From contig JABMLP010000007.1 of the NCBI GenBank assembly GCA_013176395.1, positions 620,001 through 684,000 on the forward strand: a DNA stretch of 64,000 bases, given 5' to 3'. This DNA is from Venturia oleaginea. Its lineage: Eukaryota > Ascomycota > Dothideomycetes > Venturiales > Venturiaceae. Of this stretch, positions 1-64,000 are shown piece after piece. The notes beneath the pieces are model-generated. The model ran no database searches. It was not told the origin of the DNA and worked only from the letters and a program-made list of their open reading frames with translations. The translations under genes and the position numbers were made by a program. Numbering within the stretch: position 1 is the stretch's first letter; every line of letters starts with the position of its first letter.

Positions 1-1328
1 ATATTGTTTTCACAGCGGCTTCATCAAATCGACGGTATCGTTGATTTCGAAGCCTCCAAACTCCCTATCGGTATCGAAAATTCTTTGGTGGTCGTCTTCT
101 TTGATATTGCCAGAAACTTATCGATCTTGATATGGAGTTGCGGGTATCACTGTGAAGGTCAAAGATAGCGGTATCAGTACGCCATAACTGGTCGAACAGC
201 TCGAACGCGCTTGATCCATCCTCTCTTCGAGGCGAGAGGAAAGTCGTAGGAAGGCAGTATTAGGATGACATGGACGTTGGTATCAAATTGAGTATAACGA
301 GACGACTTGCGTGTCTTCAAGACGCTCCTAGAGATAAATATATGGCGCAATAGTGGACAGAATTGTGAGAGAAAGTAATGTTTGCTGTAAATCCCGTCTG
401 ATGATGAGGTCTGGGCATCCAGTGTGAATCTTAGATGGTGCAGTTGAGCAGTAGATAGCAACCCCAAGGAAGGTAGAATAGAGCTTCGTGTTTCACGGTA
501 CTGCGCCGTCAGAAGGCTAACACTGGCTGTGATGACCGTTCTTCGAGGCCCATCAAGGCATCAACTGCAAAACTCTGCGACACACGTGATACAGCCCCAA
601 CCGCTGCGTGCACAGGTACACTCGCTCGAAGGTCCGAATGGCTTTCTCAAACAACGCGACATCTGGCTCCGTCGACTGAATACCAACCGACACGCAACCG
701 TCCACATTCTACCTACGAACGACCAGCGACTTGCGCGACTGTATGTGAATGCCAAACAGAGCCCTCCTCGAGACTCCCTCCTTCCTGCCCACCCCCGACG
801 TCACGACCTCTCCCCACAACGGAAGCTATTATTGGCAGCATCTCTTTCCTCAAGTTCGACTCTCGAGTGTTGAAGATCGCTCTTGAGACGGAGCCGGACT
901 GCTCTGTAGTCGCTCGCTTTGCCCAGCATCCATTACTCCTTGCCCAGCCGTTGAATGCTGTCCAAGCACATTCACTGACATATTCGTACCAGAACAGCAA
1001 TCCAACTACCAATCCATACTTTCGGGAGAGTCCAGTCAATACGATATTCAGCACGCCGCATCATGAGAGGAGTCCTCAGTCCATCATAAATCTCTTTACG
1101 TGGAACACAGAGAGGTAGACATTGAACACGCTCCAAACATTCCCGTCGCGTACTTATACATGGGGACAGAACAATACAAGATCTGAATGAGGCCCAGACA
1201 AATCATTTTCCATGTTGCGAAGAAGAAGGAATTGTACTCAGACAAAACCGATCACATAGACCTCCTCATTCGCTCGCGATCCTCGATCCCTAACTACCTT
1301 TTACTGCCCACCTCTCTGGAGTCTTTAG
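1..1328. other. Upstream region of CCR4, no gene recognised
   Basis: Short overlapping open frames (up to about 114 codons) occur on both strands, but none has recognisable motifs, a convincing start context or splice signals. The last few hundred bases presumably hold the promoter and 5' leader of CCR4; no clear TATA box was found. Confidence 0.5.
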
Positions 1329-3700
1329 ATGGCAGATGGTCCCCACCGGTTCCAACCAGGAGCCGGACAACACTTCTACTCTCAACAGCACCAGTACAAC
1401 CTCTACGCCAATAACAGGCACTTCCCCCGGCCTACATCACCAAGTGGCAGCGGCCGAGCAGCCTTTACCTCAACCGATACACCCTCTCCATCTCGATCGC
1501 CCGGACCCCAGTCACCGGCCCAGCACAACCCATATAGCACCATGTACAATCAAGGACACAATCAGCAGCACGGCGGCATAATGAATGCTGCTGGAGCCAG
1601 GGGCTTCACGAGCATGATAACGAACAACATGAATGCAAATAGGCCAGTGCAGCATCACACACAGCAGGCGCACGGCCATCATACTCAACACCATCAAGAT
1701 CACAACGGCCATGCAACCCATCAGACGAACTATGTCAGCCACCAGCACAACCAATCGGGCGGAACTCTGTCGAACACGGCGAACCATTTCACACCGTCAC
1801 ATATGCAGAATGGCACGCCGAATAATGCCTACACCACTCCAACAAAACCGATGACGGAACACTGGCAAAAACAGGTCGACGTGGCCGATAAGGAACGACA
1901 GATGACCACGGCACATCCTCACGCGCGAAACGCCTCTTCTGCGAGCAAGACAATAATGCCAGGCATGGTCAATGGCATTAACAAGGATGGCGAGAAGGAA
2001 GAACGTTATCGCACGGGCGTGTTGAAGGGAAGCGAAACAGAAGATCAGATCTGGCACGACCTAGATATGGGAGGAGCGAATTTACGAGTGATGGGCCCGG
2101 CATTGTTCAGCTACGATTTCTTGAACCGGCTATATTTCAACAACAATAAGCTCAAGGTTTTGCCTCCTGCGATAGGAAAGCTTAAACTCCTCAGTGTTCT
2201 CGACCTGTCCTTGAATGAGCTCACTGAAATTCCGCCGGAAATAGGTATGCTCGTGAATCTCAAGGAACTGTTGTTGGTAGACAATCAGCTTGAAATCCTT
2301 CCATTCGAATTGGGAAATTTGTTTCAATTGCAGATGCTAGCTATCGACGGAAATCCCTTGATAGACGAGCAGAGAAACATCATTGCGGAGTCAGGAGTCG
2401 CAGGCATTATCGACCATCTGCGCGAACATGCGCCAGGTAAACTTCGATCCCCATCATGCGATTATGATAACGTGCTAATCTGTGTTCAGTAACCGATTCG
2501 CCCGAAGACCGTGAATGGGTAGTGCTCGACGATTCCGAAAATCCTACGCAGGACAAATTCTCAGTTCTGAGCTTCAACATCCTTTGCGACAAGGCCGCCA
2601 CGCAAAACCAGTTTGGATATGCGCCTGCCTCAGCTCTCGAATGGGATACTCGAAAGGACATGATCTTAGGCGAGATCCGTGGCCGAGGTGCAGATATTGT
2701 GTGTCTTCAAGAGTTGGACATGGTCAACTACCATCACTTCTTCCGTGAGAAGCTTGCACACGACGATTACAAGGGCATCTATTGGCCAAGGACGAGGTCA
2801 AAGACCATGAGCGAGACGCAACAGAATACAGTTGATGGATGCGCCACATTTGTCAAGAACAGCAAGTACATCATACTGGACAAGCAGATGGTGGACTTTG
2901 CTGGCACTGCGATCCAACGACCGGATATGAAAGGCGAGCATGATGTTTTCAACCGAATCATGATCCGCGACAACATTGCGGTCATCACATTCCTGGAAAA
3001 TCGAATCACGGGATCCAGGTTGATCGTGGTTAATGTCCATATCTTCTGGGACGAACAATACAAGGACGTTAAACTAGTTCAAGTCGCCATACTCATGGAA
3101 GCCATCCAGAAGCACGCGGAGAAGTATTCGAAATGGCCAGCGACACCAGAGAAGGAAAAGGTAGTGTTCCGGTTTGCCAACGAAGACAAGGATGGCGAAG
3201 AAACGGAGGAGGAGGTTATACAAGCCCCTGTGGCACCATCAATGGAATACCCCGACCCAGCATCGATACCTCTAGTCCTTTGTGGCGATTTCAATTCGAC
3301 CACTGCCTCCGGTGTCTACGACTTGATAACATCAGGCCAACTTCCAGCAGGCCACCCTGATCTAGGCGATTTCAAGTATGGAAACTTCACACGCGACGGC
3401 ATGAAACATCAATTCAGCCTCAAGTCGAGTTACAACCATATCGGTGAACTGCCTTTTACAAACTACACGCCGGGATTTACTGGGGTCATTGACTACATTA
3501 TGTATTCCACAAATGCGCTTCAAGTGACAGGTCTGCTGGGTAAGGTTGATCCAGAATACCTGCAGAGAGTACCTGGATTCCCCAATCCTCATTTCCCCAG
3601 CGATCATCTGGCGTTGCAATCGGAGTTTGTAGTGAAAGGCAAGAAAGAGCGGAAAGTGACGGAGGTGGACTTTGGACCCCAAAAGGACCGGCGTCATTGA
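1329..3700 (+). CDS. CCR4: CCR4 mRNA deadenylase (Ccr4-Not catalytic subunit)
   Basis: Poly(A)-specific 3'-5' exonuclease of the cytoplasmic Ccr4-Not complex, which shortens mRNA tails. The spliced model is 1329-2436 joined to 2490-3700; the 53-nt intron has GTAAAC, a GCTAAT branch and CAG. It encodes 772 residues, divisible by three. Residues 1-230 are His/Gln/Asn-rich and low-complexity. Residues about 258-350 hold leucine-rich repeats (for example LPPAIGKLKLLSVLDLSLN), the Not-complex docking element in yeast Ccr4. Residues about 395-765 are the endonuclease/exonuclease/phosphatase fold with CLQELD (catalytic Glu), GDFNS and the terminal SDHLAL motif, all intact. LRR plus EEP order separates Ccr4 from other EEP nucleases. 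The start gives the MADGPHRFQ beginning; an upstream start was not seen. Confidence 0.95.
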
Positions 3701-5084
3701 TTATTATGAAGTTTGATGGGAGGTCTTATGGAGTCATTGGCGGCACATTGCACGAGCACACCAAAACACAGATGATCTTGGATTTTCCTAAACTCTCACC
3801 TGGGTTCTCTAATATCAACGGGGGGCATGAGTCACGACATCAGGGCGTTTCAAGTTAGTCGTGGAAGCAAGCGTTGTACGTTTGGATCTTACAACGTGGG
3901 AGTTGTATCATGCATGGGAAAGGGATTAAACTTTACTTTATGGTTCTCGCGCTCGCAAACTCTCCTGGGACACAGTCTTCGGGCAAGTCTTGGGCTTCTT
4001 CGAGGGGTGTACAGTCCCCCTTTTTTCTTTTTCTTTCTCGGTCTATGATGTGTGGATTCGGGGAACTTTGCGGGAGTTACTTACCCTTTCAACGAGCTGT
4101 GTTTAACTTTGATGATCGATCTTCTTCTTGCTATTTTGTCGGGTCTTGCTTGCGGCGATGAAAGGTGGGAATGTACAGTTTATAGGTAGCTTAGTCTTTG
4201 TTTTTCTCTCTCGCGCACACACATACATACAATCACGACTCACCGGTCCTCACTCTCAACTCACCGGTTCTCCCTTGCTTTGTTCCGATTGTTTCTCGTT
4301 GCTCGGAATGCTGTTTGTCTAGTGATGTTTTAGTGTGGAGAAGGTAAATTCCTTCAGGATGATGCTAATGGTAGCTGGTGGGTTTGTTATTTAGAAGTAT
4401 CGGGAAAGATGGGAGGAGAGATGGGATGTCGTGGTTGTGGGTTGGAGGGAGATGTGAGGTTTCGCAGAGTTGTTGATGTTTAGCCAGTCTTTCAGATATT
4501 GATTCTTTCAGAGATGGTCAGGATTGTGAAGGCGTCGATAGTGGTATAATACATGGCAAAATGCACCGGAAGCACAAGGCTGCCCTATCCCAACCGGCCA
4601 AGGTCGAGCCAAGGCTGCCAATTTGCCAATGGTGTCTTCCTGGTCCAATCCAGAACTTGCCCAGAGAAATATTGAGCGGACGGATGTCGACGGCTTCTGA
4701 AGACTGTGGGGAGGGATCGTCTCTGCCGTCTTGATTCCTTGATTCCTTGATTCTTGAAGGAGAAGATTGTACGGTCATGATTCCTTGATCCCTTGATTCT
4801 TGAAGGAGAAGGTCATCCATGCTCGATTAACTCGTGAATTCTCTTGCGACTCGTACACTCGTCTTGCCCGTGGACTCGCAAGAAAGAATCGCGACTTTGT
4901 AAGCTCCGATCTGCAGCTGCATACTTATCCGGCCTGTCCGCTAATCATGGACCAGCTTCGCATCCACAGACCCTCACCTTGAACCATTTCACCAGATATC
5001 GGATCGCTGCGGCGCAAGTCTACATAATCCCTCAATTCCATTGCAAACCCACCCTCCTGCGAACCTACCACTCTATCGCCCACC
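3701..5084. other. Intergenic, no gene recognised
   Basis: T-rich stretches after CCR4 (around 3950-4330) look like 3' UTR or spacer. A 35-bp imperfect direct repeat lies at 4731-4811. No coding motif is supported. Confidence 0.5.
4731..4811. repeat. 35-bp direct repeat, two copies with 11-bp spacer
   Basis: Copies at 4731-4765 and 4777-4811 differ at about three positions and are built from TTGATTCC/TTGATCCC steps ending in CTTGAAGGAGAAG. The TTGATTCC core is itself repeated within each copy. It is a simple local duplication with no visible coding role. Confidence 0.8.
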
Positions 5085-6739
5085 ATGGGCCTAATGAACA
5101 TGCCGCGCGACTTGCTCGCTTTCCCCCAAGGCGACAACTCCACCGACACTATCATCAACGGCCTCCATTTCAACACCACAACCCTAAAACACTGGAACTA
5201 CACCCTCTACAGCAACAACACAATCTCCAACAACTCAAAATGCTTCCTCGTCTTCGACCAATGGAAACCCGTCATCCTCTCCAACGGCTCCTGGGTAAAC
5301 GCAACAACCTGCTACGTGCCCATCCAAGGCATCGCCGAGCGCGGAAAACTGGGCATAGCTTTCGCTTCGATATTTGCAGTCTCCATCATGTTTACACTGG
5401 TCAATTTGAAGAAGCATGGACAGCAGTTTTTGAGAGAGGATAGGCGGTTTCGCTTGACGGGGAGGAGGTGGCAGTGGTATTGGATGTTGTTTACGGCTAC
5501 TTGTGCTATTGTTAGTTGTCTTACGAGTGTGGATGTGGATAGGGATTATTTGCAGGATATTGCCATTGTGTTGCAGGGTTTCTTCTATGTTCTTATGTTT
5601 TTGGGGTTGTTGGCGATTGTGTGGGAGGCTACGAGGCATTGGTATGTTCTGACACCCTCAATGTCCTTCGTGAGGGTAGAATTGTCAGCTAACTGAAGCC
5701 TAGGGGCTCCTGGCAAGAACGCCAAATCGTCGACATCGATCCTTACACCATGAAACAAGACGACCGCCGCGCCAAAATCGAATTTTACCTCCCCCTCGTA
5801 TTCTACCTCTTCTGGTGGCTAACCTTCTTCATGGTCATACCGCGTTCCTGGGGCAAAATCGAGAAACAGCATTCCGAGGAACAACAACGAACAGTTGCCC
5901 AACCATCAGGCACAGATATCCGTTTCAAAACTGGCGCAATATTGGCATGCGTCACATATCTTATCATCGTCTTCGATCTACGGCATAACATGCACTATTA
6001 CAAGCCCTCCCAACGCCTGGGTATCTGGGCCGGCTTCACGAATTTCTGTCTACATTGCCCTACCAAACTCTTCCTCGGTCTCATAATATTGGGCATCAGA
6101 CTTGCTTATAATGTCGTTATGGCGTGGCAATGGGAACTCTCCATCTTCAAATTCAACGGCAATCCGGCCTGGTTTTATGGGTTGGGGTACGCGCCCACAC
6201 TTTTGGTCATTATCATCTTCAATATCGCAGGGTATTTGGATGAGAATGAGGATCAAGAGTTGATGGCACAAAGGAGGGTGAGGAATAGAGAGGCAGATGC
6301 GCAGATTGGGATTACGAAACGACCGGCTTGGTGGAAGAAGGGACGGGCGCTGGATGATGAGGCGAGGCTCAGAGAACTTATGGACGAAGTGGGCGGTGGG
6401 AGACCGACTGCGAATCGGATTAGTAGTACGGTAGAAATGAGGGATATTCCGCAACAGAATAGCATCACGAGTAGCGTCCAGGGGAACGGACAATTGAGGG
6501 ATCGATCTAGGAGTCGGCCAAGGGATGGCGATCCGTTTAGAGATCGCGCGAGTGATGCAAGTGTCAGCTCTGATGGGAGTGGCCTCAGACCGGCGCTTGG
6601 GAGGAGGGGTGGGAGTGATCGGACTATGAGTGTGGCAACGGATATCTCTAATGCTTCTGGTGCGACGGGTCTTACGGGGAGGACGTTGACGAGTGAGAAT
6701 GGAAGGCCGGCGAGGGTTAGGAGTATGCTTGATATTTGA
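5085..6739 (+). CDS. Multi-pass membrane protein, DUF2434-like
   Basis: Function unknown; it resembles the fungal DUF2434 membrane family from memory of its sequence pattern. The model is 5085-5641 joined to 5704-6739 (62-nt intron, GTATGT donor, GCTAACT branch, TAG acceptor), giving 530 residues, divisible by three. The N-terminus has several N-glycosylation sequons (NST, NTT, NNS, NAT) before the first membrane segment, suggesting an extracytoplasmic N-terminal domain. Hydrophobic segments occur near residues 90-115, 130-175, 180-195, 225-245, 285-305, 320-345 and 360-385. The intron falls inside the RHWGSW motif following a membrane helix. The C-terminal roughly 140 residues are hydrophilic, rich in Arg, Ser and Gly, and probably cytosolic and disordered. 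A pH-sensor PalH-like protein was considered but fits less well. Confidence 0.8.
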
Positions 6740-7026
6740 AAGGATTGGGAGGAAAGAATAAAAGGGATTGGATATGCGGCGGGGATACCACGTTTTTGAG
6801 TACGGGAAGCCGATTTGTGAGCGCTTGGCTTGGTTGTTGCTTGGGTGTCTTTATGACCTCGATGATGGTGTATTCCATTCTTTTTAATGTTGATATTTTG
6901 ATGACGAAGTTAATTTTGTGTTGTATTGTGTTGTATTGTAGTCCTGGATACTGTAGTACTATATTCTTCATGAGATCTTTTCGAAATTGCAGGAATATTC
7001 CATTTCGACCTTATTTTTTTTATATG

Positions 7027-8078
7027 ACGTATTCCACCACCGAGCCGGCCACTTTTCCTTGGCACGACCAACTCATATTACGCCTCTTCAATTTTATCGC
7101 TATCAACAATAGATTCCAAGTCTGTCGTGCTTCTATCTGATTCAGAAGACATCTCAATATCCTTTTTACACCTTCGCGCATTGTGCCCAGTCGCGCCGCA
7201 GTTCCCACAGCGCCGTTGAGTTGGTCGGGCTGTTTCTTGACCACTACTACTACGAGCATTCTTTGATCCCTGAGGCGCAACAGACGCCTCAGCAGCTACC
7301 CGCGCTGCTGCAGTCCCATACTCCATAGTACCATCTTGTTGGATCCGCTTTCTTTTACGCGATTTTCGCTTCATCATTACTGCCAATTGCTCTTCAATCT
7401 CGTGGTTTCGTGCAACAAGTAGAGCGTTCTGGTGTAGCATCAATTCAGCGCCTTTAACAAGCTGGGAAAAGCCTGCCTGGGCAATAACTGGTGACCGAGT
7501 GAAAGACTCGCTTACGAGCTTGGATTGGGATCCAAATTCATGAGTATTGCTTGGAGTCTTCGACTGCCACGGCGTTTCTAGGAGACGGGGTTCTGGCGGG
7601 GTACGTAGCCGTAGATTGAAGACTACCTTGAGCTCATCTGAGCGCGTTACGAATCTCTCAGCCCAGTTTTTGCCTACTGGCTCTCCACCGCGTATACCCA
7701 GTAGTTTATCCGCCATATCTGCCACCTCACACAGCCGGGGCGCAAATCCTCGCGAATTGAGATCGAGAATATATTGGATAAGCGTTTGCTCCTCAGTAAG
7801 GGTAAGCTTCCGACCGTTTGGTGGTTTTTCGAGGATAAATGGGACTCCTAGGGCGCGATCAGAGAGGTTCTGGTGTTTAACGTTAAAGGCGCGCGCAGCA
7901 GCCCATTGGCTTCGGAATTGGCCGGCTTGGAGGGCTTGGAGGGCAAGCTGAAGTCTCCCTTCGTGTTCAAGTAATAACGAGTTGTGTTGTTAAGACATAA
8001 TCAGATAATGGGGGAAGTGGTAGTCTTGGCATATTTTGGCGGGTTGGGTGGTGTGGCGGTTCGGGTAGTGGAATACGT
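7027..8078 (-). mobile_element. Internally deleted Fot1/pogo-like element (1052 bp)
   Basis: Ends are ACGTATTCC inwards on both sides; a TA target dinucleotide is kept on the right (8079-8080) and reads TG on the left. The left end nearly matches the ends of the 296-bp element at 12545, while the right end has diverged and carries CACCCAAC steps like the full-length relative at 21621. The interior encodes a transposase missing 260 codons compared with that relative. Non-autonomous. Confidence 0.85.
7078..7998 (-). pseudogene. Fot1/pogo-like transposase, DDE core deleted in frame, early stop
   Basis: DNA transposase remnant. From the ATG at 7998 to the stop at 7078 there are 307 codons in one frame. 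The intact relative (21689-23391) would have 567 codons once its 2-nt insertion is discounted, so exactly 260 codons (780 bp) are missing. The junction is at about 7595-7600, where the N-terminal helix-turn-helix part (ending NELK) is fused to RLRTPPEP. This removes the whole DDE catalytic core. The C-terminal zinc knuckle CGNCGATGHNARRC remains. Codon 3 is TAA where relatives have CAA, a CpA-to-TpA change of the kind made by repeat-induced point mutation. Otherwise the frame is open throughout. Confidence 0.85.
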
Positions 8079-8443
8079 TAAATATATATATTTTTTGGCT
8101 TTTTGGGCTGCTTGCTAATGACGGTATTTTCCCGGTTTCTTGGCGGGCTAGTAGAGTATTTTCTAATCGATTCAGTAAACGGGTATAAATACGTTTCCTT
8201 CTATTTCGTTTGTGGATCTGTGATGAGAGGGTAGGCTGAGATTAGATGTATACTGGGAGCGGGTGGGCAGGGAGAGAGGTGGGGGGGAAGTTATTAGACG
8301 GTGGTTTAATTATTAGGTGGAAAATTATAATCGAGGTAAGTAGGATTGTAAGGCGAATCTGGGCGTGATGTTACAGATCACCTCAAGACCGAAGAGCAGG
8401 GACAGCGGGACTTACAGAGGATGGTTGGATAACAAGAAGTTGT
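8079..8443. other. Intergenic spacer between transposon remnants
   Basis: AT-rich just after the Fot1-like end, then G-rich around 8220-8300. No coding motif or element end was recognised. Confidence 0.4.
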
Positions 8444-8740
8444 TGTTAGGACTGATGTGGAGTGGAATCCGTTGGGCGCACAAGAGGGGACTGGTGCAAC
8501 CAGGTCAGTCCTAAGAGAGAATAGTACGTGCATGGGTCACGTGATATCCCCACAGTTCCCACAGCACTTGGCAGTGCCCACAGTGTGGGAAGTGTGGGAA
8601 GAGCCAAGAGGTGTGGGAATACACCTTGGCACCCAGAACCAGAAGGGTAAATAGGGAGGACGTTGGACGGACTTTCCTTTCTCTCTTCGTGGTTATCTCA
8701 TGTTATGTTTCTCACATAGGAGCTTCTTCAACCTACTACA
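8444..8740 (+). repeat. Possible LTR with strong hairpins
   Basis: Starts TGTTAGGACTG and ends CCTACTACA, so it has TG...CA ends and about 297 bp, the size of a small LTR. Inside are a perfect 10-bp inverted repeat (TTAGGACTGA at 8446-8455, TCAGTCCTAA at 8505-8514), an 8-bp one (TTCCCACA / TGTGGGAA within 8550-8590) and a hairpin at 8603-8630. There is a palindromic CACGTG at about 8538. No clear primer-binding site, target duplication or gag/pol follows, so LTR identity is tentative. Confidence 0.3.
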
Positions 8741-10641
8741 GTAATAACGACCTTTTACTTAGCTAAAGATACAATCAAGCACAAGTCATATGCACACGAA
8801 GCAAGCCCACCCCCAACCTTCATGCTAACCGACAAGCGTTCAGGATTGATCTGAGGATCAAATCGGTTAGACGACAATTGAATTGGGAGATACATCGGAC
8901 GGCTAGGATCTAGTGAGCCTCCAAAGAACCTGAGCAAGGAAAGGTACTTAAGGTAAGTACTTCCAGACTGATATTGCCCTTACCCCAAACCCGCGGACCA
9001 GAACAAGAGAACATCGGTGTCAAGAAGGTCTTGACATACCAACGGTGTTGAGAAACAAGTTCCCCGTAACACGTGAGTCTTTATACCAATATCGACGTGC
9101 GTAGAATTTGAAGATTATACGAAGGTTATTGTATACCCACTTCATTGCAGTCCGCCCTCTTTGGATAGAGAGATGGCCTATTCGTTATACGTCTGGTATA
9201 ATAATGAAAAGGCCATACGCTCCTATATTGCACTGTACGATGATAGTCGCTCTTTCACTTGTAAGATACTAGATACCTGTGGACTCGGAATTGCTTGATT
9301 TACACGGCTGCTTACTTATGGGACATTGGGAAGACCTAAGAGGGTATATAAGCATGTAGGGTCTCTCTTTTTTCAAATCAGGAGTCAGCGAACACCAGGA
9401 CAATCAATGGCTCGCGCTAATGGCCGATATTTTCTAATTGAAACTGGGCAAAGGTGCAGAGTATATGAGTCTATGGAATGGAAGAGTCGTGGTAAGTCAA
9501 GTCCAGATTAGATGATGGAAATGTCGATGTTGATGATACACAACTTCGTGGCCATCATGAGTCATCCTTGAGAATTTATTAGTGTCAAGGACACTCACCA
9601 TCGACTAATGAGATCAAACGGCTGCTACGCAACCAATCTAGAAGTTAATGGTCGATGAAGTATAGCTTTTACTTATAACCATCCTTCACGGATTTAGGTA
9701 TGCGCCTCCCCAGTCCTACCAGGGACTTCAACTCTGTGCCGTCGCTTAGATTTCCCGAAGATAGGGTCGATGGTCTTGTTTATGGGAGACAAGAGCTCCT
9801 TTCCACAGACAACGTATGTCAGCTTCGGCTTGCTTCGGGGAGCTGATTCCCTTGGTTCCTTGATTCCTGACGACATCGAGGGCTTTGGCCTTTACAAAAG
9901 ACGCCCGTCGCCACGATATTTTCATTCAAGATGCAGAGACCACTCTACAATCGCAAATGTACGGTTGCGCGGAAAGCTGAGTTTGAAAGCTTTGAGCGCG
10001 GTTAATACAAGGCACAAATGTTTGGAGCCAAAACAATAAAGAAGGTCTTAGTGCGCCGAGTCAGGATATGATGATGAAGGAGGATTAGTGGTGAAGCCCA
10101 GCATCAACTATAGTTCTTGATCAAACAGAAAGCGATTTGGGGGAGATGCTCGCGCTGTTAGATAGAACAGCCTTGGACGGTGAAGGTATACTGCTGATAC
10201 TTGTCAAGTCTGGACGTGACCTCGACGCTTTTATATAGAAGAAGATTTGACTTTCCACCAGGCCTACGTTCGTTCCAGGTGACGCGCAGGTCGCAATGGC
10301 GACGAGTACGAGAGAGGCTTAACAACTTGTAAGATTCTGCCATCGATGAAAAAGCGAAGACTGTGCCTGAAATTAAAGCCTGACCGAATCTGACATCGCC
10401 AAATTCGTCTAAACCAGGCAATGTAAAAGTGCAGGAAATTTTCAAGTCGTCACCCTCTGATCAAGATGGCGATACAGAGTTTTTTTGAAGCAATCAGTTG
10501 ACCACAAGCCAAAATCTGGCTGAGAAGGTAATAAATGGAAGATGAGTTGAAGTGTTATTGATATTTGCAAGTATAGAACCGTCCAACCAAGTCTCCTTCA
10601 CTCCTCCGCAGTGGGTAGCTAATCGCGCATTCACGAGTTGC
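8741..10641. other. Spacer with no recognised gene
   Basis: No coding motif was recognised. A 95-codon open frame on the minus strand (10158-10445) has no known motif and no support beyond being open. The first 200 bases could be degraded internal sequence of the LTR-like element, but no gag or pol motif is clear. Confidence 0.4.
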
Positions 10642-11075
10642 TTAGCATGCTGGCTGCTTGTGCGTTAGCCTTCATGACTTCGATGTCGTGGTAGAGAAAA
10701 CTCACTTTGCGTTGAGCTGATTTCTGATCGCGGAGTGTGTTAGCTAAGATCTTACAACAACAACTCGGCAAATCTCATGGCGACATGGACAATCTATATG
10801 GAAGACCTACCTCGAGGCAGCATCGCTATGACGGTGTAAGTGCTTATTTCATCATTTTCATCATAACAACACTTACCTGGTAGATGTCCCAGTTGGTCCC
10901 AGCTTTGGTCGAGCACTCGATCTGTACATCATCTCACGGTTAGGAAATTGCATGTCAGAAAATTTGCGTGCTATCTTACATAGCTTGAACTTTGACGAGC
11001 CTCAAGTTGGGCGGGAACAGCAGCTGCTACTACAAGTCCTGCGAAGAGGACGACGAAAAGAGTTTGAAATTGCAT
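10642..11075 (-). CDS. Small secreted four-cysteine peptide, five exons
   Basis: Hand-built model: 11075-10980, 10921-10877, 10825-10811, 10723-10706 and 10656-10642, totalling 189 nt, exactly 62 codons plus stop. Introns are 58, 51, 87 and 49 nt with donors GTAAGA, GTAAGT, GTAGGT and GTGAGT; introns 3 and 4 contain GCTAAC branch points and intron 1 has CCTAAC. Residues 1-20 (MQFQTLFVVLFAGLVVAAAV) form a signal peptide, followed by PAQLEAR, a possible processing site. The mature part carries Cys at residues 35, 49, 50 and 62, the last being the final residue. No homologue is recognised. An alternative reads through the third donor and ends 12 codons later. The role is unknown; an effector-like or antimicrobial secreted peptide is only a guess from size and cysteines. 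Confidence 0.6.
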
Positions 11076-11150
11076 GTTGGATTGGAAGCGAGCGTAGTGA
11101 GGCGTTGAAGTGAGTTTGGTGGGGTGTTGAAGTAAACAGTAGAAGTCGAG

Positions 11151-11158
11151 TATATATA
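11151..11158 (-). promoter_or_regulatory. TATA box of the secreted peptide gene
   Basis: TATATATA about 76 bp upstream of the ATG at 11075 on the minus strand, a normal distance for a TATA-containing fungal promoter. This supports the chosen start. Confidence 0.45.
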
Positions 11159-12544
11159 GAAGGGGGGTAGGGTGGACACCTTTATCTTCGTCCAGAATCT
11201 GAATCTGAATATTGTCCTTATGAAAAAGACGTGCAGTTCGGCATTCGACGTCGAAATTCTAGGGCAAGGCCGCAACAAAGGCCGATTCGAGATCGTTTTA
11301 CCGCCCTCGGTTCCTCTAGTTCTATCTTAGTGACTCACCAGGTAATTCCAAATCCGACTCTAGACTAAACTCGAGATTTTAATTCCTTGCTTCGCACGGC
11401 TGTTCCTAATTCTGCGCGAATGTAGACAAGATATACGTACATATACTTACTTAGCGGCGATAATCCAAGATTGCACGTCTTTTTACGTTCACGATATGAT
11501 GAATTCGATCGTCCACGTTCTTTTTCCTTCCTCATTACCGCTGTGGAGATATGGAGGTATAAGGCTTGAAGCGTTCGTATTGCGTAGCAGATCGAGCCTA
11601 GAGCGCGACTAGAATTCTTTTAGGAAATAATATTTTTGGCTAGATAGCTTGGCCTCTGTTTCAGTACGAAGAGCGGTCGCTGTCAAGGTAAATGGACATC
11701 AAACGATACCTAGCTTCATCTAGAATTTAACGAGACTGAAACGCGTATCACACCAGTCTATCGAGCTCCTCATCAGCAATCAGTTCGTTCTGTCGTGCTG
11801 GATATAGGCCTCTTTCGCTCCGTAAAAGAAATGGTCGATATTTTCTCGTCGGCGTCCTTTGACATTGGGTGAAGGAGGTTCCGCTCAATAACCGCATTCG
11901 AAGACTGGGATCGCCTCCATCTGGTTAGGGTGGAATATCTCAACGGTATTGGATATCCGAATGTCCAAGTGTGCTTTCACCATCATTTCTTGATTCAACT
12001 GGTTTAACGAACTGCTTCTCCGACAAATCTTCTTCGTCAACACGTCGCCTTCCGTACACGGTGATGAAACTCAAGAAGCTCTTAGTGGGTGGCCAGTATC
12101 GAAAAAAGCCAGTTCCTCAGCTGTCTGGGGGAAAAGCCATTGTTGCCAGACTCCGGACAGCTAGCCGGAAGCGTTCGTATCGTGACGCGTACGGCGATGC
12201 TACCGCGTCTGTGCTAGATTCCAAATTCCATAAGCACAAGGATGACAAGTGAAGCAAAGAAACGAAAGGCAGCGGTGTTTTGGGACGAAGTGGGACCCTT
12301 GGACAGTGAGAGAGTTGAAAGAACGGAGCGGAATGCTGCCGCACTCCCTTGCCACATGAAGTTCCGAGGCCTGGGCTCAGAAGACTTCTGAACTCCAAAA
12401 TCCATCAAAGACTCATAAACCGGGTCACACGGTAGAACCTGACCCTCCCTGTCGCTAAGAAAAGATGGCACCTCCGCGCCGTTGCTCCAGGCAGGGTCGG
12501 ACACCTTAATGCAAAGGGTCGGCTTAATACAAATATTTCAGATA
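11159..12544. other. Spacer with no recognised gene
   Basis: Open frames of up to about 96 codons (11971-12252 plus; 12214-12504 minus) overlap each other and show no motif. No element ends were seen before the MITE at 12545. Confidence 0.4.
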
Positions 12545-12840
12545 ACGTATTCCACCACCGAGCCGGCCACTTTTCCTTGGCACAGCCCTTATCCTCTTCA
12601 ACACGCAATGTCTCAACAACGCAACGCGATAGCCGTTCATGAAGAAGGCAGAATTGATCTCGCTCTTCAGGCCTGTACCTCCGGCCAATTACAAAGCCTG
12701 GGCACAATGCGCGAAGGTGTAAAAAGGATATTGAGATATCTTCTGAATCAGATTCTATTGTTGATAGCGATAAAATTGAAGAGGCGTAACATGAGTTGGT
12801 CGTGCCAAGGAAAAGTGGCCGGCTCGGTGGTGGAATACGT
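12545..12840 (+). mobile_element. 296-bp MITE derived from the Fot1/pogo-like element
   Basis: Both ends carry the same inverted repeat of about 40 bp starting ACGTATTCCACCACCGAGCC, flanked by TA on each side (12543-12544 and 12841-12842). The interior is the first about 30 codons of the transposase (MSQQRNAIAVHEEGRIDLAL) fused to its last about 29 codons (GHNARRCKKDIE...). The MITE is therefore a direct deletion derivative of a Fot1-like element, with an intact start codon context but no transposase. Confidence 0.92.
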
Positions 12841-12847
12841 TATATGT

Positions 12848-12963
12848 GCTAGTGTCTATCTGGTGGAGCAAGGGCCTCGTCCGACCAAGCGACAACAACA
12901 ACATGGCGATCTCGCATATCGCACGACTTCTGAGCCCTCTGAGGCTCGTCTTGTATCTAGATT
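12848..12963 (+). repeat. A1 split direct repeat of the YR element (left end)
   Basis: 116 bp starting GCTAGTGTCTATCTGG and ending TATCTAGATT, matching A2 at 18535-18650 base for base by eye; an extra shared T precedes both. Confidence 0.9.
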
Positions 12964-13228
12964 GTTGTTGTAGGACTCGTCCTTCATCCCGATATTCTCC
13001 TTATCGTCCTACGAGTCTTTCCCGCCGCTGCGCGCGCCGCGCTTAGCCGTTCACCGCTTCTCGACAGACTTTTCAAGTACACCGCTGGCCTCGACGACGT
13101 CTTGGGCATCGTTATATTGCACCAGCATCAGAAATCCCTTCCAAAGAGCTCCTTGGCATCTCTAGGGCTCTGTACTTATTAACAGAGCTGACCTGCTAAC
13201 GATTTTAAATAGTTATACCGCTTTCTTT

Positions 13229-13662
13229 ATGCCTCCGAAGAAGGATATCACCGCGTCGGTTCCTATCAACTTATCCCTACCACCGGGTCACTCTACTCGC
13301 TCCTCTCGTACCCGATCCCCCTCTATTGTCTTCGAGACCCAGAGGTCATCTTCACGGTCGCGATCAACAATGCCCAGGCCGCTGAGGCTCGCGCCGTAGA
13401 GGCTCACAGGCTAAGGATGGACCGCGAAAAGGAGGAGCGCGACCTCCAGATGCAGGTCAAACGCGAAGAAGCGGCGGCGCGCCTTGCAAAAATTAGGGAG
13501 GGCTCTTTACTAGAACTACCGCATGGCACCAGTCGTCCGGGGGCGACTGAGCCGGATAACAGTACGGACTCACGTACGGCGCCTCCATCGGGATCCGCGA
13601 GCCTCATACGATTCGCGTACGCGGCGTTTCGAACAACTACTTCTCCGACGAGGCGACCGTAG
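13229..13662 (+). pseudogene. gag-like ORF of the YR element, one frameshift
   Basis: An ATG at 13229 opens a basic, Ser/Arg-rich N-terminus (MPPKKDITASV...) that stops at 13397. The protein continues in the next frame as an Ala/Glu/Arg-rich stretch (AQAAEARAVEAHRLRMDREK) predicted to form a coiled coil, ending at 13662. The change of frame corresponds to one lost base near 13330-13370. It overlaps the start of pol by about 120 bp. Identity as gag rests on position and composition only. Confidence 0.6.
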
Positions 13663-15088
13663 CCGAAGCTACGGGCTACGTTGCGAAGGAGCTGGCCGCC
13701 GGCCGATTGGCTATCTCTACAGACCCGGGCCTGTTTATCGCTCCTCTTGGGATGGTCCCAAAACAAGACGGAACCTTACGCCGGATCCACGACCTCTCTT
13801 GGCCGCCCCAAACTTCAGTCAACGACGCCATTCCACGCGTGTTTGGCAAGCTACAGTACACCAGAGTCGACAGAATTGTTCAGCACGTCCTTCGTACAGG
13901 CCGGGGCTGTCTTCTGATGAAACGCGACATTGCGCACGCTTTTCGCAACATCCCTGTGGATCTCATTTCGTCCCGGTATCTTGGGTTTTGCCTCAACGGC
14001 GTCAATTATCAAGAACTCTGCCTCCCTTTCGGTCTCAGGACTGCGCCATTTATCTTCAATCTCTTTGCGAAAGTCTCCATTGGGCTCTCGACGAGCAGGC
14101 CGGCACGCGCAGTATCCCTACCGCGATCGAGCACTACCTTGATGATTTTATGTTTGTGTGTACGTCTCAAGAAATTTCGGACCGCGTTTCGGAACTCTGG
14201 ATCAAGACCACCGATCGACTTGGGATTCCTCGCAAGGATGCCAAAGACGTGGTCGGCACGGCCGTCGAGATATTAGGTCTTCTGGTTGATACGGTACGCT
14301 TGGAACTGCGTCTCTCCGACGAGAAGAGAGATTCTTTGATCCAGGCTATCCGTGATCACCTCTCCGAGACAAGGCCGCGGCTCCGGGATACGAAGTCCCT
14401 CGCCGGGCGGCTCAGTTGGGCCAGTGCCGTCATCCGCCTTGGCCGGGTTTACACTCGATCGATCTGGGACTACCTGAGCGGAGCATACGGAGAAGTCAAT
14501 CGGCACTTTCGCCGAGCCCTGACTAGCGGTGTACGAGACGACCTTCTCTGGTGGCTCCATGCGCTCGAGCTAACCAACGGGGTCTACTTCTTCGATTATC
14601 GAAAGCGCCGTTGTTTCCACCTTTTCACTGATGCCTCCGGACAACAAAGCCTCGGCGGCTTCTTTTTCGAGTCCTCTGAGACCGATGTCTCTTGGGGGGA
14701 TTACACCAATAGTATCGCAATCGAGCATGCTTTTATTGCTGAACCGTCCAATCGTTCGGCGTTTATCAACCCTAAGGAGATGGAGGCTGTTGCCGTCGCA
14801 TTCCTCCGTTGGGGACCGTCTCTCTGGGCACATAATCGGGTCGTTATCCACTGTGACAACTCTACGGCCGTGGCCGGGTTGACGAAGGAGGCTGTTCGTG
14901 GTGAGAGCAACACCCATCTCCGCACTATTGTTACTCAGGCCGCTGCCTGCGATATTGTTATCGAAGCCCGCTGGCTTCCATCTACGGCTAACGGCCTGGC
15001 CGATGCCCTCTCTCGAGTCCAGTTTGATCGTATCGCCTGGCTCTGCCCCCAATGGGGCTCACCGCTTTCGATCTCACAGTTCCGCTGA
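13545..15088 (+). pseudogene. pol: reverse transcriptase and RNase H of the YR element, one frameshift
   Basis: RNA-directed DNA polymerase with RNase H. The first part is read in the frame of 13707 (PGLFIAPLGMVPKQDGTLRR, then KRDIAHAFRNIPV, LPFGLRTAPFIFN). Near 14075-14090 the frame moves back by one base and continues with HWALDEQAG and the catalytic YLDDFMF box. RNase H follows: LFTDAS, NPKEMEAVAV, IHCDNS and NGLADALSR, so all four acidic positions are present. The protein stops at 15088, immediately before the tandem array. The frame change fits a single lost base, making this copy inactive unless it is rescued by frameshifting. Confidence 0.88.
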
Positions 15089-16893
15089 ACTATTGTTGAA
15101 CCGTCCGATCGTTCGGCCTTTATTAACCCTAAAGAGATGGAGGCCGTTGCCGTTGCCGTTGCATTCCTCCGTTGGGGACCATCTCTATAGGCATATCCGG
15201 CCGACGCCCTCTCTCGAGTCTAGTTTTCGATCGTATCGTCTAGCTGCCTCCGATGGGGCTCACCTTTTTCGATCTCAGTTCCGCTGAACTATTGGTGAAC
15301 CGTCCGATCGTTCGGCGTTTATCAACCCTAAAGAGATGGAGGCCGTTGCCGTTGCCGTTGCATTCCTCCGTTGGGGACCATCTCTATAGGTACATCCGGC
15401 CGACGCCCTCTCTCGAGTCTAGTTTCGATCTTATCGTCTAGCTCTGCCTCCGATGAGGCTCACCGCTTTCGATCTTACAGTTCCGTTGAACTATTGGTGA
15501 ACCGTCCGATCGTTCGGCGTTTATCAACCCTAAAGAGATGGAGGCCGTTGCCGTTGCCGTTGCATTCCTCCGTTGGGGACCATCTCTATAGGTACATCTG
15601 GCCGACGCCCTCGCGAGTCTAGTTTCGATCGTATCGTCTAGCTCTGCCTCCGATGGGGCTCACCGCTTTCGATCTTATAGTTCCGTTGAACTATTGGTGA
15701 ACCGTCCGATCGTTCGGCGTTTATCAACCCTAAAGAGATGGAGGCCGTTGCCGTTGCCGTTGCATTCCTCCGTTGGGGACCATCTCTATAGGTACATCCG
15801 GCCGACGCCCTCTCTCGAGTCTAGTTTCGATCGTATCGTCTAGCTCTGCCTCCGATGGGGCTCACCGTTTTCGATCTCACAGTTCCGCTGAACTATTGGT
15901 GAACCGTCCGATCGTTCGGCGTTTATCAACCCTAAAGAGATGGAGGCCGTTGCCGTTGCCGTTGCATTCCTCCGTTGGGGACCATCTCTATAGGTACATC
16001 TGGCCGACGCCCTCGCGAGTCTAGTTTCGATCGTATCGTCTAGCTCTGCCTCCGATGGGGCTCACCGTTTTCGATCTCACAGTTCCGCTGAACTATTGGT
16101 GAACCGTCCGATCGTTCGGCGTTTATCAACCCTAAAGAGATGGAGGCCGTTGCCGTTGCCGTTGCATTCCTCCGTTGGGGACCATCTCTATAGGTACATC
16201 TGGCCGACGCCCTCGCGAGTCTAGTTTCGATCGTATCGTCTAGCTCTGCCTCCGATGGGGCTCACCGTTTTCGATCTCACAGTTCCGCTGAACTATTGGT
16301 GAATTGTCCGATCGTTCGGCGTTTATCAACCCTAAAGAGATGGAGGCCGTTGCCGTTGCCGTTGCATTCCTCCGTTGGGGACCATCTCTATAGGTACATC
16401 CGGCCGACGCCCTCTCTCGAGTCTAGTTTCGATCGTATCGTCTAGCTCTGCCTCCGATGGGGCTCACCGTTTTCGATCTCACAGTTCCGCTGAACTATTG
16501 GTGAACCGTCCGATCGTTCGGCGTTTATCAACCCTAAAGAGATGGAGGGCGTTGCCGTTGCCGTTGCATTCCTCCGTTGGGGACCATCTCTATAGGTACA
16601 TCTGGCCGACGCTCTCGCGAGTCTAGTTTCGATCGTATCGTCTGGCTCTGCCTCCGATGGGGCTCACCGCTTTCGATCTTACAGTTCCGTTGAACTATTG
16701 TTGAGCCGTCCGATCGTTCGGCGTTTATCAACCCTAAGAGATGGAGGCCGTTGCCGTTGCCGTTGCATTCCTCCGTTGGGGACCATCTCTATAGGTACAT
16801 CTGGCCGACGCCCTCGCGAGTCTAGTTTCGATCGTATCGTCTGGCTCTGCCTCCGATGGGGCTCTCCGCTATCGTCCTTACAGTTCCGTTGAA
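15089..16893 (+). repeat. Nine-copy tandem array of a chimeric RNase H fragment (199-202 bp unit)
   Basis: Units begin (GAACCGTCC or variant) at 15098, 15297, 15499, 15699, 15901, 16101, 16301, 16503 and 16703, so spacing is 199-202 bp. Each unit joins the RNase H stretch matching 14741-14831 (FINPKEMEAVAV...) to the one matching 14994-15090 (GLADALSR...SISQFR), skipping about 160 bp that encode the CDNS motif. Inside each unit GCCGTT is repeated three times where the parent has fewer. The array ends at about 16893, where single-copy sequence leads to the recombinase gene. Confidence 0.93.
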
Positions 16894-17051
16894 TTCTTGC
16901 TATCCCGGGGATTGCAACTTTGGGCTTGGCGCGCTGTTCGTGGCAGCCGTTCTTTGCAGGCTCATCGGCTTAAGCGCCATGCTACTCTGCTATCGCCGAC
17001 GTTCGGCAGATACCCTGGTCGGACTCCGGTACTCGTACAAAGCTTGCTAAC

Positions 17052-18140
17052 GTGCTTCGTCCAGCACCTAGCCTCGAGTATACTTCCTACGATAGCGAGC
17101 TCCTCCCTACAGTTCATAGGTTCTTCCTCCGTACCCTTCGCGAGCGAAACCTTGGCCTCTCTGATGAGTATATTACCCTCTTATGGTACGGCTTGGCCCA
17201 GAACACGCGCAACACGTACGGCGCGGGTATCAAGAGCTGGGAGAGGTTCTGTACGCTGGAGGGCTGTGTAGACTATCCCGCAGAACCCCTCAATCTCGGC
17301 GAATGGATGGCAAGGCGTGTCATTACTGGAGGAGCGAAAGGCATCATTTCCGGCGCTACAGCGGCCAGCTACCTCTCCGCAGTACGTTCAAAGCATATCG
17401 ACCTGGGATACCCTATCAGCGCGTTCGCTGATCCGATGCTCCTACGCGCAAGACAGGGGGCTCTCAACCTCAGGCCTCCGAAGCGCAAGAATAGGCTCCC
17501 TATTACTGTACGCATCCTTGAGGGACTGACGGCTGTGGAACCGACCACCGGAGCCGACCTCAATCTCGACACTCTCTTCAAGGTGGCCTATGCTGGTTTC
17601 TTCCGCCTTGGCGAGCTGGCTTACACTAGAAGAGATAGGGAGCACCCGCTGTTCTCCTATACTCACGTCTTACGGAGCGATATCGCCTTCCATCGTCATA
17701 CGCCTAGCCATCAGCCTTACGGGGTCTCTATTTTCCTGAAGCGTAGCAAGACCGATTACGCTAATCAGGGCGTTCCCATCTCCATCGCCGCAACGGGAAA
17801 ACCTACCTGTGCAGTAGCCGCCCTGGTAAGACTTTTCAGGCACGATCCGAAGCCGCTTTCGGCGCCTCTCTTCGACATCGGCAAAGGGCATTGTTCGGCC
17901 GCTGCTGTACACATGCAACTACGCCGACGCCTCCTCGCTACTGGTATTATCTCCTCGCTGGACGACAAGTCCTACACAGGCCATTCCTTCCGCAGGGGTG
18001 CTGCTACGGACGCAGCTGCGAAGGGAGTGCCTGAGCTCGAGCTTAAGGCAGCGGGTCGATGGTCCTCCGAAGCTTTCCTCCGTTACATATCCCGTTCGTT
18101 CGAACAGCAGCTTGCAATCAGTCGCCTGTTCCTGATATAA
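17052..18140 (+). CDS. Tyrosine recombinase of the YR retrotransposon
   Basis: Site-specific recombinase that would integrate the circular cDNA. The frame is open upstream of 17052 as well, so the true start is uncertain; 362 codons are shown. The N-terminal SAM-like part has TRNTYGAGIKSWERFC. The catalytic domain has AGFFRLGELAY (first Arg), GHSFRRGAAT (His-x-x-Arg), AGRW (His/Trp position) and RYISRS (nucleophilic Tyr). All expected catalytic positions are present and there is no stop or frameshift. The protein might instead be made as part of a longer pol; a frame on the preceding side (from 16897) encodes LQLWAWRAVRGSRSLQAHRL, which could be the lost linker. Confidence 0.9.
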   Translation: MLRPAPSLEYTSYDSELLPTVHRFFLRTLRERNLGLSDEYITLLWYGLAQNTRNTYGAGIKSWERFCTLEGCVDYPAEPLNLGEWMARRVITGGAKGIISGATAASYLSAVRSKHIDLGYPISAFADPMLLRARQGALNLRPPKRKNRLPITVRILEGLTAVEPTTGADLNLDTLFKVAYAGFFRLGELAYTRRDREHPLFSYTHVLRSDIAFHRHTPSHQPYGVSIFLKRSKTDYANQGVPISIAATGKPTCAVAALVRLFRHDPKPLSAPLFDIGKGHCSAAAVHMQLRRRLLATGIISSLDDKSYTGHSFRRGAATDAAAKGVPELELKAAGRWSSEAFLRYISRSFEQQLAISRLFLI

Positions 18141-18296
18141 CACCGTTGTGTTCACCCGATCGCCAAAAGCTATACTCTGCTTCGCTACACCGCTGTGTTT
18201 CTCGCCTCTACCCTGGACCGAGTATGTCGTACAGACTCGCCTCCTATCCCACCTCGTTTCCTTCTTGTTTGTCTGGGCCGCAGGCGCTTCGCTTCT

Positions 18297-18534
18297 GGGC
18301 AGTAGGGCACCTCATTTGCCTTCAATCGAGAAGCAATTGAGCCGTGGGCATGCCATCCTGAGACCTACCCCGTGGCTGAAGCCCCGTGTGGCTGAGGAAG
18401 CCTGTATGGCTCAGGGCTCAATGGCTTGCTCGCTCACAATGAAAATTCACGTGCCCTGGCCTGCGTCCGGCCAATCAACAGATAAAACGTGCCAGATGAC
18501 CGTGATCCGAAGGCGTGGCGAGATGGAGATAGAT
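18297..18534 (+). repeat. B1 split direct repeat of the YR element
   Basis: 238 bp starting GGGCAGTAGGGCACC and ending GGAGATAGAT, matching B2 at 18691-18928 with a constant offset of 394. It abuts A2 directly. Confidence 0.9.
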
Positions 18535-18650
18535 GCTAGTGTCTATCTGGTGGAGCAAGGGCCTCGTCCGACCAAGCGACAACAACAACATGGCGATCTC
18601 GCATATCGCACGACTTCTGAGCCCTCTGAGGCTCGTCTTGTATCTAGATT
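18535..18650 (+). repeat. A2 split direct repeat of the YR element
   Basis: Internal partner of A1. A 40-bp unique spacer (18651-18690) separates it from B2. Confidence 0.9.
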
Positions 18651-18690
18651 CCCACCCGCCTACACCCTGTAGTCAACGTCTTATACGTGC

Positions 18691-18928
18691 GGGCAGTAGG
18701 GCACCTCATTTGCCTTCAATCGAGAAGCAATTGAGCCGTGGGCATGCCATCCTGAGACCTACCCCGTGGCTGAAGCCCCGTGTGGCTGAGGAAGCCTGTA
18801 TGGCTCAGGGCTCAATGGCTTGCTCGCTCACAATGAAAATTCACGTGCCCTGGCCTGCGTCCGGCCAATCAACAGATAAAACGTGCCAGATGACCGTGAT
18901 CCGAAGGCGTGGCGAGATGGAGATAGAT
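18691..18928 (+). repeat. B2 split direct repeat of the YR element (right end)
   Basis: Right terminus of the element, ending GGAGATAGAT before flanking TATAGGAAAG. It matches B1 by eye. Confidence 0.9.
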
Positions 18929-19030
18929 TATAGGAAAGGACAGGCTCTTGCCTTGGTACACTCCGCCGTAGGAACCACCGCCTAGTCGAAGGTCTAGCTG
19001 ATATTTGTCTTGCACAACGAGAGGCTTCAT
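18929..19030 (-). pseudogene. 5' fragment of a protein kinase gene cut by the YR element
   Basis: Reading leftwards from the ATG at 19030, the frame gives MKPLVVQDKYQLDLRL followed by GGGSYGGVYQGK, which has the layout of a kinase beta-1 strand and glycine-rich loop and resembles casein kinase I N-termini. The reading then runs into the YR element at 18928. No kinase continuation was found left of 12545, so the rest of the gene is missing here. Only about 33 codons support this, so family assignment is tentative. Confidence 0.5.
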
Positions 19031-19228
19031 AGCGAGAAAGAGGGGGAGCATATGTCGACAATCGCAAATGCGTGCTCTTTGTAGGATACGGCAAGCTAGC
19101 AATCGTGGTGTGCAGGAAAACGGAGAGAACAGGAATTGAAGGCGCGTGCTGCTACAGGCGCTAATCTACGAGGGTGACGCGCTAAATATCGGCGGGGGAC
19201 CTCCCAGCTAATACCTGGTGGATTGTAA

Positions 19229-21045
19229 CTCTACCTCTTCTTCAACGCTGACCTGGTAGAGAGAAAGATCAGCCGGCACCAAGGCGCAATTGCGTACGTG
19301 GATGACTACTCTGTTTGGGTCACCGGGCCAAATGCTGAGGAAAATACTCGGGTGCTTCAAGAGACAGTGATACCAAAAGCGGAGCAGTGGGAACGTCGTA
19401 GTGGAGCTACATTTGAGCCCAAAAAGACAGCCTTCATCCACTTCACACCAAGCGCGGAAAGACTGTCAACGACGCCAATTCAAATTGGAGGCTGCTCGGT
19501 GGTGCCAGGCTCCTCCGTCAAGCTTCTAGGCATTATTCTCGACCAGAAATTGAAGTTCCACCTACAGGCTGCCAGAGCCGCCACAAAGGGACACGATGCC
19601 GCGATCCGGCTGAAGAGACTGAGTGGCCTCCTTACCAAGCAGGCACGGCAGCTGTTTGAGGCAACAGTGGCGTCAGTTGTCGACTACGCATCATCAGTCT
19701 GGACAACAGCGCTGAACGCTAAGGATACACGCTTGCTTGAACGACACCAAAGATGGGGGGCACAAGCCATTGTTGGATGCTTCCGAACCACAGCATTGGA
19801 TATTGCGCAGTCTGAGGCATCAATTGGGACCTTCCACCAACGACAGACAGGGAAATGGATGGGCCTGTGGGTCAAGCTAAATACATTACCGGAGCGCCAC
19901 CCATTGAGGTTCAGTATTAAGGCAGTGCATCAATCATTTAAGCTTCGCTCGTCACTGGGCCTATTAGCAGACAGGTTTGCAGGAATCAATATGCCCCAGA
20001 TTGAGATAGTCACACCATTTGCAAAAGCACCGTGGATCGAAGGGCCTTGCGTGATTATTGAAGAGCGCGACGAAGCTACAAAACCCACAGCAACACAAGA
20101 TGAAGACGAAGTCCACTGCTACACTGACGGCTCAGGTAGAAATGGCATCCTGGGGACGGGTATGGTGTACATTCTACCAGATGAGAACCGGACTACACTC
20201 GAGCAATACGCAACAACAGGATTGCTTGCAAACGGCAATATATACGCGACAGAGCTGAAGGTAATTAGTACTGCTCTAAGCCAACTGGCAGTGTGGACCA
20301 TGGTTCCGCTAGAAGGAAAACTCACCATCTTCTCGGACAATCAGAGTGCGCTAAAGAGTATCCGCAAGCCAAGACAGCAGTCAGGCCAGCATATCATCAA
20401 GGACATCTTGTCAGCCACGCAGCGATTACATCAAAGGATATCACCGTGGTTCTTCGATGGATCCCGGCACACTCTAGCATCAAGGGCAACGAAGCAGCAG
20501 ACAAAATGGCCAAAAGAAGTACCAAAGCAGGGAGCGCAGTGCCGTCAGAGATACGACTACGCTCAGCACTGATTAGGCAAACAAAGAAGAGCTGTCAACC
20601 AAGCGGCAAACTACTGCGAGGAGGGAGATTTACCAAATCCATTGATGCTGCTATCCCTGGAAAACACACGCGCACCATCTACAATCAGCTATCTAAAACA
20701 GAGGCTCAAATACTAGCTCAATTGCGGACGTCACACTGTCGGCTGAATAAGTACCTGAACCGAATTGGAGCGGCGGAATCACCATTGTGCGAAGAATGCG
20801 GAGTTGTGGAAAGCGTGCAGCATTTCCTACTCGATTGCAAACGATGGAGCGAGCATCGACGGCTCTTGCGAGAAGCAACCGAGCCAAGGAGTGACGTCTC
20901 CTATCTACTAGGAGGCCGCTCAACACTCACAAACAGAAGAGGAGAGATGATCGATGGTCCAAAATGGACGCCAGATGTAGCAGCAGTACGAGCGACAATT
21001 GCGTTCGTAGATGCTACCAAGCGATTCAGCCGAGAGACGGAGTAG
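19229..21045 (+). pseudogene. 5'-truncated Tad-type LINE ORF2: RT C-terminus and RNase H
   Basis: Non-LTR retrotransposon polymerase fragment. It opens at LYLFFNADLVERK and the RT active-site box AYVDDYSVWV, so the N-terminal endonuclease and most of RT are absent, as usual for LINE insertions that stopped early. RNase H follows (HCYTDGSGRNG, YATELKV, IFSDNQSALKS). Near 20430-20450 the frame shifts by one base, after which VLRWIPAHSSIKGNEAADKMA completes RNase H. A terminal CCHC-like knuckle is CEECGVVESVQHFLLDC. The stop is at 21045. The frameshift makes it non-functional. Confidence 0.88.
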
Positions 21046-21620
21046 TCTCTACCAAACCCATAACCAACTCCGAGCATGTGGACTCACTCATTAAGATAGT
21101 ACCCATGCAAGCAGCAATCCTAGATCCGATACCCCCCTCTTACTAACAGCCAATATCTGATCCGATCAGTCTGCTGGCCAACGGTAAGTTCGCCTTTCGT
21201 TTTTGTTGTTGTTTCTGGAGTTTTGGTCAATTTGATAATTCAGTATGTTAAAAAGATGCTACAAAAGTAAATGCTTGGGCTTGGAATGAAGGGAGCGTTG
21301 ATAGTTGGAAACAATGTATGATAGACAATCGGTAGTGTCCCCCTGGAGCCATACTGGCCCGACGGGTGTATTGAATCCATCCATCCATCCTGGTGGATTG
21401 TAGCGACGAACGCCAATTAATATGCAACTGCGAGCACTTCATGAGTCAATCCCGCTACCAAGCACTTGCTTGAACTAGTCGGCCCCCACCCTTCCTATTT
21501 CCCAGCGCGTATAGACAACTTCCATTGCTGATATCTATATACCCTCCCCTCCACCCTTTTACGGCCATGATGCTTCCACAACAAGAGCTGAGGTCACAAA
21601 GACAAAAAAGAAAACAGGTA
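21046..21620. other. LINE 3' tail and spacer
   Basis: Bases just after the LINE stop may be its 3' UTR; no poly(A) or simple-repeat tail was recognised. The rest to the Fot1-like element shows no feature. Confidence 0.35.
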
Positions 21621-23471
21621 ACGTATTCGGTCACCCAACCCGTCAGATCACCCAACCGGTCAAAATTTCTTGGCACGACCATCTTATATTACGACTCTTC
21701 AATTTCATCGCTATTAACAATACATTCTAAGTCCGTCGTACTGCTATCTGATTCAGAAGATATCTCGATATCTTTTTTACAAGTTCGCGCATTATGCCCA
21801 GTTGCGCCGCAGTTCCCACAGCGCCGTTGAGTTGGTCGGGCTGTTTCTTGATCACCACTACCACGAGCCTTCTTCGATCCCTGAGGCACTACAGACGCCT
21901 CTGCAGCTACCTGCGCTGCTGCAGTCCCATACTCTATAGTTCCACCTTGATGGATCCACTTTCTTTTGCGCGATTTTCGCTTCGTCATTACTGCCAATTG
22001 CTTTTCAAGCTCGCGGTTGCGCGCAACAAGTAGAGCGTTTTGGTGCAGCATCAATTCAGCGCCCTTGACAAGCTGGGAAAAGCCTGCCTGGGCAATAAAA
22101 CTGGTGACCGAGTAAAAGACTCGCTTACGAGCTTGGATTGGGATCCAAATTCATGAGTATTGCTTGGAGTCTTTGCCTGCCACGGCGTTTCTGGGAGACG
22201 GGGTTCTGGCGGGGTACGTAGCCGTACTTCAAGGCGATCCAACACCACCTGCGCGTCGATAGGGACCAGCCCTACTGCCTCAAAGGCCTTTTGACAGTTC
22301 TCTTTTGTAAACACGTCGAAAAACGCGTCTTTGAAAGTAGGGAGAAAGCCTTCCTTGTTGATATGGTAGACGCGTCGGCGTGCCAAGACCCGGACGCGTT
22401 GGGAGTACTTGCGCTTCAACGGCGAGAAGCAGACCACATCAAGGGGCTGGAGTATATGCGACGAGTGCGATGGCATGCAAAGGGTTATAATCTTATTTTC
22501 GAGGCAGTAGTCCTTGAAATCCTGGCTGAGATGGCTCTCATGGCCGTCCAAAATAAGCAGCCTATACACCCCTACCTGCCGCGCCTTTGTATGCGCGTCA
22601 AAGTGCTTCAACCACTCAAGACCCAGCGCGATGTTTGTCCAGCCGTTCTCAGGGACTGAAAGCTTCCAATTGCGCGGTATATCTGCCTCCTCATACCACG
22701 TAGAGATGTGAACTCGTCCTTTGTAGATAATGAATGGCGTGGTCGCATACCCAGCTGCGCAAACGCTCTGAATAACCGTAACCCATTCGCGACCGCCCGG
22801 CTGAATGAGTTCAGGCCTTGTACGTCTCTCGGAGGCTGTAACGACCTTCATTGACCCAATAATACCCATCTGGAAGCCAATCTCGTCAAAGTTATGCGTA
22901 TCCTCGTCGTGGATGCCGTACTTTGCCTTGGTGTCTGCAACGAGCTTGAACCACGTGCCAATAATCTCTGGATCTTCCTGTAGTATCCTCTGCCTATCCT
23001 TGGCTCGATTGAAGGCTGTCTTGAGCTCATTTGAGCGCTTTACGAACCTCTCAGCCCACTTTTTGCCTACTGGCTCTCCACCGCGTATACCTAACAGTTT
23101 ATCCGCCATATCTGCCACCTCACACAGCCGGGGCGCAAATCCTCGCGAATTGAGGTCGAGGATATATCGGACAAGCGTTTGCTCTTCGGTAAGGGTAAGT
23201 TTCCGACCGTTTGGTGGTCTTTCGAGGATAAATGGAACTCCTCTGACGCGATCGGAGAGGGTTTGTTGTTTAACGTTGAAGGCGCTCGCAGCAGCCCGTT
23301 GGCTTCGGAGTTGGCCGGTATTCAAAGCTTGGATTGGAAGATGAATTCTCCCTTCGTGCTGGAGTAGTAACTCATTACGTTGTTGAGACATAGTAGAATA
23401 AGAAGAGTAGTTGGGGTCTTGGCAAATTTTGACCGGTTGGGTGATCTGACGGATTGGGTGATCGAATACGT
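21621..23471 (-). mobile_element. Full-length Fot1/pogo-like DNA transposon (1851 bp)
   Basis: Terminal inverted repeats of about 50 bp (ACGTATTCGGTCACCCAACC on the left and its near-complement on the right, with ACCGGTCAAAATTT shared internally) are flanked by TA at 21619-21620 and 23472-23473. Fot1/pogo elements insert at TA. One transposase gene fills the interior on the minus strand. Confidence 0.93.
21689..23391 (-). pseudogene. Fot1/pogo-like transposase with a 2-nt frameshift
   Basis: DDE transposase: N-terminal Psq-type and Tc5/CENP-B-type DNA-binding helices (RAAASAFNVKQQTLSDRV, then RFVKRS), catalytic core with FDEIGFQMG, LLILDGHESHL and LQPLDVVCFSPLKRKY, and a C-terminal zinc knuckle CGNCGATGHNARTC. 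ATG at 23391, stop at 21689: 1703 nt. After removing two extra A bases at about 22096-22098 (ATAAAACTGG, against ATAACTGG in the copy at 7027) it is 567 codons. The insertion moves the frame in the middle of the C-terminal third and separates the DDE core from the zinc knuckle. The DDE part is otherwise complete and without stops. Confidence 0.92.
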
Positions 23472-24646
23472 TACTGAATATCTTTTATATCTAATACCCC
23501 AGATAGATACCACCTCCCCTAGCCCTTAAACGTTTGCAGCCTCAATCTGACGCGAGGAGATATTTCTTGCGTCATACATAGTCTCAGCAGGGTACGTAAA
23601 CGCAGTATCTAGAGGGACACTAGCTGAGAAGTCCCGTTTGGGTCAACTTGAGCTTCGAGAGACATTCGGATTTTTTTCGCTTAAGCAGCCGTTGCAGATT
23701 TTCTCATCTCATTTGAGAAATCTGACTTTTGGAGGTCAAAATATGGAAATCCTACTGTCCAACGCAATGACCCTGAAATCAAAAGCTTGCTGCTAGTTTC
23801 ATTTCACCGTCGGCTCTAAGGGAACATGTCTTCCTTCACAATGAGCAAGTGTTTGCAGAATGACCTCGCTTCATAGTGTCGAAGGGGAAAAAACTGGAAG
23901 GGTTGAGAGCCACTAGCGTCTGTTGTCCGGTTCAAGTGAGAGAGACAACTTACTCACAACATTGGTACAAAAACGTCGAAAGACGTACTCATTCAAAATG
24001 CTAGACGTAATCAGCAAGTCTTACCATATCGTTGCGCCATGACCGTAAGACTCATACCTAGACAGGCGCTCGACTTCGCAGCTCACATGGCCTTCGCCGA
24101 ATAAAGGGTACTGTTGTTCAGACTGTGAGGAAGAGTCTGTTTGTCTTCATGATGTTTTTCAACCGAACATCGACCCCAATCTTCCAATTGGGCACCGTGT
24201 TCATGTATTGGCCAGGCAGAAGGTTCTTCGAGTAGGAGCCTTGGGCAAAGTTTGTTGCCTGCATCCTCCAAGAACAAAATTGAAAATCGATGGAGAGCTC
24301 GGTGATGAACTTGGCAAGAAAATAAGACGTGTCGTATAGATCGGCGTTCCTTGTGATGGCCGCAACAAGGACGACAATGACCGTTTTCTTTATTTGTTGA
24401 GAGACTTTGACAATGTTCACGGTATTAGAGATGTTTGATAGAGGTGGAAAGAAATGTGAAAAACATGACTCGATAGGAGGCGTTGTAGATAGGTATGGCG
24501 ATTTTATCGTTGGCCGTTATTGTTTGTTTCTTCGAGTACGATCATAAATGAGTCGAGTTGTGAAAGGTCATAAGGAGCATTTTCGTAAGGTTTGTGTCGC
24601 GTCCCTGGTGGTGCCTGAAATGCTGAAGGAACCAGATGGGCGTTTC
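23472..24646. other. Spacer with an uncertain small ORF
   Basis: No element ends were recognised. On the minus strand 24118-24420 encodes 100 codons with a hydrophobic stretch near the start (TVIVVLVAAI), and a downstream minus-strand frame at 24018-24130 also reads cleanly. They may be exons of a small membrane or secreted protein, but no splice model could be fixed. Confidence 0.3.
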
Positions 24647-25326
24647 TCACTCTTCAGCATCAAAAAGGGACCAGTCTTTGACTTCGAAAGTCTCCAAGAT
24701 GTGCTTTCGAATGGCTAGACCAGCCTCAAGATGAGGGCCGATCTTTTGCTGATCGAGGTTGATGGCATCCTTTTCGTACTCGCCAGGGATGTGCGGAACA
24801 TTGACGGCGATGAGAATATCGGTGGTCTTTTTCTCAAGACGAATCAAGATGAGCATGATGGCTGTGAAGTCGTCTTTGGCTCTCTTGTCGCTCTCGACTG
24901 GATGAGTGGTGGCGAAGAGAACGAAGGTTGGGGTGTCGCTAAGCGTTGGTTAGTACTGCTGGGTTACGGATCAAGAATATTGAAAGCACACAGCATCTTC
25001 GCCAAGCTGGCAGTGTCTTCACTCCAGAATTTGACCTCGTCGGTCTCGGTCGTAACGATATCCTTGAAGTGGTACTTCAGAGCGTCCATGTCGGTGGCAG
25101 CATCCTCAGCCGGGACACGTTGGTTTATCTCAACAATAACATTGGTGAAGCCGTGTGGATCAAGGTAGATTTCTTGATGATCTGGGACCTGACGGATTAT
25201 GCTGTTGACTTGTTAGAGTCATGATTCGATGGCTTCAAGATTTACCAACCTGATATCCGAGAAAGTGGCAGGCAAGTCAGCAACGATAGCACCGCCAAAC
25301 AACTCAGTAGACCTGAACGCGGACAT
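24647..25326 (-). CDS. MOG1: Ran-interacting protein Mog1
   Basis: Nuclear protein that binds Ran GTPase and helps release its nucleotide, supporting nuclear import. The model is 25326-25246, 25188-24992, 24938-24647: 570 nt, 189 residues, divisible by three. Introns of 57 and 53 nt use GTAAAT and GTGTGC donors; the second has a perfect TACTAAC branch point. Recognised by the family start (MSAFRSTELFGGAI...LP), VPDHQEIYLDPHG in exon 2, and the C-terminal pattern LIRLEKKTTDILIAVNVPH with VKDWSLF. Length fits the family. It is divergent from VPS41, with a 437-bp shared upstream region. Confidence 0.93.
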
Positions 25327-25763
25327 TTTGAACTTGGGTTTGAGGAAGAAGGCTATGGTTGATGACTTGGAGTGAGAAAATGCCAGGCTTTATTCGCTGC
25401 AGAGCTGTAGGCTTCAAACAGGCACAGGCAGTCGTGCAGGCAAAATATTCGATTACAAAGAACTGCTGCCTTGCCTGGGAGCCTGGAGCGTACTGCCCAA
25501 TGATCTGTCAGTATTGAATGGTCCGACTATGTTGTTGTAAACTTGTAATGATGGTAATGATCTTAACAAATCCCGATCCGAATTCCATGAACTGGTGTGC
25601 CCAGGCTGCCCAGGCCCGCCCAGTCCCCTCTCGCCGTGTCACCCGCGCGTCAAAGCATAGCATAGCATAGCATCATTACAGAGCTTCCACCCAACATGGC
25701 TACAGACAAAGCCAATGTGTAGAGCTGCCCAAGAGCGGTAACAAATACAGCCGCCGAAGAGGC
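25327..25763. promoter_or_regulatory. Shared upstream region of MOG1 and VPS41
   Basis: A 437-bp divergent intergenic region between two housekeeping genes, probably bidirectional. It contains a short CATAG tandem run at about 25655-25672. No specific factor site is claimed. Confidence 0.4.
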
Positions 25764-28700
25764 ATGGCTACAGCAACCGATCGAGTTCAAGATGATATTC
25801 TTGATACCATCAAGGCGCCCTCCACTCCATCGAAAGCCCAGCAAGCTTCCATAGACTCCGGCGATGAGGACGACGACGAGGAGGAAGAGGGACAGGATGA
25901 GGAGCCGAAACTCAAATATTCGCGTCTCACTGGGAGTCTGGGAGCTGTGTATCGTGCCGGGGACTCAAGCAGTGCCTTTCTAGTCGCTGGAGACAAGATG
26001 GTATGGCAAATCTCGAGCTCGAGGCGCAAAGCTTCAGGAAGCTCCACTGTCAACGAATCTATGCTAAAACAGGTCTAGATCATTGGTACACATAACGGCA
26101 ATGTGGTATGTAGCTTCTATGCCGTACAAACGAGCATGATTGACCAGTACAGAACATCCTCACCATACCGTCATTTCAACCCTTACGAGTCTACCATGCC
26201 CATTCAGCCTCTGTCACCGCCGTCTCAGTATCTCCGTTTCCTCCACCGTGGCCATCGACGCGATTTGAAAGCAGAGTTTCATTGGACATATCCACGAGCT
26301 CTCCTGCGAAACCTGACTCGATCAGGTCTGGTGCCACCTCATCGCCGAGAACTCCACAGCGACCACAATACCAAGTCCCAGCGACCCCTTCGAATTCAAT
26401 ATACATAGCCACAGCGTCTCTGGATGGTCATGTCTGCGTTCAATCGCTGGTCGACCAAAGAGATGTCATGCTGCGCAATTTCGCCAGACCGGTACAAGCT
26501 GTTGCATTGTCACCAGAGTATAAGAACGACCGGAATTATCTCTCGGGTGGATTGGCTGGAAACCTGATATTGACAACCGGTGGCAAGTCGGGAGTGAGCG
26601 CAAATGCAAATACCACGAGTGCTGCAGCTGCCGCATCTGGCTGGCTGAGCTCAATTGGAATAGGTGCGAATACAGGTCGAGATACAATAATACATTCAGG
26701 GGAAGGAAGTATCAGCGCGATCAAATGGTCTCTTTCTGGAAAATTCGTGGTATGGGTGAACGAGCAAGGCATCAAGATCATGCGGTCGGACATTAAACTG
26801 GACAGCGAGGATGCGGACTATGCGTGGAAACGGATCGCGCATGTCGACCGACCATGCCGTCCACAATGGGAAGAGATGGCTGGAGTATGGAAAGCACGCG
26901 TCGAATGGATCAACGAGAGCAATTTGGAAACCGACGAAGAGGATGTGCCAGACTCCAATGGCGCCCAGTCAAGTGCAAGCGCGTCTGACACTCTTCGACT
27001 AGCCAAAAATGGACGACCCAAGCGAAAAAAGGCAGAGAAATTGGTTGTGGGGTGGGGAGATAGTGCATGGGTTCTCCAAGTGACCCCGGAGACCACTTTA
27101 AAATCTGGGGAAAGAGTTGGTGGAAGTGCCACCATCGTACATCAGTAAGTCCTTCAGCCCTGGCGGCGATCCGTCTACTAACCTCACATCTAGTTTGCTT
27201 TTCGACGACTGTATTATATCCGGTTTATCGCTCTATACCCCTTCTTTGCTTCTCGTTCTTGCATACAGGACCCGCGACGACAATGATAATCCTGTCCCGA
27301 GCGCTGTCAAAACCACGCCCCGCAGAGGCGTTCACCACCGCCAAACCGGCCTTTCCCCTGAGCTTCGACTCATCAATGCGGTCACCAAAGAGGAAGTCGA
27401 TGTTGACACGCTGACAATGAGCCGTTTCGAGAGTCTGTCTGCGGCCGACTACCATCTTGGTACGCTATATGTGCCTGCTGCTCCCGAAACCGGTGTCATC
27501 CAGAGAGGTACCCTAGCAGCGCTTGGCGATGGACTCTGGGATGTCAGCTTTGGTGGCGCTGCTCGAATCTTCACAGGCTCAGGTGCAAGCATTCGAGGTT
27601 CAGTCAACAGTGGAGGCGATATGCCTATTCCTGGATCGGTCAGTGGTAGCAAGGATCTAATTGCGACCAGGAGACACAGCGATGCACATCCGACAGCGTC
27701 GACACCTGGGTTAAAAATCTTCATTCAGAGTCCGTTTGACTGCGTCCTTGCTGTGAAACGAGATTTATCAGATCATCTCACATGGCTGCTAGACCACCAA
27801 GAGTACAAAGAGGCTTGGGAGTTGGTTGAAGAGCATCCGGAAGTTGTGACAGTCTCCATGGACACAGCGTCGCTGTCCGATTCACGAAGCACAACAAGCA
27901 CACCTATGAAAGATCGACGGGAAAGTCTCGTAGATTTTTTCGCAGACGATTCTGGTTCAACAACGACCATATCAGCCTCAAAGCAATATAATTCGGCGTT
28001 GGAAAAAGAACGCCGACGCATTGGTGAACTCTGGCTCCAACAATTGTTTACCGCACAAGACTGGCGAGCAGCAGGCCGAGTCGCTGGGCGTGTTCTGGAC
28101 ACATCACCACGATGGCAACACTGGATTTTGGAGTTTGCAAAAGTCGGTCACATCGATGAGATCACGCCACATGTTCCCTCGAAACCTCTTCAGCCGCCCA
28201 TCAAGTCCTATGTATATGAGCTCATTCTTGGACACTACATCGGCCGCGATAGTTCTCGTGTGAAAGAGCTACTCGATGCCTGGGACACCGATCTCTTCAG
28301 TATCGGCGTGATCACTTCTGCGCTTGAGGACAAACTCGCTCGGGGCGAGGTCAGTGAGGAGACTGTCGAGGGCGGCGAGCGAGGTCGCGACTGGAGAATC
28401 TTGGTTGATTCGTTGGCAAGATTATATCAAGCCGATGAAAGACCAAAAGACGCGTTGCGATGCTATATCCGTCTTCAACATGCCGATGCTGCTATGCATC
28501 TGATTCGAGAGTATCATCTGCTCCCCGCCATCTCGGACGATTTGCCTGGGTTTCTGCTGCTGCGAATATCAAAAGAACAACTCCAAAACGCGCCTCTGAG
28601 TGAGCTCGAAGAAGGCAGCGCAGAAGCTGTCCATCTACTCGTCGATGAAGCATATCAAGGCACGGTTCGCCCTCACGTCGTGGTCGAGCAACTGGACGTT

Positions 28701-29888
28701 CAAGGGCCCACTCTGCAACCTTTCTTGTTCTTTTACCTTCGCGCATTATGGAAAGGCCAAGGTACCGATACAGAATCGGAATCAGAGACCAAGCTCAAGA
28801 AGAGGCAACGAATGGAGGCAGAAGGACGAGCACTGCTAGAAGACAATGCCTTTGGCGACCTGGCTGTGAGTCTCTTCGCTGAGTACGATCGACCTCTCTT
28901 AATGGAGTTCCTTCGCCAATCTCGCTCGTATGCCTTTGAAAAAGCGGCAGCTATTTGTGAGCATCGTCAGTACTGGCCTGAACTCGTCTACCTCTTGTCG
29001 CAGACGGGAGAGACCAAGCGAGCCTTGAGTCTCATCATCAATACACTTGGAGATGTCAGCTTAGCCATCAACTTTGCCAAAGAGCAAGACGACAAAGACT
29101 TGTGGAACGATTTACTCGACTACTCGATGGACAAGCCTAGGTTTATCAAGGGGCTATTGGAAGAAGTTGGCACCACGTTGGACCCTATCACGCTTGTTAG
29201 GAGAATCCCTGAAGGCTTGGAGATTGAAGGTCTCAAAGAAGGTATTGGAAAGATGGTGAGGGAGTACGAAATACAAGCCAGTATCTCGGATGGAGTGGCA
29301 AAAGTGTTACGAGGAGAAGTTGCCGTCCGTATGGAAGCCCTGCGAAAAGGAAGAGCCCGAGGTGTCAAGTTTGAAGTCGTCCACGAGCCCGAAGGCAAGA
29401 AGGAAGGCTTAGAAGTCTTCGTCGAGCCTGTTGTCAAACCTCTCGTTGATGGCACAGATACATACCTTGCACTACCCGATGAAGAAGTGATCAAACCACA
29501 GCAGCACGAAGGAGAAGTGGAGCCAGGTCATTGTGCTGGCTGTCGAAAACTCTTCGTTGAAGATGGCATGTCCATTCCTCTCTCACCACTTAGCCATACT
29601 GACATTAGAACAGAACGTGAACCACTCATCGGTTTTGCTTGCGGTCATATATACCACCTCACCTGCCTACTCGACGCCATTACAGACCCTGATACCATCG
29701 CCGCGGCGGAGCGACTAAAGAAACAACTAAGAGCAGACGAAGCGCTTGAAGACGCTGGATTTACAAGAAGTGTGGGTGCAAAGGTGGCACATGCTCATGT
29801 GCTGAGGAGTATCGTGGGCGAAGGATGTCAAATGTGCATGCATGACTATGGGGAGGAGGATACACCGGACATTGTCAAGAGACAGTGA
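25764..29888 (+). CDS. VPS41: Vps41, HOPS vacuolar tethering subunit
   Basis: Subunit of the HOPS complex that tethers vesicles and late endosomes to the vacuole. The model is 25764-26000, 26079-26105, 26153-27144, 27194-29888: 3951 nt, 1316 residues. Exon 2 has only 27 nt. Introns are 78, 47 and 49 nt, with GTATGG, GTATGT and GTAAGT donors. Residues 30-60 are acidic (EDDDEEEEGQDEE), followed by LKYSRLTGSLGAVYR and a WD40 propeller (SIYIATASLDGHVCVQSL, VQAVALSP). A long helical clathrin-repeat region covers about residues 650-1100. The C-terminal RING-type zinc module is CAGCRKLF, FACGHIYHLTCL and CQMCMHDYG, split by an insertion of about 60 residues. The Asp/Glu-rich N-terminus and RING separate it from Vps39. 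Confidence 0.93.
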
Positions 29889-30369
29889 ATTGCTTAAAGG
29901 CATTTGAATGTATATACCACGGGTTCTTGGATACGGTAGGTGCATTGTTTGCATGCGTCAAGCATTTGCGAGTCTACCTTCTTATCCGGGAGAAGAGCTG
30001 CTGAAAGTGTTTCTGGGCGGCATGATTTCTGTACGTATACTTAATCAATTCGAGGAATTTGGAGCTCGTTCTGGGATACCCATTTTCAGATGGGTTTGTC
30101 ATTACTTACCAGTAGTTGCGCCTCTCACCCGTGGAATAGTGGCTTTCAGTGTGTACTCATGTGGGGTAGCTATAACCTACCCCGCATTGATCCGATCATC
30201 CCCGTCCTTAATTCCTAGACCCGACCGACTGACCCACGGCCCTCACGAGAGCGAATTCTTACGAAGATTGAATTGGAACATCGACCTCAAGCACGTCGAA
30301 AGCTTCACAATCCACATCCCACGAACGAACGAACCAGCTACTTTTCTCCCACTGTACGCGTAACCGAAA
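29889..30369. other. Intergenic, VPS41 to metallo-hydrolase
   Basis: 481 bp with no motif recognised; it should contain the VPS41 terminator and the promoter of the next gene on the same strand. Confidence 0.4.
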
Positions 30370-31458
30370 ATGTCACTACCACGTCCCTCACGCAACCAAA
30401 CCTACGTCAAGGTATCGCCGTTGATAGGTGGGTATATCACGCTTCCCGATTCGGCCTTCATTAAACCTGCAGACGAGGGCGCGAAGAGACGTGTTCCCAG
30501 CATGGCGTTTTTGGTGGAACATGCTGGGCTTTCCGGATCACAGAGTACGACGACATTATCACCTGCATACATCACACTTCCCAAAAACCGACGACTGCGA
30601 ATCCTCTTCGACCTGGGCTTGCGAGCAAAGATTGGAGATTACGCCATCGAGCAACAGAAGCATTTACAAACGAGAGCGCCGTTTGAATTGAGGCCGTCTG
30701 TTGTTGAAAGGTTGGGAATGGGGGGATTGGATGCGAGGGATGTGGATGTGGTTGTTTTGAGCCATGTGCATTATGATCATCATGGAGATCCTGCTTCTTT
30801 CCCTCACGCGAGGTTTTTCCTTGGACCGGGGAGTTTGGGGATACTTGAGGGGGGGTTGGCAGGGGGGTTGGGGAGTCATCAGCATTTTAGTAGGGGGTTA
30901 TTTGGGGGGTGTGATGTTGTGGAGTTTCCGGAGCCGGAAGAAGGGGGAGGGGCTGGGAAGGGGGAGGGAGGTGTGGGAGGGTTTGCTTGGAAGAGCTTGG
31001 GACCGTTTGAACATGCGATTGATTTCCTTGGGGATGGCTCTGTTTACATAGTTAATACGCCTGGGCATCTCCCAGGGCATATCAATCTTCTCTGTCGCAC
31101 TACCACCACCTCCTCCCCCGACAAAGGAGGGCCAAACGAAGAAGGGCCAAACGAAGAAGAGCCAAACGAAGAAGAGCCAAACGAAGGAGCGCCAAAAGAA
31201 GAAGAACAAACCGAGAAATGGATCTGCCTCTGCGGCGACGCATACCACGACCCCCGTCTCCTCACCGGCGAAAAACAGATTGGCACGTGGCAAAACGAAA
31301 ACGGGAAACAGTGTTGTATCCACCTTGATCGAGAGAAGGCGAAAGATAGTATTCGCAGGTTGAAAGTGTTGAGGGGGATGGGGGTGGAGTGTGTTGCTGC
31401 GCATGATGATCTGTGGGCGAGGAGGAATGAGGGGGCTTTTTGGCCGGGGTGTTTGTGA
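30370..31458 (+). CDS. Metallo-beta-lactamase-fold hydrolase, lactonase-like
   Basis: Intronless, 362 residues. Zinc-binding positions are visible: SHVHYDHHGD (His-x-His-x-Asp-His), NTPGHLPGH, CGDAYHD and VAAHDD, the full ligand set of a dinuclear hydrolase. The overall pattern resembles N-acyl homoserine lactone lactonase-like proteins, but the substrate cannot be read from sequence. Between the third His and the bridging Asp there is a low-complexity insert, PNEEEPNEEEPNE, encoded by five 15-bp repeats. A Gly-rich loop near residues 155-215 is also unusual. No targeting signal is seen, so probably cytosolic. Confidence 0.85.
   Translation: MSLPRPSRNQTYVKVSPLIGGYITLPDSAFIKPADEGAKRRVPSMAFLVEHAGLSGSQSTTTLSPAYITLPKNRRLRILFDLGLRAKIGDYAIEQQKHLQTRAPFELRPSVVERLGMGGLDARDVDVVVLSHVHYDHHGDPASFPHARFFLGPGSLGILEGGLAGGLGSHQHFSRGLFGGCDVVEFPEPEEGGGAGKGEGGVGGFAWKSLGPFEHAIDFLGDGSVYIVNTPGHLPGHINLLCRTTTTSSPDKGGPNEEGPNEEEPNEEEPNEGAPKEEEQTEKWICLCGDAYHDPRLLTGEKQIGTWQNENGKQCCIHLDREKAKDSIRRLKVLRGMGVECVAAHDDLWARRNEGAFWPGCL
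31131..31205 (+). repeat. In-frame 15-bp minisatellite in the metallo-hydrolase gene
   Basis: Five units of GCCAAACGAAGAAGA or close variants, each adding five residues (PNEEE type). The unit is a multiple of three, so copy-number change keeps the frame. Confidence 0.92.
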
Positions 31459-32077
31459 GGGCTTGATGCGAGGTTTGTTGTGTGGGAGGGGTTGAGGTAG
31501 GTTGGCTGTGATGTTGATGATGATGATGATGATAGCGATAAGGATGTTGGAGGAGCTCCTTGGGAGATTTTGGATTGGGATGTCTCGGGATGAGGAGAGG
31601 TAGTGGCAGCGGCATACTTACCATTCCTACTCTCTCCATCGCCCTTGCCACGCTCTCATCGTTCAACATCGATATCGATAATTCTCTGGAGATTGGATTT
31701 GGAATGGCTAGTTTTGCCTACCTCGATCTTAGATCGCAGATGATTTGGCATCGAGCTATCTCTACATCATAGTGAATTGTAGAAAGAGGGAAGAAGATCT
31801 ATTGAGTGGGAGGAACGCGGGAAGAAGGAGGGCATCAAGTGGGGTAGAGTGAGAGACATATCGAGGAGACTGATTTAGACAACTTCTTTGAGATTGCTCG
31901 CTAGAGATCGAGCGGTTTTGATCTCATGCTGCAGGATGTTGCTTCTAGTTTGGCTAGATTTCAAGGAAGGAGTATTTGGGACGAATGGAAGGAGCACTTC
32001 GGGGATACATAACAAGGCAGATCTAGCAGGACGAAGCTCAAGCGAAAGAAACAATATTCTTCAGCACAGCATCAACA
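31459..32077. other. Intergenic, no gene recognised
   Basis: 619 bp; contains short GATGAT runs at about 31510-31535 and no supported coding sequence. Confidence 0.4.
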
Positions 32078-32881
32078 ATGTCCGACAAATCAGAGGGAAC
32101 AGACGAAACAGACGAAACAGCGCCACCAGATTATGTATCAACGGAAGAAAAAGCCCCGCCTGGAGACCCAAAAACCCCCAAACTCATATTCCTAGGCGCC
32201 TGTCCCGAACGCGTATGGGAGACCAACACCAACGCAAGCCCCGACGACCTCTTCGACGTCGTAATCCACAATCCCCTCGAATTCCTCCTCTTCCTTGCAG
32301 AACATCCCGGTAGCAATCTCCTCACGCGAATGAAGTCAGTCACTTTCTGGATCCAACAAATCATACCGTATCCACACACTCCAATCAACTACCGCGGATT
32401 TCCTTATTGGCCCGCCGGCTTTCGAGTTGTGGATGATAGTTTCGTCCGGCCTGTATCGAGTCTGGCCGACCTGGAAAGAGACTGGGATGCCGAGAAAAGA
32501 CGGCTGGAAGAACGGTACAGGAGACTTTGTGGCAGTGAAGGAAATGTGGAGACGGATCGTCGTGTCAAGGTTCTTGCGAGTCAATGGCTGCTTGTGATCA
32601 AGAAGCTTGTGGATAATGGAATCGAGCTGCAAGAATTGGAGGTGTACTTTGATAACGGGACTGATCAGGCTGCGACGTTGGATCACCCTCTCAGTTGCTA
32701 CAGACCGTTTCTGGAAGAGCTGGCGAAGCTGAAGGCTAAGCAGTGGACCCTTGCGTGTCATTTCTCGGAGGCTTGCCTGACATTTTTGGTGTGTAGGATA
32801 GGGTTGGACATTAGGCTGAGGCAGCCGCCGTGGAGTTCGAGATTGTCGCTTAGATTGAAAACGGGCCTTTGCAGTTTCTAG
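32078..32881 (+). CDS. Uncharacterised protein, 267 residues
   Basis: A single uninterrupted frame from ATG at 32078. The N-terminal 30 residues are acidic and Pro/Thr-rich (TDETDETAPPDYVSTEEK). The rest has well-mixed globular composition with many Trp, Tyr and Leu residues and a charged helical stretch (DLERDWDAEKRRLEERYRRL). No signal peptide or membrane segment. It looks like real coding sequence from composition and length, but I do not recognise the family. The C-terminal 20 residues are Arg-rich; an unseen intron near the end could change them. Confidence 0.6.
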   Translation: MSDKSEGTDETDETAPPDYVSTEEKAPPGDPKTPKLIFLGACPERVWETNTNASPDDLFDVVIHNPLEFLLFLAEHPGSNLLTRMKSVTFWIQQIIPYPHTPINYRGFPYWPAGFRVVDDSFVRPVSSLADLERDWDAEKRRLEERYRRLCGSEGNVETDRRVKVLASQWLLVIKKLVDNGIELQELEVYFDNGTDQAATLDHPLSCYRPFLEELAKLKAKQWTLACHFSEACLTFLVCRIGLDIRLRQPPWSSRLSLRLKTGLCSF

Positions 32882-33138
32882 AGAGATTGACTTCTGGGGT
32901 GCCACAGATTTGTCGTGTCGACATTGCATTTGGCATCAGCATCGTTTTTCGATTGCTAGGAACAGCACTGCTCGGTAGACTTCTGGACTCAGGAAGTCAC
33001 TATAGAAAAATAGAAAGTAGAGAATGGAAAAGCAGTCTAGACACCAAACATCAGCAGTAAAAACACCGAATCAAAACTTCAACTTTATTTCCTTATTACT
33101 CCAGTCTTCTCATCTTCTGTCTATTATTTCATCTCCCA

Positions 33139-33434
33139 TCAAGACGGATTCAAACTCTGTCCACCCTCGACCTGGGCCTCCGTCTTATCACCTTCCTCAG
33201 CCTTTTTCACCTCTGGCGGTACACTTGAATCTCCCTCCTTTGCGCTCTGCTGTTCCTTTGAGGAGTCGAGGATGTCGGATTTTGTGCTTTCGTTGAGTTT
33301 TGGTGGAGGGCCTGAGACGTTGCCTGTTGGGTCGCCCCTGGGGGTTGTGAGTTAAGGGCTCTGAATGATATGGGGGTTTTGTGGGGGTGAGTGGTGACGG
33401 ACATTGGGTTATGGGAGGCTGCGTTGAGAGCCAT
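33139..33434 (-). CDS. Small disordered protein, two exons, uncharacterised
   Basis: Model 33434-33403 joined to 33337-33139: 231 nt, 76 residues, divisible by three. The 65-nt intron has a weak donor (GTCCGT), a CTTAACTCAC branch-like sequence and a CAG acceptor. The product begins MALNAASHNPM and continues GDPTGNVSGPPPKLNESTKS, then Glu/Lys/Ser-rich to the end, so it is probably disordered. Support is codon-like composition and frame continuity in exon 2; the weak donor lowers certainty. Confidence 0.4.
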
Positions 33435-33943
33435 TTCTTATGTTTTTGGCGGACTTGATGTATGAGAATGGTTCTATGGGGATTTTCTGGTATCTATTTT
33501 CTGGTTGGTGAGAGTTTGTTGCTTGAGAGATTCAGCTGAGATTTGATTGTGATACATTGCGCGTAGGTTGCTCATCATGATGATGTCAGGGGACGGTGCG
33601 GTATTCTAGATTTTGTCACGCTAACTAGCTTTGGCTGGAGTTCTCAGAATTGTTAGATGGGCTACTTCTTTTCCTTGGGAGACATTAATGTCTGATGAAC
33701 TTTATCCTTTGGGCCACGAACTATTTCATCAATTTTCTGTCAGGAACCGAAACTTCTTGTCAATTTGATTCTAAAGGCACCAGTTTCTAGAGCGCGCATC
33801 AAGGCGCTGAGTCCAACAAACGGGAAAAATGTGCTTCCACCCATCTCCACCACTAATGTTCTTATTCCAGGCCGAGCCAGAAAGAAAGCCGCAAAAAGAT
33901 GAAGAAGAAATATTCTCGTACCCTATGCAACTTAGCTCCACTC
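33435..33943. other. Intergenic, no gene recognised
   Basis: 509 bp between the starts and ends of two minus-strand genes; nothing recognised. Confidence 0.4.
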
Positions 33944-34555
<612 letters not shown>

Positions 34556-34914
34556 GGTGGTTTGCTTGTTATGATGATGGTTCGGGATCGAAGTTCTAAC
34601 GTGAGAGTGGGATGACTTTGTCAGATGTTCAATAAGTGCTACAGATGTTATGGTAAGAATAATAATTGGAAGTACACGAATCAATGGTCATTCGAGGTAT
34701 CCGTCTCCGGTTTCGGTAATGGTTGTGATAGACAAGGTGGGGTAGTTGGTGTGGGGTAATTGGGGTGTGAATACTTCCGCAGATGACATGCTGCGTTGTC
34801 GCGTCGCGGAGCCTGTACGCCCGCGTGTTTGCTGCTCCTTATATCCGCGTACTTGATCGAAATCTGAATACCTTCAAGCAACAGCCTTCCAATCGTGTCC
34901 ATCATCATCCCACA
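34556..34914. promoter_or_regulatory. Divergent upstream region, CMD-like gene and dehydrogenase
   Basis: 359 bp between two divergent starts; a shared promoter is possible but no specific site is seen. Confidence 0.35.
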
Positions 34915-35989
34915 ATGGCAGATGGAATTGGTAAAATTGGATTTATTGGCCTCGGTCTCATGGGCTTACCGATGGTCCAAAACCTGATCAAGAAAACCCC
35001 AGAGTCTACCAAGTTCTTCATTTACGATGTGGTGAATGATGCTCTCAAGAAATTCTGCGCTAAGCATCCGACACGAGCGACGGCGATGAAGAGCTCGAGG
35101 GAAGTTGCAGATCAAGCTGTATGTATGGAGTTTCCACCTTCAATGTCAAGAGCCTGAGTTGATCTGTCGGCAGGAAGTCATACTATCAATGGTTCCAGAG
35201 GGTTCCCACGTACGGGCCGTGTATCTAACACCTGATACTGGCGTCCTAGCCTCGGATATGTCTGGAAAAATATTGATAGACTGCTCAACCATCGACACGG
35301 CGACATCTCTGGCAGTGAGAGAAGAAACATTGAAGCGATACCCGACGGCATCTTTCTTTGATATACCAGTCTCCGGGGGTGTCCTTGGAGCAGAAAGGGG
35401 ATTACTGACTTTCATGATCGGATGTTCCGACGAGGATCCGGAACTCCCGTTGCTCAAAGACCTTCTAGGAAAGATGGGTAAGACGCTTGTGGCATGTGGA
35501 GGACCAGCCCTTGGCTTGACCGCGAAGCTTTGCAACAATTACTGCTCAGGGCTCATCGCCATTGCTGTCTCGGAGGCCATGAACATTGGGATCAAGTCAG
35601 GAATGGATCCAAGAGTTTTAGCCAGTGTTTTCCATTCAAGCACGGCCCAGAGCACGATTTGCGACGAGTAAGTTGTCCATTCATCCCTGAGAGAATTCAT
35701 GACTCGCCTAAACTCCACGTGTAGCTGGTGTCCGGTTCCTGGCGTGTGCCCCGATGCGCCTGCGAGTAAGGGCTATCAAGGAGGCTTCCGCGTTCAGTTG
35801 ATGCGCAAGGACTTTGCTCTTGCAGTGGATACGGCGGATAGGGTGGGTGCAAATTTGGCATTAGGGCAGAGTGGACTGGATGTGTACACCTCCGCAATGA
35901 AGGACCCGAGGTGTATAGACTTGGATTCTCGAGTGGTGTATCGGCATCTGGGAGGAGATGAGAATTGGCAAGAGAAGTTGAAGAAGTAG
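34915..35989 (+). CDS. 3-hydroxyisobutyrate dehydrogenase, probably mitochondrial
   Basis: NAD-dependent oxidation of 3-hydroxyisobutyrate to methylmalonate semialdehyde in valine catabolism. Exons 34915-35118, 35174-35667 and 35725-35989 total 963 nt, 320 residues. Introns of 55 and 57 nt use GTATGT and GTAAGT donors. The N-terminal Rossmann motif is IGFIGLGLMGLPMVQNL; substrate-binding FDIPVSGG lies at about residue 140; the catalytic Lys is in LTAKLCNNY; YNPVPGV-type motif appears as CPVPGVCPDAPAS, then GGFRVQLMRKDFALA. A mitochondrial leader is not evident from this start, so location is uncertain. Other beta-hydroxyacid dehydrogenases are possible but fit less well. Confidence 0.9.
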
Positions 35990-36722
35990 TTCGGTTGACA
36001 GAGAAATGATGTAGAGCGGATATTCTGTATATCCAAGCTTTTAGTCAGATCCCAAAAGGGACGGGACGGACTCCTGCTTCTAGCGTGGAATCAACAGGTC
36101 TTACTCCTGATGGATCTTCATCGAGACTTCTATAGGTAGAATATAGGTTATTTCAGATTGTATAAATTAATAGGGAGACGGTGACCATGATCGAAAGCAC
36201 CGAGCGTCTGGTCATGAAGACCAGGGCTGTTCGATATTCGGGGTCGCGGGCTAGTTCTAATCCTTGCCCTGTCAGCAAGTTAAGGAAATCAAAGATGTCT
36301 CCATGGATTGGCCCACACCTAAACCACAGTCAGTTCGTCCTCTATTCCCCTACGACATAATCACCATCGAAGAGATACTATCACCACCTGAATAGAAACC
36401 CTCAGTACAAGAAAGCCCGTCCACAGTCTGCCCCGACGTCCCTAATTACAACCAATTTCTTGCCTAGTGAATGCGTACTCAAGCCTTTATTTTTCAACAT
36501 ATGGTCCTCAGGATAAGCGACGCGCGAGCGAGTCCTATCAGTGCCCTACAACCTACTCCCGGCTCGTAGCCGGGCTTGTCGTAGACAAACATATATATTC
36601 CACGCGAAGAGCACGACCACAACCCGATGGCCACCTCCTTGAGCTTGTTCAGAGCATAACGCGTCCCACGGCAACACGCCGAACGACGCGTCTAAACCGA
36701 AGTAAATAGGAGGGAGATTATG

Positions 36723-36756
<34 letters not shown>

Positions 36757-37753
36757 AATAGAACGCTTGGAAGTAGCGCATAAGAGTGATGATTGGATGA
36801 AGAATCTCGAAAAGACATTTTACCACCAGAAAAGTGCCAAACATCATCCCATTTTCTCAATTATATATACCTACTTACCCATGAACATAGCCCCCATCTC
36901 TCCAACTACTGAAAATCGAACAACACCGCCACCAAAAAAATAAAATAAAAATAAACACACAACAACCCACACAACCCACCTCCGCCACCGCCGCGCCCGA
37001 AAACATCCCCATCCCTCTACGCCCAACAAAAAACCCTCCATAGCATCCTACGAAGCCTCCCTCCAAAACTCCTCGAGCTCAGCAGAATTACACCGACTCT
37101 GCTGGGCCACCTCACACCTCCTCCTTTCCAAAACCCCCAGACTCACCCATAACCGATAAAAACACCTGTCTAGGCCACCTCCGCGCCCAAGAAATCGCTA
37201 CAAGAAGAGATGTAGCCAAGATGGCTTGAAAAATGGACAGGGAGAGTATCCGAAATTGTGAAGAGTGATGGGAATCGGATAGAGGGAATGAACCTGACGG
37301 CCATATCGAACTCGCCCGGCTGACGTTGAGAATGACGGGGGAGGGTGTATGTTGAGTGAGGAGGGGGAGGATAAGTATGATAAAAGGTATGCGTGAACGA
37401 GATATAGTCAGTACTTGGGGGCAAGGTTATAAAGAAGGCGGAGGCGGAGTTATATGTAGTAGGGGGTGGAGGTTCTACGGAGTACCGAGTCAAAAAGGGT
37501 GCTCTAATAAATGAAAACATGTGGACATTATATTTTAAATATCAATGCAGACTGCTACGCGAAGCGGCGAAGCGGTCAAATCCTGTCCGTGATCATGGCA
37601 AAAACTCCGTCTCTTTGGTGTCCCTGCAAATTTTTCCCCGCTAGCAAACAACTCCGTAAATGCTCAAAATCAGTACTGGTTGCAGTAAATAAAGGAAAGT
37701 GTCTCGTCAAGCATCATGAGTCATTGGGCGCCTCGAAATTCGGCACGGCATCA
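35990..37753. other. Gene-poor spacer with (GAT)n microsatellite
   Basis: A (GAT)n run of about 11 units lies at 36723-36755. Short overlapping frames on both strands (for example 36467-36709) lack motifs. A pyrimidine-rich stretch at 36900-37150 is noted. No gene is supported. Confidence 0.5.
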
Positions 37754-40538
37754 TCAAATCGGGGTATTCGGATGTGTGAGATGCCCTTGATGATGATGCT
37801 GAAGCTGGTGAGTTTGTATCTGGAGTTGTTGAGTGTGGAGGTGATGTTGTTGTTGCTGATTTTGGCTGGGATGAACGAAGTTTGCTGAAAATTGGAAGTC
37901 TGGTAGCTGACCAAATTCTTGAAGGTTTGCTTCTTGAGGGAAGAGTTTGTCCCATTCATTCTGATTAATAGGTTAGCGCGTGCTCGGATAAGGACATCCA
38001 GCAGCCAAAACTGATCTAGCAAATGTTGAACTCACCCAATCGACATCGGCCATTCCAGGGCTCGGAGTGGAACCAAAACTCTCGCCTCTCCTACTTGGGT
38101 CGTGAAAGCTTGCGTTTGAGTTGGTCGAGTGAGGGGAGGGTTGTGCCATCATGAAATTGGTGTTCAACGGGGCGTAGTAGACCTGATCCGTAATGTTGGG
38201 TCGGAAAGTCCTATATTCGGCATGGCCTGCCATCCGGCCAACACTATGTACAGACATGGGAGGAGGCGATGCACTCGGCGACAATTGACCGTGTGCTCGT
38301 ATCGTGGTAGGTGATGTACCCATCTTGTCCTCGACATCCTTCGGTGCGCGCATGCGTCTCAGGTTCGAATAGATCTCGGTCTTCTGGGCAACTTCGCTCA
38401 AAACTAGCCTGGCTTTCTCACGACGCGTGAGATGGTTGGGCAGTTCAAATACGTAGTCCAGGCATTTCCAGATTCTGTCTTCATGGTGTCGAACGTCTGT
38501 TGCATACTCTTCGGCTAGTAGCAGGAGGGCTGTATGATACTGATGCAGTGCGCCTATGTCGTGTCAGTGCTACCCAAAAATAGTCGGGAAAGTGAAACAT
38601 ACCTAGATACCATGCCCATGGCTTCAACGAAGGAATAGTCTCGATCATGATCGCGCATTCTACCTGTTGCACACCAGAAGTGAGAACGATCTTTCGCAAT
38701 CTCTCAGGCATTTTGCGAGCGTGGTTGCTCGAGTAGCGATGGAGGAACATGATGTGGATTCGAAGTGTTGTCAGCTTGTACACAAGCAGAGCCATGTTGT
38801 GGAGCGGCTGATCCTTATCGAGCATCGGCAGGTACTTTTTGTCAGTAGCAGAAATAAAATGCTGAACCTTTGACAAAACAGCGGTCAAGGTGGTTTTCTT
38901 GCGTTCCAAACGTGGTCGCTCCATCCAAGTGTAACGGTGCATTTCGTTGATTTCAAACCGCATGCGGCTGAATGTCATGTCGGTCCAATGGGGTGCGTCC
39001 TTGGTTGGTGGGTTGTCCGACTCCAGGTCGATGTCGTTGACATTGAGAGGATATCGCGTGTCAAAATCTTCTCGCCGAATCTGGGGTCGCGGACCCGTCG
39101 CTTCACAGGTGCGGATGTCGAGAAAGCACAATTGGTGCCATATCATTCGTCTTACATGCACTTCGACTGGAGATAAGCCATAATGAGTTCCGTCTCGGTG
39201 TAAACCCATACACTCTGCAAGTCTGATAGCAGTGCCAGCAAGAGCTGAATGTGCCCGAGTGACTTCTGTTCTGCATAGAGGAATCTAGATATCGTGTTAG
39301 AGCAGAGCATGAGACTAAAATATTGTTGACTTACGAGATACATGACAAGAGCCTGCAAAGTCTGCAGTTTGGTGGTCCTGATGAAGTTGGCTCGGTAAAG
39401 TGCAGACTCTGTGCCCTGCTGGAAGCTTTCGATGAGTTGCTTCTTCTCCACTCCGAACTGCATTGCGATATGTTCGTCGTCCAAACTTGTGGTCGCAGAC
39501 AGCAAGACCGAAAAAACAAGTGCTTGCAAAGATGCCGGTGGTTCGACTCCGCTTTGCACCTGCTGCCAGAATGAATCGTACTGGCGTTCAAATGTCGGTC
39601 GATGAAGGACACGACACATGTAATGAACACAATTCCAATACTGGTTCAAAAGAGTGTCGGCCATATTCTGACTCGGTAGATAGGACATGAAATTAGAATG
39701 CTGCGGCTCAGGAGCAAAAAAAAAGCTTGATGATGGAGCAAGAAAGTCTTTCCCTGGTCGGATAACATCTTCGTTGCTGAGCACAGAGGTAGGGGAGACT
39801 GGTTTCTGACCGGATGCAAAGCTAGGAACTTCATTCAAGACAAAGGTCATCTGGATCTAAGGTTAGTGTTCGAGTTCTCCTGGCCGATCCAGTACAACAT
39901 ACCTCCTGTGAGAACTTCGGTCGGACGAAACCGCCTATTCTTTCCGTGAGTCTCATCTTTCCGATTGTGACACCGAGATCCAACATGTCATCGTCAGCGT
40001 CCTCGTAATAAGCGGCATCGGTAAAAGCAAGAGGAGTGGGTTCAAGGCCTCGCTCGTTTTCAGGCTCTGGAGCTTCATCCTCTGCACTGGAGTCATCGCC
40101 AAGTCCTGGGAGTTGCTCGCCACCAGACTCGTTCATGAAGTCCGACCGGCCTCGACCGCGGGCTACATCATCTTCAAGAGTTCTTTCGAGCGAACCCATT
40201 TTCTCCTTGATCTCTGCGAGTTTCAATTGCGCTGCTGGATCCAAGGCCGGGGCGAGGAACACACAGTCGCGTGCGAACTTTGTACAGTTGGTGCATGGAT
40301 GCAATTTGTCGCACTTGAGTTTTCTTCTTCTGCATTCGAGACATGATGTGATGAGGCGATTTCTTCGACGAATCTTTGGAGGTGACGATCCATGTCCGCT
40401 ACTTGGTCTTTTCACGCTTTGCTGAGACGTGACTGATCTGTGTTGGAGTCCATGGAAGTCGGCAGACTGGGGACTGTCGTGCAACTGCAGTGGGTGCAAG
40501 CTGTGGTGCATGCCATGATGCATTCCGTTGGAGTCCAT
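37754..40538 (-). CDS. Zn2Cys6 transcription factor with fungal-specific TF domain
   Basis: Nuclear DNA-binding regulator, target unknown. Five exons: 40538-39903, 39850-39335, 39284-38603, 38553-38036, 37960-37754; 2559 nt, 852 residues, divisible by three. Introns of 52, 50, 49 and 75 nt have GTATGT, GTAAGT, GTATGT and GTGAGT donors. The zinc cluster has Cys at 66, 69, 76, 82, 85 and 92 (C-x2-C-x6-C-x5-C-x2-C-x6-C), preceded by KIRRRNR. A linker (AQLKLAEIKEKMGSLERTL) follows. The middle homology region contains the family signature AIRLAECMGLHRDG, then WHQLCFLDIRTCEATG. The N-terminus is His-rich and the C-terminus Gln/His-rich (NQQQQHHLHTQQLQ), a likely activation region. I cannot assign it to a named regulator. 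Confidence 0.93.
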
Positions 40539-41599
40539 CGAGGTCAGGTCAGACTGTGCAGGGTTATGTGTTGACGAATGTAAAGTTTACGGACGTAGCG
40601 AGTGATAAAAGGATTGAAGATGGGCGAAGCGAGTAGTGGGACCGTGGCCGAGGGCAGATCAGAGGGATGACCAGCCTTTTAGATACTATGTACAAGTGTG
40701 AATAGCGAGACTGCTGGCGGTTTATGAGATGGCTGCTCAACTGAGATATATCATGAGTCCGATGGACGTATCAGAACAGTGCCTCTTAGGAACGCTTTAG
40801 ACACACAGCTGATTCTTGGCGTGTCCGAGCATAAGGAGCAGCGGTTTGTACCGGATGGGGACAGATGATTTACTCCAGGGCCTCGCCTGGAGTAAGAAGG
40901 TTTGTTTGCTACCCCAGCACCACTCACAGCTTTCTTCGGTGTTTGTGTCCAGAACAGCGGTGGATAGTGCTGGTCAGTGCCCCCTACATGATGGGCAGAT
41001 CACCCGCCAGCGCGCTGGGCTCTGTCCTGGGCCCGTGAGGACGTCGTAAACATGTGAAGGTCTCATCGGCTGCTGTGGTGGCTCTTCGCCTGTTCCTGCA
41101 GAAGGCCTTCGCTGCTGGGGGAGGCCTGCTGTCTTTCCCGGCCCTGCCCTGCAAGATCTGAGGGTCTCGGTCGATCACGAAATTTGATGATTCTGGTGAA
41201 ATTCTCGTCATGGTGGTGGTTGTGGGAGATGGCCTTCACTCCGTTGAGATTTCGAGGTTTCGAGTCCCGTCTCCTCCCTTCTCTGCACAGTCAGCATCTC
41301 GGATCTCCCGCCTGTCCTCCTCCTTACACCCCGTCTATCCACGAAACACCACCCACAACTTCACAACAACACCGCCCACAACTTCACAACAACACGGCCC
41401 ACACACTCCTTCTAGCTCTCTTCTTCACATCCAGCGTGTTCGATATCGCGTTCCAAGCATAAGAGGAGTCGATTCTCCAGCCGTGGCGCCCGTTTCACCT
41501 TCGAGAAAGAATCAGCCACATCAATGCCAGCCAACCACATCTCCCGGAAAGAATCTATCCAGCTTCGAGAAAACCACTCCCGACGCCAACTGAAATCTA
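40539..41599. other. Upstream of the regulator, no gene recognised
   Basis: Contains a perfect 10-bp hairpin at 40870-40895 and a 23-bp tandem repeat at 41349-41394. Frames are short and overlap without motifs. Confidence 0.45.
41349..41394. repeat. 23-bp tandem repeat, two units
   Basis: Units at 41349-41371 and 41372-41394 (CACAACTTCACAACAACA core) with a partial third following. Confidence 0.85.
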
Positions 41600-44500
41600 G
41601 TCGAGCTCACTAGACTAGCCAGAGCGCTGGGGCTTGGGCCTGCGGGACGCCATTGGTGAGCTGAAACCGTCATAGGGAGCTTGAGAACAGTTCTGGTTTC
41701 AAGGCACTGTTCAAGGGTGCTCCTCGCACTTCTACTCAACTCACAGCCCAAACTTAATATTGAAGAATATTTCCACTCCCATCCGTGCCCTTCGTTGACA
41801 GCGCGCGCGGGAAGGATGCCAACAATCTAATTGTGAGCTGAGGTGCTTTCAATTAATCGCACGCGCCAACCAGAACTCTCTCATCTTTACAGAAGCGTCG
41901 CTCGACATTGGTCAATGCGTACTTCTATCTTTGTTCAGACTCTGGTTTTTCTTACTTCAGCTATGTGCAGTTTCACATGCTTTCACGTCACCTTTCAACG
42001 TGAAATATTCCTCAGGCCATATAGAGGCATAGCGCAATGAGAGTACTTTTACAGGTCAGCCTTGTACAACTTCGCCATCAGAACTAGACGCCAGCGCGAG
42101 AGAAAGCGGTTGCTAATCTAATACACTGTATGCCTCCCCTTTCCGAGCTCGTCAATTTCACTCACTTCTTGTGGGCAAGAAAGAGCGAGGCCAAACTTCA
42201 ATGATCCTGCATTTCAGCAATCATGTCTCCCACCTTCACGGAATACGAGGCTGGATTGTCAGAGAAGACTTGTTTGGCTAAGTTTACATTTGGGATCGTT
42301 GTAATTCAGGAATCTCACCCGACGCAGAGGGTTGCATCGAAAGGGACCTGCCTTTTGTGATCTGCTTGAGCCTGGTCTTGTCGCAGCATATCTACTGGCC
42401 TGCAATCATCATTTCGAGGCGGGATCTTTATGGGAAACGGCCCGTTTGGACGATAGATCGTGTCCCTCTACTGATCCTCTAAACGTCTTCACTGATTTGT
42501 CCTAGTGACTTGGATACTCCGTTGAGAGGTATTCTATGATCTCCTACATTGGCATTCCATTCTGGTCCACCAGCTTACCGTTAGACATCCGAAGGATGGT
42601 TGTGGTTTTCGATTCCCTAAAAATCAGGAAATTCACATTTGCTCACACATTTCCTGGTTGTGTTATGGCACATGCTGAGATACGCCTTCCTCTACCCCAG
42701 AATTTCATTAATCCTTATTGATCTCAGCTGCGTGGATGGGCATTGTTACCAAATTCTGGCAAATCCAGACAGTCCGACCAGCTTCACATATCTGACATTA
42801 GTTCGGGTGCACTTGCGATGTGGACACCAAGCAGAAGCTCAATGCAGATCATTTTAGGTGGTCTCATGCTTCGAACGCAAACCATTACATTCTTTGCATC
42901 TTCAAGCAATAAATGCGAAGTGTCCTTGATCGCACTAGAACGAAAAGACTTCAAGTCGGATGTCTCGGCACCAATGCCTAGACACTCCCATCTACTCAGT
43001 GAGATTCGAATAACATCGCGGGTTTTGGTGACGGACCGCCACTATTACCCCAACCTGACTCAGATGCACATTAACATGATTGTATTAAGTTTGCTGTCTT
43101 ACTCGGTATTCATGTGTTGGATTGGCCGATACTATCCAAGAAAGTAGCAATGTTTAGTGGAACATACACAGACTGAAACAGTGGAAACTAGTTGGCTTCA
43201 ATGCTCTACAACTTGCCAGTTTCAGTAGACCCGTACTGTCAAACAAGGCCACTGGCTTGTCAACTCTTCGACGCAACCACACGAGCCATGGCGCTTCTAA
43301 TCAAGATCAATCGTCTCTTTGTGGGGAAGATACTGCAGGATAATCACCCATAAGACTAGTCAACATGGAGAGACAAGATTGATTGCATTTACTACTATAT
43401 CACGACATGTGGAACCCAGGAGTTCCGTCATACTTCAGAACAACGGCTAATTCTCGGACGTAAATGAACAAACTCTGGTCTTCATGAACAGCGCATGAAT
43501 ATTCAAAGCCGCTAGAAGTTCAACTTCATTCTAGATGGATACGAGCTGCATACCACTTGCATCACCCACGCTGTCCCCTGCCGCTTTTGCCTGCTGCTGG
43601 GTTGGAGAATAATGAGTTTGTCGCTAGTAACTACCACACTTCCTTGCGGGTAGACGGGAGAGTCAATTATATCATCTCGTTCTGGATTTTTGGTGTTGTC
43701 ATGGTAGTAAGTATCGTGATCACAGACTACGAAGGATACGATTTTCCCGACTCCCGCCTCCCGCCTCGGAACTGCGGAAGTAGATATGTCGTCAATAGTG
43801 TCTCAGGCGTTCTGTAGTAACAGCCACCCTTCTCTCTTTTCTTGAAACGAAGATTGGAGGACGAGTGGGCCTTCATAGATGGTAAGGCGCATCGCACTCC
43901 TGCCGAGTCTGGAGAATGCCATCGGTCGTCCAGAGTGTCTAGTATCAAAGGTGGCGACCGGTAGGAGTAACATTATCCAGGACCAAGACTGAGCTAGAGC
44001 CAGTTCGCCAGTCATGTTTGAGTTCTGTTCGAGTTGGTTTTTGGTCATGATTGGCGCTCGGTAAGTCCTGGGCGTCGACGATGGTGACTTTGGTGATCTC
44101 GAGCTTGATGCGTTGGCTGGGGCGGAGACGCAAGTCGATGGTGAGAGAGAGACTCACTCATAATGACGAAATATTGCTTGCTATTTTGATGCTGTGCATA
44201 TGTACTTTTCTGTATTGGGCTCGTATTTGTGAATGACGCTGGGGACGTTCTTTCCCAGTCTGAGGCTTTAGAGATTGTTTGGATTATTTCGCTGGCGGTG
44301 ATGGGTAGGTAGGGTACGATTGATATAGTATAGCCAGTGGATGGCTATAAATCTCGATGGGTTTTTAGGACGAGGAATAGAATCCTGGGAAGAAGACGAG
44401 GAGAGATGGGATTGGAGGGAAGAAGGAATGAGGTGAGGATTCAAATTGCAGGAGTCTTGCGAAATGATGTGGAAGGGAATCTTGTTTGAATCAAGACTGA

Positions 44501-47500
44501 CGGAAAAAACAAAAGAGAGGTAAGAACACGCGAAAGAAAGACTGGACACGCCCATTGGATTTACAGGTTTCCCCATGGAACATCAGAGGACGCGCCTCAC
44601 GACTCTCCCACTCAATCACAGATGCCGATACAAGACTTAAGATTACCATTCCACCGCCATTGCCAAACCCGCCGGTCGAGAGAAGCCATGAAACAAAATA
44701 TGCACATCTTAGCAACAAAATCAAAACACGCCATCCCATCCCATCACATCACATCGTCTACGTCTACGATTTCAGCCACTGGATAATCCATCTATAGATA
44801 ATCCAAGATAAAGATAGATTCCAGAAAATTATGGTAGATGCCCTCGCGGAGAAGATCAAACGCGAGGTTGCGCTTGCTTGGTGAGTGTGGTACGGTTCTT
44901 GGTATTTTGAATTTGGATTGTTTTGTATTTTGCGTTCGGGAAGAGATGGGGAAGGTGGGTAGGGAGATAAAAATTATGTTCGAAAGAGGGACAGGAAGAG
45001 TGGAGGGGAGAGTAGAGGGGAGTATAAAGAGAAGCATTTAAATAAGAAAACACTTAGTTGTCTTTCTACTGTTTAAAGCTTTCCTGTACAATGGATACTA
45101 CTTGCGCTGGGTTCCAATTGGTTTTCCAAGAAGTAGGGTTTCAGTTAGGGCCTCCGAGATATGTTTCAATAGACGCTCGCCTGTTCTCTGCGTCTTGGAC
45201 ATAGCTAGACGCCATTGTTGTTACACAGTCCCTGGCTGACATGGGTTCAGAATGGGTTTGAAACGGTGGCGATCGTACCCGAGTAATGCGGGAGCTGGGA
45301 TTCAAGCCCGAGAGTTATAGGCTTCATGAAACACGAGAGGAATCGATTGGTAAGATATAAGGGTTATATAATGACATCTGAGTCGAGAATCGAGGTATTA
45401 AGCGAGTTGAACTTGGATACTTTGCGTGCGATGTGCCGCGCTTTACGTATTATCTCTTTTATTATTGGCGGGAGGAAAGAGAGATTATACAGGTTTTCTT
45501 TTTGCGATCGGGAGCGTACCGAGGTTATTAACAGTGAGCAAATCCTTGAAGGATGGGGATGGAGTTGCGAAATAATGTCTTGAAAGTTCCAAGCGAGACT
45601 CACTTCTCCCCGTCGCGGAAGATTTGCATATTCAAGTCTAGACAAGCTTGGGATTTGGGAATAAATATCTGATGAATGAGGGGCTATCGCTTGTCCATTT
45701 CACTTGACGACCAAAGATGCCAATTATCAGGAGGAATGGGTGACCTAGCCATAGCGACTCCCGTTCCAAGAACAAAAATATGAAACATTTTCACATGCTA
45801 CAACCAACGACCCCTCCTCCAATATTGGAAGCCAACCCCACATCCAAAAGATCAACCCCACTCATCAAGATGAGAAAACGAGGCATCCTCCGTGCTATTC
45901 AGTGATTCGACCATCTAACATTGAGGATCTGTTGATGCTCGTGTGAATGTGGAATGCTGTCTATGCGTTACATATAATCAACACTAGTAACTTTTATCAC
46001 CCGCTCCTCCCCATCCCTTTTGATTCTTGATCGGTCCGGTTCATGATGAATTTCCGAGGTGAGACTTGAATATAGAGTTTGTAGTTTTTACGCCGTTGGT
46101 TATGTCAATCCTGCCCGTGGTCAGTCGTGTCTGATCTACTCAGGTCAGTAGAGTAGAGCAGAGCCTCGTCCAATCTCATAAGACCGGATGATGAGTAAAG
46201 CCGTCTTAACACTATTAAAAACATTGAACCTCTCCTCCTTCCATTATCAACTACTCCCTCCCCACTCTCTTCCCGAACCATAATCGGGACTCGATTTGAA
46301 CGAGGATGTTAAACCGATACCATTTCTACCAGAGAAAATGGAATCACCAGCGCCTTTCTTGTTTACAAAGTATTACCTACCCAGCCATCCAAATATCCCA
46401 TCTATTAATACTATAACTAATCACCTAAAACCCAATCCTCAACCCTTATCCATACCTCATTGAAAACCAAAAACCATTCGGTTGTTTTCCATTCACACAA
46501 TTGAGTGGAGATGTTCAAGAGCGGGCTTCGTTCCCTACCTGCTTGCTATAAGGTAAATAATAATAATGATCAGATTTCACGTGGTATATAATGGCTGCTG
46601 TGCCGTGTGCCCACAATCTCTATATATAGTAGAAACCCAACGCTCTAGGATGAAAAAGCCTCTCGGATCTGTCCTAAGCGGAATCTATACGGTGCGGTGC
46701 GTAAGAGGACTATCAACGGCCTGGTCCCTTCGTTCTCTTAACTTATCTCTTAACTTAGCCGTATACCTACTCTTACTGTACCCCTAACTTTGCTACCCGG
46801 GTTATCTATACTACTCCGCTCGTATAACTCCATTTCCTGTACAGCTAAGCCGTGAACTCTGCCTATCTTGTCGTTTCATATAAGAACTAAACCGTTATAC
46901 GAATAATCCCTATCCACCGTGTATGCCATGCCTTAACCTGCCGTGGTCCGTTGTCTCCCTAACTCACATTATCAGAATACCCTTCTACCCTTAACCTGAT
47001 CTTTGTCCCTGTACCGGGGGTGGTTCTGTACACTCCCGGTACGGGGTAGGTGAGGTAGTAGTCGTAGTTAGGGTGATATTGGACTCTTTGTACGGCCTTG
47101 GCGGGACTTAAACTCCTTCGACTCGGTGCCAGCGTGGTACTTCCAGTATACGTTGCTCTTCATATAGTTACTATATTGACATCTCTTATCTACGTGCTAA
47201 GTTTTCCCTAGTGTCTTGGGAGTATCGCTCGTAGTATGGTAGAGGTCGGTCCTCTACTAGGTAAACCGCTACGATGTGCCGTCTGTTTTCCGCGGAGGGT
47301 AAGTCCTCGGACAGCAATTGATTCCATCGGATCTACCATATAGAAGGTTCGTAGCCTCCGCCTCGTATAGGCTAGAATTTCGACTTTGGAGGCCTATACG
47401 GTAAATAATCACCTGCGTATAAATGAATGATGCATATCCAGACACTGCTTTCGTGTGAGTTCCCGTATTACAGTAAGAAAGGAGTAGTGCAGTGAGCGTT

Positions 47501-47827
47501 GAGGAGGCACTCTGGTGCGAGTTTTTTTTTTCGTGGATTTTTTTTGGCGATGCCTGGTGGAAATTGTATGTACTGAGTAACGAACGGTTTGAGCCCACAC
47601 ACAAGATTGTAAGACGTTGCCAATCATTCGACGAGAGGTGACGGCAAAAACAGAAGAGACCAAAGTAGCTTTTATTTTCTCGCAGTGATAAGTTATCGTA
47701 TTCACCTTATTTTATTGAATCGCGGATGCAAAATTAGTGCGATATATTATACGCGTATTCATGTTATTCACGCTAACCATCGGTATATTCATCATTCCCT
47801 CTTTGCTCTTCCTAGACTTGAAACAAT
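41600..47827. other. 6.2-kb gene-poor region
   Basis: Only short overlapping open frames, none with motifs I trust. 45326-45583 gives LSELNLDTLRAMCRALRI, faintly like a SAP motif, but with no neighbour to support it. 46560-47450 has choppy CTAAC/TTAAC-rich composition that could be a decayed element. No clear ORF, tRNA or element end was found. It probably represents non-coding or mutated repeat DNA. Confidence 0.4.
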
Positions 47828-49269
47828 CTACTGTTGTTGCCAAGTAAGCTGAACCGTCGACGCCTTCGAAGTCGTATACAGTGTCTGCTGCGTACTTCCA
47901 GACGCAACGGCATTCGCGTAAAAGTCCTTGCTAGAACCATGTACAATATTTCCCCCAGCGTACGTAAAGACGGTCGCAGTCGTGACTGAGGAAGAGCATG
48001 TCAAGGCGTCGCTAGCGATGGCACATTTGCCTTTGCTGGACGAGAGCGTGAAGCCGGAGCCTGCAGGGATTAGTTCACGGCATGGGAAGGGCTGTCAGGA
48101 AAGGAAAACATACCACTTGCGGTCGCGGTGATGGTAGCACAAGTTCCAGAGGTGTACCATGTCCCGGCACTAATTATGCATCCTGTTTGCGATCCGCTGC
48201 TAATCACGTTGACATATCCCTTGCCAGATGGTGTTCCGGTGAAAGTTGAGGTTGGAGCGGTAGTAGTGGTTCCGGTGGGAGAAGTAGCTGTGGTTGTAGA
48301 TCCACCTGAAGATCCTTTTGGTAGGTATTTGATTCCTGAAGAAGGGCAAGTAGATCCAGAGCCAATTGGAGTTGCAGCCTTGAAAGTCCCGCTTTGAACA
48401 GAACCTTGGACTTCATAGTGATACCAGAGTTCGTTGAATTCGCCATTTTTGCAGTTGATGGTTACGGCCACTCCGAATTTGCCTTGAAGAGCAGATTGGA
48501 TTTGAGACAGGGTGTATGTCGCCGTGGTTGACGGCACGATTCCAGCATCGGAAAGCCATGTGTAGGATGGCAAAGACTTGAACAGGCTGACGGTCTTGTC
48601 GAAGAAGTCAACTACTTCTTGTGTAGGTTGGTAGTTCGTGTAGCATGATGTGGCGAGGGTGCTGATGCAGGTTCCGTGCTTGCTATTCTGATCATTAATC
48701 TTATGTCTAAACTTCCTCCAAGAATATAGCAAAAACGTCTTTGACGGAGAGTAAGAAGAGGAAAGACATACCCCCATTCATGCTCCCAAAAGCTCTCATC
48801 GTCTCCGCTGTAGTCCTTCCAGTACGTTTGCATGTAAGAAAGGGTAGAAGTATCACCAAAGCCTTGCAGAATCTGTGTAATATTCGTGTACTGCCTCTTC
48901 GAATCACAAGTACTGTCATAAGTCCCATCACCTGCATCATCAGCTTGACCAACCATTATACCAAAAAAGAGCTCATCGTACAGTTATCTGGCCTAGTACT
49001 CACAATTAGCATCCAATCATAACCAGCGCCTATGCAACCTACCAAAGCCCATGAATGGTCCAACTATCAGCAGGACCAGTAGCAGGATCCGTATCTCAAA
49101 ACTGCGTCTGCAACAAATGCCCACCGGGATAATTGAAACAACAAGTGTCAACAGCGGTAGTATTATGGCAACTCAAAGGTCCACCAATGGCACAGGAAGC
49201 ACTCGCCGCAGCAGCAACATTAGCATAAGAAAAAGCTGCTGCAAGAGCAGAAAAGAAGTGAGCAGCCAT
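47828..49269 (-). pseudogene. Secreted ribonuclease T2 (Rny1-like) with one in-frame TGA
   Basis: RNase of the T2 family, secreted or vacuolar. Exons 49269-49043, 48992-48982, 48931-48772, 48682-48114, 48060-47828; 1200 nt, 399 residues, divisible by three. Exon 2 is only 11 nt. Residues 1-23 form a signal peptide (MAAHFFSALAAAFSYANVAA). Active-site motif CAS I is SWTIHGLWPDNC (His73), and CAS II is FWEHEWGKHGTC (His130, Glu131, His135). A Ser/Thr/Gly-rich linker leads to a C-terminal domain of about 110 residues (GFTLSSSKGKC...AGGNIVHGSSKDF) as in Rny1-type fungal enzymes. Codon 58 (49098-49096) is TGA in QTQF-stop-DTDP, where the family has Trp. Nothing else is broken. It may be a fresh nonsense allele or a base error. 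Confidence 0.88.
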
Positions 49270-50106
49270 ATTCAGGATGGACAGGAGTCCCGGTGGCGAT
49301 CCAAAACAGGTACAATGCAGGTAAGCCTTCTTATACATCCTCTCCTCAAACCCTTTCGGCGTTCCCATCTCAGGCCCGATGGGACGTCGAGATGCAACCC
49401 ATAGCTCGAGCAGGTCATTGGCCAGTAGTGGGATGAGATCCGGAAGCGGGATCGAAGCAGAAGGTGTTGAAAGGTAAAGGCCCGAACCGACGTGCCAAAG
49501 CTTGGTTGAGCTTCGCGGGATCTAGCTAAGAGTAGCGTAGGCTCTGGATTCTGTGGGGGGCAAACCTGCAACTGTTAGGAAATAGGCGCCAATCAGAGGC
49601 GTGGAGAAGACCTTGTTTATGTAACGAACCAGGGCAAGCGGGAGAAATGGTGAAAAGAGGTAAGATATAATCATAGAACAGACCAGTCGTATTGAAGATA
49701 AGAGCACGACGTCGACCACGGAACCCCGAGCTAAGCTGATGGGGGCAAAGAGAGAAGACGGGATTTGCATTTGCGGAAAAAAGAAAATATCAATACCAGC
49801 CAACAACGCGAAGGCGAAGACGAAGGCGATACACCCCGATGTAGCCTTTCATCACTAACGGCCGCTCCCGACGATTCAAAGAAGAAGATGTCCAGAACAA
49901 GAGCATTGGGCTTATCAGCTACAAAATTGGGTTCAAGTCGTTGCAAGAATAAAATCTTTGAATGCCCCGCGTCCGTGTCGTCAATGATCAAAGTCCGAGT
50001 CCGGATGAAGCTTATATCTCACATCGGACAGAATACTCGATCCTATAGGGAAAAAGAGAACATCCTGATATTTCTACTCCCATCGAGAATCAAATGCTAA
50101 CAAAAT
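49270..50106. other. Intergenic, no gene recognised
   Basis: 837 bp upstream of the RNase gene and downstream of the permease, with short overlapping frames only. Confidence 0.4.
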
Positions 50107-51899
50107 CTAGACATACTCCTCGGACCCCCTTTCACTCATTGGATCCACTCCAAATACAGCACTATCAATCTGACTCTCCCGATCGGGAAAAATCAAACTC
50201 AACCCCGTATACAAAAAAATGCTAACCACAAACCCAAAAAGCCAATCAAAGCTGTAAAGATTTTTCGTGCCATCGTTAATATGCGTACCAGCGGGATTAA
50301 TACTACAAGCAAGACCCGGTAAAAGTGGCCCAATAGCAACAAAGAAAGCAATAGCAGCACGCCAATTGACGCCGTACTTGCCATATCGATATCGTCCACG
50401 AGGATCATACAGAGCGGGAACATCGACATTTTGTTTCTTGACGAGCCAATAATCAGACGCAATGATTCCAGCCATTGGTGCGAGGAAGACGGAGTAGCCA
50501 CCCATGAATGAGAGGAATGTTTCGGCGGAATTGAGTATTTTCCAGGGGACGATGACCCAGCCGCCCACGATAGCAGCAATGATGCAGCCGCGACGAATGT
50601 TGACGTATTTGGGGAATAGAACTGTAAGATCGTTGGCCGCAGAGATGGAATTTGCGGTGATATTCGTGCCGACCTGCGCAATATACCAGGAAAGCGCCGC
50701 GAAGAAAGCGGCAGCCCTCCCACCAGAGTTATCAAGCCATTTCGCACAGATGTCGAGGGGATTCCACAAATACTCTCCGTATACCACAAACGAGGCACTC
50801 GTGGTGACGATGCCCAAAACACCACAAACGGTGAAGATGATGGGTAGGAATGGTAGTTGGACATATTGACCCCGACTCGTCCTCGCATATCTCGAGAAAT
50901 CCGGGATGTTGCAGGCCAATGTCGCCCATGAACCAGTGACTGCAGACATGGAGGAAAGCCAAAGCCAAGCCCGGTCGGATCCGTGGACTGTTCGTGGCAG
51001 GTTGAAAAGTTCGCCTCCGCCGCCGGCTTTGTGGACGATCCAGCCCATTGTCGCGATGGCGGTGATGGGGGCGGCAACGAGTTTCACCATGAACAAGTAT
51101 CGAAGGCGGGCTGGTGGGATGAGTAGCAGTGGCAGTTGAATGATCCAGAAGAGAAAGTCTGTCATTTGATGTCAGTCTTTTGCTCTCTTGCCTCTAATAA
51201 GAGAGAGTATCTCACAAGATATCATGCCCTGGGTCGTAATCCCCTGGCTCAATGGGATATGATTCTCGATGCGGTTATAACTCGGCCAAATAGCAGCTAG
51301 CATAATGGTGATGCACTGAGCACCATTGGCACCCTGGATACCAAGCCAGAACATAGCGAGAATGGAACGAGAGATGATACAGAAGTAGCCGAAGTAGTAT
51401 CCGAAAGAGCTACGGACTACGACAGAAAATGGGATATGGAGACGAGCCCCAATGGCACCGTTGAGGACCATAGGAACTGCGACGCAGGAAGTTCCGACGA
51501 CCATGACGGGGATGGCATCGCGCCAGTTGAGGCCTACAGCGATGACTGATGATGCCGTTTCCCAGGTTGCTGTATTATTGAGTTAGCAGGAAGCTTCAAG
51601 AGCATAGGAACATGGTTGCTAGCATACAAAGATTGATCGTATCAGTAGCCCAATAAGCCATCCACGTCCAAAGCGTCCATGTTTGCTGCTCGACAGGCAC
51701 AGGGTCCACTGGAAGTATTGTTAGTATCGGATGATGATGAATTCCTGGTCGAATGCTACTCACTGTCCTGGTTGGTCCAGACATCTTTCGGCGCAACAGC
51801 AGAGTCTTGCTTTTCAAGTTGCCATACTTTTGCCGTCGTCAAGTGCGACTTCACAGTTGCCCCGCTTGGAACATATTCGCTGACGTTGAAGTTGACCAT
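50107..51899 (-). CDS. NCS1-family permease (uracil/allantoin type)
   Basis: Plasma-membrane nucleobase:cation symporter-1, taking up a nucleobase, allantoin or a related compound. Exons 51899-51764, 51708-51628, 51569-51216, 51158-50107; 1623 nt, 540 residues, divisible by three. Introns of 55, 58 and 57 nt with GTGAGT, GTATGC and GTGAGA donors. Hallmarks: DLLxTWETA-like region INLSTWETASSVIAVGLNW, GIQGANGAQCI, TGSWATLACNIPDFSRYAR, WYIAQVGTNITANSISA and SDYWLVKKQNVDVPALY. About twelve hydrophobic segments are present. Sequence motifs fit Fur-type fungal transporters (FurD, Dal4, FurA); the substrate cannot be decided between uracil, allantoin and others. Confidence 0.9.
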
Positions 51900-54696
51900 T
51901 TTCAAGAGAATCCTTCAGTCTCAACTGATGGATTGACTGTGACAAATGCCAATATAAGACTAACCAATTTCCCGGACTGAAAACCTTTCTCGAGGTGATA
52001 CAAGCTTTTGAATACGCGTATAGCATCAGATAAGACACTCGAACGTCCCACCATCTAAGATAGTGGCGTAAGCAGTACAACATATCTGGTGAATAAGAAG
52101 AGATGGGGGGAGATGATTATGGAGTGCAACATACTAGAAACAGCAGCTAATGGACGGTCTCGCGTGTTACTCGTGTGCTTGTGGAGCTTGGCCTTATCTC
52201 AGTGGGTCATCTCTCAAGGCTGACAGGCGCCAAGGCCTGAATAGGAAATACTGCCCTGTGACTGGTGATAAGGAGAGAAGATCCTCGCGGCATTGTGAGC
52301 ATAGAAGTCTCTGGATCGGTAGATGGGAAGGCTAGGTCATACTGAGAAAGCAGCAAAGCACCAGATTAACAAGAGCAACCGCGGTCGCGGTTTGCTCTGC
52401 CTCAGAGCAGGCATCTGCACGGGTGAAGAGCTTCTAAAATAGAAATAGAGCGGAGAAGAAAACCACAGTGATTTTGAGTGGCCTGGCATTTCAAGCATAA
52501 TCGCAGCGGAGTCCTCTATTAAATACCGTATGAAAAACGTCTTAAAACTCGCAATAGCTGAGGAAACATTGGAAAAGCCAAATCGCTGGTCACCCCATAG
52601 TAGAGACAGGTCCAGAAAGTTATCGAAATCAGTCTCAAGAACTAACAAGGCTTTATGAAACCCATCTTCGAAGGTTTCGGAAGCGGGAAGGTATTTTATT
52701 CGATGGCCTCGCTGTCCTTAGGCAAGAGAAGAAGTAGGTCAAGAGTAAGTTCAGCAAGATCTCAACCAATCTTCAGGTTGAAATTGTGCCTTTCCCTAAC
52801 AGTTGATATCTTGTCATATTATCGTGTCACTCTCCTCAAAAATCTGATCTGCTTCCAGGTTCTTATTCGGTCAATTGTCGGACCAGGTAGTCTCATGAGA
52901 GAAGGATTATCTAACAGAACGATTTGCAGACCACAATCTCTGGGAGAGAAAGGCGAAAGGTCCAAGGAATCGGATGGCTCATTAACGAGTATGCAGTGGG
53001 ATCCAACCCAGGTACCAACAACCAACGTAGTTTGTAATATGTGTAGGCTGAGCAATGTTTGAAAGGCGCATTATTCTGGAATCATTGTGAGCCGTTATTG
53101 CTTGTAGGACTATGCGACGGCAGTTTAATGCTTGTGAATCGTGGAGGAGATGCTAAGGAGCGAGGGAAGATAAGCGCAATCGTAGAGCTTGTCTGGGTAG
53201 AGCCTTGAGGCTATCAGACAGCTACCTAGAGAACATTAGTCAAAGATAGCGCGTATTGGAAGCTCTCTCCACGTCGCTATACAGGAGAGCAGAGGTATTG
53301 TGAGTAAACCACTGGCACCAGAATACTTTCGCAATGGAGGAGATGATACCGGGTCAGCAGGTAATTCAAAATGCTTTCTCTGACCCATTTACTCTGCTGC
53401 GCAGCAACCAAACGCAAAGAAGAGATGAAGAGATGAAGAGGTATGATGTTGGTGGTGAGGGTGGAAGATCGCACATGACAGAGTCCAATGCTTGAGTGTT
53501 AAATTGGGTGGGGGTGCCCAACAATTAGGGCGCTACCCCTGCATCTAGACAAGAGAGCCAGAGCCTTCGAGGTCAGATATCTCACCACCATCATTCCCCC
53601 GTCTTCATTCTCTCAACAAATTAATTTCTCCAGCTGTAACGTCGTACTACCATTTGTACTTATTCTTTTTCGAAGAAAAAAGAATTGCAAACCAACCATC
53701 GCCATACTATATATCGTACGAATCACCCTTTGCTACACGGATCGAGGTCGAACAAATTTTTGAATTCCCATGTCCGGATTGATTCGAAGGAGCCGATAGT
53801 CTCAATCTCGACTGTGATTGGCCCTCACTTGCAGTATCGTTCTTGCAGAAGCGATGATGATAACCACCAACAGAGTTCTCCTCGTCAAAACATATGGGTA
53901 AAGACCCGTATAGTTTTGCGAAAGCATGTGGTATTGAGCTTCTCACAGATCGTTTACTCCTCAAACACAAGCCAAGCGAAAGAAGAAGAGGAAAATCTCG
54001 AGAGAAGGACTGTTTTGGGAAATTTGAAGAAAGATATGATATTGATTGATGATTTGGGATCGTCATGAACTAGGTATCTCTCGAAGCCCGCCTTCTTAAG
54101 ATTCCATTAGAGACCACTGTTCTTCAAGGATCACCGTTCTTGCCAGCATCGCCGTTCTACTCACTCAGGAAGATCCACGTTACAAATCCATGAGTATATC
54201 TCCATGTTTAGTCGCTCACTGTGGACCCAGAAACACACCAATACACAAGACCTTTACTTCAACGACTCCAGAAAGGCCTAAAATACAAGGCCATCAGATT
54301 CATCGCTCAAAAGCAGTCTATCTTCACTTTGGACCTCTCCGTAAACATATAGGAGAAGCACTTGAACCTTCGATGAACCCCTGAACTGGAAATGGACATT
54401 TCCGGCTCGACATTTGTGTTCATAAAGTCCTGACAACTTGGACAATGAAGCTTACCAGAAATTTATCGCCATCGATCTCAACATAAGAGACCAAAGGCAG
54501 TTTCCTATTAACAAAGATTCGGTGATCTCCATATATTATCACATCGAGTCAACAATGAATTCGTCGGAGTAATTTTGCGGCTTGCAGTCAGCAGGCGACG
54601 TGTGACGACTTTAAAATACTCTACTCTGTGCCTGGAAACATGAACAGCTGTTTCTGGCCATACAGCTCTTCGTCATCATTGTAGACGATGTGCGGA
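51900..54696. other. Gene-poor spacer, no gene recognised
   Basis: 2.8 kb. The first 200 bp will include the permease promoter. The remaining open frames (for example 52655-53062 plus, 53707-54066 minus) have no motif and overlap others on the opposite strand. Confidence 0.4.
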
Positions 54697-55152
54697 TCAA
54701 CGTCTACGCGTTTTCCTGTCCCGGTAGGTCCGGCGAGAGGATAGTGGTGCTAAATCGGGAGTCAGAGGATGACGACTCACTCCTGGTCTGATGGCTGAAA
54801 GCATGATACAAAATTGTCTCCCTAGACCGTGCCGAAAGTGGCAAATGTCATTTTTTTCATGGCTGCAATCCGCTTTTCTTTGGGACCCCATTGCGCAACA
54901 ATATCCTTGCAAAGTAGATCGCGCTCTCCGCAAAGACTGTCATAAACTACCGCCTTCTATCGTGTTAGGGACAAAAGATCCTGCCTTGATAATTGTCTCC
55001 AGTGGAAACGTTGTCTTCCCGACGAAATCGTTAAGATTGGGAAACATGGCTTCGCAAGCGATGATCTTCCTAGCAGAACCGAATCTCCAAAACGCGGTCT
55101 TTTTGAGCACTGCGATATTCTTGTCATCCTCTGGGCCGTCGATAAAGCTCAT
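54697..55152 (-). pseudogene. Possible gene remnant with a single stop
   Basis: A minus-strand frame runs 55152-54697 with one TGA at about 54940-54942. Before it: FIDGPEDDKNIAVLKKTAFW and GSARKIIACEAMFPNL; after it: QSLRRARSTLQGYCCAMG and NDICHFRHGLGRQF. Both halves have coding-like composition in the same frame, so a gene with one nonsense change or a short exon pair is possible. The family is not recognised. Confidence 0.3.
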
Positions 55153-55431
55153 CCTGAATTTCGCCGTGGATGTTGCTCTTTCCGGGCAGCCACTAGTGTT
55201 TAACTTTCATAGGTGTCTGTGGCATTGAATAGATTTGATATTACGTTTTTGAATGACGGCCCAAGAGCTTCTGTTAGATGCCAGATTCTTTGGAGGAATG
55301 AAGATGTTGGAGAGAGAGAGCGAAGAGGAGCACAGGGTTCCTCAAATCTGACTGCGCAGGGCGCTCGGACCCACCACATCCCATCTCAATTTCCATGTAT
55401 ACACCAACTTGTCGCTCAATTTACCACCACC

Positions 55432-56693
55432 ATGGCGCCTAGAACACCCAAAAGAAAGACTGCAAGGCGAGAATATGACACCACGAAGAGAATGCGATTT
55501 TTCCAGGCCTGGGATTGCAAGAATGAGGCCGACGGCGTCGGTACAATCGCATACCTCCCTGAAATCAATATACCAACTTCTACCGCACGTAGTTGGCTTA
55601 AACTACGAGAACTTATTGGTGATGCAGCATTCAGATCACAGAGAAAGAGGAGTTGCATCATAGGGCGGCCTACCAAAGTATTTGCTTCAGATCTTACCCG
55701 CCTTACGAACCAAGATGACCCCATACACGAAAAAGGCTGGCAGGAACAAGCCAATTCCTGCCCCGGCAAGCCTTCCGCAAGACATTACAGCGTCACGTAT
55801 ACAATGCAGGGGCTAGGCGATTCAAGAAGCGTTATCAGAAGCAGATATCCCAGGCAAATCGACCAAAGAGGGTTGAAGACGGTAAAGAACACGAGAAAAA
55901 GACCATACTAGGCTTCTGGAGTTGGATTTGGTTCACAGATGAAGCCCATTTTCAGTCAAAAGAACTCGCCAATGCACCTGAATATGAGCTAGGCTTTCCA
56001 GGGCAAGAGAGAGGTGTCAATGAGGAGCTAGAAGGCGGTTTGGATGTTACTATTCACATCGCCGGCGGCATCTCATACAACAAGAAAGGAAACCTCATAT
56101 TCTACAAGGATCCGGCTGAGCCATCAGAGAAGGTCCGTAGGCAAGTCAAGCAGCCTAAACAACTCAAATACGAGCTGGATTCAGTGTACCAAGCCCGGCT
56201 GAAGGTCTGGCAAGACCTTAAGGCAAAGGAGGACGAAACACCAAAAGGAAACTGCATGACACAGGTTTTCTACGCCAAAAAGATACTGCCGCAACACATT
56301 GAAGCTATTCAGGCCTTGGAGAAGCGTCACCAGCGCAAATACTGGCTTCAAGAGGATGGTGATCCTTCTCACGGAATCAAGTCACCTAACAGTGACCCTG
56401 CAGTCATAAAAAGAGAAGCAGACCTTCTATTACTTATTCACCCTCCTCAATCATGTGATATCAATCCCATTGAGTCTTGTTGGAACATCATTAAGTCCAG
56501 ATCAGCTGGCAGGAGGTGGTCGACGGTGGCTTATTTCAAGGCTGAAATCCAGGCAGAATGGGACAAGATAACGCTCACAATGATACGGAAAAGGATCAGA
56601 GAGATGCCAGAGAGATGTAAGATGATTCAGCAAACCAAAGATCCATTGCAAGTCAAACGTGTGGTAAATAGCATAATACATTCAAGTTCATAA
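55432..56693 (+). pseudogene. Tc1/mariner-type transposase with 1-nt frameshift
   Basis: DDE transposase of a DNA transposon. ATG at 55432 opens MAPRTPKRKTARREYDTTKR and a helix-turn-helix N-terminus. Near 55755-55770 the frame shifts back by one base (QANS in the first frame, RQAFRKTLQRHV in the second); total length 1262 nt is one short of 421 codons. The catalytic part has WFTDEAHF (first Asp), LQEDGDPSHG (second Asp) and CDINPIESCWN (Glu). No terminal inverted repeats were recognised around it, so element ends are not given. The protein is broken here and the element cannot mobilise itself. Confidence 0.82.
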
Positions 56694-56853
56694 GGATTGG
56701 GCAAAGATGTTTGAAATTTACGTATGATACGGCTAGCCTCTTTCGGATATTTCGTACCTCACCTCACGTAGAAGTATCATTGACTGGGAATTAAATTTTA
56801 AAGATCTTTACTCTTTCAGCACCCACCACATTCCTTCCATTGTTCTCGATGGG

Positions 56854-58107
56854 ATGAAGAGGTGCCTGCTCACAACCAAGGCGCCAGCACTACAACGATC
56901 ATGCCCGCATAAATTCTACAGTAGCCGTGCAAACGACGCCGCAGATTCCACATCCAAAGATCCCACCTCAAATTTACCGCCATCACCGAGTACCAATGTC
57001 GACTCGCCCTCAGTCAAGGCCCGGAAATGGGGCAATCGAGCTTTGCCACTCTCTCCAATCATGGATCCCGTGAAGATTGAGCAACGGAGCAAACACAAGA
57101 AAACAAAACTGCCACCACCGAAAAATGCCGACTTGACTCCCTTTCAAAAGGCCTTGGCAAACAACCCATATGGTGAGCATAAGCAATACGATATCTGAAT
57201 ATTGAAGTAACAATTATTTATAGCCCGAGCCTTGGCCACGGATGTTCGTTACTGCAGGATCACCGATGCCCGCCTCCCATCCTTCTTCCAAATCCCCTTC
57301 GAAGTCCTCCCGCACCACCATCCCCCTCATGAACTCTGCATTGTACCCACCCGGTTGTTTGCTGATTCCACTCCAAATGTTTCATACAAGAAGACGGGAG
57401 CGTCGAGTTATGCCCAGGGTCGCCAATCTATTCTCAAATATATCCAAGCGGAGGGCGGGTCTGGTGCTCTCCTTGGCCGCAACCTGAGGGAGGACTTTGG
57501 CGTGAAGGAGGCTATGGGCGTGAATAAGTGGAGAATTTCTAAAAAACAGGGCGGCGCTCGATGGAGACAGGACATGGATGAGTTTGCGCTAGGATTGTTG
57601 CAAAGTGCTGTGGTTAGATCACTGAGATGGGGCTTACAGCACCCAAAGGCTGGACTACTTGTGCGGTGTGATGGCGGACCAAGTGGTCTAGAAGATACGG
57701 ATGGTGCTGCCTGCTTGCTCTATTCGAAGACTCTCAAGAGTTATTTGAGCCTAGAGGCAGAAATCGACAAGCACATCAGTACTGCCCAACGGGCATGTTC
57801 GGAGGTGGAAGTCCTTGAAAACCAAAACAGAACAAAATCTGACCACCTCAGCATGATAGGTCCTCGTCGGAAGCCACCTGTGATGAGCATCGCCGCTAGC
57901 CACCCACCCGCACGATACCCCTCGACGCCATACAGAGATCGCATTATACCCATGTACAGCTTGACAGATCTGCTAAGCACGGAGAAGATGGGACAGCTGC
58001 TGAAGGACACTGCATTTGAGGATGCAGGGGCGATAATTGTCAAGGAAGGGAACTTGACGACGAACACCCAGATGGCATTGCTTAGACTACAGGAGTATAT
58101 GAATTAG
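56854..58107 (+). CDS. Probable mitochondrial protein, uncharacterised, 400 residues
   Basis: Exons 56854-57172 and 57224-58107 (51-nt intron, GTGAGC donor, TAG acceptor) give 1203 nt, 400 residues, divisible by three. The N-terminus (MKRCLLTTKAPALQRSC) is basic and Ser-rich, like a mitochondrial presequence. A Pro/Ser-rich stretch follows. The splice restores NNPYARALATDVRYCRITDA and RLPSFFQIPFE, a pattern I associate with an unnamed family of fungal mitochondrial proteins, though I cannot name it. The rest is mixed helical (GRNLREDFGVKEAMGVNKWR). The role is unknown. Confidence 0.75.
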
Positions 58108-60468
58108 TTCGGTGCAAAAGCAGGGTTGATCAATCGATATCTCTACTCGTTCTCCTTCTGCGCCCACTGCGTTTCTGTTCTTCCCTTGTCCAAATATGTT
58201 ACTGTCTTCGCAAGTAACATATAATATCATTGATAACCACGAGGGGTGAAGAGCACGGAATCGCCAACAATAGCCCCGATCAGGCTTTCCGCCGCTAAAA
58301 GAATGATCCACGCTCGTTCCTCATAACGCTGTCGTGGATCGCGCGACACGAGAATTTCGATTAATTAAGCCATACTTTAAGAATTGATTGGTAGCATCGG
58401 AGATAATGGTTTTCTTTTAGAGACGATGAGACAAATCATCGGAACTCCGTAGTCGTTGAGGGCTGAAACGGATGAAGCCCAAGCGAAAGTTGTGAGTACG
58501 GGGAGGGGTATGATAGCAATTTGAGTGGGCAAAATTGTGCATGCAGCCCTGTACGTTGAAGTACAGCGACATTGTTTGTAGTCGATTGTCAGTTCTCTTT
58601 GTGCTTCTGTTAGGTCGCGGGGTGTGGGCGTTATGTATATTTTTTGTTCATCAGAATGCTGATATGGGGATTCTTCTTGGTTAAAGGCGGCTGTTATGCT
58701 AGCTCCGCTATTTGCGGTTACGCCACCTTTGCTTTTATTCCCCCTGTATGCGTTGCTATTGGCTTGATCCTATCGGTACGGCACGAACTGCTGCAGTTTC
58801 TTTCATTTAAGAAAGAGATGGTGTGAAGAGCAAGCCTTGGGAACGATCTGCCAAGCGAACTGCGCATGCTGCGTTCGACTTCGCTTCGTAGATCATGTGT
58901 TGGGTATTTTGAGAACCGGGAAGACATTGAGGTAGGAATGCAGTGTCGGTTGGATTAGAGCACAATCAGGTTCGGTAGTGGCTGGTAGTATCTGTGATGA
59001 TTTCTTTTGTTTTCAGGCGATGATCAACATTGCCATTACCAACTTCCCAAGAAGATGGTTATCGAGAAGTTGATATCCTGGCGGTTCAAGGGATGGGAGA
59101 AGCAGCGGGTTTGGACTAGGAAAGAACTTTGGTGAAAGAGATGTTAGGAGGGCCACAAACGCCTGAGGAATATGGGTTTTCCCTGTGATTCGTATTCTTC
59201 TAGTGAGGTAATGTGCGGATATATGTTTGCGAGAACGGTGGTAGGTTAAGAGCTTGGTTTACTTACGGCTAGAGATGGTCATGGGAATGGTAGAGGATGA
59301 TGAGGCTTCTTACTTCGCCAGACTATGAAAAGGCGAGACTTCTGGTGAGTGTACGAGCATCGAATGGAGAAGAGACTCGAAAGTGGAATTGGGCGGGCCC
59401 GGAAGAGAATATCGTTCTTGAAAAGAAGACTGGCGTGATCAACATGGATGACTTTCGCTGCCTCTGTTGATTCCAAATTGGGAACGCTTTCCTTCCCCAC
59501 TTGACGGAAGTAATAAGCAATCAAGAAAGATCGCTATCATCACGCCTCGCGATCTTTAGGGCACCGAGAGTGCCCTTTTCGCCGTTGATCGAGGGTTTCT
59601 AACAGAGTAAGGGTTTCCTGACTCATATGATCAATGCTGATGCTGCAACACAGAAAAGGGGAGAAACCTACCATCGAGTCAATGGCCGTGCTTGTGCGTG
59701 GGGATCGTACGAATCTTGGATAAGGCATTTTAAAGCACATATGAGCTTGGGATTCTTTGACGGAGAAGTCTTCTAAATGGGAAAGGCTGGACCCTGAGTC
59801 GGACGAAGTAGAGAAGGTAAGCAGCTATAAAAGGGCTATGAGTCTATCTTTCAGTAGGCCACAGAACACACAGTGGATGGTTACATGTGGTCTGCGTCCG
59901 GCGCCAGTTCACTGCTCTGAAAAAGACATTATGGACCTCTTGTTACGAAGTTTGGATCTTCTGTCAATGGATTAAAACGCCGTTGCTAGCGCGCAAAGAA
60001 TTTAAAGAAAGGGGAGATAGAGGTTGTCATCACTTCTCTACTATCTTCAACTAAATTTTTATTATAGTTTGACCACTTCCCTCAGGCTACTCCGTGTAGC
60101 CACGGCATGGAATGAATTTCGCTTTTTAGCAAGCCGTTCAGGCACGCCTAGATCTCCTATGTTTACAGACACCTTGGAATTCGCGGGTGGTAGCATTTGC
60201 TTACATCACGCTTTCACTCGAAAGATCGTCTTAAATACAATCGAGGTTCTCTCGAACTCTAGCTCGGTTTCGGGAAACGGACGTTTTGATCTTTGATGCG
60301 GCTGAAGGCGGTTTCAACCACAAGTAGTTCCGGACTGCATTTGTTGCAAATTTGGGTATAAATAGATTGTGATGAAAACCGCTCCACGCCGTTGAGTCGC
60401 CCAATATCATCCAGATAAAATCATACGCATCACCATCGTAACCGCAAGGGCGCATTACCCTAGAAAAG
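58108..60468. other. 2.4-kb spacer, no gene recognised
   Basis: Short open frames only (for example 59279-59524 minus) without motifs. The last part lies just before the LINE ORF1 and may include its 5' UTR. Confidence 0.4.
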
Positions 60469-62060
60469 ATGTCGAACAACCCGCAGCTGCCGACCGGATC
60501 CATTAGAAGAGCAGAAGGACCTCAAGCCGGACAACCCTTGAGACCAGCAAAGGACATCCTAATTGAAGTCATAGGGCACTTGAACGCCTCCAAAATGCCC
60601 CATCCTCGGTTCCTTGCCTCCCTCGTCCGCGATGCCTTGGACGCACTTGCACCCCCTGTGGCCCGGGAAAACTTTGCGGCTGGACCAAAATGCTTCTCGG
60701 TTGGACCACAACTGGACCGGATTGAGCGAATGATCAAGGACCTCCATGGAAAGGGGCCATCGACGGACCGCCGCCTGTACTCCCATGTCGCGGCGGAGCC
60801 ACCAAACTCCAAGATAGTCAGAGTCAACCTCAACGAAAATGTTGAACTCACAGAAGAAGAAAGGAGAGATACCAACAAGGTAATGGAAGCCTGCAGGAAG
60901 GATATGCCATCCGCGGTTGGAGTCCACGTCCTCAAGAGCGGAGCGGTGGATGTCCATTTAGGACCACTGCGGACAAGGACAGGTGCGCCCTCCAAGGAAC
61001 CGGGGCGGCGACCACACAAGTACGAAGAGACTACCTCCTAGAGGTGATGGGAGTACACCATGGAGTAGGAGTGGCCCACGGAAGAAACGCGGACAACACC
61101 CAAGTTCTGAGCGACATTATCATGGGGACTCAGAGACTATGCCTAGGGCTGAAGATTCACTCAGTTGCATGGAAGGACAAAGCCAAGAGATACAAAAGAA
61201 GGGACGGGCCGGCCACGGTCTTCGAACGGGCAGCGCTCTTGCTAGGGTTCAGTACCACAGAGGATAGGGACATGGTAATCCAGAAGGGGATTGTTGTAAG
61301 AGGGGAGATCTATCAGGCCAGGCTGTACGATCATACAGCCTCGATCAAGCAGTGTTACAAGTGCCAAGTCTGAGGACATGTCTCGGAGCATTGCACCTCA
61401 GCGGTCAAGTGCGGTAGATGCATGGGTGACCACGACACCAGGATATGCCTAGGGGCATTGAATGTCCACCGGTGTACAAACTGCAAAGGCGCAAACCCCC
61501 CGTGGGCTAGGAGACAGTGCAAGACTTTTGAAAGGTATTTTGGGCAAGTGCAAGCAAAGAGGGCGGCCTTACAGCAGCAATCCTGGATGATTAAGGACCA
61601 CGCCATTCAGGCAGCACCCGAGTACGAGAAGCAGTTTCCACATGGATCGAACAAGCGTAGGGCCCCTAACGGTCCCGGTGGACCAGTTGGGAGACCGCCC
61701 GGATCCACAAACAGGCCCAAGGTAGTGCCGAGACTCCAAGGGCAGGGGCACATCTTCGAGAAGGCTGGGTTCAGCACACCAACTACCAGAGGAAACCGAC
61801 TCTCTATGGCACTCGAGTCCGCCTATGGAACGCCCATAGGAGATAACCCAGACACCCCGACAAGGGCGGAAGCGACCCGGCCAGGGAGCGGGGGCAGCGG
61901 AAGAGGAATTGATACTACCGGCAGCCCCCCGAGGTTCGGGGCTCTGCCGGCCATAGTGAGCAGCGGCACGCTACCGCCATTCAGTATGGAGCAGACAATG
62001 GATAGGGAATTCACGGGGGTGTCAAATGAACTCATTTCATTCTATCCTCATTTGTACTAG
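60469..62060 (+). pseudogene. LINE ORF1 (gag-like, zinc knuckles), frameshift and stop
   Basis: ATG at 60469. The N-terminal half (ILIEVIGHLNASKMPHPRF, NLNENVELTEEERRD) changes frame at about 60960 by one lost base, continuing TTADKDRCALQGTGAATTQ and RRDYLLEVMGV. Three C-C-H-C-type knuckles follow: CYKCQV-stop-GHVSEHC, CGRCMGDHDTRIC and CTNCKGANPPWARRQC. The TGA at 61371-61373 replaces a probable Trp within the first knuckle. Total 1592 nt is one less than 531 codons. RNA-binding chaperone role inferred from the knuckles. Non-functional. Confidence 0.85.
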
Positions 62061-62212
62061 CTCGAATACGAGTCTCTCAATTGTATAAATATGCGGATAG
62101 CCCACACATTAATTCAGACCTCAGTCTGCTTCATCTATCTTTTGACAGGGGATAGCCGTGAGTTTTGGCGATGTAGCGCCACCTAGCACACCCCTTAACC
62201 CCATCTTACCCA

Positions 62213-62362
62213 ATGTCTAGTAGACCCAGGACCGAGATCGTGCAGTACAATTGTTGTAACGCTAACTACAACAAAGCTAGGTCGTTGATCGACCGCTTTC
62301 ACCCAAAGGTACAGAAAGTTATAGTGCTGCAGGAACCAATGGAGAAGAGAGGACGCACCTAG
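62213..62362 (+). pseudogene. LINE ORF2 endonuclease, first 49 codons
   Basis: ATG at 62213 opens EIVQYNCCNANYNKARSLID and VIVLQEPMEKRG, matching the start of an AP-endonuclease domain (the Asn and Glu-Pro motif). A TAG at 62360 ends it, then homology stops. The rest of ORF2 is absent. Confidence 0.7.
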
Positions 62363-62505
62363 CTGTCAAGGCTCGGAATAATTCTAGGGCAAGCTTGTGA
62401 ATGGCTTGGCATCTCCTTCAAGAGGAGTTTGCAATCGTGTATCTATCTTTTTCTCTTTAGCTAGATTGTATTGCACATCTGGGTGGTTTTCCCTGGTATC
62501 CAGGC

Positions 62506-63093
62506 ATGATCTTAACCCGTCACACTGCGTCCCCAGTTCTCTTTGTGAAGAAACCAGGAGGGGGCTTACGCTTTTGCGTAGACTACCGAGCCCTAAACGC
62601 AATTACTCGAAAGGATAGGTACCCGCTGCCGTTAGTAGAAGAGACTTTACTAGCCTTAGCTCGTGCTAAGTATCTTAGTAAGCTTGATGTAAATGCTGCC
62701 TTCTACAAGATTTGAATCGCAACGGGAGATGAGTTCAAAACTGCCTTTCGAACTAGATATGGTCTATTTGAATGGTTAGTTACTCCCTTTGGATTAACCG
62801 GTGCACCTGCGTCTTTTCAACGGTATATAAACTATATCCTTCGATAATACCTAGACGAGTTCTGCTCAGCTTATCTAGACGATATAGTAATATACTCTTC
62901 AAAGAGCCTTGAAGACCATGAAGGAAAGACTGAAAAGATACTTCAAAGCTGGCTTAGCGCTGGGTTATACCTTGATATTCGGAAGTGCGAGTTTAATACC
63001 AAACGAGTGAAGTATCTAGGCTTCGTTATAGATACTGAAACGGGCCTACACATGGATCCGGAGAAGATCAAAGCAATTAAAGAATGGGAACGT
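62506..63093 (+). pseudogene. Gypsy-type reverse transcriptase fragment
   Basis: Ty3/Gypsy RT core: [65 protein letters not shown] and KYLGFVI. Two stops interrupt one open frame: TGA at about 62713 where relatives have CGA, and TAA at about 62847 where CAA is expected. Ends abruptly at the LTR of another element at 63094. Upstream gag, protease and downstream integrase are absent. Confidence 0.88.
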
Positions 63094-63411
63094 TGTGACG
63101 GCATGGCATGGCTGTCTTGCAGTCACGTGACTTTGTGGTCTTAGCGAGGCGCGCACGGCCACATGTGGCTAAGGCGCGACTTCTACGAGTCGCCGGAGTA
63201 GATTCCTCTCTACCTAAGATTCTCTTATCACACTTAGTACTTAGAACAATAGACCTGTCTATGACCTCTTTTACTCGCCGTGACAACATGACAGCTTGCA
63301 AAATAAACATGGCAGCTTGCAAAATAGAACATGACCGCTTGCAAAATAACAAGAGAACAATTGGAAATCCAGTCATGGATAAGCTAGAGAGAAGGATTCC
63401 ATTCCTTAACA
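63094..63411 (-). repeat. LTR of a chromodomain Gypsy element
   Basis: On the minus strand it starts TGTTAAGGAATGG and ends GCCGTCACA (TG...CA), 318 bp, directly after a polypurine tract and a pol C-terminus. It is therefore the 3' LTR. It contains a short tandem of GCTTGCAAAATA-type repeats at about 63294-63350. Confidence 0.8.
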
Positions 63412-64000
63412 TTATCCCCTTCCCCCCTCTCTTGTAGATCGATGTGAGCGTAGTCTCTGAGGGCGTAGTATAGGTCCGTCATTTTCAAGAACGTTGCCGT
63501 AGGCACTTTCAAAAGCGTCCAGAGTTGTAGTTTGTTGGAGCTTGCTAAGGGGTTCCCACGTAGGATCAACGTAGCCTACCCACTTAACTAAGACTTCTCG
63601 CGTTTGTTGTCGACCTCGCCGGCGCCATCTTGCGGCTAGAATAGCCTCAATACCGTATTCCTCGTCTCCTTGTTCAGTTACTATAGGAGGCGGCTGTGTA
63701 TTATCTTGTATTTGTGAAGGTAAGGGATCTGTGCCAGCTCTCCTAAGTAAAGACGTATGAAATCGGTTGTGGATTCCTCTGGGTGTATCAAGCTCGTAAG
63801 ACATTGAGTTGATAACTCGTGTAACTGTATACTTCCCATGAATCCAGTCTAGTTTCTTACAAGGACGTAGGGTTTTTACGTTCTTTAGGTTGAGCCAGAC
63901 TTTGTCTCACACTTTAAAAGAGTCAGCCGGAGCACGATCTCTATTAGAGTAGTATTCTTGCTGTTGCTGAGCTGATACCATTGACGTTTCTGCCCATTCT
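63412..64000 (-). pseudogene. Gypsy integrase C-terminus with chromodomain, runs off the window
   Basis: Minus strand, entering from the right edge: DKVWLNLKNVKTLRPCKKLD, KYTVTRVINS, HTSLLRRAG, then a chromodomain, YGIEAILAARWRRRG and VKWVGYVDPTWEPLSKL, ending at 63412 against the LTR. A TGA lies at about 63906 where a sense codon (KV-stop-DKVW) is expected. The order integrase, chromodomain, polypurine tract, LTR defines a chromovirus. The other LTR and the rest of pol lie outside the window. Confidence 0.85.
63415..63432 (-). promoter_or_regulatory. Polypurine tract of the Gypsy element
   Basis: On the minus strand GAGAGGGGGGAAGGGG just before the LTR start, the primer for plus-strand DNA synthesis. 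It overlaps the end of the pol reading frame. Confidence 0.75.

What the first reader, a model, noticed from the sequence alone, without database searches (positions are those of the whole stretch)
12848..18928. Tyrosine-recombinase retrotransposon in an ascomycete
The element combines RT and RNase H with a tyrosine recombinase and no integrase or endonuclease. To my recollection, fungal surveys put DIRS and Ngaro elements in Mucoromycota, Blastocladiomycota and Basidiomycota, with ascomycetes nearly lacking them (a single remnant reported). Here is a near-complete copy with identical-looking terminal repeats, surrounded by clear Pezizomycotina genes. It could mark horizontal arrival or an overlooked ascomycete lineage.
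Basis: partly seen in the sequence, partly recalled or inferred. Interest (0 to 1): 0.92.

Follow-up and report, generated by a model that had tools for sequence, protein, structure and literature searches.

The report
Young Ngaro retrotransposon in Venturia fungus
This is a recently multiplied jumping gene of a known kind (Ngaro), which copies itself through RNA and inserts with a Cre-like enzyme; finding dozens of near-identical copies in a scab fungus is unusual but not the first ascomycete case, and their ends reveal a Cre/loxP-style joining site that can be tested.

Summary
Confirmed. Window 12847-18927 is a near-complete Ngaro-superfamily retrotransposon: split direct repeats A1...B1-A2-(40 nt)-B2 (A 117 bp, B 237 bp, pairs identical), reverse transcriptase/RNase H and a Cre-like tyrosine recombinase; no DDE integrase found. 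This copy has a one-base deletion in RT; 17 of 20 fetched copies keep the 509-aa RT-RH frame. The host is a Venturia, probably V. oleaginea.

"Ascomycetes nearly lack them" is outdated: a complete Ngaro family is published for Zymoseptoria tritici, and five RT-RH relatives carry Talaromyces, Aspergillus or Penicillium names. Horizontal versus vertical origin stays open.

Found here: 62 long right ends, 36 solo A-s-B units, 20 copies differing by 0.12% on average; insertion without gain or loss of target bases at A/T-rich sites; and at the B|A junction a loxP-like site (7-bp inverted arms, 8-bp spacer). A second, distant Ngaro-like family in the same genome has the same design with other letters (8-bp arms, 9-bp spacer). 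Permuted and dimer copies are absent (0 of 59, 0 of 62), so copies seem laid down in fixed order and later trimmed. A new member of a known kind with an unusually readable integration record.

The parts
12847..12963 (+). A1 repeat, left end (starts TGCTAGTG)
   Evidence: identical to A2; left end shared by the copies while flanks differ
13229..13662 (+). short overlapping frames upstream of RT (gag position); no long intact gag frame
   Evidence: ORF list; role inferred from position only
13560..15088 (+). RT and RNase H coding region; frame broken in this copy by a 1-nt deletion (window frames 13560-14276 and 13514-15088)
   Evidence: Pfam RVT_1; 509-aa open frame in 17 of 20 fetched copies; homologs
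14996..16893 (+). ~200-bp tandem array (9.5 units) built from RNase H-region sequence; unit number differs between copies
16974..18140 (+). tyrosine recombinase frame, 388 aa; R211, K259, H337, R340, W363, Y371
18297..18533 (+). B1 repeat
18527..18548 (+). B1|A2 junction: AGATAGA-TGCTAGTG-TCTATCT, proposed YR core site
   Evidence: exact in 40 places genome-wide, the same number as attached A-s-B units; 14 of 100000 shuffles as good
18534..18650 (+). A2 repeat
18651..18690 (+). 40-nt spacer s between A2 and B2
   Evidence: the A|s junction occurs in 76 places genome-wide
18691..18927 (+). B2 repeat, right end (ends GAGATAGA)

Best explanation
A recently active, high-copy Ngaro-superfamily retrotransposon of Venturia. 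SHOWN by sequence: A1-int-B1-A2-s-B2 order; RT, RNase H and a Cre-like YR with its catalytic residues; near-identical copies; insertion without target duplication or loss at loosely A/T-rich sites; a loxP-like inverted-arm site at the B|A junction in two distant families of this genome; copies with 0, 1 or 2 A-s-B units and solo A-s-B units. INFERRED: RNA is copied to DNA using B1A2 to restore both ends (the published Ngaro/PAT model, details recalled), giving a DNA circle whose closing junction re-creates the B|A site; the YR recombines that site with an A/T-rich pseudo-site so that the left end keeps the circle's spacer (TGCTAGTG) and the right end keeps the target's own bases; inserted copies are later trimmed at A1/A2 (leaving solo A-s-B) or B1/B2 (leaving A-int-B), by homologous recombination or by the YR.
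For: Repeats and domains. Copies: 94 YR matches including a second family; 51 full length of this family. Census: 59 A1|int ends, 62 int|B ends (25 with no, 34 with one, 3 with two A-s-B units), 76 A-s units = 40 attached + 36 solo. Age: 20 copies, 33 variable of 3693 columns, mean pairwise difference 0.12%; C>T plus G>A are 18 of 53 differences, so no RIP-like excess. Empty site: L019's right flank holds the unoccupied form of the site filled in L009 and L023, joined without gain or loss. A full copy (C14) and a solo (L058) sit 2 bp apart in a shared 44-nt sequence and both rebuild the same target. Target: A/T at -4 in 72 and at -3 in 70 of 79 unique sites, T at +1 in 41, A/T at +8 to +10 in 55-58; mean run of identity between target and B|A junction 1.25 nt against 0.64 at control offsets. 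Core: family 1 7-bp arms/8-bp spacer, family 2 8-bp arms/9-bp spacer; 14 and 6 of 100000 shuffles with the junction at the left arm's edge and spacer 6-10, 45 and 15 of 20000 with the junction anywhere in a spacer of 4-12; family 2 junction seen intact at C61. Trimming in place: L027 and L028 have identical flanks (1074 and 1010 bp compared) but differ by A-s-B and array length.
Against: No circle, RNA or protein was observed. The 20 fully read copies are the 20 best YR scores of 51, so biased to intact ones. No ATG precedes residue 112 in the YR frame, so its expression is unexplained. The target's right half is weaker than the left (A/T 70-73% against 89-91%), and its peak (+8 to +10) does not mirror the left peak exactly about an 8-bp spacer. 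The family-1 arms were noticed by eye before they were tested; family 2 was the independent check. If a circle with two equal core sites were free to use either, half of the copies should read A-s-B-A-int-B: 0 of 59 left ends do, and 0 of 62 right ends are followed by a second A-int. Array and unit counts rest on an assembly that I could not check with reads.
Confidence: 0.85

Rival explanations
1. The solo A-s-B and the A-int-B copies arose only by host homologous recombination between A1/A2 and B1/B2, like solo LTRs; the YR acts only at insertion.
For: Solo AB repeats in Cafeteria Ngaro were read this way (PMC8547959, section 11 read). No permuted or dimer forms (0 of 59, 0 of 62), as expected if excised circles do not reinsert. 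L027/L028 shows change in place.
Against: The short, distant A repeats (117 bp, mostly 4.5-7 kb apart) gave 36 solos while the longer, adjacent B repeats (237 bp) gave 25 A-int-B copies, some of them duplicates; homologous recombination alone would favour the reverse, though time and selection could change that.
Confidence: 0.5
2. The YR itself cuts at the core site and ends, excising A-int-B or A-s-B circles, some of which reinsert, so A-s-B behaves as a 394-bp non-autonomous element.
For: Exact core sites number 40, as do attached A-s-B units, on the same contigs; solos share the target preference (34 of 35 with A/T at -4); 11 of 36 solos are identical to the window's unit; three copies have two units.
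Against: Free recombination should also give A-s-B-A-int-B and dimers: 0 of 59 and 0 of 62. Solos that descend from full copies would share the target preference anyway.
Confidence: 0.35
3. It belongs to PAT-like (or another YR group) rather than Ngaro: PAT-like elements also have split direct repeats.
For: Same repeat order (stated in PMC4157794 and PMC6681497, passages).
Against: No methyltransferase family was hit in the scanned frames, and MT marks PAT in PMC4157794. RT-RH relatives include an Aspergillus (Neosartorya) fischeri protein, from the species whose element was called Ngaro; that it is the same element was not checked.
Confidence: 0.07
4. Contamination or a chimeric contig brought a foreign element next to ascomycete genes.
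For: None found.
Against: Full-length YR copies lie on 24 contigs with different flanks; the host gene Vps41 is Venturia-like.
Confidence: 0.01

Closest known systems
Ngaro superfamily (Goodwin and Poulter, recalled; fungal survey PMC3783388; Cafeteria PMC8547959)
   Same: A1-ORFs-B1A2B2 repeats, RT, RNase H and YR, no methyltransferase or DDE integrase found; solo AB repeats also reported in Cafeteria
   Different: 40-nt spacer between A2 and B2; variable ~200-bp array between RNase H and YR; copies with 0-2 A-s-B units; the B|A inverted-arm site was not mentioned in the passages that I read
Ngaro (RYN) family of Zymoseptoria tritici (PMC4502367, passages)
   Same: Same superfamily, same fungal class (Dothideomycetes, recalled), described as complete
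Cre recombinase and loxP (P1 phage)
   Same: Best fold match of the YR model (1ma7, E 1.7e-10, TM 0.69 by target length) and profile match; inverted arms around an 8-bp spacer (loxP layout recalled)
   Different: Arms of 7 bp instead of 13 (loxP figure recalled); insertion into loose A/T-rich sites; part of a retrotransposon
Second Ngaro-like family in the same genome (L029, L131, L132)
   Same: RT-RH 41% and YR about 33% identical; same end design with inverted arms at the B|A junction; two A-s-B-like solos of 416 bp by end positions
   Different: 4.72-kb copies without A/B repeats in the 3 read whole, 98.8-99.0% identical, so older; placed elsewhere in the RT tree on a long branch

Membership tests
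Ngaro | Split direct repeats in order A1-ORFs-B1-A2-B2 | tested here: met
   40 nt lie between A2 and B2; 25 of 62 right ends in the genome lack A2-B2
Ngaro | RT and RNase H | tested here: met
   RVT_1; first five RT-RH relatives cover 93-99% of the intact frame; broken in the window copy
Ngaro | Tyrosine recombinase with R...HxxR...Y | tested here: met
Ngaro | No methyltransferase, no DDE integrase | tested here: met
   no such Pfam family at E<=0.01 in 7 window frames, 4 of them in the element; a planned Pfam scan of the intact RT-RH frame failed and was not repeated
Ngaro | Insertion without target site duplication | tested here: met
   empty site; in 79 unique flank pairs end matches are 0 nt (50), 1 (21), 2 (6) or 3 (2)
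Ngaro | RT/YR phylogeny inside Ngaro reference clades | not tested
   no reference DIRS, PAT, Ngaro or VIPER sequences were available; the tree holds database relatives only
PAT-like | Methyltransferase domain with split direct repeats | tested here: not met
   no methyltransferase hit
DIRS-like | Inverted terminal repeats and internal complementary region | tested here: not met
   terminal repeats are direct; the only inverted pair of 20 bp or more found in 11500-20500 lies outside the element

The most novel reading that the evidence does not exclude
Ngaro-type retrotransposons integrate by a general Cre/loxP-like rule: the closed circle makes a site with inverted arms around an 8-9 bp spacer, the element's left end always carries the spacer plus one arm and its right end the other arm, and the target is any A/T-rich pseudo-site. 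Two lineages that share only 33-41% protein identity keep the design with unrelated letters, so the arms could be used to find exact ends and to predict insertion sites of YR retrotransposons anywhere.
Probability: 0.5. Interest if true: 0.7.

Novelty: new member of a known kind. Interest (0 to 1): 0.52.

Why it matters
YR retrotransposons are among the least understood retroelements: circular DNA and conservative integration are modelled more than shown (my assessment). A young family with 79 usable insertion sites, an empty site, paired trimmed and untrimmed copies, and a candidate recombination site in two lineages makes the integration step directly testable. In the open-access text that I could search, Zymoseptoria is the one ascomycete for which I saw a complete Ngaro family described; this adds Venturia, with two coexisting lineages, so the 'lost in Ascomycota' picture needs revision.

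Tried and rejected
Programmed frameshift in RT: rejected, the 1-nt deletion is in the window copy and in none of the 19 other copies read. LTR or integrase element: no such domain. Contamination: rejected. RIP as the cause of differences: C>T plus G>A are 18 of 53 counted differences. Free recombination of two-core circles: not supported (0 permuted of 59, 0 dimers of 62). Relatives with DNA in other collections: YR and RT alignments in viral contigs and the RT alignment in genome contigs gave 38, 25 and 33 pattern matches, none confirmed. Family-2 long repeats: none in 3 copies read whole. Papers on a loxP-like Ngaro site: searches (11 of 11 listed; 15 of 21 listed; 12 of 314 listed) showed none that I recognised, open-access PMC only; the primary papers of Goodwin and Poulter and of Poulter and Butler were not read. 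Venturia with Ngaro: of 68 papers in one search, 20 were listed; those with both words were an apple and a wasp genome; PMC6686934 has no 'Ngaro' or 'DIRS' in its main text.
Full report
OBSERVATION. The window copy runs from 12847 to 18927. A1 equals A2 (117 bp) and B1 equals B2 (237 bp) exactly, in the order A1-int-B1-A2-40 nt-B2. RT is hit by Pfam RVT_1. The recombinase frame (16974-18140, 388 aa) has no Pfam hit of its own, but 38 of the 54 members of its alignment match Phage_integrase; the predicted fold (mean pLDDT 88.4) matches Cre-loxP structures best, the first 33 rows all being Cre or its variants, and the alignment profile hits Cre at 1.3e-11. The alignment gives K259, H337 and R340 as invariant and R211, W363 and Y371 as nearly so; reading these as the catalytic set rests on general knowledge of Cre.

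STATE OF THE COPY. The RT frame of the window copy is broken by a 1-nt deletion. Of 20 copies fetched (the 20 best YR scores of 51 full-length matches, so a biased sample), 17 have the open 509-aa RT-RH frame, the exceptions being L011 (the window copy), L020 and L025; 20 of 20 have the 388-aa YR frame. A tandem array of about 200 bp per unit, made of pieces of the RNase H region, separates RT-RH and YR and varies in unit number between copies.

HOST. The window's Vps41 gene is 91% identical to Venturia nashicola. The assembly has 46,083,126 bases; a review gives 46.08 Mb for V. oleaginea (PMC9868462, passages). I infer V. oleaginea; the genus is well supported, the species is not proved.

COPY CENSUS. 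The genome has 94 YR matches, a second family included; 51 span residues 1-387 or 1-388 at 98-100%. Patterns with up to 2 mismatches give 76 A|s, 59 A1|int and 62 int|B junctions. Of the 62 right ends, 25 carry no A-s-B unit, 34 one and 3 two; 40 A-s-B units are attached and 36 stand alone. Of the 36 solos, 35 have both ends recognisable and 11 are identical to the window's unit. The 22-bp B|A core is exact in 40 places. Outside the array, 20 copies show 33 variable of 3693 columns and differ by 0.12% on average (0.46% at most); C>T plus G>A are 18 of 53 differences, so there is no RIP-like excess.

INSERTION. L009 and L023 are inserted at the same base of a repeated sequence whose unoccupied form lies in L019's right flank...GCCGCTTAA|TCACGCAGC..., with no base gained or lost (the left 45 nt are identical, the right part 81% alike). 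A full copy on C14 and the solo L058 are inserted 2 bp apart in a shared sequence of 44 nt and both rebuild the same target. Of 88 flank pairs, 9 were dropped before the count (2 short, 7 duplicates); in the 79 left, A/T is found at -4 in 72, at -3 in 70, T at +1 in 41, and A/T at +8, +9, +10 in 58, 58 and 55. Matches between the end of the left flank and the start of the right flank are 0 nt (50 sites), 1 (21), 2 (6) or 3 (2), so there is no duplication of fixed length.

CORE SITE. At B1|A2 the sequence is AGATAGA|TGCTAGTG|TCTATCT: 7-bp perfect inverted arms around 8 bp, with the element's start at the left arm's edge. Of 100000 shuffles 14 do as well under that condition (spacer 6-10); with the junction anywhere in a spacer of 4-12 bp it is 45 of 20000 and, in an earlier run, 7 of 5000. 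I saw the arms before testing them. The second family (RT-RH 41% identical over 458 columns; YR about 33%) is the independent check: its 4.72-kb copies have no A/B repeats (3 copies), 14 starts and 11 ends are found in the genome, and its B|A junction occurs once: GCACGAAA|TGGATGGTT|TTTCGTGC, 8-bp arms around 9 bp, 6 of 100000 and 15 of 20000 shuffles. Pairs of its start and end patterns 416 bp apart on C9 and C26 suggest solo units there too (by coordinates only).

IN-PLACE CHANGE. L027 and L028 lie in opposite orientation on one contig with identical flanks over the 1074 and 1010 bp compared, yet one has no A-s-B unit and 9 array repeats and the other has A-s-B and 5. Of five groups with shared flanks, L009/L023 and L027/L028 differ in A-s-B number; L026/C49, C28/C40/C42 and the C34 group do not. 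For L009/L023 the right flanks are only 96.5% identical over the first 403 bp while the elements are 99.8% identical, so two independent insertions or conversion are possible.

WHAT SPEAKS AGAINST THE SIMPLE CIRCLE MODEL. No s-unit stands directly before an A1-int (0 of 59), and no right end is followed by a second A1-int (0 of 62). A circle with two equal sites, or free reinsertion of small circles, should give such forms. I therefore favour laying down in a fixed order followed by trimming, and leave open whether homologous recombination or the YR trims.

RELATIVES AND ORIGIN. Among the 120 RT-RH relatives listed of 535, five carry fungal names, all Eurotiales: Talaromyces stipitatus, Aspergillus fischeri, Penicillium subrubescens (two) and P. 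atrosanguineum; one carries a Chloroflexi MAG name. Among the 120 YR relatives listed of 420, one carries an organism name, Collybiopsis confluens, a mushroom by recall. In a quick tree (SH-aLRT only) of 67 rows, the query and 66 of the 116 rows with enough coverage, the query pairs with P0121 (100), the five Eurotiales rows lie in a 14-row clade (99), and the second family is elsewhere on a long branch. This shows an old split of lineages, not the direction of any transfer.

LITERATURE. PMC3783388 (abstract and passages): one truncated Ngaro without terminal repeats in Neosartorya fischeri. PMC4502367 (passages): one complete Ngaro family, 23 kb in all, in Zymoseptoria tritici. PMC9281073 (passages): Ngaro counts of 0, 126, 104 and 98 in four Sporothrix genomes by repeat masking. 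PMC7181583 (passages): one Ngaro hit in Z. tritici, none in Peltaster fructicola. PMC3266345 (passages): no well-conserved DIRS1-like copies in 75 ascomycetes. PMC8547959 (section 11 read): Ngaro with solo AB repeats in Cafeteria. PMC4157794, PMC6681497 and PMC9210276 (passages): definitions. PMC6686934 (passages): Venturia TE content, neither term.

VERDICT. The value lies in a young, multi-copy natural record of YR retrotransposon integration and a candidate core site shared in design by two lineages.

Noticed in passing
window 15030-17064: The YR frame has no ATG before residue 112. A GT at 15030 (GTATCG) and a CAG at 17062-17064, with GCTAAC at 17046-17051, would splice RNase H to YR in phase and remove the whole array; if real, the array's free variation would be explained (sequence; phase worked out by hand; no RNA evidence).
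   Followed up: partly
window 12539-12846: A 308-bp stretch with 45-bp terminal inverted repeats (98%), looking like a MITE; the Ngaro element begins right at its right arm's end. A similar arm sequence follows the family-2 copy in L029.
   Followed up: partly
window 19229-21045: RT- and RNase H-like frames of a probably broken LINE-like element next to the Ngaro copy.
   Followed up: no
window 7078-7989 and 22051-23484, minus strand: Two frames resembling pogo/Fot1-type DNA transposases (judged by eye).
   Followed up: no
window 55213-56693 and 60442-62060: A Tc1/mariner-like transposase in two frames, and a frame with zinc-knuckle motifs like a LINE ORF1 (by eye).
   Followed up: no
G000 contig C34, about 1366000-1497000: Four copies spaced about 32 kb apart, three sharing left flanks and three sharing right flanks: probably a tandem segmental duplication carrying the element.
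   Followed up: partly
L142 (G000:C61:1074260-1074560): Two family-2 copies meet tail to tail; one keeps a B|A junction followed by about 62 nt of A that jumps into the other copy's inverted end.
   Followed up: partly
window 34417-34543: A run of about 43 TGT triplets.
   Followed up: no
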